Positions 1 to 64,000 of a DNA stretch of 64,000 nt are shown here, piece after piece (the stretch's first letter is position 1; each line of letters starts with the position of its first letter). The notes under the pieces are model-generated. The model worked only from the letters and a program-made list of their open reading frames with translations. It ran no database searches and was not told where the DNA came from. Source of the DNA: Allosphingosinicella indica (lineage in GTDB: Bacteria; Pseudomonadota; Alphaproteobacteria; Sphingomonadales; Sphingomonadaceae). The position numbers and the translations under genes are program-made. The stretch is taken from assembly GCF_900177405.1 (NCBI RefSeq), contig NZ_LT840185.1, forward strand, positions 372,001 to 436,000. The letters run 5' to 3'.

Positions 1-180
1 GGCCTCGCCCAGCAGCCGCTCGAGATGGCGGGCATTCTGGCCCATCACGCTTTCGAGGCCGTGAGTGTCGAAGCGCGGCGTCTGCACTTGCGGCACGGGC
101 GCCTGGCTGGAAGGCGCCGCTACGCAACCACCGAGCGTTGCGAGGAGCAGCAGGGGAATACGGGTACGGTTACGCGTCAT
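1..180 (-). CDS. N-terminal part of a putative lipoprotein (cut by window edge)
   Basis: The reverse strand reads an ATG at 178-180 followed by 60 open codons to the window edge, so the C-terminus is missing. The first 19 residues are a basic start, a hydrophobic core and a lipobox ending LGGC, followed by an Ala/Pro/Gln-rich linker. This is the usual layout of a lipoprotein tethered by the acylated cysteine. After the linker comes a short region containing VMGQNARHLERLLGEA. I recall similar small conserved lipoproteins in alphaproteobacteria, but no function can be given from this fragment. It is divergent from the PfkB-type kinase, with 94 bases between them that must hold both promoters. 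Confidence 0.6.
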   Translation of the reverse strand, partial: MTRNRTRIPLLLLATLGGCVAAPSSQAPVPQVQTPRFDTHGLESVMGQNARHLERLLGEA

Positions 181-274
181 GACCCTTGCTTCGCGCAGCG
201 GCCGTGCCGGGTCAATCGGTTGATCCCCCCGGGTGCGGGCGATAGGGCGGCGCTTTCGCCAGACGGAGCCTTGC

Positions 275-1273
275 ATGACCGCCCCCACCCTCGACGTCCT
301 CGCTATCGGCAATGCCATCGTCGACGTAATCGCGCCCGCCGATGACACGTTCCTCGCCGACGAGGGGCTGGCGAAGGGGTCGATGCGGCTGATCGACGCC
401 GGTGAGGCCGAGCGGCTCTATGGCCGGATGGCCGCGGGGCGCGAGACGAGCGGTGGATCGGCGGCCAACACCGCCGCCGGCGTCGCCGCTCTCGGCGCGC
501 GCGCGGGCTTCATCGGCCAGGTCGCCGCCGATCAGCTCGGCGCCGTCTTCGCGCATGACATCCGCGCGGTTGGCGTTGCGTTCGAGACGCCCGCGGCTGG
601 GGACGGCCCCGCCCCCACCGCGCGGTGCCTGATCCTCGTGACGCCCGATGCGCAGCGGACGATGAACACCTTCCTCGGCGCGTCGCAGCATCTGCCGCCC
701 GCGGCGATCAATTCGGCGCAGATCGAGAGCGCGGCGATCCTCTATCTCGAAGGCTATCTGTGGGATCCGGAAGAGCCGCGCGCGGCGATGGAGCGGGCGA
801 TCGAGATCGCGCGGGGCGCGGGCCGCAAGGTCGCCTTTACGCTCTCCGACAGCTTCTGCATTGCGCGGCACCGCGCCGGATTCCTCAAGCTGATCGAGGA
901 TCAGCGGATCGACATCCTCTTCGCGAACGAGGCGGAGATTACCGAACTGGCCGGCGAGAGCGATTTCGAGGCGGCAGTCGCGGCGATCGCGCCCAAGGTG
1001 CCGGTGCTGGTGGTGACGCGCAGCGAAAACGGCGCAATCGCGGTCAGCGGGAATGAGCGTGCCGAAGTGGCGGCCGAGCCGGTCGAAAAGGTGATCGACA
1101 CCACCGGCGCGGGCGATCTTTTCGCCGCGGGCTTCCTGACCGGCCATGCGCAGGGCCGGAGCCTCGAGGAAAGCCTGACATTGGGCGCGATCGCTGCGGC
1201 GGAAGTGATCTCGCATTATGGTGCGCGCCCGGAGGCGGATCTGAAGGCGCTGGCAGCGAAGCGGATCGGATGA
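275..1273 (+). CDS. PfkB-family carbohydrate/nucleoside kinase (adenosine kinase-like)
   Basis: This is a 332-residue ribokinase/PfkB-fold kinase that should phosphorylate a sugar or nucleoside hydroxyl with ATP in the cytoplasm. The N-terminal substrate motif GGSAANT is at residues 60-66. The C-terminal signature DTTGAGD (275-281) supplies the anion hole and the catalytic Asp281. The close proteins I recall in alphaproteobacteria are annotated as adenosine kinase, but the sequence alone does not settle the substrate. The ATG at 275 was chosen because the 14 codons upstream in the same frame are Arg/Gln-rich and unlike the family. The gene stands alone and is followed by an inverted repeat pair. 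Confidence 0.85.
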   Translation: MTAPTLDVLAIGNAIVDVIAPADDTFLADEGLAKGSMRLIDAGEAERLYGRMAAGRETSGGSAANTAAGVAALGARAGFIGQVAADQLGAVFAHDIRAVGVAFETPAAGDGPAPTARCLILVTPDAQRTMNTFLGASQHLPPAAINSAQIESAAILYLEGYLWDPEEPRAAMERAIEIARGAGRKVAFTLSDSFCIARHRAGFLKLIEDQRIDILFANEAEITELAGESDFEAAVAAIAPKVPVLVVTRSENGAIAVSGNERAEVAAEPVEKVIDTTGAGDLFAAGFLTGHAQGRSLEESLTLGAIAAAEVISHYGARPEADLKALAAKRIG

Positions 1274-1278
1274 ACCTG

Positions 1279-1355
1279 TTCCCCGGCGAACGCCGGGGCC
1301 CAGTCGTCCGGCTTGCATGACCCTGATATGCTGGACCCCGGCTTTCGCCGGGGAA
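1279..1355. repeat. Inverted-pair intergenic repeat, CCCCGGC family
   Basis: Two copies of a roughly 25-base unit face each other. The left copy holds CCCCGGCGAACGCCGGGG (1281-1298) followed by CCCAG. The right copy holds CTGGA then CCCCGGCTTTCGCCGGGG (1336-1353). Each unit is itself palindromic, so the transcript can fold into one long or two short hairpins. It lies between convergent genes and may serve as a bidirectional transcription barrier. A degenerate pair of the same family lies at 29424-29490. Confidence 0.75.
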
Positions 1356-1357
1356 CC

Positions 1358-2116
1358 CTACGTCCCCCAGGCGATGAAATGGGGGTTCTCGAAGCCAGGC
1401 TTGCCGTAGCGTAGCGGATCGCCGGCCAGGTCGAGGACGCGGCCGCCCGCCGCTTCGAGCACGGCGTGGCCGGCGGCGGTATCCCATTCCATCGTGCGGC
1501 CCCAGCGCGGATAGACATCGGCGCCGCCTTCCGCGAGCACGCAGAATTTGAGCGACGAGCCGGAGGCGACATGGCCGGTGACGCCCATCTCGGCGAGCCG
1601 CGCAGCGTCCTCGGGAGAAGCGTGGTTGCGGCTCCCTACCGCATCGAGCCGTCCGGGAAGGCGCGAGCGCGTGGCAATCGCCTCCTCGGCGCCGCCCTTC
1701 AGCCGGCGGGACGCGCCGTGGCCGATCTCGCCAAAATAGAGCGCGTCGGGCACGGGCGCGTAGACGACGCCCGCGACCGGATCGCCATTCTCGATCAGCG
1801 CGATATTGACCGTGAACTCGCCGGTGCGGTCGGCGAAACCGCGCGTGCCGTCGAGTGGATCGACGAGGAAGAAGCGGGTGCCGAGATCGGCGGGGATGCG
1901 GCCCGCGCATGCCTCCTCTTCCGCGACGACCGGGACGCCGGGAAAATCGCGGGCGAGCGCGGCGAGGATGATCGCCTCGGCGCGCTGGTCCGCGATTGTG
2001 ACCGGAGAGCCGTCGGGCTTGATATCGACCGCACAGCCTTCGGTGTAGACGCAGAGGATATCCGCGCCCGCTTCGAGTGCGGCGGAGACAAGCGGTTCGA
2101 GGATCGGCGTCGGCAA
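1358..2116 (-). CDS. cysQ: CysQ/inositol-monophosphatase-family phosphatase
   Basis: This is a metal-dependent phosphatase of the FIG/IMPase superfamily, most like 3'(2'),5'-bisphosphate nucleotidase, which recycles PAP from sulfate assimilation to AMP. Visible motifs are a VVAEEE metal-binding Glu stretch, the DPLDGT metal site and the C-terminal WDTAAGHAVLEAAGG signature. The frame is open upstream to 2305, but that part translates an intergenic repeat (residues ARPEPVEG) and overlaps the next gene. I therefore place the start at TTG 2116, giving 252 residues. GAAGGG, nine bases upstream, could be the ribosome-binding site and is part of the repeat. A CTG start or the longer ATG form at 2305 cannot be excluded. 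The exact substrate is inferred. Confidence 0.75.
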   Translation of the reverse strand: MPTPILEPLVSAALEAGADILCVYTEGCAVDIKPDGSPVTIADQRAEAIILAALARDFPGVPVVAEEEACAGRIPADLGTRFFLVDPLDGTRGFADRTGEFTVNIALIENGDPVAGVVYAPVPDALYFGEIGHGASRRLKGGAEEAIATRSRLPGRLDAVGSRNHASPEDAARLAEMGVTGHVASGSSLKFCVLAEGGADVYPRWGRTMEWDTAAGHAVLEAAGGRVLDLAGDPLRYGKPGFENPHFIAWGT

Positions 2117-2125
2117 GAAGGGCAG

Positions 2126-2200
2126 CCCTTCGACAGGCTCAGGGCGAGCGGGTGAAGTGGCGTCTTCATAACCGCTTGGGCCGAGCTTGTCGAAGCCCAG
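2126..2200. repeat. Inverted-pair repeat, CTTCGACAGGCTCAGG family
   Basis: The left copy (2126-2151) reads CCCTTCGACAGGCTCAGGGC and onward. The right copy (2172-2199) is the reverse complement of a diverged version, ending GAGCTTGTCGAAG. Translated in one frame the left copy gives the PEPVEG peptide often mis-annotated at protein ends in sphingomonads. It sits between the phosphatase start and the stop of the upstream oxidoreductase. A third copy is at 3793-3825. Confidence 0.8.
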
Positions 2201-2205
2201 CCCTT

Positions 2206-3780
2206 TTACGCGCCGAGCTTCCGCCGGTCCTTGAGGATCGCCGCCGCCGCGTTGTGTCCCGGTGCGCCGGTGACTCCGCCGCCCGGATGCGCGCCCGATC
2301 CGCAAAGATAGAGGCCGGGAAGCGGCATCCGGTAATCGGCATGGCCCAGCATCGGGCGGGCGGAAAAGAGCTGATCGAGCCCCATCTTACCGTGGAAGAT
2401 ATCGCCGCCGACGAGCCCGAAGCGGCGCTCCAAGTCGAGCGGCGACAGCGCGAGGCGGCCGATGACCGAAGCCTTGAAGCCGGGCGCATAGGCATCGACG
2501 GTGTCGATGATCCGGTCTGCCGCCTCCTCGCGCCGCGCATCCCAGCCGCCAGGCACGTCGTAGCGGAAATGCTGGCAGAAGAGGCTGGCGACGTGGCTGC
2601 CCGCGGGCGCGAGGCTGTCGTCGAGCGTCGAGGGGATCAGCATCTCGACGATCGGCTCGGTGCTGAACCCGTCGCGCTTCGCATCGACGTAAGCCCGGTC
2701 CATATAAGTTAGCGAGGGCGCCATAATGATGCCGGCGGTGAGATGATCGCCCGGTTCGGGGAGCGATGTGAAGCGTGGCAGTTCCGACAGCGCGACATTC
2801 ATGCGGAAGGTGGCGGATTCCGAGGCCCAGCCCGCCATGCGCCGGTCGATCTCCGGCGCGACGGCACCTTGCGGCAGCAGCGATCCGAACAGCAGCCGGG
2901 GATTGACGCCCGCAGCGACGCCCTTGGCGCGATAAGTCTTGCCGCCCGCCACCGCGCCCGCCGCGCGGCCGCGCTCGACGATGATTTCCGAAACCGGCGC
3001 GTCGAGGATGATCTCGACGCCCTTCTCGCGCGCCGCCTTCGCCATCGCCTGGGTGATCGCGCCCATCCCGCCGATCGCATGGCCCCATGCGCCGTCGACC
3101 CCCGCCGCCTCGCCGAACACGTGGTGGAGGAGGACATAGGCCGACCCCGGCGTCCAGGGGCTGCCGAAATGGCCGACCACCGCGTCGAAGCCGAACAGCG
3201 CCTGCACCAAGTCGTGGCTGAAATAGCGTTCGAGGATGTCGGCGGCGGATTTGGTGAAGAAATCGAGCAGGTGCCGCTGATCCTCGATCCCCATGCCGCG
3301 GACGCCCGATCCCAGCTTCAGCGCGGCGAGGATATCGGCCACGCCGCCGCCGGCATTGGGCGGAGCGCGGAGCAGCCATTCGCGCAGGATACGGACGACA
3401 CCCTCGAGCGAGGCGGCATAAGCGTCGTAATTCTCGGCATCCTTTGGCGAGTGGCGGGCGATCTCGCGCTTGGTGAGGCCCTCGCGGCCCGACAGCAAAT
3501 AGTCAGCGCCCTGCGTCGGCAGGAAGTTGTCGATCTTGCGGAGCACCACGTTCAGCCCGTGATCGTAGAGCCGCATGTCGGCGATAACTTTGGGGTTGAG
3601 CAGGCTGACGGTGTAGCTGGCGGTTGAGTTGCGGAAACCGGGGTGGAATTCCTCCGTCACCGCCGCGCCGCCGACCACCGACCGCGCTTCCAGCATCGTC
3701 ACCTTCATCCCCCGCGACGCGAGGTAGAAGGCGCACGTCAGCGCATTGTGCCCGGCGCCGATGATGAGGATGTCGGTCAT
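2206..3780 (-). CDS. Phytoene-desaturase-like FAD-dependent oxidoreductase
   Basis: This is a 524-residue flavoprotein of the amine-oxidase/CrtI-like family, resembling the PYROXD2-type proteins rather than a genuine carotenoid desaturase. The N-terminus starts directly with a Rossmann dinucleotide-binding motif (ILIIGAGHNAL, then LEARSVVGGAA). The C-terminus has the second FAD-contact segment (GLYLCGSGAHPGGG). No signal peptide or carotenoid-pathway neighbours are visible, so the substrate is unknown. The ATG at 3780 begins the protein where the family begins. The longer in-frame start at 3858 would again translate an intergenic repeat. The gene probably shares an operon direction with the phosphatase downstream. 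Confidence 0.8.
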   Translation of the reverse strand: MTDILIIGAGHNALTCAFYLASRGMKVTMLEARSVVGGAAVTEEFHPGFRNSTASYTVSLLNPKVIADMRLYDHGLNVVLRKIDNFLPTQGADYLLSGREGLTKREIARHSPKDAENYDAYAASLEGVVRILREWLLRAPPNAGGGVADILAALKLGSGVRGMGIEDQRHLLDFFTKSAADILERYFSHDLVQALFGFDAVVGHFGSPWTPGSAYVLLHHVFGEAAGVDGAWGHAIGGMGAITQAMAKAAREKGVEIILDAPVSEIIVERGRAAGAVAGGKTYRAKGVAAGVNPRLLFGSLLPQGAVAPEIDRRMAGWASESATFRMNVALSELPRFTSLPEPGDHLTAGIIMAPSLTYMDRAYVDAKRDGFSTEPIVEMLIPSTLDDSLAPAGSHVASLFCQHFRYDVPGGWDARREEAADRIIDTVDAYAPGFKASVIGRLALSPLDLERRFGLVGGDIFHGKMGLDQLFSARPMLGHADYRMPLPGLYLCGSGAHPGGGVTGAPGHNAAAAILKDRRKLGA

Positions 3781-3792
3781 TCTGCACAATCT

Positions 3793-3825
3793 CCGCTCGG
3801 GCTGAGCCTGTCCAAGCCCTGCCCT
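3793..3825. repeat. Single copy of the CTTCGACAGGCTCAGG repeat family
   Basis: The reverse complement reads GGCTTGGACAGGCTCAGCCCGAGCGG, a diverged form of the units at 2126-2200. It occupies the leader region just upstream of the oxidoreductase start. The three copies therefore bracket that gene. Confidence 0.65.
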
Positions 3826-3888
3826 TCTTCCAGCGTTGTCAAAAGTAGCCCAGCCCATCGACGCACTCAGGGCAGACGGCTGTGGGGA

Positions 3889-5181
3889 TCAGGGCAATCG
3901 CGCCTTCGGAAAACCGCCCCAGGCCGCGTCATAATCCTTCTGAAGCTCCGCGCACTCCAATGCGTATCTTGTCGGGCGGTAGGGCCAGCAGGTTTCGACC
4001 ATGAAGGCGAGCGTGCCTTCGATCTTGTGGGGCTTGAGCGCCGCCTCGCTCGCCCCCTTCCAGCTTGCGACGTCGGGGCCGTGGCCCGCCATCTGGTTAT
4101 GGAGCGAGATCGCGCCGGGGGCGAAGCCTTCCGCCTTTGCATCATAGGCGCCGTGGATGAGGCCCATGCATTCGCTCATCACATTACGGTGGAACCAGGG
4201 CGGGCGGAACGTGTCCTCCGCCACCATCCAGCGCGGCGGGAAGACGACGAAATCGGCGTTGGCGCGGCCGGGCACGTCGCTAGGCGAGGTGAGCACGGTG
4301 AAGATCGACGGATCGGGGTGATCGAAGCTGACTGTGCCGATCGCGTTGAAGCGCGCGAGATCATATTTCCACGGCGCGAGATTGCCGTGCCAGGCGACGA
4401 CATCGAGCGGCGAATGGTCGATCGTCGTCGTCCACAGCGATCCCATATATTTCTGGATGAGCTCGACGTCGCCTTCTACATCCTCATAGGCTGCGACCGG
4501 CGCCTCGAAATCGCGCGGGTTGGCGAGGCCGTTGGCGCCGATCGGGCCGAGATCGGGGAGGCGGAACAGCGCGCCGTGGTTCTCGGCGACATAGCCTCGC
4601 GCCTCGCCATCGGGCAGCGTCGCGCGAAAGCGGACGCCGCGCGGGACGAGCGCGATCTCGCCGGGCGCCACGTCGATCCGTCCCATCTCGGTGAACAGGT
4701 GGAGGCGGCCCTGCTGCGGAATGAACAGCATCTCGCCGTCCGAATTGAAGAAGGCGCGGCGCTCCATGTCGCGATTGGCGCGGTAAACGTGGACGGCGAC
4801 ACCCTCCAGCGTGGTCGGATCGCGGTTGGCCGCCATCGTCACCATGCCGTCGATCAGGTCGGTGGGCTCCGAGGGGATGGCGAGCGGGTTCCAGCGGAGG
4901 CGATTGGGCGCGACCGGCTCATCCGTCGTGCCCGGCGCGAACAGGTCGGCGCCCTGGTAGCGCACATAGGGCGGATGCTCGGCGCTCGGCCGCATCCGGT
5001 AGAGCCAGGAGCGATGGTTCTCGGCGCGCGGCGCGGTGAAGGCGGTGCCCGACAATTGCTCGGCATAAAGGCCGAACGCCGGCTTCTGCGGCGAATTGCG
5101 CCCCACCGGCAACGCCCCCGCCACCGCCTCGGTCGCGAAATGATTGCCGAAGCCGGACATATAGCCTTCGCTTGCCAACAT
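3889..5181 (-). CDS. hmgA: Homogentisate 1,2-dioxygenase
   Basis: This enzyme opens the ring of homogentisate to maleylacetoacetate, the central step of tyrosine/phenylalanine degradation, using non-haem iron. The 430-residue product has the family length. It shows the typical start [13 protein letters not shown], the cupin-type stretch from about 280 onward with the conserved [20 protein letters not shown] segment, and HGPD near residue 370. The ATG at 5181 follows an AGGAG ribosome-binding site. No other homogentisate-pathway gene (maleylacetoacetate isomerase, fumarylacetoacetase) lies next to it, so the pathway genes are split here. The leader carries a repeat pair. Confidence 0.95.
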
Positions 5182-5210
5182 TTGTCTCCTGAACGCGCGC
5201 CACTTCTATC

Positions 5211-5292
5211 GTCATTCCCGCGAAAACGGGAATCCCGGTTAGGATAGGTGCGCGAGAAGGCAAAGCGGGATTCCCGCTTTTGCAGGAATGAC
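5211..5292. repeat. Inverted-pair repeat, GTCATTCCCGC family
   Basis: The left copy (5211-5237) reads GTCATTCCCGCGAAAACGGG and onward. The right copy (5266-5292) is its near-perfect inverse, ending TTGCAGGAATGAC. The 28-base spacer has no gene. The pair fills almost the whole gap between glutathione reductase and hmgA, and could act as a hairpin that stops or protects the gor transcript. Confidence 0.8.
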
Positions 5293-5315
5293 AGAATAGG
5301 GTGACGGGTCGCGGG

Positions 5316-6665
5316 TCACCGCATCAGCACGAGTTCCTCGGCCATCGTCGGGTGGATGGCGACGGTATCGTCGAATTGCGGCTTGGTGAGGCCGGCCTTT
5401 ACCGCGATCGCGGCGGATTGGAGGATTTCCGGGGCGTCGGGGCCGATCATGTGGATGCCGACCACTTTCTCATTCTCGCCATCGACGACGAGCTTGTAGA
5501 GCGCGCGCTCGTTGCGGCCCGCGAGGACGTTCTTCATCGCGCGGAAATCGGAGGTGTAGATCTTGACCGAACCCAGCCGCTCGCGCGCCTCCGCCTCGGT
5601 CATGCCGACGCCCGCAATCGGCGGGTGGCTGAAGACCGCGGAGGGGATGTTCTCGTAATCGACGCGGGTCGGCTTTCCGCCGAATATGGTATCGGCGAAG
5701 GCGTGGCCCTCGCGGATCGCGACGGGGGTGAGCTGGACGCGATCGGTGACGTCGCCGATCGCGTAGATGCTGGGGACCGAGGACTGGTTGTCCTCGTCGA
5801 CCTCGATCGCGCCGTTCTTGCCGAGCTTCACGCCGGCTTCTTCCAGCCCGAGACCCGGGGTGCGCGGCACCCGGCCGACCGCCCAGAGCAGCAGATCGGC
5901 CTCGATCGGATCCTGCCCGGCGAGATGGATGACGAGACCGCCCTCCGCCTTCTTCTCGATCTTCTCGAAGGGCGCGTTGAACAGGAATTTGATGCCCTTG
6001 GTGAGCGAGATCTGGAGCAGCCGGTCGCGCACCTGCTCGTCGTAATGGCGCAGGATGCGGTCGCCGCGGTTGACGATCGTCACGTCGGACTTGAGCTGGT
6101 GGAAGATGCCGGCGAATTCGTTGGCGATATAGCCGCCCCCCGCGATCACCGCACGCTTGGGGATCGTGTCGAGATTGAACACCTCGTTCGAAGTGATGCC
6201 ATGCTCCGCGCCCGGCACGTCGGGGATCATCGGCCAGGCACCGGTGGCGATGAGGATGGTGCCGGCGCTGACCTTGGTGCCGTCGGCCAGCGTCACCTCA
6301 TTGACGCCCGAGACGGTGGCGCGCTGGTGGATGACCTCGACCTCGTTGCGCTCGAGAATTTCGCCGTAGATGCCTTCCAGACGCTCGACCTCGGCGAGCA
6401 CATTGTCGCGCAGCACCGGCCAGTCGAACTTGCAGTCCGGCACATCCCAGCCGAAGCGGCGCGCGTCCTGGAGGTCTTCGGCGAAATGCGCGCCGTAGAT
6501 CAGCAGCTTCTTGGGCACGCAGCCGCGGATGACGCAGGTGCCGCCGACGCGAAACTCCTCGGCAATGGCGACGCGCGCCCCATGTGCGGCGGAGACGCGC
6601 GCGGCGCGTACCCCGCCCGATCCCGCGCCGATGACGAAGAGATCGTAATCATAGGTCTTTGCCAT
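5316..6665 (-). CDS. gor: Glutathione-disulfide reductase
   Basis: This FAD/NADPH enzyme keeps glutathione reduced in the cytoplasm. The N-terminal FAD motif (GAGSGG) is followed by the redox-active disulfide in GGTCVIRGCVPKK, which is the glutathione-reductase form of the motif. An internal NAD(P)-binding segment (VIAGGGYIANEFA), the conserved AIGDVTDR and a C-terminal HPTMAEE dimerisation/active-site His segment complete the family pattern over about 449 residues. Two consecutive ATGs are possible. The second (6665) has the better spacing to GAGGA. Its start overlaps the stop of pgi, so the two genes are probably translated together and share NADPH/glucose-6-phosphate metabolism. Confidence 0.93.
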   Translation of the reverse strand: MAKTYDYDLFVIGAGSGGVRAARVSAAHGARVAIAEEFRVGGTCVIRGCVPKKLLIYGAHFAEDLQDARRFGWDVPDCKFDWPVLRDNVLAEVERLEGIYGEILERNEVEVIHQRATVSGVNEVTLADGTKVSAGTILIATGAWPMIPDVPGAEHGITSNEVFNLDTIPKRAVIAGGGYIANEFAGIFHQLKSDVTIVNRGDRILRHYDEQVRDRLLQISLTKGIKFLFNAPFEKIEKKAEGGLVIHLAGQDPIEADLLLWAVGRVPRTPGLGLEEAGVKLGKNGAIEVDEDNQSSVPSIYAIGDVTDRVQLTPVAIREGHAFADTIFGGKPTRVDYENIPSAVFSHPPIAGVGMTEAEARERLGSVKIYTSDFRAMKNVLAGRNERALYKLVVDGENEKVVGIHMIGPDAPEILQSAAIAVKAGLTKPQFDDTVAIHPTMAEELVLMR

Positions 6666-8182
6666 CATGCGTCCTCGGAAGTTGCGGGGCCGAGCGCGCG
6701 AGCGATCAGCGCCTCGGTGGAAGGATCGAAGCGCTGATCGCCGCCGGAATCGATAGCCCTGGCCATTTCCTTGCCGAGCTCGACGCCGAACTGATCGAAC
6801 GGGTTGATGCCGAGCAGCGCGGCATTGGCGAAGGTGCGGTGCTCGTAAAAGGCGATGAGCGCGCCCAGCGTGGCGGGATCGAGCCTATCGAGCAGGATCG
6901 TCGTCGACGGGCGGTCGCCGGGATAGGCGCGCTGCGGATCGTCGGACGCCTTGCCGGCGGCGAGCGCGGCGCCCTGTGCGAAGCAATTGCCCAGCAGTTG
7001 TGTGTGATGCTCCCCGGCGAGGCCGTGCTCCGGCTCGGTCACCGCGACGAACTCGACCGGCACGAGATGCGTGCCCTGGTGAAGGAGCTGGAAGACGGCA
7101 TGCTGGGCGTCGGTGCCGACCCCGCCCCAGGTGATCGCCGCAGTGGCGCGGCCGACGGGTGCGCCGTCCACCGTCACCGACTTGCCGTTCGATTCCATCT
7201 CGAGCTGCTGAAGATAGGGGGGCAGCAGCCGCAGACGCTCGTCATAGGCGAAGACGGCGCGCGTTTCGGCGTGCCGCAGGTTAGCGTAATATCGATCGAC
7301 GAACGCGGCGATCAGCGGCGCGTTGCGTTCGGGCGGGGCAAGGCGGAAATGCCGGTCCATCGCCGCGGCGCCCTCGAGCAGCTCCTCGAACGCCTCCCAG
7401 CCGAGCGCGAGCGCGGCCGGAAAGCCGATCGACGACCAGAGCGAATAGCGGCCGCCGACGCTTTCGGAGAATGGCAGGATGCGCGTCTCGTCGACGCCGA
7501 ATTCCAGCGCGCGATCCGGCGCGGCGGTGAGCGCGACGACGCGGCCATAGGGATCGGCGACGCCGCCCACCTCCATCCAGTCGAGCGCCGACTGCGCGTT
7601 GAGCATCGTCTCGCTGGTGGTGAAGGTCTTGGACGCGATGACGAGCAAGGTAGCGGTAGGGTCGAAGCGGTCGAGCGCTTCGGCGAGCGCGGCGCCGTCC
7701 ACGTTGGAGACGATGGCGCTGTCGTAGCGGCCGGAATCGCGGCCGAGCGCATCGATCAGCAGATCGGGGCCCAGCGCGGAGCCGCCGATGCCGATGTGGA
7801 GGATATGCCGGATCGTGCCGAACGCGCCTGCCTCGATCGCGTCGATCAGCGCGCGCATGCGGGTGTGGAGCCCGGCCGCGCGGCGGACGCTTTCGGGCGC
7901 ACCCTGCCCGCGCTCGGCGGTGTGTTCGGCGGCGCGGCCCTCGCTGGCGTTGACCGGATCGCCCGCGAACAGGGCGTCGCGTTTGGCGGCGAGATCGGCC
8001 GCGGCGGCCAGGGTGACGAACGCGTCGAGATGCGCGGCGGTAAGGTGCGTCTTGGCGAAATCGAAGCGGATGCCCGCTTCCTCGATGCAGAGGCGCGACA
8101 GCCGGTCGGGCTCGGCCTTGAAGAGATCGAGGATGGGACGCGTCTCGATCGCCTCCAGCGCCGCCCATTCGCGATCGGTCAT
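6665..8182 (-). CDS. pgi: Glucose-6-phosphate isomerase
   Basis: This enzyme interconverts glucose-6-phosphate and fructose-6-phosphate. The 505-residue product carries the phosphosugar-binding GIGGSALGPDLL, the SKTFTTSETMLNA segment, and the C-terminal FDQFGVELGK signature. Its ATG at 8182 is preceded by an AGGAG site. It is the first gene of a two-gene unit with gor, with which it overlaps by an ATGA-like junction. In sphingomonads, which use the Entner-Doudoroff route, this enzyme mainly feeds fructose-6-phosphate back to glucose-6-phosphate; that point is general knowledge, not visible here. Confidence 0.95.
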   Translation of the reverse strand: MTDREWAALEAIETRPILDLFKAEPDRLSRLCIEEAGIRFDFAKTHLTAAHLDAFVTLAAAADLAAKRDALFAGDPVNASEGRAAEHTAERGQGAPESVRRAAGLHTRMRALIDAIEAGAFGTIRHILHIGIGGSALGPDLLIDALGRDSGRYDSAIVSNVDGAALAEALDRFDPTATLLVIASKTFTTSETMLNAQSALDWMEVGGVADPYGRVVALTAAPDRALEFGVDETRILPFSESVGGRYSLWSSIGFPAALALGWEAFEELLEGAAAMDRHFRLAPPERNAPLIAAFVDRYYANLRHAETRAVFAYDERLRLLPPYLQQLEMESNGKSVTVDGAPVGRATAAITWGGVGTDAQHAVFQLLHQGTHLVPVEFVAVTEPEHGLAGEHHTQLLGNCFAQGAALAAGKASDDPQRAYPGDRPSTTILLDRLDPATLGALIAFYEHRTFANAALLGINPFDQFGVELGKEMARAIDSGGDQRFDPSTEALIARALGPATSEDA

Positions 8183-8244
8183 GCAAAGCTCCTCTTTATG
8201 AGGCGGCTATCTAGGGTCGCGGCGCAGGAAAGCCTAGGCGGCAA

Positions 8245-8277
8245 TTGACCTACGATTGGTTGCGTGCATATACACGC
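8245..8277 (+). promoter_or_regulatory. Promoter with overlapping palindromic operator for the MarR-type gene
   Basis: A -35-like TTGACC (8245-8250) and a -10-like TATACA (8269-8274) are separated by 18 bases. Lying over the -10 is GCGTGCATATACACGC (8262-8277), a 16-base palindrome with one mismatched pair. This is the expected place for autorepression by the MarR dimer encoded immediately downstream. The gene's ATG at 8281 falls where transcription should begin, which implies a leaderless mRNA. Confidence 0.6.
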
Positions 8278-8280
8278 TTC

Positions 8281-8694
8281 ATGCTTCCGTTGCTATGCAC
8301 TTGCGCCCGGCTCAAGCGATCGACGCGGATCGTCAGCGCGCATTACGACGCCGCGCTGGCGCCTGCGGGGATCAGCGTCGCGCAATTCTCGTTGCTGCGG
8401 CAGTTGCAACGCGCGGGGCCATCGACGCTCAGCGATTTCGCCGCCGCGACGGCGTTCGATCGCACGACGCTCAACCGGACGCTGGCGCCGCTGGAGGCCA
8501 AGGGCTGGGTCGCATCCGGGCAAGGCCGCGACAAAAGAAGCCGCGTGGTGCGGATCACCGACGAGGCGCGCGCGGTGATGCGCAAGGCCACGCCGCTGTG
8601 GGAGAAGGCGCAGGCCGAGATCGGCGCGGCGCTTGGGGAGGAAGGCGCCGCGCTGGACGCTGCATTCGACCGGCTGGAGGGACTTGCGGCATGA
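8281..8694 (+). CDS. MarR-family transcriptional regulator
   Basis: This is a 137-residue winged-helix regulator. The N-terminal dimerisation helix (LCTCARLKRSTRIVSAHYDAA) is of the type seen in MarR proteins that begin with a Cys-containing segment. It is followed by the HTH (TLSDFAAATAFDRTTLNRTLAPLE) and a basic wing (GQGRDKRSRVV). The two N-terminal cysteines could sense oxidants or electrophiles, but this is inference. The ATG at 8281 is preferred over the in-frame TTG at 8245, because the latter is the -35 element. The stop overlaps the ATG of the MFS transporter, which is the probable regulated cargo. Confidence 0.85.
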   Translation: MLPLLCTCARLKRSTRIVSAHYDAALAPAGISVAQFSLLRQLQRAGPSTLSDFAAATAFDRTTLNRTLAPLEAKGWVASGQGRDKRSRVVRITDEARAVMRKATPLWEKAQAEIGAALGEEGAALDAAFDRLEGLAA

Positions 8695-9905
8695 GCCTGT
8701 TTGGGCCCGCGATGAAACGGCCGTGGACGGTGATCCTCACCGGCGCGGCGATCGTCACGCTGGCGATGGGCGTCCGCCAGTCGTTCGGGCTGTTCCTGCC
8801 GCAGATGAGCGTCGATCTCGGCATCGGCCGCGGCGACTTCGGCATGGCGCTGGCGATCCAGAACCTACTCTTCGGCCTCGCGCAGCCCTTGGTCGGCGCG
8901 CTCGGCGATCGCTACGGCGCGGGGCGTGTCGTCGCCGGCGGCACCCTGCTCTACGTCGTCGGCATGCTCGCCGCCGCCTGGGCGGACAGCGCGTTGGGGC
9001 TGACGCTTTCGTTCGGCATCCTCATCGGCATGGCGCTTTCGGCGACGACCTTCGTCACCGTGCTCGGGGCGGTCGGCCGCGTGGTGCCCGCCGAGAAGCG
9101 CGGCATGGCATTCGGGCTCGTCACCGCGGGCGGATCGCTCGGCCAGTTCCTCGTCGTCCCCGCCGCGCAGATGCTGCTCGGCGATCTCGGCTATCGGCTT
9201 GCGCTGGTCGTGCTCGCGGGGCTCATCGCGACGATGATCGTGCTGGCGATCGGCGTCGCCGGGCGGCCGGGCGCGGGCAGCCAGCAGGCGGAGCCTGCGC
9301 AGACGATGCGCGCCGCGCTCGCCGAGGCGGCGGGGCATCGCGGCTATTGGCTGCTCAACGCCGGCTTCTTCGTCTGCGGCTTCCACATCGCCTTCATCGC
9401 GACGCATTTTCCCGCCTATCTCAGCGATCGCGGCCTCGGCCTCGAGGTCGGCGCGAGCGCGCTGGCGCTGGTCGGCCTGTTCAACATCTTTGGCTCCTAC
9501 CTCGCCGGCTTGTCCGCGGACCGGCTGCGCAAGAAATATGTGCTGAGCGCCATCTATGCCGCGCGATCGGTGGTGATCATACTGTTCCTGCTCGCGCCCC
9601 TCAGCGCCGCGAGCGCGCTCGTCTTCGCCGCCGCGATGGGCTTCCTGTGGCTCGGCACCGTGCCGCTGACCAGCGGCCTCGTCGGCCAGATCTTCGGCGT
9701 GCGCTATCTCTCCACGCTCTATGGCATCGTCTTCCTCAGCCATCAGGTCGGCAGCTTCTTCGGCGCCTGGGCGGCGGGCTATGCCTATGACCTTTCCGGC
9801 AATTACGACTTCGCCTGGGCCGCCTCGATCGCGCTCGGGCTGTTCGCAGCGATCGTCCACCTTCCCATCGCCGACCGGCCGGTCGCGCGCCTCCGGCCCG
9901 CATGA
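8691..9905 (+). CDS. MFS transporter
   Basis: This is a 404-residue major facilitator with about 12 hydrophobic segments. The loop motif GALGDRYGAGRVVAGG after helix 2 is the MFS motif A position, and its counterpart GLSADRLRKKYVL appears in the second half. It belongs to the MFS_1/OFA-like group with a FGLFLPQM start. The substrate is unknown. Because it is translationally coupled to a MarR regulator, a small toxic or signalling compound is the likely substrate (inference). Its stop overlaps the start of a 41-residue membrane peptide. Confidence 0.88.
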   Translation: MSLFGPAMKRPWTVILTGAAIVTLAMGVRQSFGLFLPQMSVDLGIGRGDFGMALAIQNLLFGLAQPLVGALGDRYGAGRVVAGGTLLYVVGMLAAAWADSALGLTLSFGILIGMALSATTFVTVLGAVGRVVPAEKRGMAFGLVTAGGSLGQFLVVPAAQMLLGDLGYRLALVVLAGLIATMIVLAIGVAGRPGAGSQQAEPAQTMRAALAEAAGHRGYWLLNAGFFVCGFHIAFIATHFPAYLSDRGLGLEVGASALALVGLFNIFGSYLAGLSADRLRKKYVLSAIYAARSVVIILFLLAPLSAASALVFAAAMGFLWLGTVPLTSGLVGQIFGVRYLSTLYGIVFLSHQVGSFFGAWAAGYAYDLSGNYDFAWAASIALGLFAAIVHLPIADRPVARLRPA

Positions 9906-10027
9906 CCGCACCGCACCCTCTCCTGCTGATCGGGGCCGCGGCCGCCATGGCCGCGCTCGGCCTGATGCTCTGGCAGCGCGAGGGGATCATGGTGGCGCTT
10001 AGCGGGCTCGTCGCCTACTGCCTCTGA
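9902..10027 (+). CDS. 41-residue predicted membrane peptide
   Basis: This short frame has an ATG overlapping the stop of the MFS gene (ATGA) and a TGA at 10025-10027. The product is almost entirely one or two hydrophobic helices with a short WQREG turn between them, so it would sit in the inner membrane. No function is known to me. Its position as third gene of the marR-MFS unit and the exact overlap support it as real. An MFS-associated small subunit or a stray reading frame are both possible. Confidence 0.45.
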   Translation: MTAPHPLLLIGAAAAMAALGLMLWQREGIMVALSGLVAYCL

Positions 10028-10075
10028 CTTGACCGCTCCCCCGCCCCAAGCGAAAGGCGGGCGGTGCATGGACGG

Positions 10076-10888
10076 ATGAGGAAGAGCCGCGGCAAGGGCG
10101 GGCTGTGGGAGACCGTGCGTTTCGCCGCGATCCTCTTCGTCATCGCGCTGCTGCTCCGCACCTTCATCGTCGCGCCGTTCAGCATCCCCTCCGGATCGAT
10201 GCTGCCGACGCTGATGATCGGCGATTTTCTGTTCGTCGCCAAATGGCCTTACGGCTATTCCGCCGCGTCGCTGCCCTTCGGCGCAGGGAGCGACGGCGAG
10301 CGCTGGCTAGGCGCGGCGCCCGAGCGCGGCGACGTGGTGGTGTTCCGCTATCCGGGCGGCGGTGACGACGATTATATCAAGCGCGTGATCGGCCTCCCCG
10401 GCGACACGGTGCAGATGCGGGATGGCTCGCTTTGGCTCAACGGCGAGCCGGTGCCCAAGACGCGGATCGCCGATTATCTGATGCCGATCAGCCTCAACAG
10501 CCCGTGCCGCACCGTCGGCGAGGAGAGTGAGCGGATCGTCGAGGGGCCGGACGGCGCACCGGTCTGCGCCTACCCGCGCTATCGCGAGACGCTGCCCGGC
10601 GGGCGGAGCTATGCGATCCTCGACCAGGCGCGCATCCCCGCCGACGACACGTTGCCGATCGCGGTGCCCGAAGGCCATTATTTCGTGATGGGCGACAATC
10701 GCGACGACAGCGAGGACAGCCGCTTCCCGACATCGGTGGGCGGCGTCGGGCTGCTGCCCGCGGACAAATTGATCGGCCGCGCCGCGATCCTGTTCTTCTC
10801 GACCGACGGATCGGCGGCTTTCAGCAATCCGGCGAGCTGGGTGCGCGCGGCGCGCTGGGACCGGATCGGCCGGAGCGTCGAACGATGA
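10076..10888 (+). CDS. lepB: Signal peptidase I
   Basis: This membrane-bound protease removes signal peptides from exported proteins at the outer face of the inner membrane. A single N-terminal transmembrane helix (about 16-34) precedes the catalytic Ser41 in PSGSMLPTL and the general base Lys102 in YIKRVIGLPGD. The C-terminal MGDNRDDSEDSR box is also present. The ATG at 10076 gives 270 residues; a GTG at 10064 in the same frame is an alternative. The stop overlaps the start of rnc, and the lepB-rnc-era order is the conserved proteobacterial arrangement. Confidence 0.93.
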   Translation: MRKSRGKGGLWETVRFAAILFVIALLLRTFIVAPFSIPSGSMLPTLMIGDFLFVAKWPYGYSAASLPFGAGSDGERWLGAAPERGDVVVFRYPGGGDDDYIKRVIGLPGDTVQMRDGSLWLNGEPVPKTRIADYLMPISLNSPCRTVGEESERIVEGPDGAPVCAYPRYRETLPGGRSYAILDQARIPADDTLPIAVPEGHYFVMGDNRDDSEDSRFPTSVGGVGLLPADKLIGRAAILFFSTDGSAAFSNPASWVRAARWDRIGRSVER

Positions 10889-11547
10889 GCGCGATCACCG
10901 CCTGGATCACCTCAGCGACCGGCCACACGCCGCACGATGCCGCGCTGTTCGAACGCGCGCTGACCCATTCGAGCCGCGGCGGCGCTGACTACGAGCGGCT
11001 GGAGTTCCTGGGCGATCGCGTGCTCGGCCTCATCATGGCGTCGCTGCTCTACCGCCTCTATCCCGACGAGCCTGAGGGCAAATTGTCGAACCGGTTCAAC
11101 GCCCTGGTCACGCGCGAGACCTGCGCCGACGTGGCCCGCGATCTCGGCATCGGCGCACAGGTGATCCTCGGCAAGCAGGCGCGTGACGACGGCGCCGCGG
11201 ACAGCGACAATGTGCTGGGCGACGTGGTCGAGGCGCTGATCGGCGCGATCTACCTGGAAGGCGGGCTGGAAGCGGCGGAGGCCTTCGTGCGCCGCGCCTG
11301 GGGCGACCGCGCCGAACGTCAGGCGAGCGCGCCCAAACACCCTAAGTCCACGCTTCAGGAATTGGCGGCCGCCAAGGGCGCCAAGCCCCCTGTCTACCGC
11401 CTCGTCCACCGCTCCGGCCCCCACCACGCCCCGCGCTTTACCGTGGAAGTGGAACTGCCGGGCCTCGGAACCGCAACCGCCGAAGGCGCGTCCAAGCAGG
11501 AAGCGGAAAAGGCGGCGGCACTGGCGCTGCTTGATGAACTGGGATGA
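10885..11547 (+). CDS. rnc: Ribonuclease III
   Basis: This enzyme cleaves double-stranded RNA in rRNA precursors and structured mRNAs. The 220-residue product has the signature ERLEFLGDRVLGL (residues 37-49) with the metal-binding acidic residues, a second acidic cluster DNVLGDVVEALIGAIY, and a C-terminal double-stranded RNA-binding domain (from about 150). It is coupled by ATGA overlaps to lepB before it and to the open frame leading into era after it. Confidence 0.95.
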   Translation: MSAITAWITSATGHTPHDAALFERALTHSSRGGADYERLEFLGDRVLGLIMASLLYRLYPDEPEGKLSNRFNALVTRETCADVARDLGIGAQVILGKQARDDGAADSDNVLGDVVEALIGAIYLEGGLEAAEAFVRRAWGDRAERQASAPKHPKSTLQELAAAKGAKPPVYRLVHRSGPHHAPRFTVEVELPGLGTATAEGASKQEAEKAAALALLDELG

Positions 11548-11591
11548 CCCGCAACAAGCTCAGGCGGGCAGTAATGATGATTGAGAAAATA

Positions 11592-12491
11592 ATGGATAAT
11601 CAGACAAAATGCGGCCTGGTTGCCGTCGTGGGTGCGCCCAATGCGGGGAAGTCGACGATCGTCAACTGGCTGGTCGGCCAGAAGGTGGCGATCGTCAGCC
11701 CCAAGGCTCAGACGACGCGGACGCGGCTGATGGGCGTCGCGATCGCGGGCGCGGCGCAGATATTGCTGGTCGATACGCCCGGCATCTTCGAGCCGCGGCG
11801 CCGGCTCGACCGGGCGATGGTCGCCGCAGCCTGGGGCGGCGCGCAGGATGCGGACCTCATCGCGCTGGTGATCGACGCTTCGACCGGCTTCACCAAGCGG
11901 ATCGAGACAATGCTCGACACGATCGAAGGCCGCAGCGAGCCGCGCATCCTGGTGCTCAACAAGGTCGACGCGACGGCGAAGAACGATCTGCTGACGCTCG
12001 CCGCGCAGCTCACCGAGCGGATGACCTTCGAGGCGGTGTTCATGGTCTCGGCGACGAGCGGCGATGGCATGATCAACCTCAAGGCCGCGCTCGCCGAGCG
12101 GATGCCCGATGGCCCGTGGCACTTCCCCGAGGATCAGGTGTCGGACGCGACCGACCGGATGCTCGCTGCGGAAGTGACGCGCGAGCAGCTCTACCTCCAG
12201 CTCCATGCCGAGCTCCCTTATGCGAGCGCGGTCGAGACCGAGAAATATGAGGAGCGCAAGGACGGATCGGTCGCGATCCACCAGCAAATTCTCGTCGGTC
12301 GCGCGAGCCAGCGCGCGATCGTGCTCGGCAAGAACGGTGCGCGGCTGAAGGCGATCGGCACCGCGGCGCGCGAGCAGCTCGCGGCGCTGCTCGGGCACAA
12401 GGTCCACCTCTTCCTCCACGTCAAGGTGAAGCCCGACTGGGAGGAGGACCGGGGCCTCTACCGCGACATCGGCCTCGATTGGGTGGAGTGA
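11592..12491 (+). CDS. era: GTPase Era
   Basis: Era binds GTP and 16S rRNA and assists maturation of the small ribosomal subunit. The N-terminal GTPase motifs are all visible: GAPNAGKST (14-22), the switch region with TRTRLMG, DTPG, and NKVD. A C-terminal KH domain contains the GKNGARLKAIG loop. The start at 11592 places six residues before the conserved CGLVAVVGAP, as in relatives, and GAG lies seven bases upstream. In-frame ATGs at 11544 (overlapping the rnc stop) and 11574 are alternatives. The stretch 11570-11610 is unusually AT-rich for this genome, which fits a leader or initiation region. Confidence 0.93.
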   Translation: MDNQTKCGLVAVVGAPNAGKSTIVNWLVGQKVAIVSPKAQTTRTRLMGVAIAGAAQILLVDTPGIFEPRRRLDRAMVAAAWGGAQDADLIALVIDASTGFTKRIETMLDTIEGRSEPRILVLNKVDATAKNDLLTLAAQLTERMTFEAVFMVSATSGDGMINLKAALAERMPDGPWHFPEDQVSDATDRMLAAEVTREQLYLQLHAELPYASAVETEKYEERKDGSVAIHQQILVGRASQRAIVLGKNGARLKAIGTAAREQLAALLGHKVHLFLHVKVKPDWEEDRGLYRDIGLDWVE

Positions 12492-12548
12492 GCCGCAGCC
12501 GCGACGAGCCGGGTTGGCATCGCCGCGCCGATACCGCAGGGTGCGGCC

Positions 12549-13346
12549 ATGGACGAAAGCGACGCCCCCCGCCGCCCGAACCGGGCCTTGATCCTGATCC
12601 TTCTGCTGTTCGTCGCCGGTGCGGCGGGCGCGGCGATCTGGTGGGCGGCGAAGCCCGGCGATCCGCTCGGCCCGCAGGCGGCAGCTCCCACCCCCGCCCC
12701 CGATGCGCCGACCGGCGTCCGCGCACTCGAACCGAAGGCGCAGCTCGCCGCCGCGTTCCAGACCGTGTTCGGCCAGGCCGGCGAATCGAAAGTGACCGAG
12801 GGCGACAAGACTTATGCGGTGACGCCCGCGACGATCGAATGGATCGGAGACACCGCCGCGCTGGTGACGCTGGCGCGCGACATGGACGACTGCCACGCCT
12901 GCAGCGGCGCGATGGGCGTCTATTATCTGAAGCCCGAGGGCGACGGCTTCGCGGTGACCGGGCGGTGGCCGGTGATCGTGCCCGGCTCCTCCTTCGGCGC
13001 CGCGACGAGCGGTTGGACGGTCCGCCGCGATCTCGCCTCACACCCGGTGATCGCGAGCGAGGGCGGCTTCACCGGCCAGGGCTACACCTGTAGCTGGACC
13101 AACCTCGCCGAACTCGCGCCGACCGCGCCGGTGCTGCTAGCGACGGTGCGCACCGGATTTAGCGATGCCGGCGCGCGGGTCGACAATGCGCCGGCGACCG
13201 AATGGGACGGCAAGATCGTCAATCCGAAGGCGGACCAGTCGTTCGACGTCGTCTTTGCGGGCAGCGACCGCTTCACCGAGACGTGGCGGCGCGACGGCGA
13301 GGTCTATGCGCCGGAAGAGCCGTCGCGGCTCGACGAGCATTGCTGA
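12549..13346 (+). CDS. Membrane-anchored protein of unknown function
   Basis: This 265-residue protein has a short basic cytoplasmic start, one transmembrane helix (about 14-34), an Ala/Pro-rich linker and a periplasmic domain of about 210 residues. The periplasmic part has six cysteines, including CHAC near residue 116 and a final C-terminal Cys, so disulfides are likely. I do not recognise the domain. It lies downstream of era in the same direction with a 57-base gap, and its stop is nine bases from the convergent sirtuin gene. Confidence 0.7.
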   Translation: MDESDAPRRPNRALILILLLFVAGAAGAAIWWAAKPGDPLGPQAAAPTPAPDAPTGVRALEPKAQLAAAFQTVFGQAGESKVTEGDKTYAVTPATIEWIGDTAALVTLARDMDDCHACSGAMGVYYLKPEGDGFAVTGRWPVIVPGSSFGAATSGWTVRRDLASHPVIASEGGFTGQGYTCSWTNLAELAPTAPVLLATVRTGFSDAGARVDNAPATEWDGKIVNPKADQSFDVVFAGSDRFTETWRRDGEVYAPEEPSRLDEHC

Positions 13347-13355
13347 GCGGGCCGC

Positions 13356-14060
13356 TCAGCCCGCCAGCATCTCCTCTACCCACTCCGGGACCAGCCGCCC
13401 CGCGGGGCCGATCCGGCTTTCGTGGAAAAAGACGCTACCCAGGCTCGGCTCGAGATTGAGCTCCAAGGTCCGCGCACCGGCGTAGCGCGCCGTCTGGACA
13501 TAGCCCGCGGCGGGATAGACCGCGCCCGACGTACCGATCGAGACGAACAGGTCCGCATCCATCAGCGCGCGGTCGATCCGCTCCATCTCGTAGGGCATCT
13601 CGCCGAACCAGACGATATCCGGGCGGAGGTGGCCGGGCGCATTGCAGACGGTGCAGGACGGCCCGTCCGATATGGGTGCATCCCAAGGCATCCGGGCATC
13701 GCACGCAAGACACCAGGCGGATTTGAGCTCGCCATGCATATGGAGCAGCCGCTTCGCCCCGGCGCGCTCGTGCAAATCATCGACGTTCTGGGTGACGATG
13801 AGGAGATCGCCCGGCCAGTGGGCATCGAGCCGCGCAAGCGCTTCATGCGCCGCATTCGGCTCCACCTCCGCCAGCTTCGCGCGCCGCGCATCGTAGAAGG
13901 CCTGCACCAGCACCGGATTGCGCGCGAAGGCCTCGGGCGTCGCGACATCTTCGACGCGATGACCCTCCCACAGCCTGTCCGGTCCGCGGAAGGTGGCGAC
14001 TCCGGACTCGGCCGATATGCCCGCGCCGGTGAGGACGACGATGCTGCGAATTGCTTGCAT
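13356..14060 (-). CDS. cobB: NAD-dependent protein deacylase, sirtuin class III
   Basis: This enzyme removes acyl groups from lysines using NAD. The product is 234 residues. GAGISAES (12-19) and QNVDDLH (91-97) form the NAD site, His109 is the catalytic base, and Cys117, Cys120, Cys136 and Cys139 form the zinc site. Tyr56 and Arg59 (YDAR) match the Tyr-x-x-Arg pair that gives class III sirtuins preference for succinyl/malonyl lysines, so desuccinylase activity is likely. The gene stands alone, divergent from a small secreted protein. Confidence 0.92.
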   Translation of the reverse strand: MQAIRSIVVLTGAGISAESGVATFRGPDRLWEGHRVEDVATPEAFARNPVLVQAFYDARRAKLAEVEPNAAHEALARLDAHWPGDLLIVTQNVDDLHERAGAKRLLHMHGELKSAWCLACDARMPWDAPISDGPSCTVCNAPGHLRPDIVWFGEMPYEMERIDRALMDADLFVSIGTSGAVYPAAGYVQTARYAGARTLELNLEPSLGSVFFHESRIGPAGRLVPEWVEEMLAG

Positions 14061-14120
14061 GGCCGTAGCTTAGCCGCACACAGTCATCGCTCACAATCTT
14101 GCCCGTTCTCACACCTGCGG

Positions 14121-14150
14121 TTTACACGGGCCCCGGTGTGTGGTTACTAT
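14121..14150 (+). promoter_or_regulatory. Sigma-70-type promoter for the small secreted protein
   Basis: TTTACA (14121-14126) and TACTAT (14145-14150) are 18 bases apart and resemble housekeeping -35 and -10 boxes. Transcription would start near 14157, about 30 bases before the ATG at 14187. Confidence 0.5.
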
Positions 14151-14186
14151 AGGACGGTATTTTCCGAATCCGATGGAGTGACGTAA

Positions 14187-14459
14187 ATGCGTGGCATGTT
14201 GATTTTGGCCGTTGCCGCTACGGCCGCGCTGGGCGCTCCCGCCCTCGCGCAATCGGGCGCGAGCAATATCAAGACCGGCGAGAAGATGGACAGCGACAAG
14301 GTGATCTGCCGCAAGGTGGAGCCGGCGACCGGTTCGCGTCTCGGATCTAAGCGCGTTTGCGCCACGGCGCGCGAGTGGGCGCAGGCCGACGAGCGTTCGC
14401 GCGAGGCGCGCCAGGACATCGACAAGCTGCAGCAGCAGCGGGCCGTCAACGGCCAGTAA
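14187..14459 (+). CDS. Small secreted protein, 90 residues
   Basis: A signal peptide (residues 1-21, ending ALAQ) precedes a mature part of about 69 residues. The mature part has two cysteines (VICRK and RVCATAREW) that probably form one disulfide and then a charged, Gln-rich helical tail. The pattern K.ICR.....GSRLG..RVC occurs in a family of small sphingomonad periplasmic proteins that I recall only as hypothetical. It is a single-gene unit with its own promoter and a textbook terminator, which suggests substantial expression. Confidence 0.75.
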   Translation: MRGMLILAVAATAALGAPALAQSGASNIKTGEKMDSDKVICRKVEPATGSRLGSKRVCATAREWAQADERSREARQDIDKLQQQRAVNGQ

Positions 14460-14480
14460 GTCCGCTCCGTTTTCCAGAAG

Positions 14481-14518
14481 GCCGCGCGGAATCAGCGATT
14501 CCGCGCGGCTTTTCTTTT
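14481..14518 (+). terminator. Rho-independent terminator
   Basis: A perfect 13-base-pair stem GCCGCGCGGAATC (14481-14493) pairs with 14497-14509 around an AGC loop and is followed by TTTTCTTTT. It ends the transcript of the 90-residue secreted protein. Confidence 0.9.
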
Positions 14519-14559
14519 GCCGCATTGGCCGCGGCGCCGGGACCGGCTAGGCGGGTGCG

Positions 14560-15264
14560 ATGACTGCCATCGGACTGTTCGGCGCTGGCGGGCGCATGGG
14601 CCAGGCGATCCGCGCCGAAGCGAACGCGCGCGGGGACGTGACCATCGTCGCGCCCGACGCCGGCGCTGTCGTGCTGATCGACTTCACCTCCCCCACGATA
14701 TTCGACGCGCAGCTCGCCCAAGCCCTGCGCGCCAGCCTGCCGATCGTCGTCGGCACGACCGGCCTCTCCTCGGAGCAGCAGACGGCAATCGACGAGGCGA
14801 CGGCAGAGATTGCGGTGCTCGAATCGGCGAACATGTCGCTGGGCGTGAACCTCGTCGCGCATCTGGTGCGCGAGGCCGCGGCGCGGCTCGGGCCGAACTG
14901 GGATATCGAAATCGCCGAAATGCACCACCGCCACAAGGTGGATGCCCCATCGGGTACCGCGCTGATGCTGGGCCGCGCGGCGGCTGACGGGCGCAAGATC
15001 GACCTCGATGCCAATTCCGAACGCGGCCGCGACGGCAATGCAGGACCGCGCGAGGCCGGCGCGATTGGCTTCGCGTCGCTGCGCGGCGGCAGCGTCGCGG
15101 GCGAGCATCAGGTGATCTTCGCCACCGAAGGCGAGCGCGTCGAGATCGGCCATCGCGCCGAAAGTCGCGCGATTTTTGCCAAAGGCGCGGTCGCCGCGGC
15201 CTTGTGGCTGAAGGACCGCCCCGCCGGCCGCTATACGATGGCCGACGTTCTGGGCCTTTCGTGA
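14560..15264 (+). CDS. dapB: 4-hydroxy-tetrahydrodipicolinate reductase
   Basis: This enzyme reduces 4-hydroxy-tetrahydrodipicolinate with NAD(P)H in lysine and diaminopimelate synthesis. The product is 234 residues. [10 protein letters not shown] (8-17) is the dinucleotide-binding loop, VGTTGLS carries the conserved Gly/Thr contacts, and [15 protein letters not shown] is the catalytic His/Lys and substrate segment. The stop overlaps the GTG start of nth, so the two are co-translated even though their roles are unrelated. Confidence 0.94.
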
Positions 15265-15950
15265 CCAAGGACGAGATCGCCGAATTCTTCCGCCTGCTGG
15301 CCGAGCGGACGCCCAATCCCGAAACCGAGCTCGATTACGTCAATGATTATACACTGCTGGTCGCGGTCGTGCTCTCGGCGCAGGCGACCGATGCCGGCGT
15401 GAACAAGGCGACGAAGGCGCTGTTCGAGGAGGTCCGGACGCCGCAAGCGATGGTCGCGCTGGGCGAGGCGAAATTGCGCCACCACATCCGCACGATCGGC
15501 CTGTTCAACACCAAGGCCAAGAACGTGATCGCCTTGTCCGAAGCGCTGATTGCGAAGCATGGCGGGGCGGTGCCCGCGGACCGCGATGCGCTGATGAAGC
15601 TGCCCGGCGTCGGCCGCAAGACCGCCAATGTGGTGATGAACACCGCATTCGGCGCCGAGACCTTCGCGGTGGATACCCACATCTTCCGCGTCTCCAACCG
15701 CACCGGCCTCGCCCCCGGCAAGGATGTGCTGGCAGTGGAGCGCAAGCTCGAAAAGCGCGTGCCGCAGCCCTACCGGCTCGGCGCGCATCACTGGCTGATC
15801 CTCCACGGCCGCTACGTCTGCAAGGCGCGGCGGCCGGAATGCTGGCGCTGCGTCGTGCGGCACATCTGCCGTTACAAGGCGAAGACGCCGCCGCCGGGAA
15901 CCGGACCGGCGCCTCGCGCGTCGCGAGGGCACGGACAAGCGAAGGAGTAA
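15261..15950 (+). CDS. nth: Endonuclease III (DNA glycosylase/AP lyase)
   Basis: This enzyme excises oxidised pyrimidines. Its 229 residues include the helix-hairpin-helix [12 protein letters not shown] with the catalytic Lys, the catalytic Asp of VDTHIFR, and a 4Fe-4S cluster motif Cys-x6-Cys-x2-Cys-x5-Cys near the C-terminus ([19 protein letters not shown]). The start is GTG 15261, which overlaps the dapB stop as GTGA. The longer in-frame start at 15204 would overlap dapB by 60 bases and adds residues not seen in the family. Confidence 0.94.
15897..15922 (+). promoter_or_regulatory. Possible EcfG-type promoter for the DUF6491-like lipoprotein
   Basis: GGAAC (15897-15901), 17 bases and CGTC (15919-15922) match the alphaproteobacterial stress-sigma consensus GGAAC-N16/17-CGTT with one mismatch. 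It lies inside the 3' end of nth, 34 bases before the ATG at 15957. Chance occurrence is possible. Confidence 0.4.
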
Positions 15951-15956
15951 GACGTC

Positions 15957-16349
15957 ATGCGTATCGCCATTTCCCTGGCCGCGGGAGCGGCGCTGCTCGC
16001 CGGCTGCGCGCAGGTCGATGCCCGGACCGCGGATCGCAACGCGGTGACAGAGGCGAAGGTGGTCGGCGCGCCCGAGGATTGCGTGCTGCTGCGCGGCATC
16101 CGCTCCACCCGCGTGCGCGACGACCGGACGATCGATTTCCAGATGATCAACGGCGACGTGATGCGCAACACGCTGCCCAACCAGTGCCCCGGCCTCGGCT
16201 TCGACCGCGCTTTCTCCTACAACACCTCGCTCTCCCGGCTCTGCTCGGTCGATACGATCACCGTGGTGGAAAGCAGCACCGCCGCCAGCCGCGGTGCGAC
16301 CTGCGGGCTCGGCAAGTTCCAGAAGGTCGAGCTGCCCACGACGCGCTGA
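15957..16349 (+). CDS. Lipoprotein of the DUF6491 type
   Basis: This is a 130-residue predicted lipoprotein with lipobox LLAGC (Cys16). The mature domain shows [20 protein letters not shown], then [15 protein letters not shown] and [18 protein letters not shown], which is the conserved Cys- and Arg-containing pattern I associate with DUF6491. The function is unknown. GAAGGAGT upstream is a good ribosome-binding site. It may be transcribed from the stress-type promoter at 15897-15922 as well as with dapB-nth. Confidence 0.75.
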
Positions 16350-16391
16350 CGCTTGCGGGCGGGCGCGGGACGCTCTAATCGCCGACGCGAC

Positions 16392-16468
16392 GCACCCATA
16401 GCTCAGCTGGATAGAGCGCTGCCCTCCGAAGGCAGAGGCCAGAGGTTCGAATCCTCTTGGGTGCGCCA
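16392..16468 (+). tRNA. tRNA-Arg, anticodon CCG
   Basis: The cloverleaf is complete. The acceptor stem GCACCCA pairs with TGGGTGC, the D arm is GCTC...GAGC, and the anticodon stem CTGCC/GGCAG holds the loop CTCCGAA, giving CCG, which reads CGG. The T arm is AGAGG-TTCGAAT-CCTCT. The discriminator base G is followed by an encoded CCA. It is 77 bases long. A lower-GC patch with frameshifted genes starts directly after its 3' end. Confidence 0.97.
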
Positions 16469-16548
16469 TTTCCTTTTAAAGATAAGCACCGCAAGTCGGG
16501 GCTGGGTCTGCCAAGCGCACGGTCAGGGTCGTAGCCGGACACGCCCGA

Positions 16549-17029
16549 TCAGGACAGACCCGCTTTATCCAACGCAAATGCCTTGTCTTGCGAGCCGGGC
16601 ACAGACCGGAAAGCGATAGAGGCTCGGTTCCAAGCGTTGATGACCATGACCATGTAAGTGAGATAGACCAGCTCAATCGTCCGAGAATTGTGCGCGTGCC
16701 TCGGCATATACATCGTCCGAGACACCCTGAGGCGACAATCGGGTCAACGCTTCAGTCCACATCAACGCGACCCGCTCGCGATCGCTGAACAGGCTCGACT
16801 CACGCCAGATCGCGACGTGATGAATGCGCAGCTCCCGCTCACCATTGAGCCTGGCCTGCTTGATGTGCATGTCGAGGCAGAAAGCGCAGCCATTGAGCTG
16901 CGATGCGCGGATTTCGATCAGGCTCAGGATCGCCTGACCGATGGTGCTCTTCTTGAGTGCGAAGGTAAGCTCGGTCAGTTTCTGCGTCAGCGTCGGCACT
17001 TGGCGCATATGGTTCAGTCGTTCGGACAT
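16549..17029 (-). pseudogene. AhpD/carboxymuconolactone-decarboxylase-like gene, frameshifted
   Basis: The first 118 codons from ATG 17029 encode a good AhpD-like domain with the redox motif Cys48-x-x-Cys51 and His55 (GCAFCLDMH). The frame then hits TGA at 16673-16675. Removing one T near 16675-16677 restores about 42 further codons: ELVYLTYMVMVINAWNR, then FRSVPGSQDK and LDKAGLS, ending at 16549. That tail is the normal C-terminus of the family, so a one-base insertion has broken the gene unless it is a sequencing error. It is the second gene behind the ECF41-type promoter at 17557-17583. The truncated protein keeps the catalytic motif but loses a helix. Confidence 0.8.
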
Positions 17030-17054
17030 AGTTTTCAATCCCACTTAAGGCGCG

Positions 17055-17510
17055 TCAGGATTTGGCTTGCACCGGCAAGCGGAAGGGTGCGCCAAGACGA
17101 TTGAACGCATTCATCGCTGCGATCGCGATCGTAAGATCAGCCAGGTCGCGCGGTTCAAATGCTGTCGCTGCAGCGGCATAAGCCTCGTCCGAGGCATGAG
17201 TTTCGCTGACCCGTGTCACCTCCTCCGCCCAGGCAAGCGCCGCCCGATATCGCGCGTCAAACAAATGCGGCACTTCGGCCCAGACCGGAAGGAGCACCAC
17301 CTTGTCGAGCGGCATGGTCTTGAGCAGGTCGCGGGTGTGGAGGTCGATGCAATGCGCACAACCGTTGATCTGGGACACCCGAAGAAACACGAGGTGAATC
17401 ATCTCCTCCGGCAGATTGGTGCCGGTGGTGATGTAACGATGCACGCCGAACAGGGCCTGCGCACCCTTTGGCGCCACCTCGTACCAAACCAGACGCTTCA
17501 TCTCTTCCAT
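17055..17510 (-). CDS. AhpD/carboxymuconolactone-decarboxylase-like protein
   Basis: This 151-residue all-helical protein carries the peroxidase-type motif Cys51-A-H-Cys54 with His58, as in AhpD alkylhydroperoxidases. It probably reduces or isomerises a small reactive compound, though the substrate is unknown. The C-terminal AIAAMNAFNRLGAPF matches the family tail that the neighbour has lost by frameshift. The ATG at 17510 follows AGGA. An in-frame upstream start at 17555 would overlap the -10 box of the promoter and is rejected. It is the first gene of the operon divergent from the ECF41 sigma gene, the classic context of that sigma group. Confidence 0.88.
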   Translation of the reverse strand: MEEMKRLVWYEVAPKGAQALFGVHRYITTGTNLPEEMIHLVFLRVSQINGCAHCIDLHTRDLLKTMPLDKVVLLPVWAEVPHLFDARYRAALAWAEEVTRVSETHASDEAYAAAATAFEPRDLADLTIAIAAMNAFNRLGAPFRLPVQAKS

Positions 17511-17556
17511 GTCGTCATTCCTTTGCAGCAGCGTCCAACCAACGCTCATCTGCACT

Positions 17557-17583
17557 GACGAGATTGCCCACGCCGATGTGACA
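17557..17583 (-). promoter_or_regulatory. ECF41-type promoter for the AhpD-like operon
   Basis: On the reverse strand TGTCACA (17577-17583) is followed by exactly 16 bases and CGTC (17557-17560). This is an exact match to the published ECF41 consensus TGTCACA-N16-CGTC. It lies about 47 bases before the ATG at 17510. Confidence 0.85.
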
Positions 17584-17616
17584 TGCAGGAAGATTTTCTG
17601 GATGTGGCCGCGATCG

Positions 17617-17643
17617 TGTCACATTGCTTCGTGCCGGCTCGTC
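17617..17643 (+). promoter_or_regulatory. ECF41-type autoregulatory promoter
   Basis: TGTCACA (17617-17623), 16 bases and CGTC (17640-17643) again match the ECF41 consensus exactly, on the opposite strand to the previous site. It lies 30 bases before the ATG of the sigma gene and should drive its autoregulation. Confidence 0.85.
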
Positions 17644-17673
17644 AGATTTGAGGAGCCAAGGAGGCGGCGCGAG

Positions 17674-18582
17674 ATGAAGGGCTGGGAAAGCACTGATGCT
17701 GCGGGCAGAGAGTCCAAACAGAGCTGGCGTTTGGCTGAATTTCAGCGGGAGCGGAAGCGGCTCGTTCGCCTTGCCTATCGGATGCTGGGGTCGTTCAGCG
17801 AGGCCGAAGATGTCGTGCAAGATGCCTGGCTTAAATGGGAGAATGTCCAGGGCGGCATCGATTCACCGGCGGCATATCTGACGCGCGTCGTCACGCGCCT
17901 GTGTCTGGACCGCCTCAAATCTGCACGCGTAAGGCGTGAAACCTATATCGGTCCATGGCTGCCCGACCCCTTGGTGGACTCTGTCGATCCCGATGAAACG
18001 ATCGCCGATGATATCACGGTCACGCTCATGCTCGCGATGGAACGGCTTTCACCCCTCGAACGGGCGGCATTTCTTCTGCACGATGTCTTTGATGTCGCGT
18101 TGGGCGACGTGGCCGTGACGCTGGGCCGAGAGCCGGCGGCGGTGCGCCAGCTCGCCTCGCGCGCGCGCAAACACTTGCACGCCGCCCGGCCGCGATTCAG
18201 CATCGAAGCGACTGAGGCAAACCGGATCACGCACGCCTTTTTCGCAGCCGCGCGTGACGGCGATACTGCCGCCCTTGCATCGCTACTCGCTCAAGAGGTG
18301 GAAATCCACTCGGATGGCGGCGGGAAGGTTTTGGCGTTTCGGAACATTGTCCGCGGTATTGATCGCGTGCTGCGCCTGTTCGCAGGACTACGGCGCAAAA
18401 ATGCGCCCGTTGCTCGACTGCTACGCACGGTGGAGATCGACGGTTTACCGGGTTACATCAGCGTCGATCGCGACCTCGTGCAGACGACCGCACTCGATAT
18501 AAGGAACGGCAGGATTGCGGCGATCTACATCGTTCGGAACCCCGACAAGTTACGGCACCTGACAGAGGTCATCAGCGGCTAG
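17674..18582 (+). CDS. ECF41-family RNA polymerase sigma factor with SnoaL-like C-terminal domain
   Basis: This is a 302-residue extracytoplasmic-function sigma factor. Region 2 spans about 20-90 and region 4 about 120-172. A SnoaL/NTF2-like extension (about 180-300) replaces the anti-sigma factor usual for ECFs. The hallmark motifs of group ECF41 are present: WLPDP in the linker (95-99), DGGGK (214-218) and NPDKL near the C-terminus (289-293). In characterised members the extension contacts the core and controls activity. GGAGG lies 11 bases before ATG 17674, which decides the start over a longer frame. Exact cognate promoters precede both this gene and the divergent AhpD-like genes. Base composition is visibly lower in GC than the flanks. 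Confidence 0.93.
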   Translation: MKGWESTDAAGRESKQSWRLAEFQRERKRLVRLAYRMLGSFSEAEDVVQDAWLKWENVQGGIDSPAAYLTRVVTRLCLDRLKSARVRRETYIGPWLPDPLVDSVDPDETIADDITVTLMLAMERLSPLERAAFLLHDVFDVALGDVAVTLGREPAAVRQLASRARKHLHAARPRFSIEATEANRITHAFFAAARDGDTAALASLLAQEVEIHSDGGGKVLAFRNIVRGIDRVLRLFAGLRRKNAPVARLLRTVEIDGLPGYISVDRDLVQTTALDIRNGRIAAIYIVRNPDKLRHLTEVISG

Positions 18583-18670
18583 GACTGAGCAGCCGCGCGC
18601 CGCTGCTGCATCATGTGGAATGTCCGCTCGGCCGATCGCGCAGCTCTAGTGGTTGGCGCGTCTACCTCCT

Positions 18671-19021
18671 TCATTCACCCTTCGCATTGGCGCGCCGGGT
18701 CAGATCGGCGAGCTCTTCGAAGAGCGTCAAATCGACCGTTTTGAAGTTGAAGCAGGTCTTGCCTTGGCGCCGCTTCGCGAGTTGCTCGGACACCGAGCCC
18801 GACAGTTCCGTATCTTGGTAGAGCGGGATGAGATGGTAGGCGACGTAGCTCTTCTTGATCGTCACCGTTCCGAACCAGCCGGGCGCGCCGGTCTTGGGGT
18901 CGATGCACTGGGATCGGAGAACGAGGTTGCCCGGTTCGTCGGTGGCGACGGTCTGGCCGGCGCCCGCTTCCAGCATGATCGTCCGCAATTGCGCGAAAAC
19001 GGCGTCGAAATCCTTGGTCAC
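18671..19021 (-). CDS. Conserved hypothetical protein, 116 residues
   Basis: This soluble protein of 116 residues has the conserved pattern TIKKSYVAYHLIPLY and GKTCFNFKTVD, which I recall from a widespread family of small proteins related to the DUF1801/YdhG fold; no activity is known. The start is GTG 19021. It overlaps the true stop of the upstream membrane-protein gene as GTGA, so the two were built as a coupled pair. That overlap is also evidence for the ancestral frame of the neighbour. Confidence 0.72.
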   Translation of the reverse strand: MTKDFDAVFAQLRTIMLEAGAGQTVATDEPGNLVLRSQCIDPKTGAPGWFGTVTIKKSYVAYHLIPLYQDTELSGSVSEQLAKRRQGKTCFNFKTVDLTLFEELADLTRRANAKGE

Positions 19022-19358
19022 ATCGCGATCCTCGCTCGGCCCATCCGCCGGCCCAGATACCAGCCGATCGCCAGCGCCACGACGGCGGCGGGTGCGAGCC
19101 AGGCGGGGTGCGGGAAGGAGAGAGATTTACCGCCGCCAATGCGGCCAACACGAGCGGCACCACGATCGAGATCCGTGCTCCTAAGCTTGCGGCGACGAAT
19201 GTGCCGGCCGCGGCGCCCAGCGCATAGCCGGCGACAGCCGCTGCGAATGGCGCATCGCCCCGTAACAGGACGTGACCCAGCCATTCCGTCAGCGCGATGA
19301 CGAGCCCTGCCGTGATCACGCCGGCTGAGACCCGTGCGACGTTGCGAACCATGCCCAT
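19018..19358 (-). pseudogene. Four-helix membrane protein gene broken by a CT dinucleotide expansion
   Basis: From ATG 19358 the frame encodes about 79 residues with three hydrophobic helices, then leaves the family pattern at the run CTCTCT (19119-19124). Dropping one CT gives NLSFPHPAWLAPAAVVALAIG and then GRRMGRARIAM, ending at TGA 19018. This is a proper fourth helix, and its stop overlaps the next gene's GTG. The full product would have about 110 residues, like a family of small sphingomonad membrane proteins with an EWLGH motif in helix 1. The function is unknown. Slippage on the dinucleotide run could be fixed, reversible, or a sequencing error. Confidence 0.72.
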
Positions 19359-19422
19359 CCCTGCCCTCCCTGCTCAGAATGCCGCATATCGCGCCTTTCC
19401 CGAGCAGGCTTGAACAAAGCGG

Positions 19423-20220
19423 TCAGTCTTGCGGCCGGAAATGCGGCGGAGACTTAGCCCGCGTCGGCCGGAGAGCGCCTGCGGTCGATCCGGTAAGCCG
19501 CGCCATCTCCCGCGCGAGATGGGCCTGATCGGCATAGCCATGCGCATAAGCGAGGTCCGCGAGCGTGGCTTCGGGATCCGTTAGACCGGGATCGCGGAGC
19601 ACCGCATCCAGCCGGTGGAGCTTCAACCATTGCTTCGGCGAGAGGCCGGCCTCCGTCGCGAAGCGCCGCCGCAGCGATCGCGGGCTGAGCCCCACCTCGC
19701 GCGCCAGCGCCGTGGCATTGCCCCGGGTAGCCTGCCGATCGGAACGTATTCGGCTCGCGCGGTGCAGCGCCGGTTGCGCCTCGAGCCATGCCGAAAAGCG
19801 GGCGAACCTCTCCTCATCATCTCCCGCGTCGATCAGCGAGGCGCGAAGGCGCTCGGCCTCCTCGCCCAGGAACGATGCGAGGCGGGGCGGCGGCGTCCCG
19901 TTGCCGCGCGGGAGCGGTCCGAACATGGCGACCGCGGCCCAGGGCTCCAGCCGCGCGCCGATGAGATGGGCGCGGCCCATCGACCGCGCGTAGCGCGGCC
20001 CGTCCTGGATCGGCGTCACCCAACTATCGGCGTAACGATGCTCGGCCCCGTCCGGCCGCGCGCGCCACCAGTGGGTCCCCGCGAGGCTGACGACGAGCTC
20101 GACATAGGGTTTGGGCAGGCCGGCGCCGAAGCGGCCGTCGTGCTCGAACGTCCAGAGTTCGGCCACCGCGCCGGCGAGCGCTGGAGGCGCCGGACAGGTC
20201 GTGAAGCGCGTCTCCACCAT
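19423..20220 (-). CDS. AraC-family transcriptional regulator
   Basis: This is a 265-residue regulator with a C-terminal double HTH of the HTH_18 type (about 165-255). The helices TALAREVGLSPRSLRRRFATE and TLADLAYAHGYADQAHLARE are clear. The N-terminal half begins with CPAPPALAGAVAELWTFEHD and contains KPYVELVVSLAG, as in AraC proteins of the DUF6597 N-terminal type. The inducer is unknown. The ATG at 20220 is chosen because that is where family members begin. It faces the frameshifted membrane-protein gene from upstream. Confidence 0.85.
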   Translation of the reverse strand: MVETRFTTCPAPPALAGAVAELWTFEHDGRFGAGLPKPYVELVVSLAGTHWWRARPDGAEHRYADSWVTPIQDGPRYARSMGRAHLIGARLEPWAAVAMFGPLPRGNGTPPPRLASFLGEEAERLRASLIDAGDDEERFARFSAWLEAQPALHRASRIRSDRQATRGNATALAREVGLSPRSLRRRFATEAGLSPKQWLKLHRLDAVLRDPGLTDPEATLADLAYAHGYADQAHLAREMARLTGSTAGALRPTRAKSPPHFRPQD

Positions 20221-20340
20221 GCGCCGACCATAAACGAACCGGCCGGCAATACGAGCGGCTTGCGGCACCGGCGGCGATCCGGGATTGCGGAGACTTGGGA
20301 CGGCGCTACGAAGATGCCCGAGTCATCAGAGCGGCGAACC

Positions 20341-20496
20341 ATGAAGCGCGAGAGTTGGAACAGGATCGGGCTGGCGGCGGCGATCCTGCTTGCGCCGGGC
20401 GGGTTCGTGCTGGGCGCGGCATTGGCGGCGCGGCATTATCGCAAGAAAGCGGCCGACAAGGCGGCGGACGCGGTGGAGACTAAGCCAGACGGCTGA
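20341..20496 (+). CDS. 51-residue predicted membrane peptide
   Basis: An ATG at 20341 opens 51 codons with one clear transmembrane helix (about 9-29) between a basic N-terminus and a Lys/Ala/Asp-rich C-terminus (YRKKAADKAADAVETK). The charge pattern predicts a single-pass protein with a cytoplasmic charged tail. The function is unknown. Its 3' end overlaps the convergent DUF1810 gene by 17 bases. The frame is open upstream, but only this part has protein-like composition. Confidence 0.5.
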   Translation: MKRESWNRIGLAAAILLAPGGFVLGAALAARHYRKKAADKAADAVETKPDG

Positions 20497-20899
20497 GCGT
20501 CGCGGGATCGGCGCGGCCGCCGAACCAGCGATCGAGCGCGGTCTGGAATATCCGCGGCGCCCCCGCGGCGACGAACAAAGTAAGCGACGAGCGAAGCTTC
20601 ATCGCATCGACCGGCCCGAACACCCGTTCGGCATCAGCGTCGGGCAGCCGCTGGAGCGCGGCGACGCAGGCCTCCAGTCGCGGACCGAGCAGCGGATGGG
20701 CGAGATAGGCGCGCGCTTCGTCGAGCGAGCGGATCGCATAGCGGCGCGCCATGTCGCTGCCGCCCAGCCCCGCGATCTGCGGGAAGATGTACCACATCCA
20801 ATGGCTGCGCTTGGCGCCCGCGCTTATCTCGGCGAGCGCGCGATCATAGTCGCGCGCCTGCGCGACGAGGAAGCGATCGAGATCGAAGGGATGGGCCAC
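20480..20899 (-). CDS. DUF1810 family protein
   Basis: This 139-residue protein is recognisable by DLDRFLVAQ at the start and KRSHWMWYIFPQIAGLG in the middle, both diagnostic of DUF1810. LTLFVAAG and the terminal WFGGRADPAT are also typical. The family is small and soluble, and its function is unknown; weak calpastatin similarity has been noted in databases, but that is not a functional assignment. The start is GTG 20899, giving MAHPFDLDRF; the longer open frame to 21013 is Arg/Pro-rich and overlaps the divergent flavoprotein start. Confidence 0.85.
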   Translation of the reverse strand: MAHPFDLDRFLVAQARDYDRALAEISAGAKRSHWMWYIFPQIAGLGGSDMARRYAIRSLDEARAYLAHPLLGPRLEACVAALQRLPDADAERVFGPVDAMKLRSSLTLFVAAGAPRIFQTALDRWFGGRADPATLSRLA

Positions 20900-20952
20900 C
20901 CCTGCCCTATCGCAGCTTGCGGCGATGCGCGGAAGCGGCGAGAGCGGCGGCG

Positions 20953-22143
20953 ATGGAGCAATATGACGCGATCGTGCTCGGCGCCGGCGGCGCGGGGCTG
21001 ATGTGTGCCGCAACCGCGGGGCAGCGCGGGCTGCGCGTGCTGGTGATCGAGCATAATGACGCGGCGGGCCGGAAAATCCTGATCTCGGGCGGCGGGCGCT
21101 GCAATTTCACCAACATCGGGGCGGCCCCCGCCAACTATCTCTCCGCCAATCCGCATTTCGCCAAATCCGCGCTCGGCCGCTACACGCCCGTAGATTTCAT
21201 CGCGCTGGTCGAAGCCTATGGGATCGCCTGGCACGAGAAGACACTGGGCCAATTGTTCTGCGACGGATCGGCGCGGCAGATCGTCGACATGCTGCTCGAG
21301 GAATGCGCGAAAGGAGCGGTCGCGATCGCGCTGGGCAGCGCGGTGCGCGATGTCGATCATGCCAACGGACAATTCACGGTGCGCTCCGATACTGGCACGG
21401 CCAGCGCGCCTGCGCTGGTGATCGCGACCGGCGGGCCGTCGATCCCAAAGCTCGGCGCGACGGGCTTCGCATATGATCTTGCGCGCAAGTTCGGCCTCAA
21501 GGTGGTCGAGCCCAGGCCCGCGCTGGTGCCGCTGACGCTGCCGGGAAGCGACGCGCTGTTCCGCGATCTCAGCGGCGTTTCCACAGAAGTGGTCGCGCGG
21601 GTCGGCCAGGCTGCATTCCGCGAGGCGGCGCTGTTCACACACCGGGGACTTTCCGGCCCGGCAATCCTTCAGATCTCGTCTTACTGGCGGCACGGCGAGC
21701 CGGTGGCGATCGACCTGCTGCCCGGCGCCGCGCCCGGCTGGCTCGCCGCGGCGAAGCGCGATCGGCCGAAGGCGTCGCTTGCGGCGGTCCTCTCTGCACA
21801 ACTTCCCGCGCGGCTGGCCGAGGCGTTGACCGAGCGGATCGCGATCGACGGCGCCATAGGTGGCGCCACCGACAAAGCGCTGGGCGAGGCCGAGCGGCGG
21901 CTCGCGGGCTGGGCGTTTCAGCCGAACGGCACCGAGGGATTTGCCAAGGCCGAGGTGACGGTGGGCGGCATATCGACAGACGGCCTCTCGTCGCGGACGA
22001 TGGAGGCAAGGCGCGTGCCGGGCCTCTATGCGATCGGCGAGGCAGTGGACGTCACCGGCTGGCTCGGCGGCTATAATTTCCAATGGGCGTGGTCGAGCGG
22101 CTGGGCCGCAGGCCAGGCCTTGGGCGAGAGGGAGGCCGCATGA
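20953..22143 (+). CDS. BaiN/RdsA-like NAD(P)/FAD-dependent flavoprotein
   Basis: This 396-residue flavoprotein belongs to the HI0933/YhiN family (BaiN-like). The N-terminal FAD motif is GAGGAGLMCA, followed by the family-specific AAGRKILISGGGRCNFTN. The later features are RKFGLKVVEPRPALVPL, FTHRGLSGPAILQISSYW and the C-terminal GLYAIGEAVDVTGWLGGYNFQWAWSSG. The biochemical role of the bacterial family is uncertain; BaiN has been linked to bile-acid dehydroxylation in clostridia, which does not apply here. The ATG at 20953 is where the protein fold begins. The stop overlaps the next ATG. Confidence 0.88.
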   Translation: MEQYDAIVLGAGGAGLMCAATAGQRGLRVLVIEHNDAAGRKILISGGGRCNFTNIGAAPANYLSANPHFAKSALGRYTPVDFIALVEAYGIAWHEKTLGQLFCDGSARQIVDMLLEECAKGAVAIALGSAVRDVDHANGQFTVRSDTGTASAPALVIATGGPSIPKLGATGFAYDLARKFGLKVVEPRPALVPLTLPGSDALFRDLSGVSTEVVARVGQAAFREAALFTHRGLSGPAILQISSYWRHGEPVAIDLLPGAAPGWLAAAKRDRPKASLAAVLSAQLPARLAEALTERIAIDGAIGGATDKALGEAERRLAGWAFQPNGTEGFAKAEVTVGGISTDGLSSRTMEARRVPGLYAIGEAVDVTGWLGGYNFQWAWSSGWAAGQALGEREAA

Positions 22144-22598
22144 CGATCCGTATTCTGGTCGATGCCGACGCCTGCCCGGTGAAGGACGAAATCTACAAGG
22201 TCGCGTGGCGGCATGAAGTGCCGGTGACGATCGTCAGCAACAGCTGGCTGCGCGTGCCGCAGCATCCGCTGATCGCGCGCCAGGTGGTCGATGCCGGGTT
22301 CGACGCTGCCGACGACTGGATCGCCGAGCAGTCGGATGCGAAGGCGGTGGTCATCACCGCCGACATACTCCTCGCCGATCGCTGCCTGAAGGCGGGCGCG
22401 ATGGTGATCGGGCCGACGGGCAAGCCGTTCACCGCGGCCTCGATCGGCGGCGCGATCGCGACACGCGCGATCATGGCGGATCTCCGCGCCGGGGCGGTGG
22501 GCGACGGGATCGGCGGACCCGCGCCCTTCTCCGGCGCCGATCGCTCGCGCTTCCTGCAGGCGCTCGATGAGGCCTTGGTGCGGCTGAAGCGGCGCTAG
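22140..22598 (+). CDS. YaiI/YqxD family protein (DUF188, PIN-like)
   Basis: This 152-residue protein has the family pattern ILVDADACPVKDEIYKVA at the start, then VSNSWLRVP, VVITADILLADRCL and the C-terminal FSGADRSRFLQALDEAL. The conserved acidic residues fit a PIN-like nuclease fold, but no substrate is established. It is translationally coupled to the BaiN-like gene by an ATGA overlap and overlaps the convergent propeller gene by four bases. Confidence 0.9.
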   Translation: MTIRILVDADACPVKDEIYKVAWRHEVPVTIVSNSWLRVPQHPLIARQVVDAGFDAADDWIAEQSDAKAVVITADILLADRCLKAGAMVIGPTGKPFTAASIGGAIATRAIMADLRAGAVGDGIGGPAPFSGADRSRFLQALDEALVRLKRR

Positions 22599-23731
22599 AG
22601 CGGCAGGCGCCGGATCTGGGTCGCGCGCCAGACGGTGCCGGGCTTCACCGCGCCATCCTCGCCTACTGCGGTCCACTGCGCATCGGCGACGTAGAGCAAG
22701 GCATCGGCGGCGACCACGCCGAGCGTCGGCTCGTCCCAGCCCGGCGGTTCGCGCTCGATCGCCGCGACCGAGCGGATCGCAATGCCGCCGTCGTCGAGCG
22801 CGATCCTGAGGATGCGGCGTGGACGGGTGCCGTTCTGGATGGCGATGAGGTCGCGGCCGTGCGCGACAAGCCCGTCGATCCCCTCCAGCATCATCGGCGT
22901 GCGCGCGCCGATCGGCGTGACGCTGCCGTCGGCGGGATCGATCCGAACGAGACCGGCGACGTAATCCGCGACGATCTGGCTGCGGCCGTCCGGTGAGGGC
23001 ACGATCCCCTGCGGGCTGTCGAGCGGCGTCTTGAGCGCCATGCGCTCGAGCGTCGCGCACCCGGGCTTGCAGCGATACAAGCCGCCGTTGCCATCGCTGG
23101 CGTAGAGCGTGCCGTCTGCCGCGAGTGCGACGTCGCCGGGGCTGCCGCCGTCGGGCATTGCCAGTCGCTCGACGATGCGGTGGCTGGCGAGATCGACACC
23201 GATGAGACCGCGCCAGATCTCCGCCGCCTCCGCCCCGCGCCGCGTCGTGCCGGCGGCGATCCACAGGCGCTGGCGCGGCACGTCGACCGCCATGCCGAAC
23301 AGGCCCGCAGGCGGCGCATCGAGCGGCAGCTCGCGCCATGTGCGGCTCTCGTACATCATCAGCCGCCCGTTGGACGCGGAGCCTGCAAAGAGGCGGCGGC
23401 CATCCCAGGCGATGCCCTCGACCAGCTCCATCGACGGCGGCAGGGTCGCGAACGGCGTGGCTGCGGCGATGGGCTGCGCATTCTCCGCGAACCGCGCGGC
23501 CAGACTCTCGCGCAGGTCTGCGTCCACGAAAGGCGCGATCCGGTCCTGGCTGGCGGACGACAGAGTGGCGCCCATCTCGGCGAGCAGCGCGGCACGGGCG
23601 GCGACCGCGGCGTGGTCCGAAGCCTCGATCGCGGCGAGCAGCGCGGTGCGGACCGCGCCCGACGACACTGGCGCAGGACTGGTCGCCGCGACGAGCATGA
23701 CGGCGGACAGCATCAGCGGAACGATGCGCAT
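22595..23731 (-). CDS. Secreted SMP-30/NHL-type beta-propeller protein
   Basis: This 378-residue protein has a signal peptide (about 1-18). Residues 20-95 form a helical region. From about 100 onward come repeated blades of the type VEGIAWDGRRLFAGS, GMAVDVPRQRLWIAAG, GDVALAADGTLYASD and GIDGLVAHGRDLIAIQNG, the hallmark of SMP-30/gluconolactonase or NHL propellers. The metal-binding and catalytic acids of true gluconolactonases cannot be assigned with confidence, so an enzymatic or a binding role are both open. It is exported to the periplasm and lies downstream of the copper cluster in the same direction, separated by 58 bases. Confidence 0.72.
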   Translation of the reverse strand: MRIVPLMLSAVMLVAATSPAPVSSGAVRTALLAAIEASDHAAVAARAALLAEMGATLSSASQDRIAPFVDADLRESLAARFAENAQPIAAATPFATLPPSMELVEGIAWDGRRLFAGSASNGRLMMYESRTWRELPLDAPPAGLFGMAVDVPRQRLWIAAGTTRRGAEAAEIWRGLIGVDLASHRIVERLAMPDGGSPGDVALAADGTLYASDGNGGLYRCKPGCATLERMALKTPLDSPQGIVPSPDGRSQIVADYVAGLVRIDPADGSVTPIGARTPMMLEGIDGLVAHGRDLIAIQNGTRPRRILRIALDDGGIAIRSVAAIEREPPGWDEPTLGVVAADALLYVADAQWTAVGEDGAVKPGTVWRATQIRRLPL

Positions 23732-23789
23732 TCTCCCTCCCTTCAGCCCGTGTCAGACTGCGTCGCCGCGGCCGCCGCCGCAACCCCGG

Positions 23790-24758
23790 TCAGAACCAGG
23801 CGCGGATGCCGAGGACGAGATTCCAGCCGCCGGGATCCTCGCCCGCCAGCCGCCGGAAATCGGCCGTCCGCCCAAGCGCACGCTCATAGTTGACGCCAAC
23901 ATAAGGCGCGAACTCGGGCACGAATTCGTAGCGCAATCGCAGCCCCGCCTCGACGGTGGAGATGCCGCGGCCGACGCCGATCTCCGGCACGTCCTGCGCG
24001 GCGAGATCGAACTCGATTGCGGGCTGGAGCGTCAGATTCTGGGTGATGCGCTGATCATATTCCGCCTCGATCCGCGCGGTGACGTCGCCGCGGTGCGAGA
24101 GGAACAGCGCGCCATCGACCTCGAACCAGTAGGGCGCGAGGCCCTGGATGCCGAGGACGAGATGCGCGGTCTCCGGATCGGGCTGCACGTCGTAGCGGAC
24201 GCCGGCCTGAAGATCGAAGAACGGCTTGATCGGGCGGCTCCACAATGCCTGCAGCTCGGCCGACTCGATCTTCTCTCCGAACGATCCCTCGACCTCGGTC
24301 TTGAGCCAAAGCTTGTCGTAATCGCCGCCGTACCAGGCGTCGCCTTCAACCGCATAGCCGTCGCGGCCATTGCGGATGCGGAACTCGGCACGGTCGATGA
24401 GGATGCGGCCCGTACGCATGCCGCCATGCTCGCGGCGGAGCGTGTAGCGTGATCCCTCCATCGCCCGGGAGCCGAAGACGGTGTCGGCGGCATGTTCGGG
24501 TCCGGAAAGCGCCTCGGCCGGCGGCGGCGCGACGGGCGGAGCATCGTCGGCCGGCATGCCGTGCCCAGCATGCGGATCGGCTGCAGGCATCGTGTGGCCA
24601 GCGTGCGGGTCCGCGGCAGGCGTCTCATGGCCAGCGTGAGGATCGGCGGGGGCCGGCGCGGGAGCCGGAGCGGGCATCGCATGGCCCTCATGCCCGGCAT
24701 GCTGGGCGAAGGCCGGGGCTGCCGTGGCGGCGAGGAGGAGCGCGGCAAGGCGGATCAT
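23790..24758 (-). CDS. copB: Copper resistance protein B (outer membrane)
   Basis: CopB proteins are outer-membrane beta-barrels that work with the multicopper oxidase CopA. The 322-residue product has a signal peptide (1-19) and a His/Met-rich metal-binding stretch (about 20-75) built from four DPHAGH-type repeats. The C-terminal barrel ends in Phe (GIRAWF), the usual barrel terminus. The conserved segments LWLKTEVEGSFGEKIESAEL, VRYDVQPDPE and GLAPYWFEVDG mark the family. The start overlaps the stop of copA. The repeat number in the metal-binding segment is likely to vary between strains. Confidence 0.93.
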   Translation of the reverse strand: MIRLAALLLAATAAPAFAQHAGHEGHAMPAPAPAPAPADPHAGHETPAADPHAGHTMPAADPHAGHGMPADDAPPVAPPPAEALSGPEHAADTVFGSRAMEGSRYTLRREHGGMRTGRILIDRAEFRIRNGRDGYAVEGDAWYGGDYDKLWLKTEVEGSFGEKIESAELQALWSRPIKPFFDLQAGVRYDVQPDPETAHLVLGIQGLAPYWFEVDGALFLSHRGDVTARIEAEYDQRITQNLTLQPAIEFDLAAQDVPEIGVGRGISTVEAGLRLRYEFVPEFAPYVGVNYERALGRTADFRRLAGEDPGGWNLVLGIRAWF

Positions 24759-26506
24759 GCGGCGTCTCCATCGTCGATCGGCCGCACCGTAACGACGCGC
24801 ATCATCCCCGCGTGCATGTGGAGCAGCAGGTGGCAGTGGAAGGCCCAGTCGCCCGGCGCGTCGGCGGTCAGATCGAAGCTCGCGGTGCCGCCGGGCAACA
24901 CGTTCACGGTATGCTTGATCGGATGACGCCCCGGATTGCCGGTCACCACCTCGAAGAAATGGCCGTGGAGGTGGATGGGATGCGTCATCATGCTGTGGTT
25001 GATCAGCTTTACGCGCACCCGCTCGTTGCGCGCGAAGCGGATCGGCTCCGCACCCTCGGACAGCTTCACGCCGTCGAACGACCACATGAACCGCTCCATA
25101 TTGCCGGTGAGGTTGACCTCGACGGTGCGCGCGGGCGGCCGCGGATCGGGGTTGGGATAGAGCGAGGCGAGATCGTGATAGGTGAGGACGCGATGTTCCA
25201 CATCCTCCAGCCCCAGCCCGCGATCGCCGCTGCGATCGACCGGCATGGCGGCGATCATGTCAACGCCTGCGCCGACCTTCATGTTCGGCGGCGCCGAGGA
25301 CTTGTCGCGCATGTCATGCTTCATCGTGCCGCCTGTGGCGCCGCCATGACCCATGCCGCCGTGGCCCATCGCACCATGGTCCATGCCGCCCATGCCCATG
25401 TCCTTCATGGTGAGCGTCGGGCGTGGGCGGAGCGGCGGCACTTCGGCGGTCATGCCCAGCCGCGGCGCGAGCGTCGCGCGGCCCATGCCGGAGCGGTCGA
25501 TCGATTCCGCCACGAAGCTGTAGGCACGGTCCTCGCGCGGCTGGACGATCACGTCGTAAGTTTCTGCTGCGCCGATCTGGAACTCGTCGGTCTCGACCGG
25601 GCGGACGTCCTGCCCGTCGGCGCTCACCACGGTCATCGCGAGGCCGGGGATACGGACGTTGAAGATGGACATCGCGGCGGCGTTGACGATGCGCAGCCGC
25701 ACTCGCTCGCCGGGGCGGAACAGGCCGGTCCAATTCTCCGCCGGGCCGTGGCCGTTGATGAGATAGGTGTAGGTGGCGCCGGTCACGTCGGCGATGTCGG
25801 TGGGGTCCATCCGCATCTGGCCCCACATCGCGCGGTCAGTCGCGCTCATCGTTTCTTCCGGCCCGCCCTTCAGCATCCCGGCAAGCGTCTGGCGCTGGCG
25901 GTTGAAATAGCCGCCCTGATGCTTGAGCTTGGCGATCACCTGATGCGGGTGAAGGAACGTCCAGTCCGAGAGGACGACGACATGCTCGCGATCATAGCCG
26001 ACCGGATCGCGCCCGGCAGGGTCGATGATCATAGGACCGTAATGGCCCTGCTGCTCCTGCAACCCCGAATGGCTGTGATACCAGTAGGTGCCCGACTGGC
26101 GGACGGGAAATTCGTAGACGAAGGTTTCGCCTGGCCGGATGCCGGGGAAGCTGACGCCGGGGACGCCGTCCATCTGGAAGGGCAGCAGCAGCCCGTGCCA
26201 GTGGATCGACGTGTCCTCCTTCAGCCGGTTGGCGACGTGGAGGCGGACGTTCTGCCCTTCCTTGAGGCGTATCAGCGGCGCGGGGATGGTCCCGTTCACC
26301 GTCACCGCATGACCGTGCCGCCCGCCGACGGTGAAATGGCTGTCCGCGACGGTGAGGCGAATGTCCTCGCCGCTCAGCGTCGTCATGTCGGGTACGATGC
26401 CCGGCGTGCCGCTCTGCGCCCAGGCGGGCAGCAAGCCGGCGAAGCCAGCGCCGATTCCGCCGATCGCGGCGCCGCGCAGCAGAGCGCGGCGGTCCAATGT
26501 CGTCAT
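24755..26506 (-). CDS. copA: CopA-type multicopper oxidase
   Basis: This periplasmic oxidase of 583 residues oxidises Cu(I) to Cu(II) and binds copper. A twin-arginine signal (DRRALLRGAA) shows folded export. All four copper motifs are present: HWHG, YWYHSHSG, HPIHLHGH and the C-terminal HCHLLLHMHAGM, which supplies the type 1 ligands. A Met/His-rich insert (MKDMGMGGMDHGAMGHGG and on) in the central part is typical of CopA/PcoA. The ATG at 26506 starts the Tat signal; a longer open frame to 26827 is repeat-derived. copB follows with a 4-base overlap. Confidence 0.95.
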   Translation of the reverse strand: MTTLDRRALLRGAAIGGIGAGFAGLLPAWAQSGTPGIVPDMTTLSGEDIRLTVADSHFTVGGRHGHAVTVNGTIPAPLIRLKEGQNVRLHVANRLKEDTSIHWHGLLLPFQMDGVPGVSFPGIRPGETFVYEFPVRQSGTYWYHSHSGLQEQQGHYGPMIIDPAGRDPVGYDREHVVVLSDWTFLHPHQVIAKLKHQGGYFNRQRQTLAGMLKGGPEETMSATDRAMWGQMRMDPTDIADVTGATYTYLINGHGPAENWTGLFRPGERVRLRIVNAAAMSIFNVRIPGLAMTVVSADGQDVRPVETDEFQIGAAETYDVIVQPREDRAYSFVAESIDRSGMGRATLAPRLGMTAEVPPLRPRPTLTMKDMGMGGMDHGAMGHGGMGHGGATGGTMKHDMRDKSSAPPNMKVGAGVDMIAAMPVDRSGDRGLGLEDVEHRVLTYHDLASLYPNPDPRPPARTVEVNLTGNMERFMWSFDGVKLSEGAEPIRFARNERVRVKLINHSMMTHPIHLHGHFFEVVTGNPGRHPIKHTVNVLPGGTASFDLTADAPGDWAFHCHLLLHMHAGMMRVVTVRPIDDGDAA

Positions 26507-26537
26507 GTCTTTTCGTCTCCGAGAAGGAGAGGGCCTC

Positions 26538-26617
26538 GTCGTTGCTAGGAGTGGAGCGACGAAGCAATCCAGCCAAGGCAAGCGCCGGCTGGATTGCTTC
26601 GCTTTGCTCGCAATGAC
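26538..26617. repeat. Inverted-pair repeat, GTCATTGCGAGC family, inside the copper cluster
   Basis: The right copy (26588-26617) ends GCTTTGCTCGCAATGAC and contains GGATTGCTTC. The left copy (26538-26573) is a diverged inverse with GAAGCAATCCAGC. The pair forms a long hairpin in RNA and lies between copA and the small His/Cys-rich gene, so it may lower or separate expression of the two parts of the operon. Confidence 0.75.
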
Positions 26618-26651
26618 GGAAAGGGCAGAACCAAGGCCCTGCTCTACCCCA

Positions 26652-26888
26652 TCAATGCTTGTCGTGGCCCGAATGGTCGGCCTTCTTGTCGGCGCAGCAG
26701 GCCGGCTGCTGGCCGTTCTTGGCGGCCTTCTCGCAGCACGCCTTGCGCTTGGCGGGATCCTTTTCCGCGCAGCAATCTTGCCCCTGATGGCGGGCATGTT
26801 CGGCGGCGCTGTGGTTGGCGTGGGCATCGGCCTGCGCGACGGCAGGGGCGGCGATCGTCAGCGCGATCGCGGCAAGCAGCATCTTCAT
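26652..26888 (-). CDS. Secreted His/Cys-rich metal-binding peptide
   Basis: This 78-residue protein has a signal peptide (1-19). The mature part is dominated by metal ligands: HANHSAAEHARHQ, three CC pairs (DCCAEKD, KACCEKA, PACCADK) and the tail HSGHDKH. It should bind several copper or other soft metal ions in the periplasm and could act as a buffer or chaperone for CopA (inference from composition and place). GGAG nine bases upstream favours ATG 26888 over ATG 26894. It lies between a CopL-like gene and copA. Confidence 0.75.
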   Translation of the reverse strand: MKMLLAAIALTIAAPAVAQADAHANHSAAEHARHQGQDCCAEKDPAKRKACCEKAAKNGQQPACCADKKADHSGHDKH

Positions 26889-26938
26889 GGTCATATCTCC
26901 TGAAAAGAAAGGGCGCGGAGAGCCGCGCTGCATTTCCT

Positions 26939-27259
26939 TCAGGCGAGGCGAGGAGGCGGCAGTTCCAGCAGGGGCTCGACCCCGCCGATCGTGCGCAGCG
27001 GCGCGGCGACCGGCGAAAGCGGCGCCATCGCAACTTGCGCGGGTGCGGCGAGCGCCGATGGCAGGACAGTCGAACAGATCATCATGCAATCGATCGCGCG
27101 CCCGACATCGCCCTTCGGCGCGGCGGGCTTCATGCCCTCGCAATGGCCGGCCGTCATCTCCGCGGCGGGCGCATGCGCCATCGCCGCACCGCCCATCATC
27201 GAGAAAGGCGCCGCGGCGACTGCGAGCAGCAGCAGGGCAAGGATCAAACGGCGGAACAC
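26939..27259 (-). CDS. Small exported Cys/Met protein of the copper cluster (CopL/DUF2946-like)
   Basis: This 106-residue protein has a strong signal/anchor helix (about 4-20). The mature part holds HCEGMKPA and AIDCMMICSTVLP, a His/Cys/Met arrangement reminiscent of the small CopL or DUF2946 proteins encoded ahead of copA in other proteobacteria. A role in copper sensing or handling is inferred. The start is GTG 27259; the frame continues upstream, but that part crosses the AT-rich promoter region. It is the first gene of the cluster. Confidence 0.62.
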   Translation of the reverse strand: MFRRLILALLLLAVAAAPFSMMGGAAMAHAPAAEMTAGHCEGMKPAAPKGDVGRAIDCMMICSTVLPSALAAPAQVAMAPLSPVAAPLRTIGGVEPLLELPPPRLA

Positions 27260-27313
27260 GACCGCGGAAATAGGCGATGCCGTCAGGCCACGCAACCGGC
27301 GCAGGGGGCCGGC

Positions 27314-27339
27314 AGGTGCCTTATATAAATAAAACACCT
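27314..27339. promoter_or_regulatory. AT-rich dyad between the copper cluster and the PBP gene
   Basis: AGGTG (27314-27318) and CACCT (27335-27339) flank a 16-base AT-rich core containing TTATATAAATAAAA, which is very unusual for this GC-rich genome. It lies between divergent genes and can supply -10 boxes on either strand. Copper-responsive control is a guess from position only. Confidence 0.4.
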
Positions 27340-27377
27340 TGGCATTCCTGACGCTTTTGCGTAGCGATGAAGACGCC

Positions 27378-29420
27378 ATGGGCCTGTTCCGCAACGAGGC
27401 TGCCGCTCCCCCGCCAGAGTATCCGGCGACGCAGCCGTATCCCGATCCCGCGACCGAAGCGCCGCCGCCCGCGCCGCGCTTTCTCGGCTGGAAGCGCCTC
27501 GCCTATATCTTCGGCGCGCTGCTCGCCTTGCTGTTCCTCTGGCTGCTGGTCACCGCGCCGCTCTCCAATTCGTTGAAGCCCATCGCCGCGCCCGGCATCA
27601 CGCTGGTTTCCGCGGGCGGCAAGCCCATCGCGCGGAGCGGCGCGGTCACCGACCGGCCGGTCGACGTGACCAAGCTTCCCGATCATGTCGGCCAGGCCTT
27701 CCTCGCGATCGAGGACCGGCGCTTCTACAACCATACCGGGATCGATCCGTGGGGGATCGGCCGCGCAGCGTTCCGTAACCTTACCGCGGGGGGTGTACGC
27801 GAAGGCGGCAGCACGATCACCCAGCAGCTCGCCAAGCTGGCGTTCCTGAGTTCCGACCGCACCGCGGCGCGCAAGATCCAGGAAGTGATCCTCGCCTTCT
27901 GGCTGGAAGCCTGGCTCAGCAAGGATGAGATCCTCTCGCGCTATCTCTCCAGCGTCTATTTCGGCGATAACGTCTACGGACTGCGTGCCGCCGCACACCA
28001 TTATTTCAGCCGCGATCCCGAAGAGCTGACCGTCGAGCAATCGGCGCTTCTCGCCGGGCTGCTCAAGGCGCCGTCGCGGCTCGCGCCGACGCGCAACCTC
28101 AAGGGTGCGCGCGACCGGGCCAGAATCGTCGTTGCGACGATGGTCGAGGCAGGCTTCCTGACGCGCGCAGAGGCGGATGCGCTGCCAGTGCCGCGTCTCA
28201 AGGTGGCGAGCGCCACCGATCTTCCAACCGGCACCTATTTCGCCGACTGGGTGTTCCCGCAGGCTCGCGAGCAGACCGAGCTCGACTATGGCGACCAGAA
28301 GGTCGTCACCACGCTCGACGACCGACTGCAGAAGAATGCTGTAGACGCGATCCGTCGCGCCAGCCTCGGCGGCGCGCAGGTCGCACTGGTCGCGATGCGG
28401 CCCAACGGCGAGGTCGTCGCGATGATCGGCGGCAAGAGCTACAAGGCGAGCCCGTTCAACCGTGCGGTGCAGGCACGGCGCCAGCCGGGATCGACCTTCA
28501 AGCTCTTCGTCTATCTCGCCGCGCTCCGTGCCGGGATGACGCCCGACTCGATCGTCAGCGACGAGCCGCTCACCATCGGCAGCTGGTCGCCGCGCAATTC
28601 GGGAGAGCGCTATCGCGGACCGATCACGCTGAGCGAGGCGTTTGCGGTGTCCAGCAACGTCGCGGCGGTGCGCCTCTCCGAGCAGGTGGGGCGCGAGAAC
28701 GTCATCCAGGCCGCGCGCGATCTTGGCGTAGCAAGCCCGCTCGCCGACGATCCGAGCCTTGCGCTCGGCACCTCCGGCACGACTCTCCTAGAAATGACGG
28801 CGGCCTATGCCGCGGTGGCGTCTGGCCGGCCGCCGGTGCGCGCGCGCGGGCTGCCGCAGGAAGCCGACGAGGGCTGGGTCGGCTCGGTCCGCAACCGCAT
28901 CCGCAACTTCCGCGAGCGATCGACCTGGCCGATGATGCTCGACATGCTGCACGCCGCCGCGCACGAGGGCACCGGCCGCGCCGCGGTGCTGCCCGTCGAT
29001 ACATTCGGCAAGACCGGCACCAGCCAGGACTATCGCGACGCGATCTTCATCGGCTTCGCGGGCGATCTGGTCACTGGCGTATGGGTCGGCAACGACAACA
29101 ACAGCCCGCTGAAAGGCGTGCAAGGCGGCGGACTGCCGGCGCGCATCTGGCGCGATTTCATGAGCCGCTCGGTCGAGGGTGGCATGCCCGCACGCCGCGC
29201 CGCGCCGCCGCCGGAGGCAGTCGACGAGGCAGACGTGCCGATCATCCAGCTCGAGCCGCCGTCGATGGTGGTGCCGCTCAACGACATCGGCATGGAAGTC
29301 GGTATCGGGATCGAGCCCGACGGCGTCGTGATCGACGCCCGACCGAGCGCGCCGCCGCCTGCTCCGCCGGCATCACGGCCAACGGAAGCCGCAGCCCCGC
29401 CTCCGCGCGAAGGCGAATAA
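27378..29420 (+). CDS. Class A penicillin-binding protein (transglycosylase/transpeptidase)
   Basis: This 680-residue bifunctional peptidoglycan synthase has a proline-rich cytoplasmic start and one transmembrane helix (about 39-57). A GT51 glycosyltransferase domain follows, with EDRRFYNHTGIDPWGI and REGGSTITQQLAKL. The transpeptidase domain has the active-site STFK (in RQPGSTFKLF), SSN and KTG (in FGKTGTSQDYRD). The C-terminal Pro/Glu tail is disordered. It resembles PBP1A/PBP1C-like proteins of alphaproteobacteria; which of these it replaces is not clear. ATG 27378 was chosen over 27339 because the earlier start overlaps the AT-rich dyad. Confidence 0.92.
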   Translation: MGLFRNEAAAPPPEYPATQPYPDPATEAPPPAPRFLGWKRLAYIFGALLALLFLWLLVTAPLSNSLKPIAAPGITLVSAGGKPIARSGAVTDRPVDVTKLPDHVGQAFLAIEDRRFYNHTGIDPWGIGRAAFRNLTAGGVREGGSTITQQLAKLAFLSSDRTAARKIQEVILAFWLEAWLSKDEILSRYLSSVYFGDNVYGLRAAAHHYFSRDPEELTVEQSALLAGLLKAPSRLAPTRNLKGARDRARIVVATMVEAGFLTRAEADALPVPRLKVASATDLPTGTYFADWVFPQAREQTELDYGDQKVVTTLDDRLQKNAVDAIRRASLGGAQVALVAMRPNGEVVAMIGGKSYKASPFNRAVQARRQPGSTFKLFVYLAALRAGMTPDSIVSDEPLTIGSWSPRNSGERYRGPITLSEAFAVSSNVAAVRLSEQVGRENVIQAARDLGVASPLADDPSLALGTSGTTLLEMTAAYAAVASGRPPVRARGLPQEADEGWVGSVRNRIRNFRERSTWPMMLDMLHAAAHEGTGRAAVLPVDTFGKTGTSQDYRDAIFIGFAGDLVTGVWVGNDNNSPLKGVQGGGLPARIWRDFMSRSVEGGMPARRAAPPPEAVDEADVPIIQLEPPSMVVPLNDIGMEVGIGIEPDGVVIDARPSAPPPAPPASRPTEAAAPPPREGE

Positions 29421-29423
29421 CTG

Positions 29424-29490
29424 GCCCCGGCGAACACCGAGGTCCAGTTATTCGGTTTCTTATAAGACACTAGGCCGCGGCTTTCGCCGG
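29424..29490. repeat. Degenerate inverted-pair repeat, CCCCGGC family
   Basis: CCCCGGCGAACACCGAGGTCCAG on the left and GGCTTTCGCCGGGAA on the right are diverged forms of the units at 1279-1355, again facing each other and again between convergent genes. The spacer between the units is AT-rich. Confidence 0.65.
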
Positions 29491-29498
29491 GAAACGGG

Positions 29499-29717
29499 TT
29501 ACGCGCGCGGCGCGGCGCCGCGGCGGCGTTCGCGCTCCTTGTGCGCGTCATAGGCTTTCTTCGCGAGATAGCCGCCGCCGATGGCGAGGCCGAGCGGGCC
29601 GAATGCGCGCCGTAGCACGACCGGCGCCAGCGCGCCGATCAGCAGGCCCTTGGTGCCGTCTCCGTAACGTGCGCCGATACGCTTGCCGACCGCGCCGCCG
29701 ATGATCTTGCCGAACAT
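29499..29717 (-). CDS. Small Gly-rich membrane-type protein, 72 residues
   Basis: This 72-residue protein starts MFGKIIGGAVGKRIGARYG and has a hydrophobic middle with GLLIGALAPVVLRRAFGPLGL and GGGYLAKKAYD, then an Arg/Glu-rich tail. The Gly spacing suggests helix packing in a membrane, but it is short of a typical transmembrane design. I recall such proteins as hypothetical in sphingomonads. GGGAGGG is a strong ribosome-binding site and decides ATG 29717 over 29750. A possible EcfG-type promoter precedes it. Confidence 0.65.
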   Translation of the reverse strand: MFGKIIGGAVGKRIGARYGDGTKGLLIGALAPVVLRRAFGPLGLAIGGGYLAKKAYDAHKERERRRGAAPRA

Positions 29718-29749
29718 GGATATTCCCTCCCGAAATGGTTGCCGGATCA

Positions 29750-29774
29750 AGCGCCGGAAGGCGCCGATTGTTCC
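29750..29774 (-). promoter_or_regulatory. Possible EcfG-type promoter
   Basis: On the reverse strand GGAAC (29770-29774), 16 bases and CGCT (29750-29753) resemble GGAAC-N16-CGTT with one mismatch. It lies 33 bases before the ATG at 29717 and just after the stop of msrA. Confidence 0.4.
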
Positions 29775-29777
29775 GCC

Positions 29778-30323
29778 TCAGGCAGAGACGCCATCCTTCA
29801 GCCGCGCGGCAAAGCTCTTCCGGAGCTTCTGCAGCTTGGGAGGGATGACCGCGAGGCAATAGGGGTTCCGCTGCCCCTCGCCTTCCCAATAATCCTGATG
29901 ATAATCCTCGGCCGGATACCAATCGGCGAGCGGCTCGATCGTCGTGACGATGGGATCCTTCCAGTCCGCCTGCGAACGCTCGATCGCGCGTTTGGCCGCC
30001 TCCTCCTGCTCGGAGGAGTGCGGGAAGATGGCCGAGCGATATTGGGTGCCAACATCGTTGCCCTGCCGGTTGAGCTGGGTCGGATCGTGCGTAGCGAAGA
30101 ACATGTCGAGCAGATCGTCATAGGAGACCTGCGCAGGATCGTAGGTCAGGCGGATCGCCTCGGCATGGCCGGTGTCGCCGCCGCAGACCTGCTTGTAAGT
30201 GGGATCGGCGACGTAGCCGCCGATATAACCGCTCTCGACGCGCTCGACGCCGGTGACGTCCTTGAACACCGCTTCCGTGCACCAGAAGCATCCGCCCGCC
30301 AAGGTTGCCGTTTCGTGCGCCAT
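29778..30323 (-). CDS. msrA: Peptide-methionine (S)-S-oxide reductase MsrA
   Basis: This enzyme repairs oxidised methionine in proteins. The 181-residue product carries the catalytic motif GCFWC with Cys12, followed by [36 protein letters not shown] and YHQDYW, all standard MsrA features. No signal peptide is present, so it acts in the cytoplasm. ATG 30323 places the catalytic Cys at the usual position; the frame upstream overlaps the histidine-kinase gene and is rejected. Confidence 0.95.
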
Positions 30324-30385
30324 ATTCGCCTCGCTGATTGGGGAACCAGCGAGATAGGAAGCCGGAGCCGCCTTTGAAATAGGCG

Positions 30386-32023
30386 TCAGACGTCGACCGG
30401 GCGACGGCTGCGCGGCACGGTGAACCGGAACACCGCGCCGCCGTCGGGCGCGTCGTCCGCCCAAATGCGGCCGCCGTGCGCCTCGACGATCGTCCGGCAG
30501 ATCGACAGACCGATGCCCATCCCGTCAGGCGAGGTGCCGTGGAATGGCGAGAAAAGCGCATCGCGGATTTTCTCGGGCAGGCCGCAGCCGGTGTCGGCGA
30601 CACTGACCTCGATCATCCCGTCGGCAAGCGGCACCGCACCGATGGTGATCTCGCGCCGGGGCAGGTCCTTCATCGCCTCGACGGCATTGCGGACGAGATT
30701 GATCAGCACCTGCTGGAGCTGGACGCGGTCCGCCTCCACCCAGTGCGCGGCGGGATCGATATGGACCTGGTGGACGACGCCCTGGCGCTTGGCATCGATG
30801 AAGGCGAGCACCGCCGCATCCTCGACGATGCGGTGCAGTTCCTCCCGCCGGATGCGGACATTGCCTCGCGCGACGAGTTCGCGCAGGCCGCGAACGATCT
30901 CGCCGGCGCGGATCGCGCTCGCCTCTGCCGCTTCGATCGCCACCCGCACCGCATCGACGTTTGACGCGCCGCCGGCGAGCAGACGGCTGCTGCCCGCCAT
31001 ATAATTGGTGATCGCGGTCAGCGGCTGGTTGAGCTCGTGCGCCAGCGTGGAGGCGAGCGCGCCCATCGCGCTCAGCCGCGAGACATGGACCAGCTCGGCC
31101 TGGACGCGCTGCAGTTTCTCTTCCGCACGGCGGCGATCGGTGATGTCGGACATCGAGCCCACCGCGCGGATCGACCGGTTCTGGTCGTCATGGATGATGA
31201 AGCCACGATCGAAAATATGGCGATATTCGCCGGAAGCGTCGCGGAAGCGATAGGTTTCGGCCCAGTTGGACCAGCCGTTCTCCAGCGCTTGCCCGAAACT
31301 GGCGGAGACGCGCGCATGGTCGTCCGGATGCAGCTTCTCGTTCCACCAGCCGAGCGGGGTCGGGCCGTCGCCGAGCTCATAGCCGAAGATCGGCGCGGTC
31401 GCGTCGTTCCAGACGACGCGATTGTTGACGAGATCATAGTCCCAGATCACGTCGTGCGTGGCGAGGACGGCAAGGCGATAGCGTTCATCGGCGTCGCGGA
31501 GTGCCCGCTCCGCCTCCCGGCTGTCGTGGACGTCCTCGGTGATACCGTACCAGCGAACGAGCTCGCCGTTCTTGCCGAACAACGGCACCGCGCGCGCCGC
31601 AAACCAGCGCAGCCCCCCGTCTGACATCCGCAGCCGGAAATAGGAATCGCAACGCCGCCTCTCGGCGACCGCACGCCGGGCGCTTTCCAGCATGATCGGA
31701 AAATCAGCGGGATGGACGGCCTTTTTCCAGACCTCGACCAGATCCTCGCCCGCCTTGGCACCGATCAGTGCGGCAAAGGTGGGGGTGATGTGCGTGATGT
31801 AGCCGTTGGCATCGGCGGTCCAGGCGAACTGGTCCGCAAGCTCGAGTGTGTATCGGTAGAGCTCTTCCGATTCGCGCATCGCGGCTTCCGATGCGCGGAG
31901 GCGCCGGTTGTCGGCGGCCAGACGTTCGCAGCGCGCTTCGAGATCGGCGATGCGACGCGCCTCGCTGCCGAATGCGGGTTCGCGGCGCAGCCGCGGCCGG
32001 GAGCGGGACGACGACCGTGCCAC
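30386..32023 (-). CDS. Cytosolic PAS-domain sensor histidine kinase (FixL-like architecture)
   Basis: This 545-residue kinase has no transmembrane helix. A coiled coil (about 22-55) precedes two PAS/PAC domains (about 55-170 and 180-300), then the dimerisation domain with His329 in [12 protein letters not shown] and a HATPase domain ([27 protein letters not shown]). The HELNQPL H-box is the subtype usual in FixL- and DctB-like kinases. I cannot identify a haem-binding His with confidence, so the signal is unknown. The start appears to be GTG 32023. The regulator gene lies just upstream and ends four bases before this start, so they form one unit. Confidence 0.88.
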
Positions 32024-32027
32024 CGGA

Positions 32028-32642
32028 TCAATCAGATGGCGGCGTCATCCCAGCCTGAACGGCAAGGGTCAGCGCCTCGGCCAGATTGCGCACCTGCAGC
32101 CGGCTCATCATGTTGGCGCGATGCATCTCGACGGTGCGCAGGCTGATGTCGAGATCGCGGGCGATGAGCTTGTTGGAGAGGCCGCGCATAAGCCCTTCGA
32201 GCACTTCGCGTTCGCGGGCGGTGAGGAGATCGATCCGCTCGCGCGCGGCAAGGACGGCTCGCCGCTTTTCACCGCGGTGCTCGAGCATCTCGAAGCCGCG
32301 ATCGAGCCCGGCGAGCAGAACCGACTCGTCGAACGGCTTTTCGAGGAAATCGACCGCTCCCATCTTCATTGCCCGCACCGCGATCGGCACTTCACCGTGG
32401 CCCGTCATCACCACCACAGGCCAATCGACGCCGCGCTCGGACAAAGCGCCCATCACCTGAAAACCGTCCAGATCGGGCATGCGCAGATCGAGCAGGACGC
32501 AGCCCGGATCGAGCTCCTTCACGCTGTCCAGAAGATCTTCGCCGCTGACGAACGGGCGCGAATGTATTCCCGCCGCGCCCAGCATGAAGCTTATCGAGCA
32601 GCGGACATCACGATCGTCATCGACCACATAAACGTGTTTCAA
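32028..32642 (-). CDS. FixJ-family response regulator
   Basis: This 204-residue regulator is the evident partner of the adjacent kinase. The receiver domain shows the acidic pair (VVDDDRD), the phospho-acceptor Asp52 in LLDLRMPDLDG, MTGHG and the conserved Lys in FLEKPFDE. A LuxR-type HTH follows (LTAREREVLEGLMRGLSNKLIARDL). The start codon appears to be TTG (32642), giving LKHVYVVDDD, with no stronger alternative nearby. Its target genes are not visible; the intergenic region upstream has no palindrome that can be assigned to it. Confidence 0.88.
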   Translation of the reverse strand: MKHVYVVDDDRDVRCSISFMLGAAGIHSRPFVSGEDLLDSVKELDPGCVLLDLRMPDLDGFQVMGALSERGVDWPVVVMTGHGEVPIAVRAMKMGAVDFLEKPFDESVLLAGLDRGFEMLEHRGEKRRAVLAARERIDLLTAREREVLEGLMRGLSNKLIARDLDISLRTVEMHRANMMSRLQVRNLAEALTLAVQAGMTPPSD

Positions 32643-33020
32643 AACGAAACTACCAACCTCGGCATAGCTTGGACGGCCGGATTATGCCCCGGCCGTCACG
32701 TAAGTCTTAACGACCTCAAGTCAACTGGTCGGCTCCGAGACCGGCCACCGCGGACAGCAGATGGACCGGCCCCGGCAGTGACGGGAGTGGCGCCTAAGGA
32801 CACGGACGCGAAGCCACTTCAACCTAGCAACCTTACGGTATCGTTCCGATCACGGGCCGGAAAAGAACGTTTGTTCCAAAGGATGCGGCGAAACGACGCC
32901 GTACCGCGACCAGTGCGTCGCAAAGGTGACCTCATTCATTGAGTCGCAACCCCGCGCGCGATACTTTTCAGATGCGATTGCACTGGGGAGGGTGAAGCGA
33001 TTTTCACGCGCAGAAATTTA
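32643..33020. other. 378-base intergenic region without a recognised gene
   Basis: No convincing coding frame is present. It lies between the divergent FixJ-type regulator and an L,D-transpeptidase and is less GC-rich than the surroundings. It contains a dyad GAACGTTTGTTC (32865-32876), a shorter GTTTC/GAAAC pair at the regulator start, and GGGGAGG (32985-32991), which is probably the ribosome-binding site of the downstream gene. Confidence 0.55.
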
Positions 33021-33608
33021 TTGGTTACTGGCGCCGCGGCGGGCTTGTCGGCCACTGTTCCGGCCCGGGCGATGGCGACCGTTTTCCCGTCGCAGCCGCA
33101 GATCGACCCGAGTCTCAAGCAGCGCGCGCTCGATGCGCTGGCCGCAAAGGGCAACAGCATCGCCTATAAGGATGTTGTGGGGATCGTCGATTTCCGCCGC
33201 GCCTCGCGGGATCCTCGCTTCTATCTGGTCGAAATGGCGAGCGGGATGACCACCAGCTATCATTGCGCGCACGGCCGCGGGTCCGATCCGACCCACAGCG
33301 GCTATCTCGAGCGTTTCTCGAACGAGATCGGATCGGAAGCGACGTCGCGCGGGTCGTTCGTCACCGGCGACGTTTATTACGGGAAGTATGGCCGTTCGCT
33401 GCGCCTGACGGGGCTCGATCCCGACAATTACAACGCCGACGCGCGGGCCATCGTCGTTCACAGTGCGCGCTATGCCGAGGACGAGCAGATCGCCCGCTTC
33501 GGCAAGCTCGGCCGCTCCGAGGGCTGTTTCGCGCTCTCGCAGATCAGCCTGCAATATGTGCTGCTGAAGCTCGGCCCCGGCCGTTTGCTTTATTCCGACA
33601 AGGTCTGA
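33021..33608 (+). CDS. YkuD_2-type murein L,D-transpeptidase catalytic-domain protein
   Basis: This exported protein of about 195 residues matches the PF13645-like family. The conserved segments are VDFRRASRDPRFYLVEMASG, HGRGSD and the catalytic GKLGRSEGCFAL, whose Cys and preceding residues are the active site. TTG 33021 is the first conventional start, but it cuts into the export signal. Reading back, the same frame gives FTRRNLLVTGAAAGL, a twin-arginine-like signal, and an ATT codon at 33000 sits eight bases after GGGGAGG. A rare ATT start or a one-base error near 33000 is therefore possible. It should modify peptidoglycan cross-links or anchor proteins. Confidence 0.8.
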   Translation: MVTGAAAGLSATVPARAMATVFPSQPQIDPSLKQRALDALAAKGNSIAYKDVVGIVDFRRASRDPRFYLVEMASGMTTSYHCAHGRGSDPTHSGYLERFSNEIGSEATSRGSFVTGDVYYGKYGRSLRLTGLDPDNYNADARAIVVHSARYAEDEQIARFGKLGRSEGCFALSQISLQYVLLKLGPGRLLYSDKV

Positions 33609-33635
33609 CCGGCCCCGCCCGCAGGGGCGCGCCGA

Positions 33636-34889
33636 TCAGTTCGCGGCCAGCTTCGTCACGCCGCTCCGGTCCGCCAGCGCGGTCGCCACCGGTTTGTCGC
33701 GGCCGTAGATGTCGCTGTAGGCGATCACCTCGTTCTTGTCGGCCACCGCCGCGGCGGTGAAATAGGTGATGTAGACCGGGATCGGCGCGGCGAGATTGGC
33801 CTGGACCGTCTTGCCCGACGCCAACGTCTCATTGATCTTGGCGGTATCCCACAGCGACGCGTCCTCGAGCAGGATGCCGGTGAAGCCGATCGCATCCTCG
33901 GTGCGGATGCAGCCGTGGCTGTAGGCACGCATCTGTTTGTCGAAGAGGCCCTTGGCGTTGGTGTCGTGCAGATAGATGGCGTGCGGGTTGGGCATCACCA
34001 GCTTGACCTTGCCGAGCGCGTTGGCCGGGCCGGGCGGCTGGCGGTAGCGGAAACCGTTCTCACCGACCTTGACGCGGACATAGCCCTTCTTGCCCGCCAC
34101 TTCCTTATTGATGCTGGCGGGCACCTCCCACCAGGGATTGAAGATCGCGCCGGAGATCGTGGCGTTGAGTTGCGGCGTTGCGGTCTTGACCGCTCCCGCG
34201 ACCGCGCGGCGGCGGGCGATCACCCGGCCGTCCTCGACCAGCGCGACCGAATAGGCGGGCACGTTGACGATGACATATTTGCGGCCGAGATCGCGCGGCA
34301 GCCAGCGCCACCGATCCATGTTGACGCGGATCTTGTCGCGCTTGGCGGCATCGGTGGTGCCCGCGAGCACCGACTTCAGCTCCTGATATTGCGGGTGCGT
34401 CGGCAGCAGCGCGTTCAGCGTGTCGTGGACACTGTGCTGCTGCACCGCGCGCTCCATCATCGCATATTGCTCGTTGCCGTTGAGATCGGGGTCCTCGATG
34501 TGCCAGTCGATCCGCGCATCACCGCGGACATGGCCGAGCGCCAGATCCGACGAAAGCTTGAGGAAGGTCTGCGTGGCAACGCTGTCGAGCCGCGCGGCAT
34601 CGCCCCCGTCGATCGCCTGGCGCAGCGCATCGGGCGCGTAATCGGCGGGATCGAGCCCCTCCTCGCCGACGCGCTGGACATAGGCCAGCAGATCCTCGGC
34701 ATCGCGCTTCGGCCAGGAGACGGTGATCGGCGACACCAGCGGCGCGGCGCCCGGATCGGCGGGCCGCATCGCCGGCGGCGGCGGCGCGACCGGAACGATC
34801 TGCCCTGCGCCAACAGGATCCTGCTGCGCGGCGATCGGCGCGGCACTGGCGAGCAGCGGAAGAAGAATGGCGAGACGACGGATATGCAT
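33636..34889 (-). CDS. L,D-transpeptidase, YcbB-like
   Basis: This 417-residue periplasmic protein has a signal peptide (1-21), a helical N-terminal region like the peptidoglycan-binding part of YcbB/LdtD proteins, and a C-terminal YkuD catalytic domain (about 200-370). The domain holds YVIVNVPAYSVALVEDG, LPNPHAIYLHDT-type sequence and the active site YSHGCIRTEDA. It forms 3-3 cross-links in peptidoglycan. It is convergent with the smaller transpeptidase of a different subfamily, with only 27 bases between the stops. The pairing suggests a local focus on wall cross-linking, but they are not in one operon. Confidence 0.92.
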   Translation of the reverse strand: MHIRRLAILLPLLASAAPIAAQQDPVGAGQIVPVAPPPPAMRPADPGAAPLVSPITVSWPKRDAEDLLAYVQRVGEEGLDPADYAPDALRQAIDGGDAARLDSVATQTFLKLSSDLALGHVRGDARIDWHIEDPDLNGNEQYAMMERAVQQHSVHDTLNALLPTHPQYQELKSVLAGTTDAAKRDKIRVNMDRWRWLPRDLGRKYVIVNVPAYSVALVEDGRVIARRRAVAGAVKTATPQLNATISGAIFNPWWEVPASINKEVAGKKGYVRVKVGENGFRYRQPPGPANALGKVKLVMPNPHAIYLHDTNAKGLFDKQMRAYSHGCIRTEDAIGFTGILLEDASLWDTAKINETLASGKTVQANLAAPIPVYITYFTAAAVADKNEVIAYSDIYGRDKPVATALADRSGVTKLAAN

Positions 34890-34997
34890 GAGGGCCCCTT
34901 ACCCTAAACTGCCGATCCGCGCCAAGCACGGCATCGGTTCGCCGCAGTCCTGCACCGTCCAGCCTGAACAGCGCGCGAACGGGCCGTCGCGCGCCGT

Positions 34998-35855
34998 TCA
35001 GCCGAGCCGTTCGGTGACCGCTTGGCCAAACAGCGCCCCGGCGGCGGGATCATGCTCCAGATAGAGGTCCGGCTCGATCGCCTCCATCTCGATGAGCAGC
35101 AGAGCGCCTTCGTGCCGGACGAGATCGATACGTGCATAGAGCAGCGGCTTGCCCGCCGCGGTTAGTACGGCTTCCGCGGCTGCAAGTTCGTCCGGCGCCG
35201 CCTCGTGCCGGGTGATGATGCCGTCGAACTCGGGCTGGACGCGGAAATCGCCGGGCTGCGGGCGCTTGCGGATCGCGTGGCTGAACCGGCCGCCGAAATA
35301 GAGCAGCGACAGCTCGCCGCCCGCCTCGATATCCGGAAGGAAGGGCTGGATGATCGCGGCGCCCGTCGGCCCCGCATCGATCGGATCGCCAGGCGACCAG
35401 CGGATCGTCTGCCACGCGCCGGAGGAGAAACGCGGCTTGGCGACGAGTTTATCGGTGCAGAACGCCGCGGCGGCGACCGCCATCTCGTCCGGCGTGACGC
35501 GATCGACGTAGCGCGCGGGAACGACCGGTGCGCCGCGCTCCGCCAGCATGCCGAGATAGACCTTGTCGGCGTTCCAGCGCAGCACCTCCGGCCCGTTGGC
35601 GAGGCGCACGCTCGCCGCTTTCCAGCCCGATACCATGTCGCGCCAGCGCTCCGGCTGCTTGGGATAGCCCCAGGCGAGCAGCGGCAGCACGAGATCGGCC
35701 GCGGTAAGGTCGCCCGCATCGGTCCAGGGCCGATGGTCCACCGCATAGCCCAGCGCGCGGAGCGGTGCGGCGTTGCGGTCGAGCACTGCGGGCCAGCGCA
35801 TCGCCGCTTCCGGCCCCGCCGGGTCGGGCGTGAGGATCACGACCCGCCGCGTCAT
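34998..35855 (-). CDS. ATP-grasp ligase, RimK/glutathione-synthetase-like
   Basis: This 285-residue protein has an N-terminal pre-ATP-grasp region with many Asp and Pro residues. The ATP-grasp core has the nucleotide Lys in DKLVAKPRFSSG, the acidic IIQPFLPDIEAGGELSLLYF and the C-terminal metal site YARIDLVRHEGALLLIEMEAIEPD. The enzyme should join a carboxylate to an amine with ATP. The substrate is unknown; relatives I recall include DcsG, which closes D-cycloserine, but this does not prove that role. It is the last gene of a three-gene operon, with an ATGA overlap to the aminotransferase. Confidence 0.82.
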   Translation of the reverse strand: MTRRVVILTPDPAGPEAAMRWPAVLDRNAAPLRALGYAVDHRPWTDAGDLTAADLVLPLLAWGYPKQPERWRDMVSGWKAASVRLANGPEVLRWNADKVYLGMLAERGAPVVPARYVDRVTPDEMAVAAAAFCTDKLVAKPRFSSGAWQTIRWSPGDPIDAGPTGAAIIQPFLPDIEAGGELSLLYFGGRFSHAIRKRPQPGDFRVQPEFDGIITRHEAAPDELAAAEAVLTAAGKPLLYARIDLVRHEGALLLIEMEAIEPDLYLEHDPAAGALFGQAVTERLG

Positions 35856-37006
35856 GCAAACAGCGACCGCGCCGCCGCCAACCGCTTCAGCCCTTCGTCG
35901 ATCGTCTCCTGCTTCTTGGCAAAGCAGAGGCGGATCACGTTGGTCACCGGTGTTTCCTCGAAGAAGGCAGTTAGCGGGATAGCGGCGATCCCGGCTTCGC
36001 GCACCGCGCGTTCGCAAAAGGTGAGATCGTCCGCCGCGATGCCCGACGCGGTGAGATCGACGCAGAGGAAATAGGAGCCCTCACCCGGCAGAACCACATA
36101 GCCCGCGTCGGCAAGCCCGTCCGCGAGCCGGTCGCGTGCCACAGCGAAGGCCGCGCGCATGTCGCGATAATAGGCCTCGTCCTTGCCGAGCCCGTAGGCG
36201 ACCGCAGCCTGGAGATTGGGCGGTGTGGTGAAGGTGACGAACTGGTGCGCCTTGGTGATCGGATCGCCGAGCGCCGCCGGCGCCGCGATCCAGCCGACCT
36301 TCCAGCCGGTCAGCGAGAAGATCTTGCCGGCCGATCCCACCTTCACCGTGCGATCACTCATTCCCGGCAGGCTAGCCAGCGGCAGGTGCGCCGCGCCGCC
36401 CGGCATGACATGCTCCCAAACCTCATCGCTGAGCACGATGAGATCGCGCGCCACGCAGACCTCGGCGAGCGCCGTAAGTTCGTCCTGGCTGAAAGCACGA
36501 CCGGTAGGATTATGCGGATTGTTGAAGACGACAAGCCGCGTGCGCGGCGTGAGCGCGGCCTCGATCGCCTCTCGCGTGATCCGCCACTCGGGCGGGCGCA
36601 ACGCCACGTAGCGCGGCACGCCGCCCCCGCGCCGCACCATCGGAACATAGGCATCATAGAGGGGCTGGAAGAGCAGCACCTCGTCCCCCGGCTCGATCAG
36701 CGCGAGCAGCGCCGACGCCAGCGCTTCCGTGGCGCCCGAAGTGACGGTGATCTCGTCGGGCGCATAAGCGATGCCCTGATGCTGGCTGTAATGATCTGCC
36801 ACTGCCGCGCGGAGTTCGGGAAGCCCCCGCATCGGCGGATATTGGCTCGCGGCGCCGGTGAGCAGCTCCGCCGCCTTCGCGACGACATCCTCGGGCCAGC
36901 CGAAATCGGGGAAGCCTTGGCCGAGATTGACCGCGCCAAGCTCACGCGCGGCGAGCGACATCCGCTCGAACACCGAGGTCGGGATATCTCGGAATAGCGG
37001 GTTCAT
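35852..37006 (-). CDS. Class I/II PLP-dependent aminotransferase
   Basis: This 384-residue aminotransferase belongs to fold type I, nearest to the methionine/kynurenine-type enzymes (YbdL, CcbL-like), with the start FERMSLAARELGAVNLGQGFPDF. VTSGATEAL, FNNPHNPTGRAF and the PLP-lysine segment SAGKIFSLTGWKVGW are clear, and the C-terminal Arg in NVIRLCFAK binds the carboxylate. A role in transamination of a methionine-like or aromatic amino acid is likely. It overlaps by four bases both the DUF72 gene before it and the ATP-grasp gene after it. Confidence 0.9.
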   Translation of the reverse strand: MNPLFRDIPTSVFERMSLAARELGAVNLGQGFPDFGWPEDVVAKAAELLTGAASQYPPMRGLPELRAAVADHYSQHQGIAYAPDEITVTSGATEALASALLALIEPGDEVLLFQPLYDAYVPMVRRGGGVPRYVALRPPEWRITREAIEAALTPRTRLVVFNNPHNPTGRAFSQDELTALAEVCVARDLIVLSDEVWEHVMPGGAAHLPLASLPGMSDRTVKVGSAGKIFSLTGWKVGWIAAPAALGDPITKAHQFVTFTTPPNLQAAVAYGLGKDEAYYRDMRAAFAVARDRLADGLADAGYVVLPGEGSYFLCVDLTASGIAADDLTFCERAVREAGIAAIPLTAFFEETPVTNVIRLCFAKKQETIDEGLKRLAAARSLFA

Positions 37007-37746
37007 AGCCGGGCGATCAGCGCCTCTGCTGCGGCCGGCGCACGCACCTTCGCGCCGTTGATCATGAACAGATAGGCGTCGCGGCCGTCCTTCGCCCACC
37101 CCGTTGCCTGCCCGGCGAAGCCGTCGAGCGCGGCGGCGGGATAGCCGGTTTTCACTTTCTCCTTGGCATCCTGCAGCCGGGCGTAACGGAACTCGGCGGT
37201 GTCCGCGTCGAAACAGGGATGCTCTTTCGAATCCGCGTAGACGATCGCGACACCCGCCTTGCGCGCCATCTCGGCGAAAGCGGGATCAGCGAAACTTTCG
37301 TGGCGCGGCTCGAGCGCGTGGCGGAGCGGGACGCCGGCATGGCTTTTGGGCAGCAGCGCAATGAAGGCGCGCATGTCGTCGGGATCGAACTGCTTGGTGC
37401 CCATGAACTGCCAGAGGATCGGCCCGAGCTTCGGGCCTAGCTCGGTCAACCCCTGGCCGACGAACTTCTCCACCGCCTCCCCAGCTTCGGCGAGGACGCG
37501 GCGGTTGGTGCAGAAGCGGCTCGCCTTGACCGCGAAGCGGAAGCCGTCGGGCACCGCCTCCGCCCATTTGGCAAACGTCTCGGGCTTCTGCAGCCGGTAA
37601 TAGGTCGCATTGACCTCGGTCGCGGTGAGATGCTCGCCGACATAGTGGAGCTGCTTCGCCTTGGGCCATTTGTCGGGGAAGAAGGTGCCCCGCCAAGGCT
37701 CATAGTCCCAGCCGCCGATGCCGACGAAGATGCTGCCGCGCGCCAT
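37003..37746 (-). CDS. DUF72 (YecE-like) protein
   Basis: This 247-residue TIM-barrel-like protein has the family start FVGIGGWDYEPWRGTFFPD, VNATYYRLQ, FRFAVKASRF and the C-terminal YLFMINGAK. The function of DUF72 is unknown. It opens the three-gene overlapping operon with the aminotransferase and the ATP-grasp ligase. This arrangement might hint at a common small-molecule pathway, but DUF72 genes occur in many contexts. Confidence 0.9.
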   Translation of the reverse strand: MARGSIFVGIGGWDYEPWRGTFFPDKWPKAKQLHYVGEHLTATEVNATYYRLQKPETFAKWAEAVPDGFRFAVKASRFCTNRRVLAEAGEAVEKFVGQGLTELGPKLGPILWQFMGTKQFDPDDMRAFIALLPKSHAGVPLRHALEPRHESFADPAFAEMARKAGVAIVYADSKEHPCFDADTAEFRYARLQDAKEKVKTGYPAAALDGFAGQATGWAKDGRDAYLFMINGAKVRAPAAAEALIARL

Positions 37747-37792
37747 GCTCCACCCCTAGTCAGCCATCGGGCGCCAAGCTACCCCTTCGCAC

Positions 37793-39028
37793 ATGATCCG
37801 GAGCGACATTCTTATCGTGGGCGCGGGCCATGGCGGCGCGCAGGCGGCGATCGCGCTGCGCCAAGGCGGATATGACGGCAGCATCACGATCGTCGGCGAC
37901 GAACCCGAGTTGCCCTACGAGCGGCCACCCCTCTCGAAGGATTATCTCGCCGGCAACAAACCGTTCGAGCGGATGCTGATCCGCCCTCCTGCCTTCTGGG
38001 CGGAACGCGCGGTGGAAATCGTCACCGGCGTTGCGGTCGAGGCGGTCGATCCCGCGACGCATGAAGCACGTCTCTCGAACTGTGCAACGATCGGTTACGG
38101 CACGATGATCTGGGCAACTGGGGGGCGACCGCGGTCGCTGGTTTGCGGCGGCACGGACCTGGCCGGCATCCACGCCGTGCGCAGCCGCGCCGACGTCGAC
38201 CGGATGATCGTCGAACTAGCGGAGCCGCGGCGTGTCGCGGTCATAGGCGGCGGCTATATCGGGCTCGAGGCGGCGGCGGTGCTGACCGAGCTCGGCCACC
38301 GCGTCGTGCTGCTGGAAGCGATGGACCGCGTTCTGGCGCGCGTCGCGGGGCCGCCGATATCGCGCTTCTACGAAGCCGAGCACCGCGCGCAGGGCGTCGA
38401 CGTGCGGTTAGGCGTGACGGTGGATTGCATCGAGGGTGCGGAAGACCGCGTGCGGGGCGTCCGGCTCGCCGACGGAACGACGATCGACGCCGACATAGCC
38501 ATCGTCGGTATCGGCATCGATCCTGCCGTGGGTCCGCTCATGGAGGCGGGCGCGGAATGCTCCAATGGCGTCCACGTTGATGAATATTGCCGGACCAGCC
38601 TGCCCCACATCTATGCGATCGGCGACTGTGCGGCGCACGAGAACCGGTTCGCGGGCGCACGCGTCCGTATCGAATCCGTGCAGAACGCCACCGACCAGGC
38701 GGCCACCGCAGCCCGCGCGATTCTCGGCATGCCGGAGCCTTACGCCGCCGTGCCCTGGTTCTGGTCCAACCAATATGATCTCAGACTGCAGACGGTGGGG
38801 CTTTCCGCCAGGCATGACGATCTCGTCGTCCGCGGAGATCCGGCGGCGCGCAGCTTCGCGGTTATCTATCTGAAAGGAGGCCGGGTGCTCGCGCTGGATT
38901 GCGTCAACGCGACCAAGGATTACGTCCAAGGCCGCAAGCTGGTGACCGATGCGATGGCGGTGGACCGAGATCGCCTTGCCGATGCCGCGACGCCGCTCAA
39001 GTCGCTGCACGAAGAGATGGTGGCATGA
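37793..39028 (+). CDS. Ferredoxin/rubredoxin-reductase-type FAD oxidoreductase
   Basis: This 411-residue flavoprotein has two dinucleotide folds: the N-terminal FAD site [18 protein letters not shown] and the internal NADH site [43 protein letters not shown] and the C-terminal [14 protein letters not shown] are typical of reductases that pass electrons from NADH to ferredoxins of P450 or aromatic-ring dioxygenase systems. No ferredoxin, P450 or oxygenase gene is adjacent, so the partner must be elsewhere. The stop overlaps the start of a serine-hydrolase gene. Confidence 0.9.
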
Positions 39029-40197
39029 TCCGCGCCTTTGCCGCGTTGCTCCTCCTCGGCGGCTGCACGACTATCTCGCGCGACGCGGCGCCGCCCGCGC
39101 ATCAAGCGGCGGCGTGGGTACAGTTTGACACGACCGGCATTACCGCCTCCGGTGCAGATGGCATGGCGGCGCCCGGTCGCCATCTTACCATCGACGATCC
39201 GGTGCGGATCGCGTCCATCTCGAAGCTGGTTGTCGCGCTCGGTGTGATGCGGCTGGTCGAGCAGGGCGTGCTCGATCTCGATGCGGACGTCTCACGCCAT
39301 CTTGGCTGGGAGTTGCGCAACCCGGCCTTCCCCGACGCACCAGTGACGTTGCGGTACCTGCTCTCGCATACCTCGGGCCTGCGCGACGATGTCGATTATG
39401 CGCTACCGCTCGATGTCACGCTGCGGGACGCGATTGCCGATCCCAAGGCGTTCGCTCCCGGCCATCCGCCCGGCGCCTTCTTCAAATATTCCAACCTCGG
39501 TTTTCCGGTGATCGCGACGGTGATGGAGCGCGCGACCGGCGAGCGGTTCGACCGGTTGATGGGCCGGCTTGTGATCCGGCCGCTCGGCCTCTCCGCCTGT
39601 TTCAACTGGCCGTCTTGTAGCGATGCGACGTTGGCGCGCGCCGTGGTGCTGACCGAGCCCGACGGAACGCCGATCCGCGACGATCTCGGCGGCAGGCAGC
39701 CCGCTTGCCCCGTCGTCCCCGCACGCGACGGCAGTTGCGACTGGCAGGCCTATCGCATCGGCACCAACGGCGCGCTCTTCTCGCCGCAGGGGGGCTTGCG
39801 CATCTCCGCGCGCGATCTCGCGGCGGTAGGCCGCCTGATCATCAATCGCGGCCGCCACAACGGCGCCGCATTCCTCTCGCCTGCCGGCATCGCGGAGATG
39901 ACCGGGCCGCAGTGGACGTTCGACGGCAGCAACGGCGACAGCGAAGCGGGTTTCTACTGCGCCTATGGGCTCGGCGTGCAGATCCTCGCCTACTGTCCGC
40001 CGCGCGACGACCTGTTCGGCGACGCGCGACCGCACTTGGGCCATGCTGGTGATGCCTATGGTCTGAAATCGGGCCTGTGGATCGATGGGAATCGCGGCGT
40101 CGCTTATTTCGCGACCGGAATCGCCGACGACGCGCCGCGCGGCCGTACCGCCTATCGGGCGATCGAGGAGTGGCTGGCGGTCCGCGCAAACCGCTGA
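39025..40197 (+). CDS. Beta-lactamase-fold serine hydrolase lipoprotein
   Basis: This 390-residue protein is a predicted lipoprotein (lipobox LLGGC, Cys14) with a class C beta-lactamase/esterase fold. The active-site Ser-x-x-Lys is Ser64-Ile-Ser-Lys67 (the segment [11 protein letters not shown]), followed by LLSHTSGL and the second motif YSN (in FKYSNLGFP). It may be an esterase, D-aminopeptidase or carboxypeptidase; true beta-lactamase activity is not implied. It is translationally coupled to the reductase upstream through an ATGA overlap. Confidence 0.88.
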
Positions 40198-40266
40198 TTT
40201 GCGTGCTTCGCAACGCGTTTCGTGCTAAGTCGAAGCTCCGGGGGCGAGTCTGCAAGGAGACGAGCC

Positions 40267-40653
40267 ATGACCCTCCAGCAAGTGGGTCCCGATCTCGACT
40301 ATGCGCATGAGCTGATTTCGTCGCGGCGCGTGGAAGGCACGCCGGTTTATGACCGGGGCGGCAAGAAGATCGGCGCTATCCACTCGGTAATGATCGGCAA
40401 GACCAACGGCCAGGTCGCATACGCACTGATGTCGTTCGGCGGCTTTCTCGGCATGCGCGAGCATGTCCACCCGATCCCGTGGGACATGCTGCGCTATGAC
40501 ATGGACCATGACGGCTACACCGTCGATCTCGCCGCGGACCAGTTGAAGGATGCGCCGGCGCTGCACCTCGACGAAGCGGATCGCCCGCGCGACCGCGAAT
40601 ATGAGGAGCGGATGTACAATTATTACGACCGCCTGCCCTGGTGGGGCCTCTAG
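40267..40653 (+). CDS. PRC-barrel domain protein
   Basis: This 128-residue protein has a PRC-barrel domain of the stress/photosynthetic-reaction-centre type: VEGTPVYDRGGKKIGAIHSVMIG and VAYALMSFGGFLGM, then HPIPWDMLRYD. The C-terminus is acidic/basic with YYDRLPWW. It is soluble and its partner is unknown. AAGGAGA precedes ATG 40267, which decides the start. The 3' end overlaps the convergent oxidase by four bases. Confidence 0.88.
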   Translation: MTLQQVGPDLDYAHELISSRRVEGTPVYDRGGKKIGAIHSVMIGKTNGQVAYALMSFGGFLGMREHVHPIPWDMLRYDMDHDGYTVDLAADQLKDAPALHLDEADRPRDREYEERMYNYYDRLPWWGL

Positions 40654-41789
40654 GCTGAGACGAGCCGGTCGGGCGTGATATCGTCGCGCTCGACCGACAG
40701 CGCAGCAAGTTCGGCAGGCCATTCGCGGCCGAGGATCAGCGCCTCGGTGGCGAGCGCCATCGCTGGCGCGGTCTGGAGGCCGAAGCCCCCCTGCCCGGCC
40801 AGCCAGAAGAAGCCGGGCGCGTCGGGCGCGAAGCCGGCTACGGGCACGCGGTCCGCCGAGAAAGTCCTGAGGCCCGCCCAGCGGTGCTGGATGCGGCGCA
40901 CCTCCAGCGTCGTCCACTGCTCGGCGCGATGGGCGGCGAGCGCGACGTCATATTCCTCGGGGCTCGCATCCCCGGGAACGTCCTCGATCTCGTCGACCGG
41001 CGAGGCCATCAGCTTGCCGCCTTCGGGCAGCATGTAAAATTCGTCGGCCGCGGTCTTCACGAACGGCCAGCCGCGAGCGTCGACGCCTTCGGGCGGATCG
41101 ACGACGATGATCGTGCGGCGCAGCGGCGTGAGGCCGAGCGGCCGCACACCCGCCATCTCCGCCAAGCCGTCCGCCCATGCACCCGCTGCGTCGATCAGCA
41201 CCGGCGCGGACCAGCGGTCGCCCTTGCCATCGACCACCTCCCAGTCGCTGCCAGCTTTCCGCACCGAAGCGATGCGGCGCCCTGTCGAAACTTCGCCACC
41301 CGCGCCGCGCACCGCCCGCGCATAGCCTTGCAGCAAGGCATCGGAATCGAGCCGAAGACCACCGCGATCGACGACACCCGCCACCGTCGCCTCGCCGCCG
41401 AAACGCAGCACCGGGCATAGCGCCCGTATCTCGGCCTCGTCGACGCGCGCGATGGTGTCGGTGAAGCGCGCCATCTCCGCCTCCAGCGCGTCGAGCACCG
41501 GCAGCATCGCCTCGTTGGCCACGAACAGCGCCGGCGTCTGCCGTGCGAGCGGCACGTCGGCGAAGCCCTCGGGCGGTGCCTGGAAGACGGCGCGGCTGTA
41601 GGATGTCATGCCGCGCACCGGGCGGTTGCCAATGCCGTAATGCGCGAAGGTCGCGCTGCGCCCCGACGAATGATAGCCGACCGCGTCCTCCGCCTCGAGC
41701 ACGACGACGCGGCCCTGCGCGGCGAGCCGTGCCGCAGCGGAAAGGCCGGCGATGCCGCCGCCGACCACCAGGAATTCGGCCTGTGCCAT
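40650..41789 (-). CDS. DAO-family FAD-dependent oxidoreductase
   Basis: This 379-residue enzyme is of the D-amino-acid oxidase/glycine oxidase superfamily. The N-terminal FAD motif FLVVGGGIAGLSAAARLA is followed by EAEDAVGYHSSGRSATF, the family's substrate loop. The C-terminus has the second FAD segment AGQGGFGLQTAPAMA. The substrate is probably a secondary or D-amino acid. No signal peptide is present and the gene stands alone. It is convergent with the PRC-barrel gene. Confidence 0.87.
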   Translation of the reverse strand: MAQAEFLVVGGGIAGLSAAARLAAQGRVVVLEAEDAVGYHSSGRSATFAHYGIGNRPVRGMTSYSRAVFQAPPEGFADVPLARQTPALFVANEAMLPVLDALEAEMARFTDTIARVDEAEIRALCPVLRFGGEATVAGVVDRGGLRLDSDALLQGYARAVRGAGGEVSTGRRIASVRKAGSDWEVVDGKGDRWSAPVLIDAAGAWADGLAEMAGVRPLGLTPLRRTIIVVDPPEGVDARGWPFVKTAADEFYMLPEGGKLMASPVDEIEDVPGDASPEEYDVALAAHRAEQWTTLEVRRIQHRWAGLRTFSADRVPVAGFAPDAPGFFWLAGQGGFGLQTAPAMALATEALILGREWPAELAALSVERDDITPDRLVSA

Positions 41790-41843
41790 AGCGCGTGCCT
41801 TCTATGGCGTGCGGCCCCGCGGTCAATCCGCTTTCCCGTCCGC

Positions 41844-41877
41844 CGCTCGTCGAAGCCGGGCCGCGCTTCGTCGAGCG
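41844..41877. repeat. Inverted repeat in the oxidase/UrcA intergenic region
   Basis: CGCTCGTCGAAGC (41844-41856) and GCTTCGTCGAGCG (41865-41877) are inverse copies with one mismatch around an eight-base loop. A second short dyad GCCGTCG/CGACGGC lies at 41939-41963. Both sit in the 248-base gap between divergent genes and may be operators or remnants of an intergenic repeat. Confidence 0.5.
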
Positions 41878-42037
41878 CAGCCGCCCCCAGCCGAAGGATC
41901 GGCAGTCGCGGTCGATGCGCGCGGGCGGGAAGGACGGCGCCGTCGTAATCAGGATCCGACGGCAGTGATCGCCTGCCTAAACAGCCCCCGCCGGTCGGTT
42001 GCTGCCGTCGCCATACCTCGCAGGAAGGAACCAAAAG

Positions 42038-42361
42038 ATGCTCAAGAACATCGCCCTCGCCGCGATAGCCGCGGCAACGCTGGCCAGCCCGCACATCGGC
42101 CATGCCGCGCAGATCGACAGGGAAGCGATCGTCCGTTTCGGCGATCTCAACCTCGCCAGCAGCGCCGGCCAGGCGATGCTCGCCAGCCGGATCAGTGCCG
42201 CCGCCAACAAGGTCTGCTATCATTTCGGCACGATCACGCTGCAGCAGTTCATGGAACAGCGCACCTGCCGCGACGAGCTGCGCGATCGTGCGATCGACGC
42301 GGTTAACGGCCAGATGGCGTTCAACGATCAGCCCAGCATGTCCGCCGCAGCCAGCCGTTGA
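42038..42361 (+). CDS. UrcA family protein
   Basis: This 107-residue exported protein has a signal peptide (1-24) and the UrcA pattern: VRFGDLNLASSAGQAMLASRI and ANKVC...TCRDELRDRAIDAVN. The two cysteines (60 and 77) are likely paired. UrcA proteins are common in sphingomonads and other alphaproteobacteria and have no established function. AGGAAGGA precedes ATG 42038. A strong terminator follows, so it is a single-gene unit. Confidence 0.88.
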   Translation: MLKNIALAAIAAATLASPHIGHAAQIDREAIVRFGDLNLASSAGQAMLASRISAAANKVCYHFGTITLQQFMEQRTCRDELRDRAIDAVNGQMAFNDQPSMSAAASR

Positions 42362-42380
42362 TCCCCGCTGCTGCGGATAC

Positions 42381-42415
42381 GAGGCGGCGGCGCCCTATCG
42401 CCGCCGCCTCATTTT
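42381..42415 (+). terminator. Rho-independent terminator after the UrcA gene
   Basis: GAGGCGGCGGCG (42381-42392) pairs perfectly with 42399-42410 around a six-base loop and is followed by ATTTTT. It may also serve the convergent regulator gene. Confidence 0.88.
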
Positions 42416-42425
42416 TCAGAGCTGG

Positions 42426-43172
42426 TCAGCCGCGGGCTGCGATCGCTTTGACGTCGGCGACATAGCTGCGGCCGATCCGCACCTCGCTGCCGTCGGTCAG
42501 CCGCGCCGCCCAATGGCCCATCGCGTCGCGGACCAGCCCGGCGATCTTGTCGCGGCGGATGATGACCGAGCGATGGACGCGGATGAAATATGCCGGATCC
42601 AGCTCCCCCTCGAGCTTCGCGATCGTCCGATAGATCAGCCAGGAGCGCAGCCCGACGTGGAGGCGCATATAATCGCGCTCCGCCGTCACCTTGTCGATGT
42701 CGCCGGCGGCGATGCGGACGAGGCCGTTGTGGTCCGGAACCCAGAACTCCTCGACATAGCGGGTCGGATGCACCCGCTCCGGCTTGCCGTTGTCGAGCTG
42801 GAAGCGCGCGCGCTCAAGCGCACGGGCCAGCCGGTCGGTCTCGACCGGCTTCATCAGATAATCCACCGCCGCGACGTCGAAGGCGGCGACCGCGAAATTG
42901 TCGAAGGCGGTGATGAAGATGATCGCCGGATCGACGTCGCTCCCAGCCAGCCGCCGCGCGACCTCGATGCCGTCCATCTCGGGCATCGCGATGTCGAGCA
43001 GCAGCACGTCGGGCTTCATCGCCGCGGCGATGCGCAGTGCGCCTTCCCCGTCCGCAGCGGTGCCAACCAGGCTCACGCCTTCGCACTTCGCGAGCAGCAG
43101 CTGCAGCCGCTCGATCGCCAGCGGCTCGTCATCGACGATGAGGACGCGGAGCGGCTCGCCTGGATCAGGCAT
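42426..43172 (-). CDS. LytTR-type response regulator
   Basis: This 248-residue regulator has a receiver domain with VDDEP, the phospho-acceptor Asp60 in LLLDIAMPEMDG and DYLMKPVE, and a C-terminal LytTR DNA-binding domain (about 140-248) with YFIRVHRSVIIRRDKI. AlgR and LytR are relatives. Its start overlaps the end of the kinase gene by eight bases. The longer in-frame ATG at 43196 would overlap further and has no better site. Targets are not visible. Confidence 0.9.
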   Translation of the reverse strand: MPDPGEPLRVLIVDDEPLAIERLQLLLAKCEGVSLVGTAADGEGALRIAAAMKPDVLLLDIAMPEMDGIEVARRLAGSDVDPAIIFITAFDNFAVAAFDVAAVDYLMKPVETDRLARALERARFQLDNGKPERVHPTRYVEEFWVPDHNGLVRIAAGDIDKVTAERDYMRLHVGLRSWLIYRTIAKLEGELDPAYFIRVHRSVIIRRDKIAGLVRDAMGHWAARLTDGSEVRIGRSYVADVKAIAARG

Positions 43173-44292
43173 CGGCCACCAGCGGCATGATGACATGGAC
43201 GGTGTATCCGCCTTGCGGATCGCCGCCGTGGAAGCAACCGGCCTGGACGCCGTAACGCGCGATCAGCCGATCGCAGACGTTGCGGAGGCCCACGCCGGTA
43301 CCCTCGAGCGAGCTCTCCTCCGGCGGCGGCGCATCGCCGTCGTCCCGAACCTTGATGTGGAGCCGCCCCGCCTCTGTGCGCGCGCTGATCGATAGCGTCA
43401 CCGCCTTGCGCGATTTGGCGACACCATATTTGATCGCATTCTCGACGACAGGCTGCAGGATCAGGATCGGCACGCGCACGGTCTTCAGCTCGTCGGGAAT
43501 GTCGATCACGACGTTCAGCCGCTCTGGAAAGCGCACCTGCTCGATATCGAGATAGAGGCGCTGCAGTTTGATCTCCTCCTCCAGCGGAACGTCAGCGGTC
43601 GGATCGGCGGACAGCGTGGTGCGGAAGAAAGTGGATAGGTTCATGATCATCCGTTCCGCGACGTCCGTGCGCTGCGACAGGATGAGCGAGGAGAGCGAGT
43701 TCAGCGTGTTGAACAGGAAGTGCGGATTGATCTGGTAGCGCAGCGCCCGGAGCTGCGCTTCCTGCGCCTCGCGCGCGAAGGCGGCAGCGCGGGTATCGGA
43801 GGCGCGGAGCTGCGCCGCATAGCTCATCGCGACGTAGAAGGCGGCCCAGCACGCGAAGAAGAAATACCAGCTCGTCGTGCTGTCGGCGATCATCGTGATC
43901 GCGTTCGACCAGTCCGACATCTGCTTTTCCATCCACGCTTCATCGGCGTAGCGAGCCTCGAGCGGGGAATAGAGGTAGAAGGCATAATAGCTGAATGTCG
44001 CGAAGATGAAGGAGGCGGGCAGGCACACGAGCCCCGCCACGATCCCCTTCTTGGCGAGGCTGGCCTGCGCCAAGGGCCTAAGGATCAGATAGATGCCGAA
44101 GGTGATGATCAGACCGGCCAGCACCACGGCGATGCGGCGCTGAAACATCTCCTCCTGCCCCTCGAACTGCATCAGAGCCGCTCGAGTCGTCACCAGTACG
44201 AAGTAGAAGCTCCAGAAGGCGGCCATCGTCTTCAGCGCGAGGCCGAGATCGGGCAGCCGCGCGCTAAGCGACCGGTGCTGGGGAAAATCCAT
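43165..44292 (-). CDS. LytS-type sensor histidine kinase
   Basis: This 375-residue kinase has three to four transmembrane helices (about 24-42, 54-72, 84-106 and 138-158), then a His-kinase domain of the LytS/YpdA type. The phospho-acceptor His191 is in YQINPHFLFNTLNSL, and the ATPase part has LQPVVENAIKYG and GTGVGLRNVCDRL. It controls the LytTR regulator whose gene overlaps its 3' end. ATG 44292 begins just before the first helix; the open frame continues to 44508, and that extension (with two more ATG/GTG choices) cannot be excluded. Confidence 0.87.
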   Translation of the reverse strand: MDFPQHRSLSARLPDLGLALKTMAAFWSFYFVLVTTRAALMQFEGQEEMFQRRIAVVLAGLIITFGIYLILRPLAQASLAKKGIVAGLVCLPASFIFATFSYYAFYLYSPLEARYADEAWMEKQMSDWSNAITMIADSTTSWYFFFACWAAFYVAMSYAAQLRASDTRAAAFAREAQEAQLRALRYQINPHFLFNTLNSLSSLILSQRTDVAERMIMNLSTFFRTTLSADPTADVPLEEEIKLQRLYLDIEQVRFPERLNVVIDIPDELKTVRVPILILQPVVENAIKYGVAKSRKAVTLSISARTEAGRLHIKVRDDGDAPPPEESSLEGTGVGLRNVCDRLIARYGVQAGCFHGGDPQGGYTVHVIMPLVADA

Positions 44293-44588
44293 ATCGTCTA
44301 TTAACGTCGGATCGTCCGCAAAGGAGTAAATGCGGGTGTCGTTAGCCGAACCGCGGCCGACGTTGGTCGAAAAAGACCTCGCGGCGAAAAGGCCGAGCCG
44401 CTCGTCTTCGCTGGTTTGACCGTCCCGGGCAACGGTGCGCGCGCCGATATTGTCCACCAAGTCGCTCGCCTCCCCGCCCCGCCCATAACCCAACCGTCCG
44501 CGTCGCACCAGTCTTGCGGGCGGGGGCTAGAACCGGCGGCGGAACGAAGGAGGCAGACGGCTGTTCTGCATGGCAGCAAGGGGGAGCG
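44293..44588. other. 296-base divergent intergenic region
   Basis: This is the gap between the LytS-type kinase and the transglutaminase gene. Part of it could be an N-terminal extension of the kinase. AAGGGGG just before 44589 is the ribosome-binding site of the transglutaminase. I see no clear promoter, repeat or RNA gene. Confidence 0.4.
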
Positions 44589-45368
44589 ATGCGTCTCAAG
44601 GTCGATGCTTCATTAAACTATCATTTTCCGGCGCCGGCGGACGTTCTGCTGGCGATCGAGGTCGCGCAGATGCCCGACGAACGGCTGGTCGAGGACAAGC
44701 TGCGCGTCCGCACCAAGACGCCGCTGACCCCGGTGCCGGGCCAGCACGGCATCGGCCGGCGCACGTGGACCGCGGGCGAAGGCAGCTTCCTCGCCACCTA
44801 TTCGGCGACGGTGGACGTCAAGCGCGATCCGCCCGACATCGCGACGCTGAAACGCGTGCCACGGCGCGACCTGCCCGCGCGCGCGATCGATTATCTCTGG
44901 CCGAGCCGCTACTGCGAGGTCGAGAAATTGAAGCCGTTCGCGCTCGACACGTTCGGCGCGATCGAGGGCGGCGGCGCGGTCGCGGCGATGGCGGAATGGA
45001 CCCGCGCGAACCTCCGCTACGAGGCGGGGAGCAGCGACGGCAACACCACGGCCGCCGACACCTTCGCCGACAAGCGCGGCATCTGCCGTGACTTCGCGCA
45101 TGTAATGATCACGTTCGCGCGGGCCCTCGACATTCCGGCGCGCATGGTCAGCGCTTATGCCTGGAACCTCGAGCCGCAGGATTTCCACGCGGTGGTCGAA
45201 GTCTATCTCGACGGCGGCTGGTATCTGGTCGATCCGACCGGCCTTGCTCCGGTCGAAGGCCTCGTCCGCATCTGCGTCGGGCGCGACGCGACCGACATCA
45301 GTTTCATGACCATCTTCGGCGAGGCCGAGCTCGTCGAGCAGAGCGTCAACGTCGAACGGATCGATTGA
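44589..45368 (+). CDS. Transglutaminase-like cysteine protease family protein
   Basis: This 259-residue protein has a beta-rich N-terminal part and a transglutaminase-like core. The catalytic triad is visible: Cys166 in DKRGICRDFAHV, His200 in DFHAVVEV and Asp215 in YLVDPTG. Such bacterial proteins are thought to be peptidases or amidases, often encoded with ATP-grasp/alpha-E proteins, but none is adjacent here. No signal peptide is seen, so it acts in the cytoplasm. ATG 44589 follows a strong AAGGGGGAG site. Confidence 0.9.
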   Translation: MRLKVDASLNYHFPAPADVLLAIEVAQMPDERLVEDKLRVRTKTPLTPVPGQHGIGRRTWTAGEGSFLATYSATVDVKRDPPDIATLKRVPRRDLPARAIDYLWPSRYCEVEKLKPFALDTFGAIEGGGAVAAMAEWTRANLRYEAGSSDGNTTAADTFADKRGICRDFAHVMITFARALDIPARMVSAYAWNLEPQDFHAVVEVYLDGGWYLVDPTGLAPVEGLVRICVGRDATDISFMTIFGEAELVEQSVNVERID

Positions 45369-45370
45369 CG

Positions 45371-45395
45371 GGAACGGGCCGTCAGGCGGCTCGTT
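45371..45395 (+). promoter_or_regulatory. EcfG-type (general stress sigma) promoter
   Basis: GGAAC (45371-45375), exactly 16 bases and CGTT (45392-45395) match the alphaproteobacterial sigma-EcfG consensus perfectly. It begins two bases after the transglutaminase stop and lies 24 bases before the ATG of the 61-residue protein. Confidence 0.7.
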
Positions 45396-45419
45396 GCTCG
45401 CAAGGACAGGAGAGATGAG

Positions 45420-45605
45420 ATGGACGACAGCAAGAACCCCGCATCACACCCCGATCAGCACGCCGGTCAGGATGAGGCACTCGCCGCGCGGCTGAAAAAG
45501 TCGCCCCGCGATCCCGACGCCAAGCTCGACGTCGCGCTCGACGAAACGATGGATGCGTCCGATCCGCCGGCCGGCACGCAGCCCGGCGGACCGCACGTGG
45601 ATTGA
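45420..45605 (+). CDS. 61-residue hydrophilic protein, predicted stress-induced
   Basis: This 61-residue product is rich in Asp, Pro, Lys and Ala with almost no hydrophobic residues (for example DPDAKLDVALDETMDASDPP), so it is probably disordered. No family is recognised. A perfect EcfG-type promoter, an AGGAGAG ribosome-binding site and a strong terminator frame it as a complete single-gene unit. This supports reality and suggests induction in the general stress response (inference). Confidence 0.7.
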   Translation: MDDSKNPASHPDQHAGQDEALAARLKKSPRDPDAKLDVALDETMDASDPPAGTQPGGPHVD

Positions 45606-45631
45606 TCACAAAACGCAGATTTTAGTGGACA

Positions 45632-45665
45632 GGCGCCGGGGCAACGCTCCGGCGCCCTTCTTTTA
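45632..45665 (+). terminator. Rho-independent terminator
   Basis: GGCGCCGGGGC (45632-45642) pairs with GCTCCGGCGCC (45646-45656) around AAC, with one G-U pair, and is followed by CTTCTTTT. It ends the transcript of the 61-residue protein. Confidence 0.88.
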
Positions 45666-45854
45666 CGAGAGCGGAGAATCCCGTCTGTTGCGCCGATGCG
45701 ACAGTCTTGTGACGCAATGCACAATAATGACCTTTTGCCGGTTGCGAGCACGGCCGCTTTCCGATTCATTCCTGAACGGGGAGCGGGAATCTGATTAAGC
45801 GTCGCGAAACCAGTTTGGGCGCATGATCCCCGCAGGGCAAAAGGAGTGGGGTTC

Positions 45855-46403
45855 ATGGGTACGCAGACCAAGCCCGCCGATGGCGCGCTGACATTGGTCG
45901 AAATGAAAGAGTTCGCGGGCTTCTCCAAGGGCACGCAGCGTTATATCCGCCGTTCGCTCGATATCGGGCTCGGCCGCCGCGATGCGATCAAGCGCTGGTC
46001 GCGCGACGTGGGCGAAGCGGCCAGCATCCGCGCCCAGGCGCGCGTCTATCAGCGGCTCGATCACGTCCGCCATCACATCCCCGACGACAGCGGTATCGAC
46101 GCGATGGAGCCGATGATGAGCCCGCTCGTCACGATGACCGCCTTCGATCTCGGCCAGGACCGGCTCCCCGATTTCGCAGCCTATCGCTTTCTCTACGAGC
46201 GGCTGATCGGCGCTTCGGTGCGGCCGTGGCTTCCCGGCGCGTTCTGCGCCGCCGCCGCGCTGCCGCACCTCCATCCGGAACGGCGCCGCGCGCTGCTCCA
46301 GTCGATCAGCGAAGCCGCCGCGACCGCGCCGGGCTGGTCGAACCGAGAGCCGGCCTTCTACCCCGAGTGGGTGGAGAAGGTGGACCTCAGCGTCGCGCAC
46401 TGA
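45855..46403 (+). CDS. Conserved hypothetical protein, 182 residues
   Basis: This 182-residue protein is soluble and mostly helical. It begins with a conserved-looking segment (MKEFAGFSKGTQRYIRRSLD) followed by many charged residues and then FDLGQDRLPDFAAYRFLYERLIG. I do not recognise a domain. AAGGAG eight bases upstream selects ATG 45855 over a nearby GTG. It lies in a cluster of small stress-type genes, but with a long leader of its own that contains no recognised promoter. Confidence 0.68.
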   Translation: MGTQTKPADGALTLVEMKEFAGFSKGTQRYIRRSLDIGLGRRDAIKRWSRDVGEAASIRAQARVYQRLDHVRHHIPDDSGIDAMEPMMSPLVTMTAFDLGQDRLPDFAAYRFLYERLIGASVRPWLPGAFCAAAALPHLHPERRRALLQSISEAAATAPGWSNREPAFYPEWVEKVDLSVAH

Positions 46404-46505
46404 CCGATAGCCGCCCTCCCCCGGCCGCGCGCGGCTGCGGGAGGGCGGAGCTTTCCCCGCCACGCCCCGTTACCCCTTCTTCCAATGAGGAGGAGGGATT
46501 TCCCA

Positions 46506-46934
46506 ATGACCACCAACACCGGATCGGCCCGTTACGAAGGGCTCGGCAAGGACGGCCGCGGCCATGTCTCGACCGGATCGGGCGCGATCGCCGATCAGCC
46601 CTATGGCTTCGGCACGCGCTTCGGCGGCGAGAAGGGCACCAACCCGGAAGAGCTTATCGCCGCAGCGCACGCATCGTGCTTCACGATGGCGCTGAGCTTC
46701 GCGCTGGCCAAGGAGGGGCTCACCGACGGCACGCTCGAGACCGAAGCGACGGTGACGCTCGACAAGGACGGCGACGGCTTCAAGGTCACCCGGTCCGATC
46801 TCAAGCTGATGGCGAACGTGCCCGGGATCGATGCCGAGCGCTTCGCCGAAGTCGCGACGGACGCCAAGAAGAACTGCCCCATCTCGAAGCTGCTCAACGC
46901 CGAGATCACGCTGGATCACGAACTCAGCGGCTGA
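46506..46934 (+). CDS. OsmC/Ohr-family peroxiredoxin
   Basis: This 142-residue protein reduces organic hydroperoxides. The family pattern is GTNPEELIAAAHASCFTMALS with the first redox Cys58, and NCPISKLLN with the second Cys124. It is closer to OsmC than to Ohr by length and by the ARYEGLGKDGRGHV start. It is cytoplasmic. GAGGAGG precedes ATG 46506. It belongs with the run of stress-type genes from 45.4 to 48.5 kb. Confidence 0.92.
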   Translation: MTTNTGSARYEGLGKDGRGHVSTGSGAIADQPYGFGTRFGGEKGTNPEELIAAAHASCFTMALSFALAKEGLTDGTLETEATVTLDKDGDGFKVTRSDLKLMANVPGIDAERFAEVATDAKKNCPISKLLNAEITLDHELSG

Positions 46935-47087
46935 TGTGCCACACCGGCCATCGCCGCCGCGGCACGCCTCGCCGCGACGTCGATCCGGCTCGCACACTGC
47001 GGGCACTCTCGTTGTTTTGGGTTCATGCAACCGCTGCAAGAAGGGCGCGTTGTTTCACCCGTGTCACAATTCAAAAGGGAATTCGGT

Positions 47088-47390
47088 ATGCGTAAGATCG
47101 TTCTCGCCATTGCGGCGACCAGCCTGGCTCTGCCCGTCGCAATGCCTGCCCCGGCCATGGCCAAGGACGGCTATTACAATGGCAAGACTTGGCGCGGCAA
47201 AGACGGCCGCATGCACTGCCGCCGCAAGAATGGCACCACGGGCCTGATCGTCGGCGGCGCCGCTGGTGCGCTCGCCGGCCGCGCGATCGACGGCGGCCAG
47301 AACCGCGCCACCGGCACGATCGTCGGTGCCGCTGCCGGCGCGCTGCTCGGCCGAGAAGTCGACAAGAGCCGCGGCTTCAAGTGCCGCTAA
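47088..47390 (+). CDS. Glycine-zipper 2TM-domain protein
   Basis: This 100-residue exported protein has a signal peptide (about 1-24) and a glycine-zipper motif repeated twice: TTGLIVGGAAGALAGRAIDGG and GTIVGAAAGALLGREVD. Such proteins (PF05433 or related) insert in the outer membrane or bind the envelope. Two cysteines are present. It follows the OsmC gene with a long leader and is closed by two tandem hairpins. Confidence 0.9.
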   Translation: MRKIVLAIAATSLALPVAMPAPAMAKDGYYNGKTWRGKDGRMHCRRKNGTTGLIVGGAAGALAGRAIDGGQNRATGTIVGAAAGALLGREVDKSRGFKCR

Positions 47391-47397
47391 GCCGATC

Positions 47398-47423
47398 GGG
47401 AAGCGCTTCGGCGCTTCCCTTTC
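47398..47423 (+). terminator. First terminator hairpin (UUCG tetraloop)
   Basis: GGGAAGCGC (47398-47406) pairs perfectly with GCGCTTCCC (47411-47419) around a stable TTCG loop and is followed by TTTC. It is the first of two tandem hairpins after the glycine-zipper gene. Confidence 0.75.
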
Positions 47424-47432
47424 GACCATAGA

Positions 47433-47469
47433 AAAAGGCCCGCGCCGAGATAATCGGCGCGGGCCTTTT
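47433..47469. terminator. Bidirectional rho-independent terminator
   Basis: AAAAGGCCCGCGCCGA (47433-47448) and TCGGCGCGGGCCTTTT (47454-47469) are perfect inverse copies around a five-base loop. The flanking A and T runs allow it to stop transcription of both the glycine-zipper gene and the convergent H1-like gene. Confidence 0.92.
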
Positions 47470-47490
47470 CTTTGTCGTTCGAGCTTCGGC

Positions 47491-48084
47491 TTAGCTGGCC
47501 GTGCCGCCGCCCGAGGGCTTGCGTGCGGCAGGCTTGCGCGTCGCGCTCTTGCGAGCCGCCGGCTTCTTCGCCGTACTGGTCTTGCGCGCCGTCGCAGACT
47601 TCGCGGCGGCCGGCTTGGCCGTCGTCGATTTCTTCGCTGTGGTCGTCCGCTTCTTGGCAGGCGCCTTGCGCGCCGGCTTGGCAGCGGTCGAGCCGGACTT
47701 GGCCGTGCGCGCACCGCCGGAGGCCGCGCCGCCGACGACGCCGCCGGTCGTCTGCATCAGACGGCGCACCGCATCGGTTGCGGCCGTCACGATTGCTGCG
47801 CCGATCTTGCTGGCATTGTCCGCTGCGGCACCGGCTGCGGCCTCGGCATTGTCGAGCGCGTCGCGGCTCGCGTCGCGGACGTTCTTGCGGACCTTCTGGC
47901 TCGATGTGAGCGCGGCAGCCGCGGTCACCAGCCCGGCCGCGAGCATCGATCGCGCTACGGGATTCTGCGCGAGATCCGCCGCCTTCGCGCCGGCATCGCT
48001 CAACGCGTCCTTGAACCGTTCCGTGGCGCCCGTCTTCTTGCTGCCGCCACCCGACTTGCCTGCCGAACTTTTCGCCTTCGCCAT
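47491..48084 (-). CDS. Histone H1-like Lys/Ala-rich protein
   Basis: This 197-residue protein begins with a moderately ordered helical part (residues 20-130, including LAAGLVTAAAALTSSQKVRKNVRDASRD) and ends with about 65 residues of Lys/Ala/Thr/Pro repeats of the type TAKKSTTAKPAAAK, as in histone H1 tails and AlgP/HupN-like proteins. It should bind DNA non-specifically by its tail; whether the N-terminal half is membrane-associated or binds a partner is not clear. AGGAG before ATG 48084 and an EcfG-like promoter at 48121-48145 support it. Confidence 0.8.
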   Translation of the reverse strand: MAKAKSSAGKSGGGSKKTGATERFKDALSDAGAKAADLAQNPVARSMLAAGLVTAAAALTSSQKVRKNVRDASRDALDNAEAAAGAAADNASKIGAAIVTAATDAVRRLMQTTGGVVGGAASGGARTAKSGSTAAKPARKAPAKKRTTTAKKSTTAKPAAAKSATARKTSTAKKPAARKSATRKPAARKPSGGGTAS

Positions 48085-48120
48085 AACTCGACTCCTGGTC
48101 TTTATAACTCAGCCGTAACA

Positions 48121-48145
48121 GACGTGCGGCCCGCGAAACAGTTCC
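48121..48145 (-). promoter_or_regulatory. EcfG-like promoter for the H1-like gene
   Basis: On the reverse strand GGAAC (48141-48145), 16 bases and CGTC (48121-48124) match the stress-sigma consensus with one mismatch in the -10. The start codon lies 36 bases downstream. Confidence 0.5.
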
Positions 48146-48170
48146 ATTCGCGTACGCCTGGCCTCACAAG

Positions 48171-48201
48171 AAGAAAGCCGCCCGCATCACTGCGGACGGC
48201 T
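48171..48201 (-). terminator. Terminator of the Gln-rich gene
   Basis: On the reverse strand AGCCGTCCGCA (48191-48201) pairs with TGCGGGCGGCT (48176-48186) around GTGA and is followed by TTCTTCTT. It lies 28 bases after the stop of the Gln-rich gene, which supports that strand as the coding one. Confidence 0.8.
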
Positions 48202-48229
48202 CTCCCGGCCCGTTAAAGGCCGTTATCGC

Positions 48230-48469
48230 TCAGCGCTGGTCCGGCTGGCCGCGATCCTGCTGACCGCCTTGCTGCTGCTGGCCGTCGCGATCGCGCTGGT
48301 CCTGCTGCTGCTGCTGGTCCTGATCCTGGCGTCCGCCCTGACCACCCTGCTGCTGGCCGCCCTGCTGCTGATCGCGCTGGCTGCCATAATCGGACTGCTG
48401 CTGTTGGTCCTTGCCGCCCTGCTGATTCTGCTGGCGGTCCTGGCCCTGCTGGTTCTGGTCGTTGTTCAC
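48230..48469 (-). CDS. Gln/Gly/Asp-rich low-complexity protein
   Basis: This 79-residue protein is built almost wholly of Gln, Gly, Asp and Arg (for example QQGGQQQGGQGGRQDQDQQQ) and has no hydrophobic core, so it is predicted to be disordered. GTG 48469 is selected because AGGAG lies seven bases upstream. A possible EcfG-type promoter precedes it and a terminator follows. The opposite strand is open too but encodes an implausible Leu-only protein. Disordered hydrophilic proteins of this kind could protect against desiccation or form condensates, but no function is known. Confidence 0.72.
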   Translation of the reverse strand: MNNDQNQQGQDRQQNQQGGKDQQQQSDYGSQRDQQQGGQQQGGQGGRQDQDQQQQQDQRDRDGQQQQGGQQDRGQPDQR

Positions 48470-48503
48470 AGTCACTCTCCTCACATCTCCGCTCGTGCCG
48501 CAC

Positions 48504-48529
48504 AACCATCGGCGAAGCAGCGTCGTTCC
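48504..48529 (-). promoter_or_regulatory. EcfG-like promoter for the Gln-rich gene
   Basis: On the reverse strand GGAAC (48525-48529), 17 bases and GGTT (48504-48507) resemble the stress-sigma consensus with one mismatch. It lies 34 bases before the GTG at 48469. Confidence 0.45.
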
Positions 48530-48626
48530 ACTTCGCTAGAAGTTTCAGCCGGTTATGCGCCGAAGCGAGTGGCCGGGCGGCTCGTTAGCGGTTCCTTAGC
48601 GGGGGACGGGATAGCTTTGCGACGCG

Positions 48627-48989
48627 ATGAGTTATCAGGCGCTCCCTCCGATCCAGCACGGCCCCGCCAATGCGGTGCGGCAGCTTGCGCAGCTCGCGCA
48701 GCTCCACGGCCTCGTGCAACGCATCGCCGGGGAAGCGACCGGTACAGCGCAGCCGGACGATGCGCTCGACCGGTCGGCGCGGATCAGCGCCGCTTATGAC
48801 GACGCGATGCCGGTGGTGCGCAAGCGCTTCGACGCGCTGGCGGCCGAGACCGCGCAATGGGCGGCGAGCGGGGTCGAGGCATTGCTCCAGGGCCGTTCGG
48901 ATGCGCCCCCGCCCCGCGCCGCCGCCGCACGTCTTGCGGAAGAATTGTCTCAGGTGCGCGGCACGCTGGAATCGCTGCTCGGCTTCTGA
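48627..48989 (+). CDS. Hypothetical helical protein, 120 residues
   Basis: This 120-residue protein is Ala-rich and helical with two amphipathic stretches (AVRQLAQLAQLHGLVQRIAGE and DAMPVVRKRFDALAAETAQWAASG) that could form a coiled-coil bundle. No signal peptide and no family is recognised. The ATG at 48627 starts the protein-like composition. The 3' end overlaps the convergent MscS gene by 40 bases, which is unusual and slightly lowers confidence. Confidence 0.6.
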   Translation: MSYQALPPIQHGPANAVRQLAQLAQLHGLVQRIAGEATGTAQPDDALDRSARISAAYDDAMPVVRKRFDALAAETAQWAASGVEALLQGRSDAPPPRAAAARLAEELSQVRGTLESLLGF

Positions 48990-50263
48990 GCCATCGCGTC
49001 CGGCAGGCTGCGGATATGCAGATCCTGTTGTGCGTAGGGGACGCGGATGCCGTGCGCCTTGAACGAATCCCATAGCCGGTTGAGAATCTCCGACTGGACG
49101 TTGCCGACGCCCGCCTCGGGATCCTTGATCCAGGCGAGGATCTCGAACTCGACGCGATAATCGCCGAAGCGCATCAGCCAGACATTGGGCTCGGGGCTCT
49201 TGAGCACGCGCTTCGACGCGATCGTCGCCTCGATCATCAGCCGCTGCGCGAGCTTCAGATCGCAATCGAACGCGACCCCGACCGGGATGTGGATGCGCAC
49301 GTCGCGGCTGGAATGCGACCAATTCTCCACCTCCTGCGTCATCAGATTTTCGTTGGGGATCAGATGCTCCTTGCCGTCGCGCGTGATGATCGAGACGGCA
49401 CGCACGCCAATCTTGTTAACGTGGCCAAAGCTGTCGCCGACGACAATGACATCGCCCGGTTTGATCGACCGGTCCATCAGCAGGATGATCCCGGCGATCA
49501 GGTTGCCGAACGTCTTCTGGAAGCCGAAGCCTACCGCGAGACCGAATGCGCCGGAGAAGATGGCGAGCGCGGTGAGGTCGATCCCGACGAGATCGATGCC
49601 GACGAAGAAGGCGACGACGAGAAGCGCGATCCCGGCGAGCTTCTGGGCAAGCAGTTGCTGCGTCGCGTCCAATCCCTGGCTGCGACGGATCGAGTGGTTG
49701 ATGACCCGCGCCAGCAGCCGGACGACGGCGAACAGCAGGAGGATCGTCACCGAAATCTGGACGAGGCCGAGCAGCGAGAAGCGGCGGCGGCCGACATCGA
49801 AGCCGATCCGCTCCAGCGCATCGACGAACGGCGCGAGCCCGCCCGCTGCCTGCGCGACGGCAGCGACGAGCACGACCGCGGCGATCAGCCACGCGCCCCA
49901 GCGCGGCAGATGGACGCCGCGCACGAGTTGATAGGCGAGCAGCGACGCGGCGATGCCGAGCGCCAAGCCGAGGAGAATGTCCGCAGCCGGGGGCCAGGCG
50001 CCCACCGCCATGACGATCGCGACGAACACCGCCGCGACCGCATAGCGGACGAGCGCGCACATACGATCGGCGATGCCGTCGGCGCGGACGCCCGCGAGCC
50101 GTTCCCAGAGCCGCGCGAGCGGAGCGCCGGTTACGCGCGCCGCGAGAATGCCGAGCAGCCAGCCCGCCGCGGCCAGTGACAGCGCGATGCCGAGCGCGAC
50201 GAGATCGGTCTGGTCGAGCGGCGGCAGCCCCACGGCGTCCGCGACGCCTTGCCAGCCGGTCAT
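48950..50263 (-). CDS. MscS-family mechanosensitive ion channel
   Basis: This 437-residue channel has several transmembrane helices in its N-terminal half (about 22-42, 75-90, 92-113, 123-142, 165-186, 211-232) and the MscS core. The pore helix is ALAIFSGAFGLAVGFGFQKTFGNLIAGIILL, followed by the beta domain with IKPGDVIVVGDSFGHVNKIGVRAVSIITRDGKEHLIPNE. It opens under membrane tension to release solutes. The stop and start neighbours are convergent on one side and coupled to metC on the other, with the start codon overlapping the stop of metC. Confidence 0.92.
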   Translation of the reverse strand: MTGWQGVADAVGLPPLDQTDLVALGIALSLAAAGWLLGILAARVTGAPLARLWERLAGVRADGIADRMCALVRYAVAAVFVAIVMAVGAWPPAADILLGLALGIAASLLAYQLVRGVHLPRWGAWLIAAVVLVAAVAQAAGGLAPFVDALERIGFDVGRRRFSLLGLVQISVTILLLFAVVRLLARVINHSIRRSQGLDATQQLLAQKLAGIALLVVAFFVGIDLVGIDLTALAIFSGAFGLAVGFGFQKTFGNLIAGIILLMDRSIKPGDVIVVGDSFGHVNKIGVRAVSIITRDGKEHLIPNENLMTQEVENWSHSSRDVRIHIPVGVAFDCDLKLAQRLMIEATIASKRVLKSPEPNVWLMRFGDYRVEFEILAWIKDPEAGVGNVQSEILNRLWDSFKAHGIRVPYAQQDLHIRSLPDAMAQKPSSDSSVPRT

Positions 50264-51441
50264 GCCGGATAGCGCGCGAGGCCGCGCGCGAGGTCTTCGA
50301 TCAGGTCGTCGGGATCTTCGAGGCCGATATGGAGGCGCACCAGAGGCCCCTCCGCTTGCCAGGGCGTCGCCGAGCGCAGGCGTTCGGGGTCTGCCGGAAC
50401 CGCGAGGCTCTCATAGCCGCCCCAGCTATAGCCGATGGCGAAATGCTCGAGCCCGTCGATCAGTGCGGCGCGCGCGGCAGCATCGCCGCCGTTGAGGATG
50501 ATCGAGAACAGCCCGCTCGACCCCTTGAAGTCGCGCGACCAGAGGGCGTGGCCGGGGCAGTCGGCGAGCGCCGGGTGCAGCACCCGCGCGACCTGGGGCT
50601 GATTGGCGAGCCAGTTGGCGACGGTAAGCGCATTGGCCTGATGTCGCTCCATCCGGACGCCCAGCGTACGCAGCCCCCGCGCGCAGGCCGCCGCGTCGTC
50701 AGGTCCGACCGCCTGGCCATACATGCGGAAAACCTGGCGCAGCCGATCCCACCAGCGCTCCGACACCGTCACCGATCCCATCATCAGATCGGAATGGCCG
50801 CCAATATATTTGGTGCAGGCGAGGATAGAGATATCGACGCCTGCGGCGATCGCCGGGAAGAACAGCGGCGTCGCCCAGGTGTTGTCGATCAGCGTCGCGA
50901 TGCCGCGTTCGCGCGCGACCGCGACGATCGCGGGCACGTCCTGCACTTCGAAGGTCAGCGAGCCGGGGCTCTCCAGGAAGATCGCGCGCGTCTTGTCGCC
51001 GATCAGCGCGGCGATGTCCGCGCCGATCAGCGGATCGTAATAGCGCGTCGTGATGCCGAGCCGCTTCAGCTCGCTGTCGCAGATCGCCCGCGTCGGGCCA
51101 TAGGCGCTATCGACCATCAGCAGCTCATCGCCGGGCCGTAGCACCGCGAGCAGCGCCATCGCCACCGCCGCGGCGCCGGACGGGAAGAGCCGAGTGCCCA
51201 CCGCACCGGGCTCCAGCGCGGTCAGCGCCTCGCTCAGCGCCCAGGTCGTCGGCGTGCCGTGGCGTCCGTAATAGAAGGTGCCGTCGGCGGGCGCCGCGGC
51301 TTCCATCTCCGCCACGGTATCGAACAGGATGGTCGAGGCGTGCCAGGTCGGCGGGTTGACCGCGGCGCCGATCCATTCGCGCCGCCGCCCGGCCTGCACG
51401 ATGGTGGTATCGCGGCGCCGGTCGCTACCTTCTCCGCTCAC
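50260..51441 (-). CDS. metC: Cystathionine beta-lyase
   Basis: This 393-residue PLP enzyme of the Cys/Met-metabolism family cleaves cystathionine to homocysteine, pyruvate and ammonia. Visible motifs are NPPTWHASTILFDT, FYYGRHGTPT, LFPSGAAAVAMALL, IDNTWATP and the PLP-lysine segment CTKYIGGHSDLMMG. The start is GTG 51441, which overlaps the stop of sseA as GTGA. Pairing with a sulfurtransferase fits sulfur-amino-acid metabolism. A gamma-lyase activity cannot be excluded, but the CTKYIGGHSD form is typical of beta-lyases. Confidence 0.9.
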   Translation of the reverse strand: MSGEGSDRRRDTTIVQAGRRREWIGAAVNPPTWHASTILFDTVAEMEAAAPADGTFYYGRHGTPTTWALSEALTALEPGAVGTRLFPSGAAAVAMALLAVLRPGDELLMVDSAYGPTRAICDSELKRLGITTRYYDPLIGADIAALIGDKTRAIFLESPGSLTFEVQDVPAIVAVARERGIATLIDNTWATPLFFPAIAAGVDISILACTKYIGGHSDLMMGSVTVSERWWDRLRQVFRMYGQAVGPDDAAACARGLRTLGVRMERHQANALTVANWLANQPQVARVLHPALADCPGHALWSRDFKGSSGLFSIILNGGDAAARAALIDGLEHFAIGYSWGGYESLAVPADPERLRSATPWQAEGPLVRLHIGLEDPDDLIEDLARGLARYPA

Positions 51442-52280
51442 GCGCGCCCCGTCGCCTTGGGCGTCGCCGGATCGGCGCCCCATTCGGACCAGCTGCCGTC
51501 ATAAACCGCGACATCGTCCTTGCCGAGAAGATGCGCGCCGAAGGCGACCGAACAGGCGGTGATCCCCGATCCGCAGGTCGCGACCATCGGCTTGCCGAGA
51601 TCGACGCCGGCAGCATTGAATGCCGCCTGCAGCGCATCGCCGCGCTTCCAAGTCCCGTCCGCCGCGAACAGGCTTGCATAGGGCACGTTGCGGCTGCCGG
51701 GGATATGCCCCGCTTCCAGCCCCGGCCGCGGCTCCGCTTCCTCGCCGGCGAAGCGCGCAGGCCCGCGCGCATCGACGATTTCATGCTCCGCCGAATGGAC
51801 GATGCCCGACACAAACGCCTTGTCCGCCACGCGCCGGGAATCGAGCGAGGGCGTGAAATGGCCGTGGCGAACTTGCGGCTTTCCGGCCTCCACCGGCCGC
51901 CCCTCCGCCATCCATTTCGCCAGCCCGCCATCGAGGATCGCGACGTAATGCGCGCCGAACGCCTTCAGCATCCACCAGACGCGCGAGGATGTGTGGAGCG
52001 GCGAATGGTCGTAGACGACGAAGCGATTGCCGTCGCCGAGGCCGAGCGACTGCATGCGGCTGGCGAACTTCGCATCCCCCGGCAGCATGTGCGGTGCGGG
52101 ATGATCCGCATCGGAAATATCGTCGATGTCGAAGAAGACCGCGCCGGGAATATGCGCCGCTTCATGTTCCGCCCGCGCATCGCGCCCGGCCGATGGCATG
52201 AACCACGTCGCGTCGATCACCTTCAGGTCCGGCGCGTCCAGTTCGGCGGCCAGCCATTCGGTCGATACCAGCGAGTCCAT
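51438..52280 (-). CDS. sseA: 3-Mercaptopyruvate/thiosulfate sulfurtransferase
   Basis: This 280-residue enzyme has two rhodanese domains. The active-site loop in the second is CGSGITACS with the catalytic Cys236; the CG[ST]G form is typical of mercaptopyruvate sulfurtransferases. The first, inactive domain contains the conserved VIDATWFMP, HIPGAVFFD and RVWWMLKAFG. It moves sulfur from mercaptopyruvate to thiols or cyanide. It is coupled to metC by a GTGA overlap. Confidence 0.93.
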   Translation of the reverse strand: MDSLVSTEWLAAELDAPDLKVIDATWFMPSAGRDARAEHEAAHIPGAVFFDIDDISDADHPAPHMLPGDAKFASRMQSLGLGDGNRFVVYDHSPLHTSSRVWWMLKAFGAHYVAILDGGLAKWMAEGRPVEAGKPQVRHGHFTPSLDSRRVADKAFVSGIVHSAEHEIVDARGPARFAGEEAEPRPGLEAGHIPGSRNVPYASLFAADGTWKRGDALQAAFNAAGVDLGKPMVATCGSGITACSVAFGAHLLGKDDVAVYDGSWSEWGADPATPKATGRA

Positions 52281-52294
52281 AGAGGCCTTCTCCG

Positions 52295-54034
52295 TCAGCC
52301 GAAGGTGAAGGCGAAAGCCTGGACGCCGGGATCGAGAAACTCAATCTCGAACTCGCGCTCGCCGACCGCGCCTTGCTGGCGGACGAGTTGATAGAGCCGC
52401 TGGCCAGTGACGCGGCCGTTGCCCGCCGCATCGACATCGAGCCCCGCATCCGCACCAGGCGCCTTGCCGTCGATGGTAACGCGGAACCGCACCGGACGAT
52501 CGCTCGCGCCGAGCACCAGATGGAGATCGCGCGCGTGGAAGCGAAAACGGATGCGCCCGCCCGCGGTATCGAGCACCGACGCCTGCTTGTTCACCGTCCA
52601 GCGCCCGCCGAGCCCCCATTGGTTGAGCGAGAGCTTCGCGGGAAGCAGATAGGCGTTGCTCTTGTCGTGCGGCATCCCGCCCGGCGACTGGAAATTGGCG
52701 GCGCGCACGTAGCCGAGATAGGTCTCGGGCGATCGGAGCGTCGCCCCGGCGGCCGATTCCTCGACCGCCGCCTTGCGCACCGACGCGGCGGCGCCGGGAT
52801 CGCGCCCCGCCTCGCGCAGGAGCTGGCGGATGACGCGCTCGGACACGTCATATTTGCCCTCGCCGAAATGGTGGTAGCGCACGCGCCCGGCGGCATCGAC
52901 GAAGTAATGCGCCGGCCAGTAGCGGTTATCGAACGCGCGCCAGATCTTGTAATCATTGTCGATCGCGACCGGATAGGCGATGCCGAGATCGGCCATCGCG
53001 CGGCGGACGTTGGCGACGGCCCGCTCGAAGGCGAATTCCGGCGCATGGACGCCGATCACCACCAACCCGGCATCGCGATACCGCTCCGCCCAGGCGCGGA
53101 CGTAGGGGATCGCGCGGATGCAATTGATGCAGCTATAGGTCCAGAAATCGACCAGCACGACCTTGCCGCGAAGCTGCTCGCGGGTGAGCGGCGGCGAGTT
53201 GAGCCATTCGACCGCGCCGTCGATCGACGGCATCGGCCCCTCGACCGGGAGATCGAGCGCGCCGCCCTGCCCTTCCTTCACCTTGGTGCTGCCCGCCATG
53301 TCCTTCATGCCGAGCTTGGACGCCAGCCCCTGCTCGATCGCATTGGTCTGCGCGGTCGAGAGCTTGGCGAGATACCCCGTGTCGAGCCCCAGCGCGATCG
53401 CCGCGACGCCCGCCAACACGAGCAGCCCAAGCCCGCGGCGCACCCATTCACCCGCTCCAAGCGAGCGTTTCATCGCGCGGAACACCCGTCCGCCGACGAG
53501 CAGCGCAAGCGCCAGCGACGTCGCCGCGCCGAGGGCGTAGGCGAGAAGCAGCAGCGAGGTGCTCGCGCTCGCGCCGTTGAGCGCTGCGCCGGTAAGGATA
53601 AGGCCGAGGATCGGCCCCGCACACGGCGCCCACAACAGGCCGGTCGCAATGCCGAGCAGGAGCGATGTGCCAATGCGGCCCCGCCCTTCTGCCTCCGCCG
53701 CGTCCGCCGAGGCCGAGAGCCGCCCGCCGAGCGCGACCAGCGGCCGCATCGCGCGATCGGCAAGCGCTGGAAACAGCAACGTCAGCCCGAACGCGCCGAG
53801 CAGCAGGATCGCGGCCCACCGCCCCCACTGGTTCGCCTGCACGGCCCAACCGCCGCCGACCGCGGCGAGCGTCGCAATCCCTGCGAAGGTGATCGCCATG
53901 CCGGCGAGCATCGGGAGGCCGCTCCTGACGAACGACTGGTTGGCGCGCGCGAACACGAACGGGAGGACAGGCAGGATGCACGGGCTGACGATGGTCAGCA
54001 CGCCGCCCAGATAGGCGAGAAGGATGAGCAGCAT
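52295..54034 (-). CDS. DipZ-type fusion: CcdA-like membrane domain plus thioredoxin domain
   Basis: This 579-residue protein carries reducing power across the inner membrane. The N-terminal CcdA/DsbD-like part (about 1-220) has six helices and the conserved Cys19 and Cys138. A periplasmic thioredoxin-like domain follows with the redox motif WTYSCINC (Cys302, Cys305), and a C-terminal beta-rich DipZ domain (about 430-579) ends the protein. The architecture is that of mycobacterial and proteobacterial DipZ. GGGAGACC precedes ATG 54034. It may reduce periplasmic disulfides or help cytochrome c maturation. Confidence 0.93.
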   Translation of the reverse strand: MLLILLAYLGGVLTIVSPCILPVLPFVFARANQSFVRSGLPMLAGMAITFAGIATLAAVGGGWAVQANQWGRWAAILLLGAFGLTLLFPALADRAMRPLVALGGRLSASADAAEAEGRGRIGTSLLLGIATGLLWAPCAGPILGLILTGAALNGASASTSLLLLAYALGAATSLALALLVGGRVFRAMKRSLGAGEWVRRGLGLLVLAGVAAIALGLDTGYLAKLSTAQTNAIEQGLASKLGMKDMAGSTKVKEGQGGALDLPVEGPMPSIDGAVEWLNSPPLTREQLRGKVVLVDFWTYSCINCIRAIPYVRAWAERYRDAGLVVIGVHAPEFAFERAVANVRRAMADLGIAYPVAIDNDYKIWRAFDNRYWPAHYFVDAAGRVRYHHFGEGKYDVSERVIRQLLREAGRDPGAAASVRKAAVEESAAGATLRSPETYLGYVRAANFQSPGGMPHDKSNAYLLPAKLSLNQWGLGGRWTVNKQASVLDTAGGRIRFRFHARDLHLVLGASDRPVRFRVTIDGKAPGADAGLDVDAAGNGRVTGQRLYQLVRQQGAVGEREFEIEFLDPGVQAFAFTFG

Positions 54035-54075
54035 TTATTCGGTCTCCCATCCCCTGCCGCCCTAGATACGGGGCG

Positions 54076-55581
54076 TCAGCGCTGCTGGATGAAACGCCTG
54101 ACGTCCGCGCTCAGCTTCACCCGGTCCTCGTCGCGCACGTACATCATGTGGCCCGAGCCATAATATTGATATTCGATGCGGTCCTGCGGGATGCCGGTGC
54201 GGGTCAGCGCATATTCGGCCGCGAAGAACGGCGTCGCGAAATCATAATAGCCCTGGCCGACGAAGATGCGCAGATCCTTATTCTCGCGCAGCGCGCGGCC
54301 GAGATAGGGGGTGAGGTTGAGATAGGCGTTGCTGTCGCGTCCGCCCTCGATCTTCCAGTCCCACGGCTGGACGCTGCCGATGGTGACGTAGGATCGATCG
54401 GTCTTCACGCCCAGATCGCCGCGCATGTAGCTGTTGATCGCGGCTGTGTAGCCGCCGTCGATACCGTAGAAGCTGGGATCATTGTCGGGCGTCTCGCCGG
54501 CGCTGTCATAATCACGGCCGGTATAACGGCTGTCGAGGCGGCCGACGGTGAGCCCGCGATCGCGTAGCAGCTCCTTGTAGAAGCGCCCCGGCTCGACGCG
54601 CAGGTCCGCCTGGTCGAGATAGGTTTCGGAAAGGCCGGTGAAGCGCGAGAGCTCGCGGCGCACCGAGGCGCGCTCGTCGGCGCCGATCCGCTGGCCTTTG
54701 AGCAGCGCCGCCGCGTAGGGCCCGATCGCGAATTGCCGCGCCTCCTCGACGAAGCTTTCGACCGAAGCGGCCTGCGCCTTGCCGTGATAAAGCGCGGTCG
54801 CCGCCATCGACGGCAGGTTGAGAATCGGGCTCAGCTCGTTCCCCTGCGTGTCCGCGCCGGCTGCGAAATCGAGCACGGTGGAGATGAGGATCACGCCGTT
54901 GAGCGACACGTCGTTATAGGCGCCCTCCAGCTCGTTGACGACGGCGGCGGAGCGCGTCGTCCCGTAGCTTTCGCCGCCGAGGAACTTGGGGCTGTTCCAC
55001 CGGCCATGCTCGTTGAGCCACAGGCGGATGAACTGCGCCACCGACTGCGCATCCTTGGTTACGCCCCAGAAATCCTTGGGATCGGTCTTGCCCAGCGCAT
55101 GACTGAAGCCGGTGCCGACCGGATCGATGAAGACGATGTCGGTGACGTCGAGCAACGCATCGGGATTGTCGACGATCGGATAGGGCGGCGCGCCGTCGTC
55201 GGTGCCGTCCGAGGGTATTGCGACGCGCTTCGGGCCGAACGCGCCCATGTGCAGCCACACCGAACCCGATCCGGGGCCGCCGTTGAACAGGAAGGTGACC
55301 GGGCGGCTCGCCGGATCCCTGAGCCCGTCGGCGATATAGGTGGTGGAGAAGATCGCCGCGGTGGGCTTGCCGTCCTTGTCCTTGAGATAAGTCTCGCCGG
55401 CGATCGCGCGGTAGGCGATGCTGCGGCCGTTGAAGGTACCGCGATGCTGCGTGACCGATACGTTGGGCTCCGGGATCGGCGCGGCGTCCTTCTCGGCGGG
55501 TTTCTTGTCCGCCGCCTCCTGCGCCCAAGCGGGCGCGGCAAGGCAGAGGGCGAGCGAAACGAGCACGCGGCCGAAATTCAT
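54076..55581 (-). CDS. Secreted S10-family serine carboxypeptidase-like protein
   Basis: This 501-residue protein has a signal peptide (1-20) and the S10 alpha/beta-hydrolase fold. [15 protein letters not shown] (about 99-113) forms the oxyanion region and GGESYG holds the nucleophile Ser205. A late Asp (about 447, YYDFATPF) and His478 (GSGHMMY) complete the triad. It should release C-terminal residues from peptides in the periplasm or outside. The gene stands alone, divergent from queF. ATG 55581 is where the signal peptide begins; the frame upstream overlaps nothing useful. Confidence 0.92.
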
Positions 55582-55696
55582 GGAGCATCCTTCCCTGTTC
55601 GGGAGCGGGGCTAACATGGTGCGAAACGGAGCGGCAAGTGCGGCTTTTGCGGGCATGGCTTCCGGGCCGCGGGCGAACGCGCTAAGCGATGCGGCC

Positions 55697-56143
55697 ATGT
55701 CGATCACCCATCTCGGCCAGACGAGCAGCCTCCCCGCCTCGCCCGACGCGGCGACGCTGGACTATGTGCCCAACCCGCGCACCGGCCGCGCTTACCTCGT
55801 CCGCTTCACCGCGCCCGAATTCACCTCGCTCTGTCCGGTCACCGGCCAGCCGGATTTCGCGCATATCGTCATCGATTATGCGCCGGGCGAGACAATCGTC
55901 GAATCCAAGTCGCTGAAGCTGTTCCTCGGATCGTTCCGCAACCATGCCGGCTTCCACGAGGACGTGACGGTGGGCATCGCCGAGCGGCTGGTGCAGGAGA
56001 TGGCGCCGCAGTGGCTGCGCATCGGCGGTTATTGGTATCCGCGCGGCGGCATACCGATCGACGTCTTCTGGCAGAGCGGCGAGCCGCCCGTCGGCCTCTG
56101 GGTGCCGCCGCAGGACGTGCCGGGATATCGTGGCCGCGGCTGA
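55697..56143 (+). CDS. queF: NADPH-dependent 7-cyano-7-deazaguanine reductase
   Basis: This 148-residue enzyme reduces preQ0 to preQ1 in queuosine synthesis. It is of the short QueF form. The thioimide-forming Cys46 lies in [13 protein letters not shown] and Asp53 is the acid. The following [21 protein letters not shown] segment is diagnostic. ATG 55697 was chosen because the long upstream frame overlaps the divergent gene. Its stop lies 14 bases inside the start of the next gene. Confidence 0.95.
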
Positions 56144-57140
56144 GCGCATCGCCGTCTTCGGGGCGGGGGCGATCGGCTGCTATGTCGGTGGCGCCTGGGC
56201 GGCCGCCGGGCTTCCCGTCACGCTGATCGGCCGCGACCGGATCGGCGCGGACATCGCGGCGCACGGGCTCCGCCTCAGCGATCAGGATGGTTGGAACGCC
56301 GACGTGCCCGGCATCGCCTTCTCCAGCGATCCCGCCGCTCTGGCGGATGCCGACATAATCGCGCTCACCGTCAAGGCGACGGGCGTCGAGGAGGCCGCGC
56401 GTTCGATCGCGGCCCATGCGCGGCCCGGCACGTCGGTCATCAGCTTCCAGAACGGCGTCAGCAGCCCGGACCGGCTGCGCGCATTGCTGCCGGAGTTCGA
56501 CATCGTCGCGGGGATGGTGCCCTACAACGTCATTCCGCTCGGCCCCGGCCGCTGGCATCGCGCCAGCTTCGGCGACATCACCGCCACCCGCACGCCGGTC
56601 AGCGAGCGTCTCGCCGCCGCGATCGGCGAGCGGCCGGGCCTCATCCGGCTCAACGACGACATGACCGGCATCGCCTGGGGCAAATTGCTGTTCAACCTCA
56701 ACAATGCGATCAACGCGCTCTCCGGCACCACCATCCGCGACGAGCTGCGTCAGCGCCCGTTCCGCCGGGTGATGGCGGCGACGATGCGCGAGGAACTTGC
56801 GATGCTGCGCGCGGCGGGGATCGAGCCGGCAAAGGTCGGCGCAGTGCCGCCCCGGCTGCTCCCGGCCACCATCGACACGCCCGACTGGCTGTTCCACAAT
56901 CTGTTCCTGCGCATCCAGAAGGTCGACCCCAAAGCGCGCGGATCGATGGCGGCGGACTTCGACGCGGGTCGCACCAGCGAGGTCGATTTCCTCAACGGCG
57001 AAGTTGTTGCGCTCGCGGAACGGCTGGGCCGGACCGCGCCAGTCAACGCTGCAATCGTCCGGCTGGTCAAGGATGCCGAGGCGGGCGGCCGGAAAACCTG
57101 GACCGGCGCAGATCTCGTCCGTGCCGTCGGCCTTCATTGA
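56130..57140 (+). CDS. panE: 2-Dehydropantoate 2-reductase-family protein
   Basis: This 336-residue NADPH-dependent reductase belongs to the ApbA/PanE family. Rossmann motif [11 protein letters not shown] (residues 11-21) is followed by [13 protein letters not shown] and the catalytic Lys in [17 protein letters not shown] distal Asp/Ser segment is also present. Many PanE paralogues have other ketoacid substrates, so pantoate synthesis is probable but not proved. The start is GTG 56130, within the last codons of queF, so the two are co-transcribed. Confidence 0.8.
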
Positions 57141-57156
57141 ATCGTAGCTTCCGAGT

Positions 57157-57180
57157 GTTACTTACACTATTGTGAGTGAC
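57157..57180. promoter_or_regulatory. Inverted repeat over the thioesterase start
   Basis: GTTACTTAC (57157-57165) and GTGAGTGAC (57172-57180) form an imperfect inverted repeat (7 of 9 matched) with a six-base centre. It abuts the ATG at 57181 and resembles operators of TetR- or FadR-type regulators, but no regulator gene is adjacent. Confidence 0.35.
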
Positions 57181-57573
57181 ATGACCCGAACCGCCCACCT
57201 CCATCCGATCGGCATCGAGCCGGGCGACATCGATTTCATGGGACACGTCAACAATGCCGTGTATCTGAAATGGGTGCAGGAGGCGGTCGTCGGCCACTGG
57301 CGCAAGCTCGCGCCGGCGGAAGCAGTGGCGCGCCACCTGTGGGTGGCGCTCCAGCATGAGATCACCTACCGCAAGCCCGCCTTCCTCGACGACGACGTGG
57401 TCGCGAAGGTGGTGCTCGAGAAGGTAGAGGGCGCCCGCGCCTTCTACCGGACGATGATCCAGCGCGGCGAGGACGTGCTCGCCGAAGTCAAATCGAGCTG
57501 GTGCTGCGTCGATGCAGGAACGCTCCGCCCGACGCGCATCGCCCGCGATATCGCGGCGCATTTCTTCAAATAG
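57181..57573 (+). CDS. Acyl-CoA thioesterase (4-hydroxybenzoyl-CoA thioesterase fold)
   Basis: This 130-residue hot-dog-fold enzyme is recognisable by DIDFMGHVNNAVYLKW near residue 16, which holds the catalytic Asp and the conserved HVNN. The second strand has ITYRKPAFLDDDVVAK. It hydrolyses acyl-CoA or acyl-ACP thioesters; chain-length preference is unknown. An in-frame GTG at 57172 is a possible alternative start. It follows panE in the same direction and is convergent with the PaaK-like ligase. Confidence 0.88.
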   Translation: MTRTAHLHPIGIEPGDIDFMGHVNNAVYLKWVQEAVVGHWRKLAPAEAVARHLWVALQHEITYRKPAFLDDDVVAKVVLEKVEGARAFYRTMIQRGEDVLAEVKSSWCCVDAGTLRPTRIARDIAAHFFK

Positions 57574-57583
57574 TGCCGCGGCT

Positions 57584-58948
57584 TCAGAAGCTGCGCTTGA
57601 ACTCTTCGAACTTGCCGTTGCGCCCCTTGGGGATCTGTTCGTCGAAATAGGTGAAGCGGATCGCGAAGTCGTGGCCGAGGTAGAGGCGGATAACGCCGCG
57701 TAGCGCTTCCTCTTCCTCCATAGTCAGAGGCCGTTCGACCACCAGCCGCGCCTCGACGCTCTCCAGCGATTCCTGGATATATTGATATTGGATCACCGGC
57801 GCGAATTCGCGCAGCCGCTTGTTGGCGGTAAGCGGCCAATAGCTCCGCCCGTCGGGCAGCAGGATCATGTTGCGCGTGCGGCCGAGGATGCGTTTCAGCG
57901 TCGGGAGGCCCCGCCCGCAGCGGCAGCGCCCGCCGACTTCGGCATGGTCGCCGATCGCATAGCGGATGATCGGCGTCGCGTGATTGTGGAGGTCGGTAAC
58001 GACGACCCGCCCCACCTCGCCCTCGCGGCACGGGCGTCCGGCGTCGTCGATCACCTCGATCAGCAGCGTCTCGGCCATGACGTGATATTGCCCGCCTTCA
58101 GGACATTCGATCGCGAGATAGCCGGCTTCCTCGGAGGAATAGCAGTCGCGTACGCTCGCCCCCAGGCTTGCCTCGGCGCGGCGGCGGACCTCGGGCGGCA
58201 GCGTCTCGGCGATAGTGCGGACGCGCTTGAGGCTCGGCAGCGCGAGATCGCCCGCCTCTATCCGATCGAGCAGCGCGGCGAGGTTGGTCGGATAAACTAT
58301 AAGCGTATCGGGGCGAAACGCGGCCAGATCGGCCGCTTGCGCCGCGATGTCGACGCCGTTGTCGATGCGCAGCGCCGGCCCGGTCTCGAAGAAGGCGGTG
58401 AACGGGCTGCCCCACGTGGCCGAAGGCCCGGGATCGGGCATCAGCGCACGCGCGGCGGCGAGGCGTCCGGTAAAATCGCGCTCGTGCCAGAGATGATAGC
58501 GGATGGTCATCGCCGCCCAGAAGAGCTGCGTCACCGCGGTCTTGGCGACCTTCACCGGCTCGCCGGTCGATCCTGATGTCTGGACGAACTGGATGGGCTG
58601 GTGCCCGGCCGGAAGCGCGCCCTCTTCCAGCGTGCCAGGATCGGCCTGCAGCGTCCGCCGCTCGAGCAGCGGCAGCGCAGCGAAATTGTCCGCGAGCGTA
58701 TCGGCGGTAAGGCCGCCACCTTTCAGACGTGCCGCGAAGTGCGGCGAACGATCGACATAATGACGCGCAAGCAGCGTCAACTGGCGCCGCTGGCCCTCGG
58801 CGATCGCCTCGGGGCTGAGCCATTGCGTCGCGTCGAGCTCGCGGATCAGCGCGGCGAGCGAGCCCAGCCGGCTGCTATGGAGCGGCGGCCAGGCATTGCC
58901 CGGCACGTCGCCGCGCAGCGCCGCGAGCGCCGGGTGCGGCGCGCTCAC
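57584..58948 (-). CDS. Phenylacetate-CoA-ligase/CapK-like adenylate-forming enzyme
   Basis: This 454-residue protein resembles the PaaK/CapK branch of ANL ligases. The P-loop is [12 protein letters not shown], the middle motif is [16 protein letters not shown] and the C-terminal segment [22 protein letters not shown] carries the family's Cys-rich hairpin. Adenylation and possibly CoA ligation of an aromatic or fatty acid are expected; the substrate is unknown. Its start overlaps the stop of the HerA-like ATPase gene as ATGA, an unexpected pairing. Confidence 0.88.
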
Positions 58949-60498
58949 CGGCCGCGCAGCAGCCCGCCGAGGATCCCGCGCAGCAGCGATCCCGCGACCT
59001 TGTTTGCCACCTGCCGCTGCATCGTGCGGCTGACCTGGCGGACCATATCCTCCGCAAGCGAGGGATTGGCCTTGCGCTCGCGCTCCGCCTTGGCAGCCGC
59101 GCGCTCGGCGTCCTTGCGCGCTTTTTCCTCTTCCTTGGCGCGGAGTGCCGCCGCCTTCGCTTCGGCCTCGGCGAGCTTGGCCGCGCTCGCGGCCGCGGCG
59201 GTCTCGGCGGTGCGCAGCGCCAGTATCTCCTCGGCGCTCTCGCGATTGACCGCAGTGTCATATTTGCCGTCGAACGGCGACAGCGACTGGATGATCGCCC
59301 GTTCCTTGGCGGTGAGCGGGCCGAGCCGCGAGCGCGGCGGCGCGATCAGCGTGCGGTCGACCGGCGACGGCGCGCCATCCTCCTGCAACAGCGACACCAG
59401 CGCCTCGCCGACGCGCAGCTCGGTAATCGCGCTCGCGACATCGATCGCCGGGTTGGGCCGGAAGGTTTCCGCCGCCGATGCGACCGCCCGCTGATCACGC
59501 GGCGTGAAAGCGCGCAGCGCATGTTGGACCCGGTTGCCGAGTTGACCCGCGACCGTATCGGGAATGTCGATCGGATTCTGCGTCACGAAGTAAACGCCGA
59601 CACCCTTCGATCGGATGAGCCGGACGACCTGCTCGATCTTCTCCTTTAGCGCGGGCGGCGCGTCGTCGAACAGCAGATGCGCCTCGTCGAAGAAGAAGAC
59701 GAGCGTCGGCTTGTCGGGATCGCCGACCTCGGGAAGCTGCTCGAACAGCTCGGACATCAGCCAGAGCAGGAAGGTAGCGTAGAGCTTGGGGCTCGCCATC
59801 AATTTGTCGGTGGCGAGGATGCTGATGACGCCGCGACCCTGATCGTCGGTGGTGAGCAGATCGGGGATCGCCAGCGCGGGCTCGCCGAAGAAGCCCTTAC
59901 CGCCCTGCGATTCGAGCTGGAGCAGCGCCCGCTGGATCGCGCCGACGCTGGCGCGGGTGACGTTGCCGTAGCGCGCCTGCAGCTCCGGCGCCTTCTCCGC
60001 GCAATAGGCGAGCAGGGACTGGAGGTCGGCGAGATCGAGGAGGAGCAGCCCTTCCTCGTCCGCCAGCCGGAATGCGATGGCGAGCACGCCCTCCTGCGTT
60101 TCGTTGAGCCCCATCAGCCGCGCGAGCAGCAGCGGACCCATTTCGGAAATCGTCGCGCGGACAGGGTGGCCCTGCTCACCGAACAGATCCCAGAAGACCA
60201 CCGGATTGTCGGCATAGGCATAGCCTTCGAGGTCGATGTCGGCGGCGCGGCCGGTCATCGCGCCATGCGACTTGTCGGTCGGCGATCCGGCCATCGCGAG
60301 GCCGGCGAGATCGCCCTTCACGTCGGCGACGAACACCGGGACGCCGTGCGCCGAAAAGCTCTCGGCCAGGCCCTGGAGCGTCACCGTCTTGCCGGTGCCG
60401 GTCGCACCGGCGATCAGGCCGTGCCGGTTGGCGCGGCGGAGGACGAGATTCTGCGGCCCGCCCTCGCCCTTGCCGATGTAGATCACGCCCTCGTCCAT
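58945..60498 (-). CDS. HerA/DUF853-type ATPase (YjgR-like)
   Basis: This 517-residue P-loop ATPase of the HerA/FtsK clade has Walker A GATGTGKT (31-38) and Walker [12 protein letters not shown] (near 260). The conserved FFVTQNP-type sequence [20 protein letters not shown] follows. The last 130 residues form a Lys/Glu/Ala coiled coil and a basic tail, typical of the DUF853 proteins. The substrate may be DNA or protein; the biological role is unknown. GGGAG precedes ATG 60498. The C-terminus is coupled to the PaaK-like gene by overlap. Confidence 0.9.
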
Positions 60499-60586
60499 GG
60501 CCGTCTCCCGCCCGTCTCTGGCGGCAGACATAGACGCTTAGCGGCGCAGGGCCAACGCTGCTGGTGGGTCTTGGCGATCGCTGATC

Positions 60587-60618
60587 GGCGGGGACGGGCC
60601 GTATGGCCCGCCCCCGCC
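60587..60618 (-). terminator. GC-rich hairpin after the HtrA gene
   Basis: GGCGGGGACGGGCC (60587-60600) pairs with GGCCCGCCCCCGCC (60605-60618) around a GTAT loop with one mismatch. It lies eight bases past the stop of degP. It lacks a T run, so it may be a weak or rho-assisted terminator. Confidence 0.55.
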
Positions 60619-60625
60619 CGATAGA

Positions 60626-62194
60626 TCAGCGCTTGGTCAGCTTGATGCCGACGTAAAGCGGCTGGTTGTTGCCCCGCTGGAGCAACAGCAGCGCGGACTC
60701 GCGGTTGGACGAGCGCGCCGCGTTAACCGCGGCGACCGCCTCTTCCGGCGTCCGTGTCGGGCGCCGGTCGATCGAAAGGATGATGTCGCCGACCCGGACG
60801 CCCTGCGCGCCCGCATCGCTCGACGCATCGACTGCGGCAACGACCACGCCCTTCAGGTTGACGTCGCGGAGCCTCAGCGACCGCGCGATCTCCGGCGTAA
60901 GCGTCTGGACGGTAACGCCCAGGCTCTCGCGCGCGGATTTCTGGCTGCTGCTCTGCTCCTCGGCCGGCGGCTCGCTCACTTCCTGCTCGTCCTCGACGCC
61001 GGCGATCTTCGCCAGTTCCTCGTCGCTCGGCCGTTCGGCGACCTGCAGCGTCACGCGCTGGCGATTGCCGTTGCGGACGAGATCGATCGGCACACGCGAG
61101 CCGACCGGCTGCTGCGCGACCAGCCACGACAGCGACTGATCGGGCGTCACTTCCTTGCCGTTGACCGCGACCACTACGTCACCCTGCTGGATGCCGGCGC
61201 GCGCCGCGGGTCCGCCTGCGGTGACGCTGCGGATCAGCTCGCCACGGTTCTTGGGAATGCCCAGCGCCGCCGCGACGCCCTCGTCGAGCTGCTGGAGGCT
61301 GACGCCGATATAGCCGCGCTTCACCGACTCACCGCGGCGCAGCGCCTCGATCACCGGCCGTGCCTGCTCGGCGGGGATGGCGAAGCCGATGCCGACGTTG
61401 CCACCGGTCGGCGAGATCAGCGCGGTGTTGATGCCGATGACGTTGCCGGCGATGTCGAACATCGGGCCGCCCGAGTTGCCGGTGTTGATCGACGCATCGG
61501 TCTGGATGTAGCGATCATAGGCGCCGGCGCCGATGTTACGGTGGAGCGCCGAGACGATGCCCGCGGTGACGGTGCCGCCGAGACCGAACGGATTGCCGAT
61601 CGCCACCACCCAGTCGCCGACACGGGTGCGCGTCGAATCGCCGAAGCGGACGAAAGGCAGCCCTTCTTCGTCGATCTTGAGCAGCGCCAGATCGGACGCC
61701 GTATCGCGCCCGATCAACCGCGCGCGGAACTCGCGGCGATCGGACAGCGTGACGGTGATCTCGTCAACCGTGGCACCCGTCCGCGCCGGGGCGATGACGT
61801 GGTTGTTGGTGACGACATAGCCGTCCTCGGAGATGATGAAGCCCGAGCCGAGCGACCCGCCGCGCTGGGTGACGGTATTGTCGTTACCCTGGCCTTGGCC
61901 TTGGCCGCCTTCGGGTACCGGCGCGCCGAAGCGGCGGAAGAATTCCTCGAAGCCCGGGGGGAAGTTGCGCTGGCGGCTGACCTGGATGCTCTGCCGGGTC
62001 GAGATGTTGACCACCGCCGGCGCGAGCCGGTCGGCAAGATCGGCGAAGCTCATCGGCGCGCCGGCGCGGGGCGCGGCAGGGGCGATGGCGCCCGGCTCGT
62101 TCTGCGCGGTCTGCGCTCCGACGGGACCGATGGTCAGCGTCGCGGCGGCGCCCCCCAGCAGCATCGCAGCAGTGATGCCATAGACGTAACGCAC
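60626..62194 (-). CDS. Periplasmic DegP/HtrA-type serine protease
   Basis: This 522-residue protease has a signal/anchor (about 1-29), a trypsin-like domain with His132 (VVTNNHV), Asp168 (SDLALLK) and Ser241 (GNSGGP), and two PDZ domains (about 290-385 and 430-515). Like other Do-family proteins it degrades or holds misfolded envelope proteins. The start is GTG 62194, preceded by AGGAGG; the in-frame TTG at 62215 lies upstream of that site and is rejected. It lies downstream of hflK-hflC, a common neighbourhood for membrane quality control in alphaproteobacteria. Confidence 0.94.
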   Translation of the reverse strand: MRYVYGITAAMLLGGAAATLTIGPVGAQTAQNEPGAIAPAAPRAGAPMSFADLADRLAPAVVNISTRQSIQVSRQRNFPPGFEEFFRRFGAPVPEGGQGQGQGNDNTVTQRGGSLGSGFIISEDGYVVTNNHVIAPARTGATVDEITVTLSDRREFRARLIGRDTASDLALLKIDEEGLPFVRFGDSTRTRVGDWVVAIGNPFGLGGTVTAGIVSALHRNIGAGAYDRYIQTDASINTGNSGGPMFDIAGNVIGINTALISPTGGNVGIGFAIPAEQARPVIEALRRGESVKRGYIGVSLQQLDEGVAAALGIPKNRGELIRSVTAGGPAARAGIQQGDVVVAVNGKEVTPDQSLSWLVAQQPVGSRVPIDLVRNGNRQRVTLQVAERPSDEELAKIAGVEDEQEVSEPPAEEQSSSQKSARESLGVTVQTLTPEIARSLRLRDVNLKGVVVAAVDASSDAGAQGVRVGDIILSIDRRPTRTPEEAVAAVNAARSSNRESALLLLQRGNNQPLYVGIKLTKR

Positions 62195-62307
62195 GATAAG
62201 GATCCTCCTTGCCAATCTTCAGCAACCCCGCCTTTCACGCCAGGTGGCGTGACGGCGCGGAAGCTATGGAGCGCGGCTGAACGGCTGTTGAACGATGACA
62301 GACGTAA

Positions 62308-63171
62308 TCAGTTTGTGCGCCCCTGGAATTCACGCAGATAGCGGTTGTCGGGCGAAAGGATGATGTTCGTCCGCCCCGCATTCTGGCCGTTTTCGTCGAG
62401 GAACGTGGTCTGATAGGACTGCATCGCCCGGTAGAAGTCATAGAATTGCGGATCCTTGCCGAACGCCTCGGCATAGACGTTCGCGGCTTCCGCATCGGCT
62501 TCGGCGCGGATGATCTGCGCCTGCTTCAGCCCCTGCGCGCGGATCGAGCGCGCTTCCTGCTCACGCGCCGTCCGCATCCGCTGGAACGCGGAATCGAGCG
62601 GCGTGCCTTCGGGAAGGTCGGCGCGCTTGATGCGGACGTCGACCACTTCGGCGCCGTACTGCCGCGCGACCCGGTTCAGCGCGGTCTGGATGTTGTCCAT
62701 CACCTGCCCGCGCTCGGGGCTGAGCAGCGCCGCGAACGGACGCCGGCCGAGCTCGTTCCTAAGCGCCGAGCCCAGGATCGGCCGGAGCGCATCGCTCACC
62801 CGCTCTTCCGTGCCCGCCGCGATATACATGCGCAGCGGATCGACCACGCGGTAGCGCGCGAAGGCATCGACCTGCAGGCGGAGCTGATCGGTCGACAGCA
62901 CCTGCTGGCGGTCCATGTCCACGCTCTGGATGCGCTTGTCGATCCAGACCAGCCGGTCGATGAACGGCACGCGTGCGATGAGACCCGCGCCGGAGCGGCC
63001 GAAGGTCTCGCCATCCTTGTAGCGGTTCACGATCGCCTGCGGCTCGCCGAAGCGCACGACAACCGCCTGCTTCGTCTCCGGCACGATCGCGAAGGTCGAG
63101 CCGATGATGACGAGCAGGATGATCGCCAGGAAGGCGAGCGCAATGGGGTTGCGGCCGAGGCGCCCGATCAT
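62308..63171 (-). CDS. hflC: HflC protein (SPFH-domain FtsH modulator)
   Basis: This 287-residue protein has one N-terminal transmembrane helix (about 9-28) and a periplasmic SPFH/band-7 domain with VVRFGEPQAIVN and YRVVDPLRMYIAAG. The coiled C-terminal region (about 190-250) has REQEARSIRAQGLKQAQIIRAEADAEA, as expected. With HflK it forms a ring around FtsH in the inner membrane and limits proteolysis. Its start overlaps the stop of hflK. Confidence 0.94.
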   Translation of the reverse strand: MIGRLGRNPIALAFLAIILLVIIGSTFAIVPETKQAVVVRFGEPQAIVNRYKDGETFGRSGAGLIARVPFIDRLVWIDKRIQSVDMDRQQVLSTDQLRLQVDAFARYRVVDPLRMYIAAGTEERVSDALRPILGSALRNELGRRPFAALLSPERGQVMDNIQTALNRVARQYGAEVVDVRIKRADLPEGTPLDSAFQRMRTAREQEARSIRAQGLKQAQIIRAEADAEAANVYAEAFGKDPQFYDFYRAMQSYQTTFLDENGQNAGRTNIILSPDNRYLREFQGRTN

Positions 63172-64000
63172 TGGCCTGCCTCCGGCTGGGCCTGGCGCTG
63201 CTGCTGGCGGCGCTGGACTTCGGGAAGCGCGAGGTAGGGCGTCACGCCCGGCGCCTCGACGATGGTCTTGTCGACGTTCTTCAGGACCTTCTCCATCGTC
63301 TCGTAATACATGCGGCGACGGGTGACTTCGGGCGCGAGGCGATATTCCTCATACACCTTGTCGAACGCCGCCGATTCACCCTGCGCCTGCGCGGTGAGCT
63401 GCAGCGCATAGGCGCGAGCCTGGTTCATATAGGATTGCGCCTCCTGCTGCGCCGCCGACACTTCCTTGAAGGCGTCGTTGACCGCCGCGGGCGGATCGGA
63501 CTGCTTGATCGCGATGCCCTGGATCACGATGCCGGCGCGATATTCGTTGAGCAATTGCTGCGCGACCTGCTCGGCTCGTTGCTCGAGCTCGCCACGGCCA
63601 GAGCCGATCGCATCCTCCAGCGTCGCGCTCGCGACCACCGCGCGCATCGCGCTCTCGGCGACTTCGCGGATCGTATTCTCGGGATTGGCGATCTGGAACA
63701 GGTAAAGCTGCGGATCGCGAATGTTCCAACGAACCGAATAGGCGAGATCAATGATGTTCTGATCGCCGGTCAGGATCAGATTCTCGCTCCCCGACTGGTC
63801 GGGGATATCGATCGTGCGGATTTCCTCGACATCGACCTTCTGCACCGCGTCGATCGGCGCCGGCAGCGTCAGGCCGATACCCGGCCCCAGCGTTCCGGCA
63901 TATTCGCCGAAGCGCGTAATGACGCCGCGTTCCTGCGGTCCGATGCGGTGGACGCTGGTGAAGACCAGCCACATCGCGAGGAAGATGGCGAGTCCGTAGA
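63168..64000 (-). CDS. hflK: HflK protein (SPFH-domain FtsH modulator), 5' end outside the window
   Basis: 277 C-terminal codons are visible and the frame is open to the window edge, so the N-terminal Gly/Pro-rich part and the first residues of the transmembrane helix (GLAIFLAMWLVFTSV) are cut. The SPFH domain follows with RIGPQERGVITRFGEYAGTLGPG, DIPDQSGSENLILTGDQNIIDL and SVRWNIRDPQLYLFQIANPE, all HflK-specific. The C-terminus is Gln-rich (VQRRQQQRQAQPE). It is the upstream partner of hflC, with an ATGA overlap. Confidence 0.93.
   Translation of the reverse strand, partial: YGLAIFLAMWLVFTSVHRIGPQERGVITRFGEYAGTLGPGIGLTLPAPIDAVQKVDVEEIRTIDIPDQSGSENLILTGDQNIIDLAYSVRWNIRDPQLYLFQIANPENTIREVAESAMRAVVASATLEDAIGSGRGELEQRAEQVAQQLLNEYRAGIVIQGIAIKQSDPPAAVNDAFKEVSAAQQEAQSYMNQARAYALQLTAQAQGESAAFDKVYEEYRLAPEVTRRRMYYETMEKVLKNVDKTIVEAPGVTPYLALPEVQRRQQQRQAQPEAGQ

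Follow-up and report, generated by a model that had tools for sequence, protein, structure and literature searches.

The window, a 64,000-nucleotide stretch of the Allosphingosinicella indica genome, holds two copies of the motif TGTCACA-N16-CGTC back to back between an ECF41 sigma factor gene and an operon of carboxymuconolactone-decarboxylase (CMD) family genes. This arrangement raises the question of whether the two sites act as one self-regulated switch, and whether anything in the DNA between them could set the output promoter apart from the feedback promoter.

A divergent ECF41 module

The features of the locus are collected in Table 1. The sigma protein scored 363 bits against the SigJ subfamily model NF007214 (NCBIfam, cut-off 271) over residues 19-297, and PF04542 and PF08281 (sigma regions 2 and 4) were found above their cut-offs. 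TIGR02957 stayed under its own cut-off (291.6 vs 323.25 bits), as did SnoaL_2 in the extension (23.3 bits, with a Pfam cut-off of 27 bits). Residues 17-293 aligned to the solved SigJ of M. tuberculosis (PDB 5xe7, E 6.6e-53), a nearly full-length match, although that protein is actinobacterial. In a 7-sequence alignment, the motifs WLPDP (residues 95-99; the linker motif is named WLPEP in Wecke et al., PMC3426412), DGGGK (214-218) and NPDKL (289-293) were all located in the protein; the latter two names are those of the original prediction. Together with the NF007214 score and the 5xe7 alignment, these motifs bear out its assignment of the sigma factor to ECF41. A Shine-Dalgarno-like AAGGAGG (17658-17664) stands before the ATG at 17674. 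By family matches, membrane topology aside, the neighbours of the sigma gene are the CMD genes, a 116-aa protein without a family match and an AraC-type regulator.

Table 1. Positions of the module and its promoter elements in the window
Feature	Position	Strand	Remarks
tRNA-Arg (CCG) gene	16392-16468	+	adjoins the CMDb end of the module
CMDb, second CMD-family gene	16673..17029	-	CAFC; read as 118 aa
CMDa, CMD-family (AhpD-like) enzyme	17055..17510	-	CAHC; 151 aa; promoter-proximal gene of the divergent operon
ECF41-type promoter of the CMD (AhpD-like) operon	17557..17583	-	TGTCACA-N16-CGTC, exact motif match
A/T tract between the two promoters	17593..17597		ATTTT on +, AAAAT on -; UP-element-like
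ECF41-type promoter of the sigma gene	17617..17643	+	TGTCACA-N16-CGTC, exact motif match
ECF41 (SigJ-type) sigma factor	17674..18582	+	302 aa; sigma2, WLPDP linker, sigma4, SnoaL-like C-terminal extension

ECF41 sigma genes often have CMD genes beside them, and here CMDa and CMDb are the only matches to PF02627 in the genome at E <= 0.001. The start of CMDa was taken as the ATG at 17510, after AAAGGA, and its matches among solved structures were 2ijc, 7xw1, 2o4d (PA0269) and 2gmy (Atu0492). Both enzymes carry a CxxC motif, from which an AhpD-like peroxidase or decarboxylase output, as originally predicted, can be inferred, but the published ECF41 mutants of R. sphaeroides and B. licheniformis had no oxidative-stress phenotype (Wecke et al., PMC3426412). 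CMDb is 118 aa long in the window, vs 159-164 aa for its homologues in the seven closest relatives. The remaining homologous C-terminus was found in another frame, down to about 16549 on the minus strand, indicating a shifted frame near the 3′ end, and among the eight loci of the close group only the window genome has the shortened gene. Either a real frame shift or a sequencing error in 16549-17029 (-) would account for this. As a minimal module the locus is thus less clean than originally described; the promoters, the sigma gene and CMDa are intact. In the closest relative, Sphingomonas soli (L038), the gene order is the same and the module likewise adjoins a tRNA-Arg (CCG) gene, as well as an endonuclease-III-like gene (named by reading the sequence). 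A constant association with the tRNA-Arg gene was rejected, since it is true of the window and L038, while at the remaining six close relatives no such gene was found.

We then searched for the promoter motif. TGTCACA-N(14-18)-CGTC has two exact matches in the window, 17557-17583 (-) and 17617-17643 (+), each with N16, while 0.12 matches were expected from shuffled windows and two matches were reached in only 1 of 100 shuffles. From base composition, the genome is expected to hold about 0.9 exact N16 matches, counting both strands, and the 163-bp gap about 5e-5. The exact motif on both strands of the gap was thereby confirmed; the forward coordinates originally given were correct, but the reverse site, placed at 17577-17557, has its 5′ end at 17583. 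The search of the complete genome (2,807,253 bases), which the original prediction had called for, returned exact N16 copies only at these two sites. With N(14-18) allowed, one further match (G000:C1:827512, spacer 18) lies between two genes whose sequences read as an XRE/ScfR-like regulator and an isocitrate-lyase-like enzyme. We regard it as a chance match, with an unrelated gene pair and a spacer outside the published 16 ± 1 (PMC3426412). When up to one mismatch was allowed, N16 gave 15 genome matches, including the two exact ones here, compared with 12 for the reversed-pattern control; the exact pair therefore stands out and the near matches do not, so that no further regulon member can be claimed.

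The -35 element of the CMD-operon promoter is directly preceded by CA, and its start site is predicted at about 17548-17551 (-), using the 9-nt offset after CGTC (PMC3616915) and the C/purine step in the promoter base counts described below. For the sigma-gene promoter, the predicted start at about 17650-17652 (+) would give a leader of about 22 nt, and two mapped ECF41 promoters have 22/23-bp leaders (Wecke et al., PMC3426412). The predicted starts on both sides precede good ribosome-binding sites.

The divergent double ECF41 promoter is an arrangement already published in 2012, and the window locus is a member of this described class. Wecke et al. (PMC3426412, Table 4) counted 55 divergent ECF41/COE loci among 373, with the motif before the sigma gene, P(ECF), in 36/55 and before the enzyme gene, P(COE), in 41/55; their ECF41 promoter set comprises 285 sequences. 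Their modules (R. sphaeroides, B. licheniformis ydfG) share with the window the sigma group, TGTCACA-N16-CGTC, the CMD neighbour, a divergent layout often flanked by the motif on both sides and, as far as family matches show, the lack of an obvious anti-sigma gene, whereas the window has a tandem of two CMD genes. Promoters with this motif have been published as activated by ECF41 and as its sole targets, and in relatives most of the C-terminal extension was shown to inhibit (PMC3426412).

Promoter pairs among relatives

Relatives were collected by a sigma-based scan, from which the best 80 of 380 confirmed matches were kept as loci, and loci from genome searches were added. This set contains 25 distinct divergent pairs, window included; L013 was removed because it duplicates L050 (it still figures among the 26 rows of two earlier tabulations, the matrix scores included), and L068, L093, L142 and L144 were dropped for want of a P+ site. 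The promoter pointing away from sigma (P-) leads into a CMDa homologue in 24/25 pairs, L063 being the exception. P+ drives sigma directly in one group of pairs, to which the window belongs, and in another group it drives an epimerase/NmrA-like gene (Pfam, L013 copy) or an unassigned gene ahead of sigma. The -35 elements are separated by 31-39 bp in 21/24 pairs (gap and tract centre were tabulated for 24 pairs, without L036) and by 20, 21 or 60 bp in the others, indicating a spacing that is constrained but not fixed. At every one of the eight loci that make up the CMDa-CMDb group (window, L038-L043, L069), the sigma side has an exact core, 57-74 bases ahead of where the sigma match begins; this core is therefore maintained.

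We also considered that P- might simply be the better promoter. The core counts contradict this, with an exact -35 in 25/25 P+ sites vs 18/25 P- sites, and thus speak against any plain rule that the CMD promoter is the stronger one, although the comparison is biased because P+ was selected for its match. In the exceptional locus L063 (3377-3490), the divergent ECF41-type pair has a 60-bp gap without a tract, and the outward 172-aa ORF was unmatched by the CMD queries.

An A/T tract upstream of ECF41 promoters

In the first 80 loci, an A/T tract was noticed just above the -35 element, 10-17 bases above TGTCACA, at ECF41 promoters more than 300 bases before sigma and mostly ahead of a CMD gene. 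This tract is the main addition of the present analysis and is absent from the original prediction. We scored it as a run of at least 5 A/T at -20 to -7 relative to TGTCACA, in promoters classed as single by their distance (>300 bases before sigma) and thinned at 60% identity over 60 nt (77/90 kept). The tract was present in 59/77 single promoters, compared with 6-9/77 in each of four intervals farther upstream. In a hold-out set unlike the discovery rows, from which L014 and L133 had been left out as too like earlier rows, the tract occurred in 27/33, vs 3-6/33 farther upstream.

The first gene behind the 90 single promoters was a CMD homologue in 63, NmrA-like in 6 and unassigned in 15, while ORF picking had jumped to sigma in 6. 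After thinning, the tract was found in 42/52, 2/5, 10/14 and 5/6 (unresolved) of these groups, respectively. The tract is thus best supported for CMD-first promoters, and its presence in only 2/5 promoters before an NmrA-like gene means that it is no rule for all ECF41 promoters. It was found in 0/6 sigma-first promoters, but these all belong to different classes of the same phylum, and gene order and taxon are therefore confounded in this comparison.

As decoys we used other exact core copies in the relatives' genomes (84/85 kept after thinning), comprising the matches with a retrieved locus and 60 hand-chosen stretches, part of those listed; decoy status was set by the core match alone. Only 11/84 decoys carried the tract, against the 59/77 ECF41 promoters, and the difference persisted in A/T-matched subsets (3/55 decoys vs 43/59 true promoters). 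The Fisher p-value of 1e-16 for promoters vs decoys overstates independence, because the loci are related, mostly alphaproteobacterial, and in many cases gathered by likeness to the window sigma. The base counts of the promoters showed A at -17 to -14, T at -13 to -10 and CA at -2/-1; CGTC was preceded by T, and a C/purine step marked the expected start. Two of these positions also distinguished promoters from decoys: A at -1 (67/77 vs 26/84) and T before CGTC (58/63 vs 14/84). EcfG sites were tried as a second promoter control and abandoned: GGAAC-N16/17-CGTT in the own genome gave 29 matches vs 41 for the reversed control, and 30 loci near NepR genes yielded only 6 sites, one of them with a tract, which is too few.

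These results bear on regulon searches. Of 60 relatives' genomes, 45 had no ECF41 match above the cut-off; in these the bare core (exact, spacer 15-17) matched 84 times, vs 73 for the reversed control, so searches with the bare core alone give mostly chance matches, while the tract, A at -1 and T before CGTC separate true ECF41 promoters from decoys.

Within the divergent pairs, the tract mostly sits closer to the CMD side. In the window it occupies -14 to -10 from the TGTCACA of the CMD promoter and -24 to -20 from that of the sigma promoter, which has no in-register tract and carries G instead of A at -1. The tract was in register with the CMD side in 21/25 pairs (the exceptions are L044, L063, L064 and L065) and with the other side in 3/25 (L039, L060, L071). 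Its centre lay 14.2 bases (SD 1.5) from the -35 element on the CMD side and 21.4 bases (SD 2.3) on the other side, in the 20/24 pairs that have a tract. It was nearer to the CMD side in 18 of these 20, and in L060 and L071 it lay roughly halfway; although the spread is smaller to P-, these two cases led us to reject the view that a single promoter owns the tract. A matrix built from the single promoters scored the upstream region higher on the CMD side in 25/26 rows (one duplicate locus), and in 15/16 pairs after thinning at 60% identity over 40 nt (16/25 kept).

For the promoter of S. meliloti RpoE9/SMb20029, the start site has been mapped 9 nt after CGTC (PMC6180224, PMC3616915). This promoter shares the motif and the tract position with the window, with CAAAAAAATTC just upstream, although it serves a co-directional CMD-sigma operon and is the only promoter there. 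The tract spans about -52 to -45 relative to the mapped start. UP elements are A/T tracts at about -40 to -60, and we take -52 to -45 to be the range of the distal UP subsite. The near-fixed position of the tract at about this range, to which there are exceptions among the divergent pairs, makes it look like an UP-element subsite, as far as sequence can tell.

UP elements have been mentioned in general terms, as something that may be important at ECF promoters (PMC10880074, PMC5333181). On weak evidence, a tract at ECF41 promoters may be new to the literature: figures aside, a term search of the main text of Wecke et al. (PMC3426412) found no mention, and the tract is undescribed in the relevant passages of PMC10880074, PMC9023288, PMC3817407, PMC5333181 and PMC8103513. 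The synthetic UP elements of Rhodius et al. (2013), whose main text does not contain the word ECF41, are likewise A/T-rich -35 to -60 regions that enhance promoter recognition; those were designed into promoters from GC-rich genomes, whereas here the tract is natural and near-fixed in position.

Possible roles of the promoters and the tract

We consider it probable, at roughly 0.8, that the locus is an ordinary ECF41 self-regulating module of divergent layout, with a CMD output and an UP-like tract that would favour this output. Self-regulation, as originally predicted, is supported by the promoter motifs and the identity of the sigma factor and matches the published picture (PMC3426412). The sigma factor would be held back by its own SnoaL-like C-terminal extension until a ligand or state releases it, and RNA polymerase would then be directed to the two back-to-back promoters, of which the one before the sigma gene would provide positive feedback and the one before the CMD/AhpD-like operon the output. 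The tract between the -35 elements would act as a subsite of an UP element, bound by the alpha C-terminal domain. Its register suits the CMD promoter, and from the sigma promoter it is several bases more distant in most pairs (10 in the window), so the output promoter should be favoured over the feedback promoter. A more specific proposal, somewhat short of an even chance, is that ECF41 promoters of CMD enzymes are three-part, with an UP-like tract above the known core, and that the single tract of a divergent module, mostly in register with the enzyme promoter, biases output over feedback, with the two polymerases competing for one alpha-CTD site.

The tract itself may have a different reader. 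It could be the site of another regulator, or of a curved-DNA or nucleoid protein that co-occurs with ECF41 promoters, and not of alpha-CTD; we give this perhaps one chance in four in weighing it, hence unlikely. Its fixed position and loose sequence would suit such a protein, and A-then-T tracts bend DNA and bind several proteins. However, relative to the mapped or predicted start the tract lies at about -52 to -45, in keeping with the distal UP subsite; its conservation is limited to A/T content and A-then-T order, which alpha-CTD would predict; and it is also present in six Nannocystis loci, in another phylum.

A separate doubt concerns the sigma side. Only the CMD promoter might be used by ECF41, with the sigma gene transcribed mainly by the housekeeping sigma and the sigma-side motif weak or decaying. 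The missing in-register tract and the G at -1 on this side would agree with that, as would the published P(ECF) count of 36/55 divergent loci (PMC3426412), but a core kept exact throughout the CMDa-CMDb group speaks for maintenance, and we find this account improbable. Least credible of all is that the pair is a product of chance or an ancestral relic without a current regulatory role, for instance in a decaying module. The CMDb gene shortened in the window genome alone would be in keeping with decay, but both promoters, sigma and CMDa are intact and the 31-39-bp spacing is retained in 21/24 pairs, which leaves very little room for it.

The tract points to a difference between output and feedback promoters that can be put to the test, and synthetic ECF41 switches trimmed to the -35 element may prove less active. 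The window locus adds one member to a described class, and the added promoter element is the useful part.

Two further observations were made in the locus set. In six Nannocystis loci (L073, L074, L076, L077, L083, L089), ECF41 sigmas 65-68% identical to the window sigma are preceded by a CMD gene and a promoter with the same A/T tract; these modules suggest transfer between phyla, judging by their likeness. Finally, L049, L056, L057, L066 and L070 carry a second exact ECF41 promoter just 3′ of sigma, at about +919 to +937 counted from where the sigma match begins, and L056 and L057 have a CMDa homologue behind the sigma gene.
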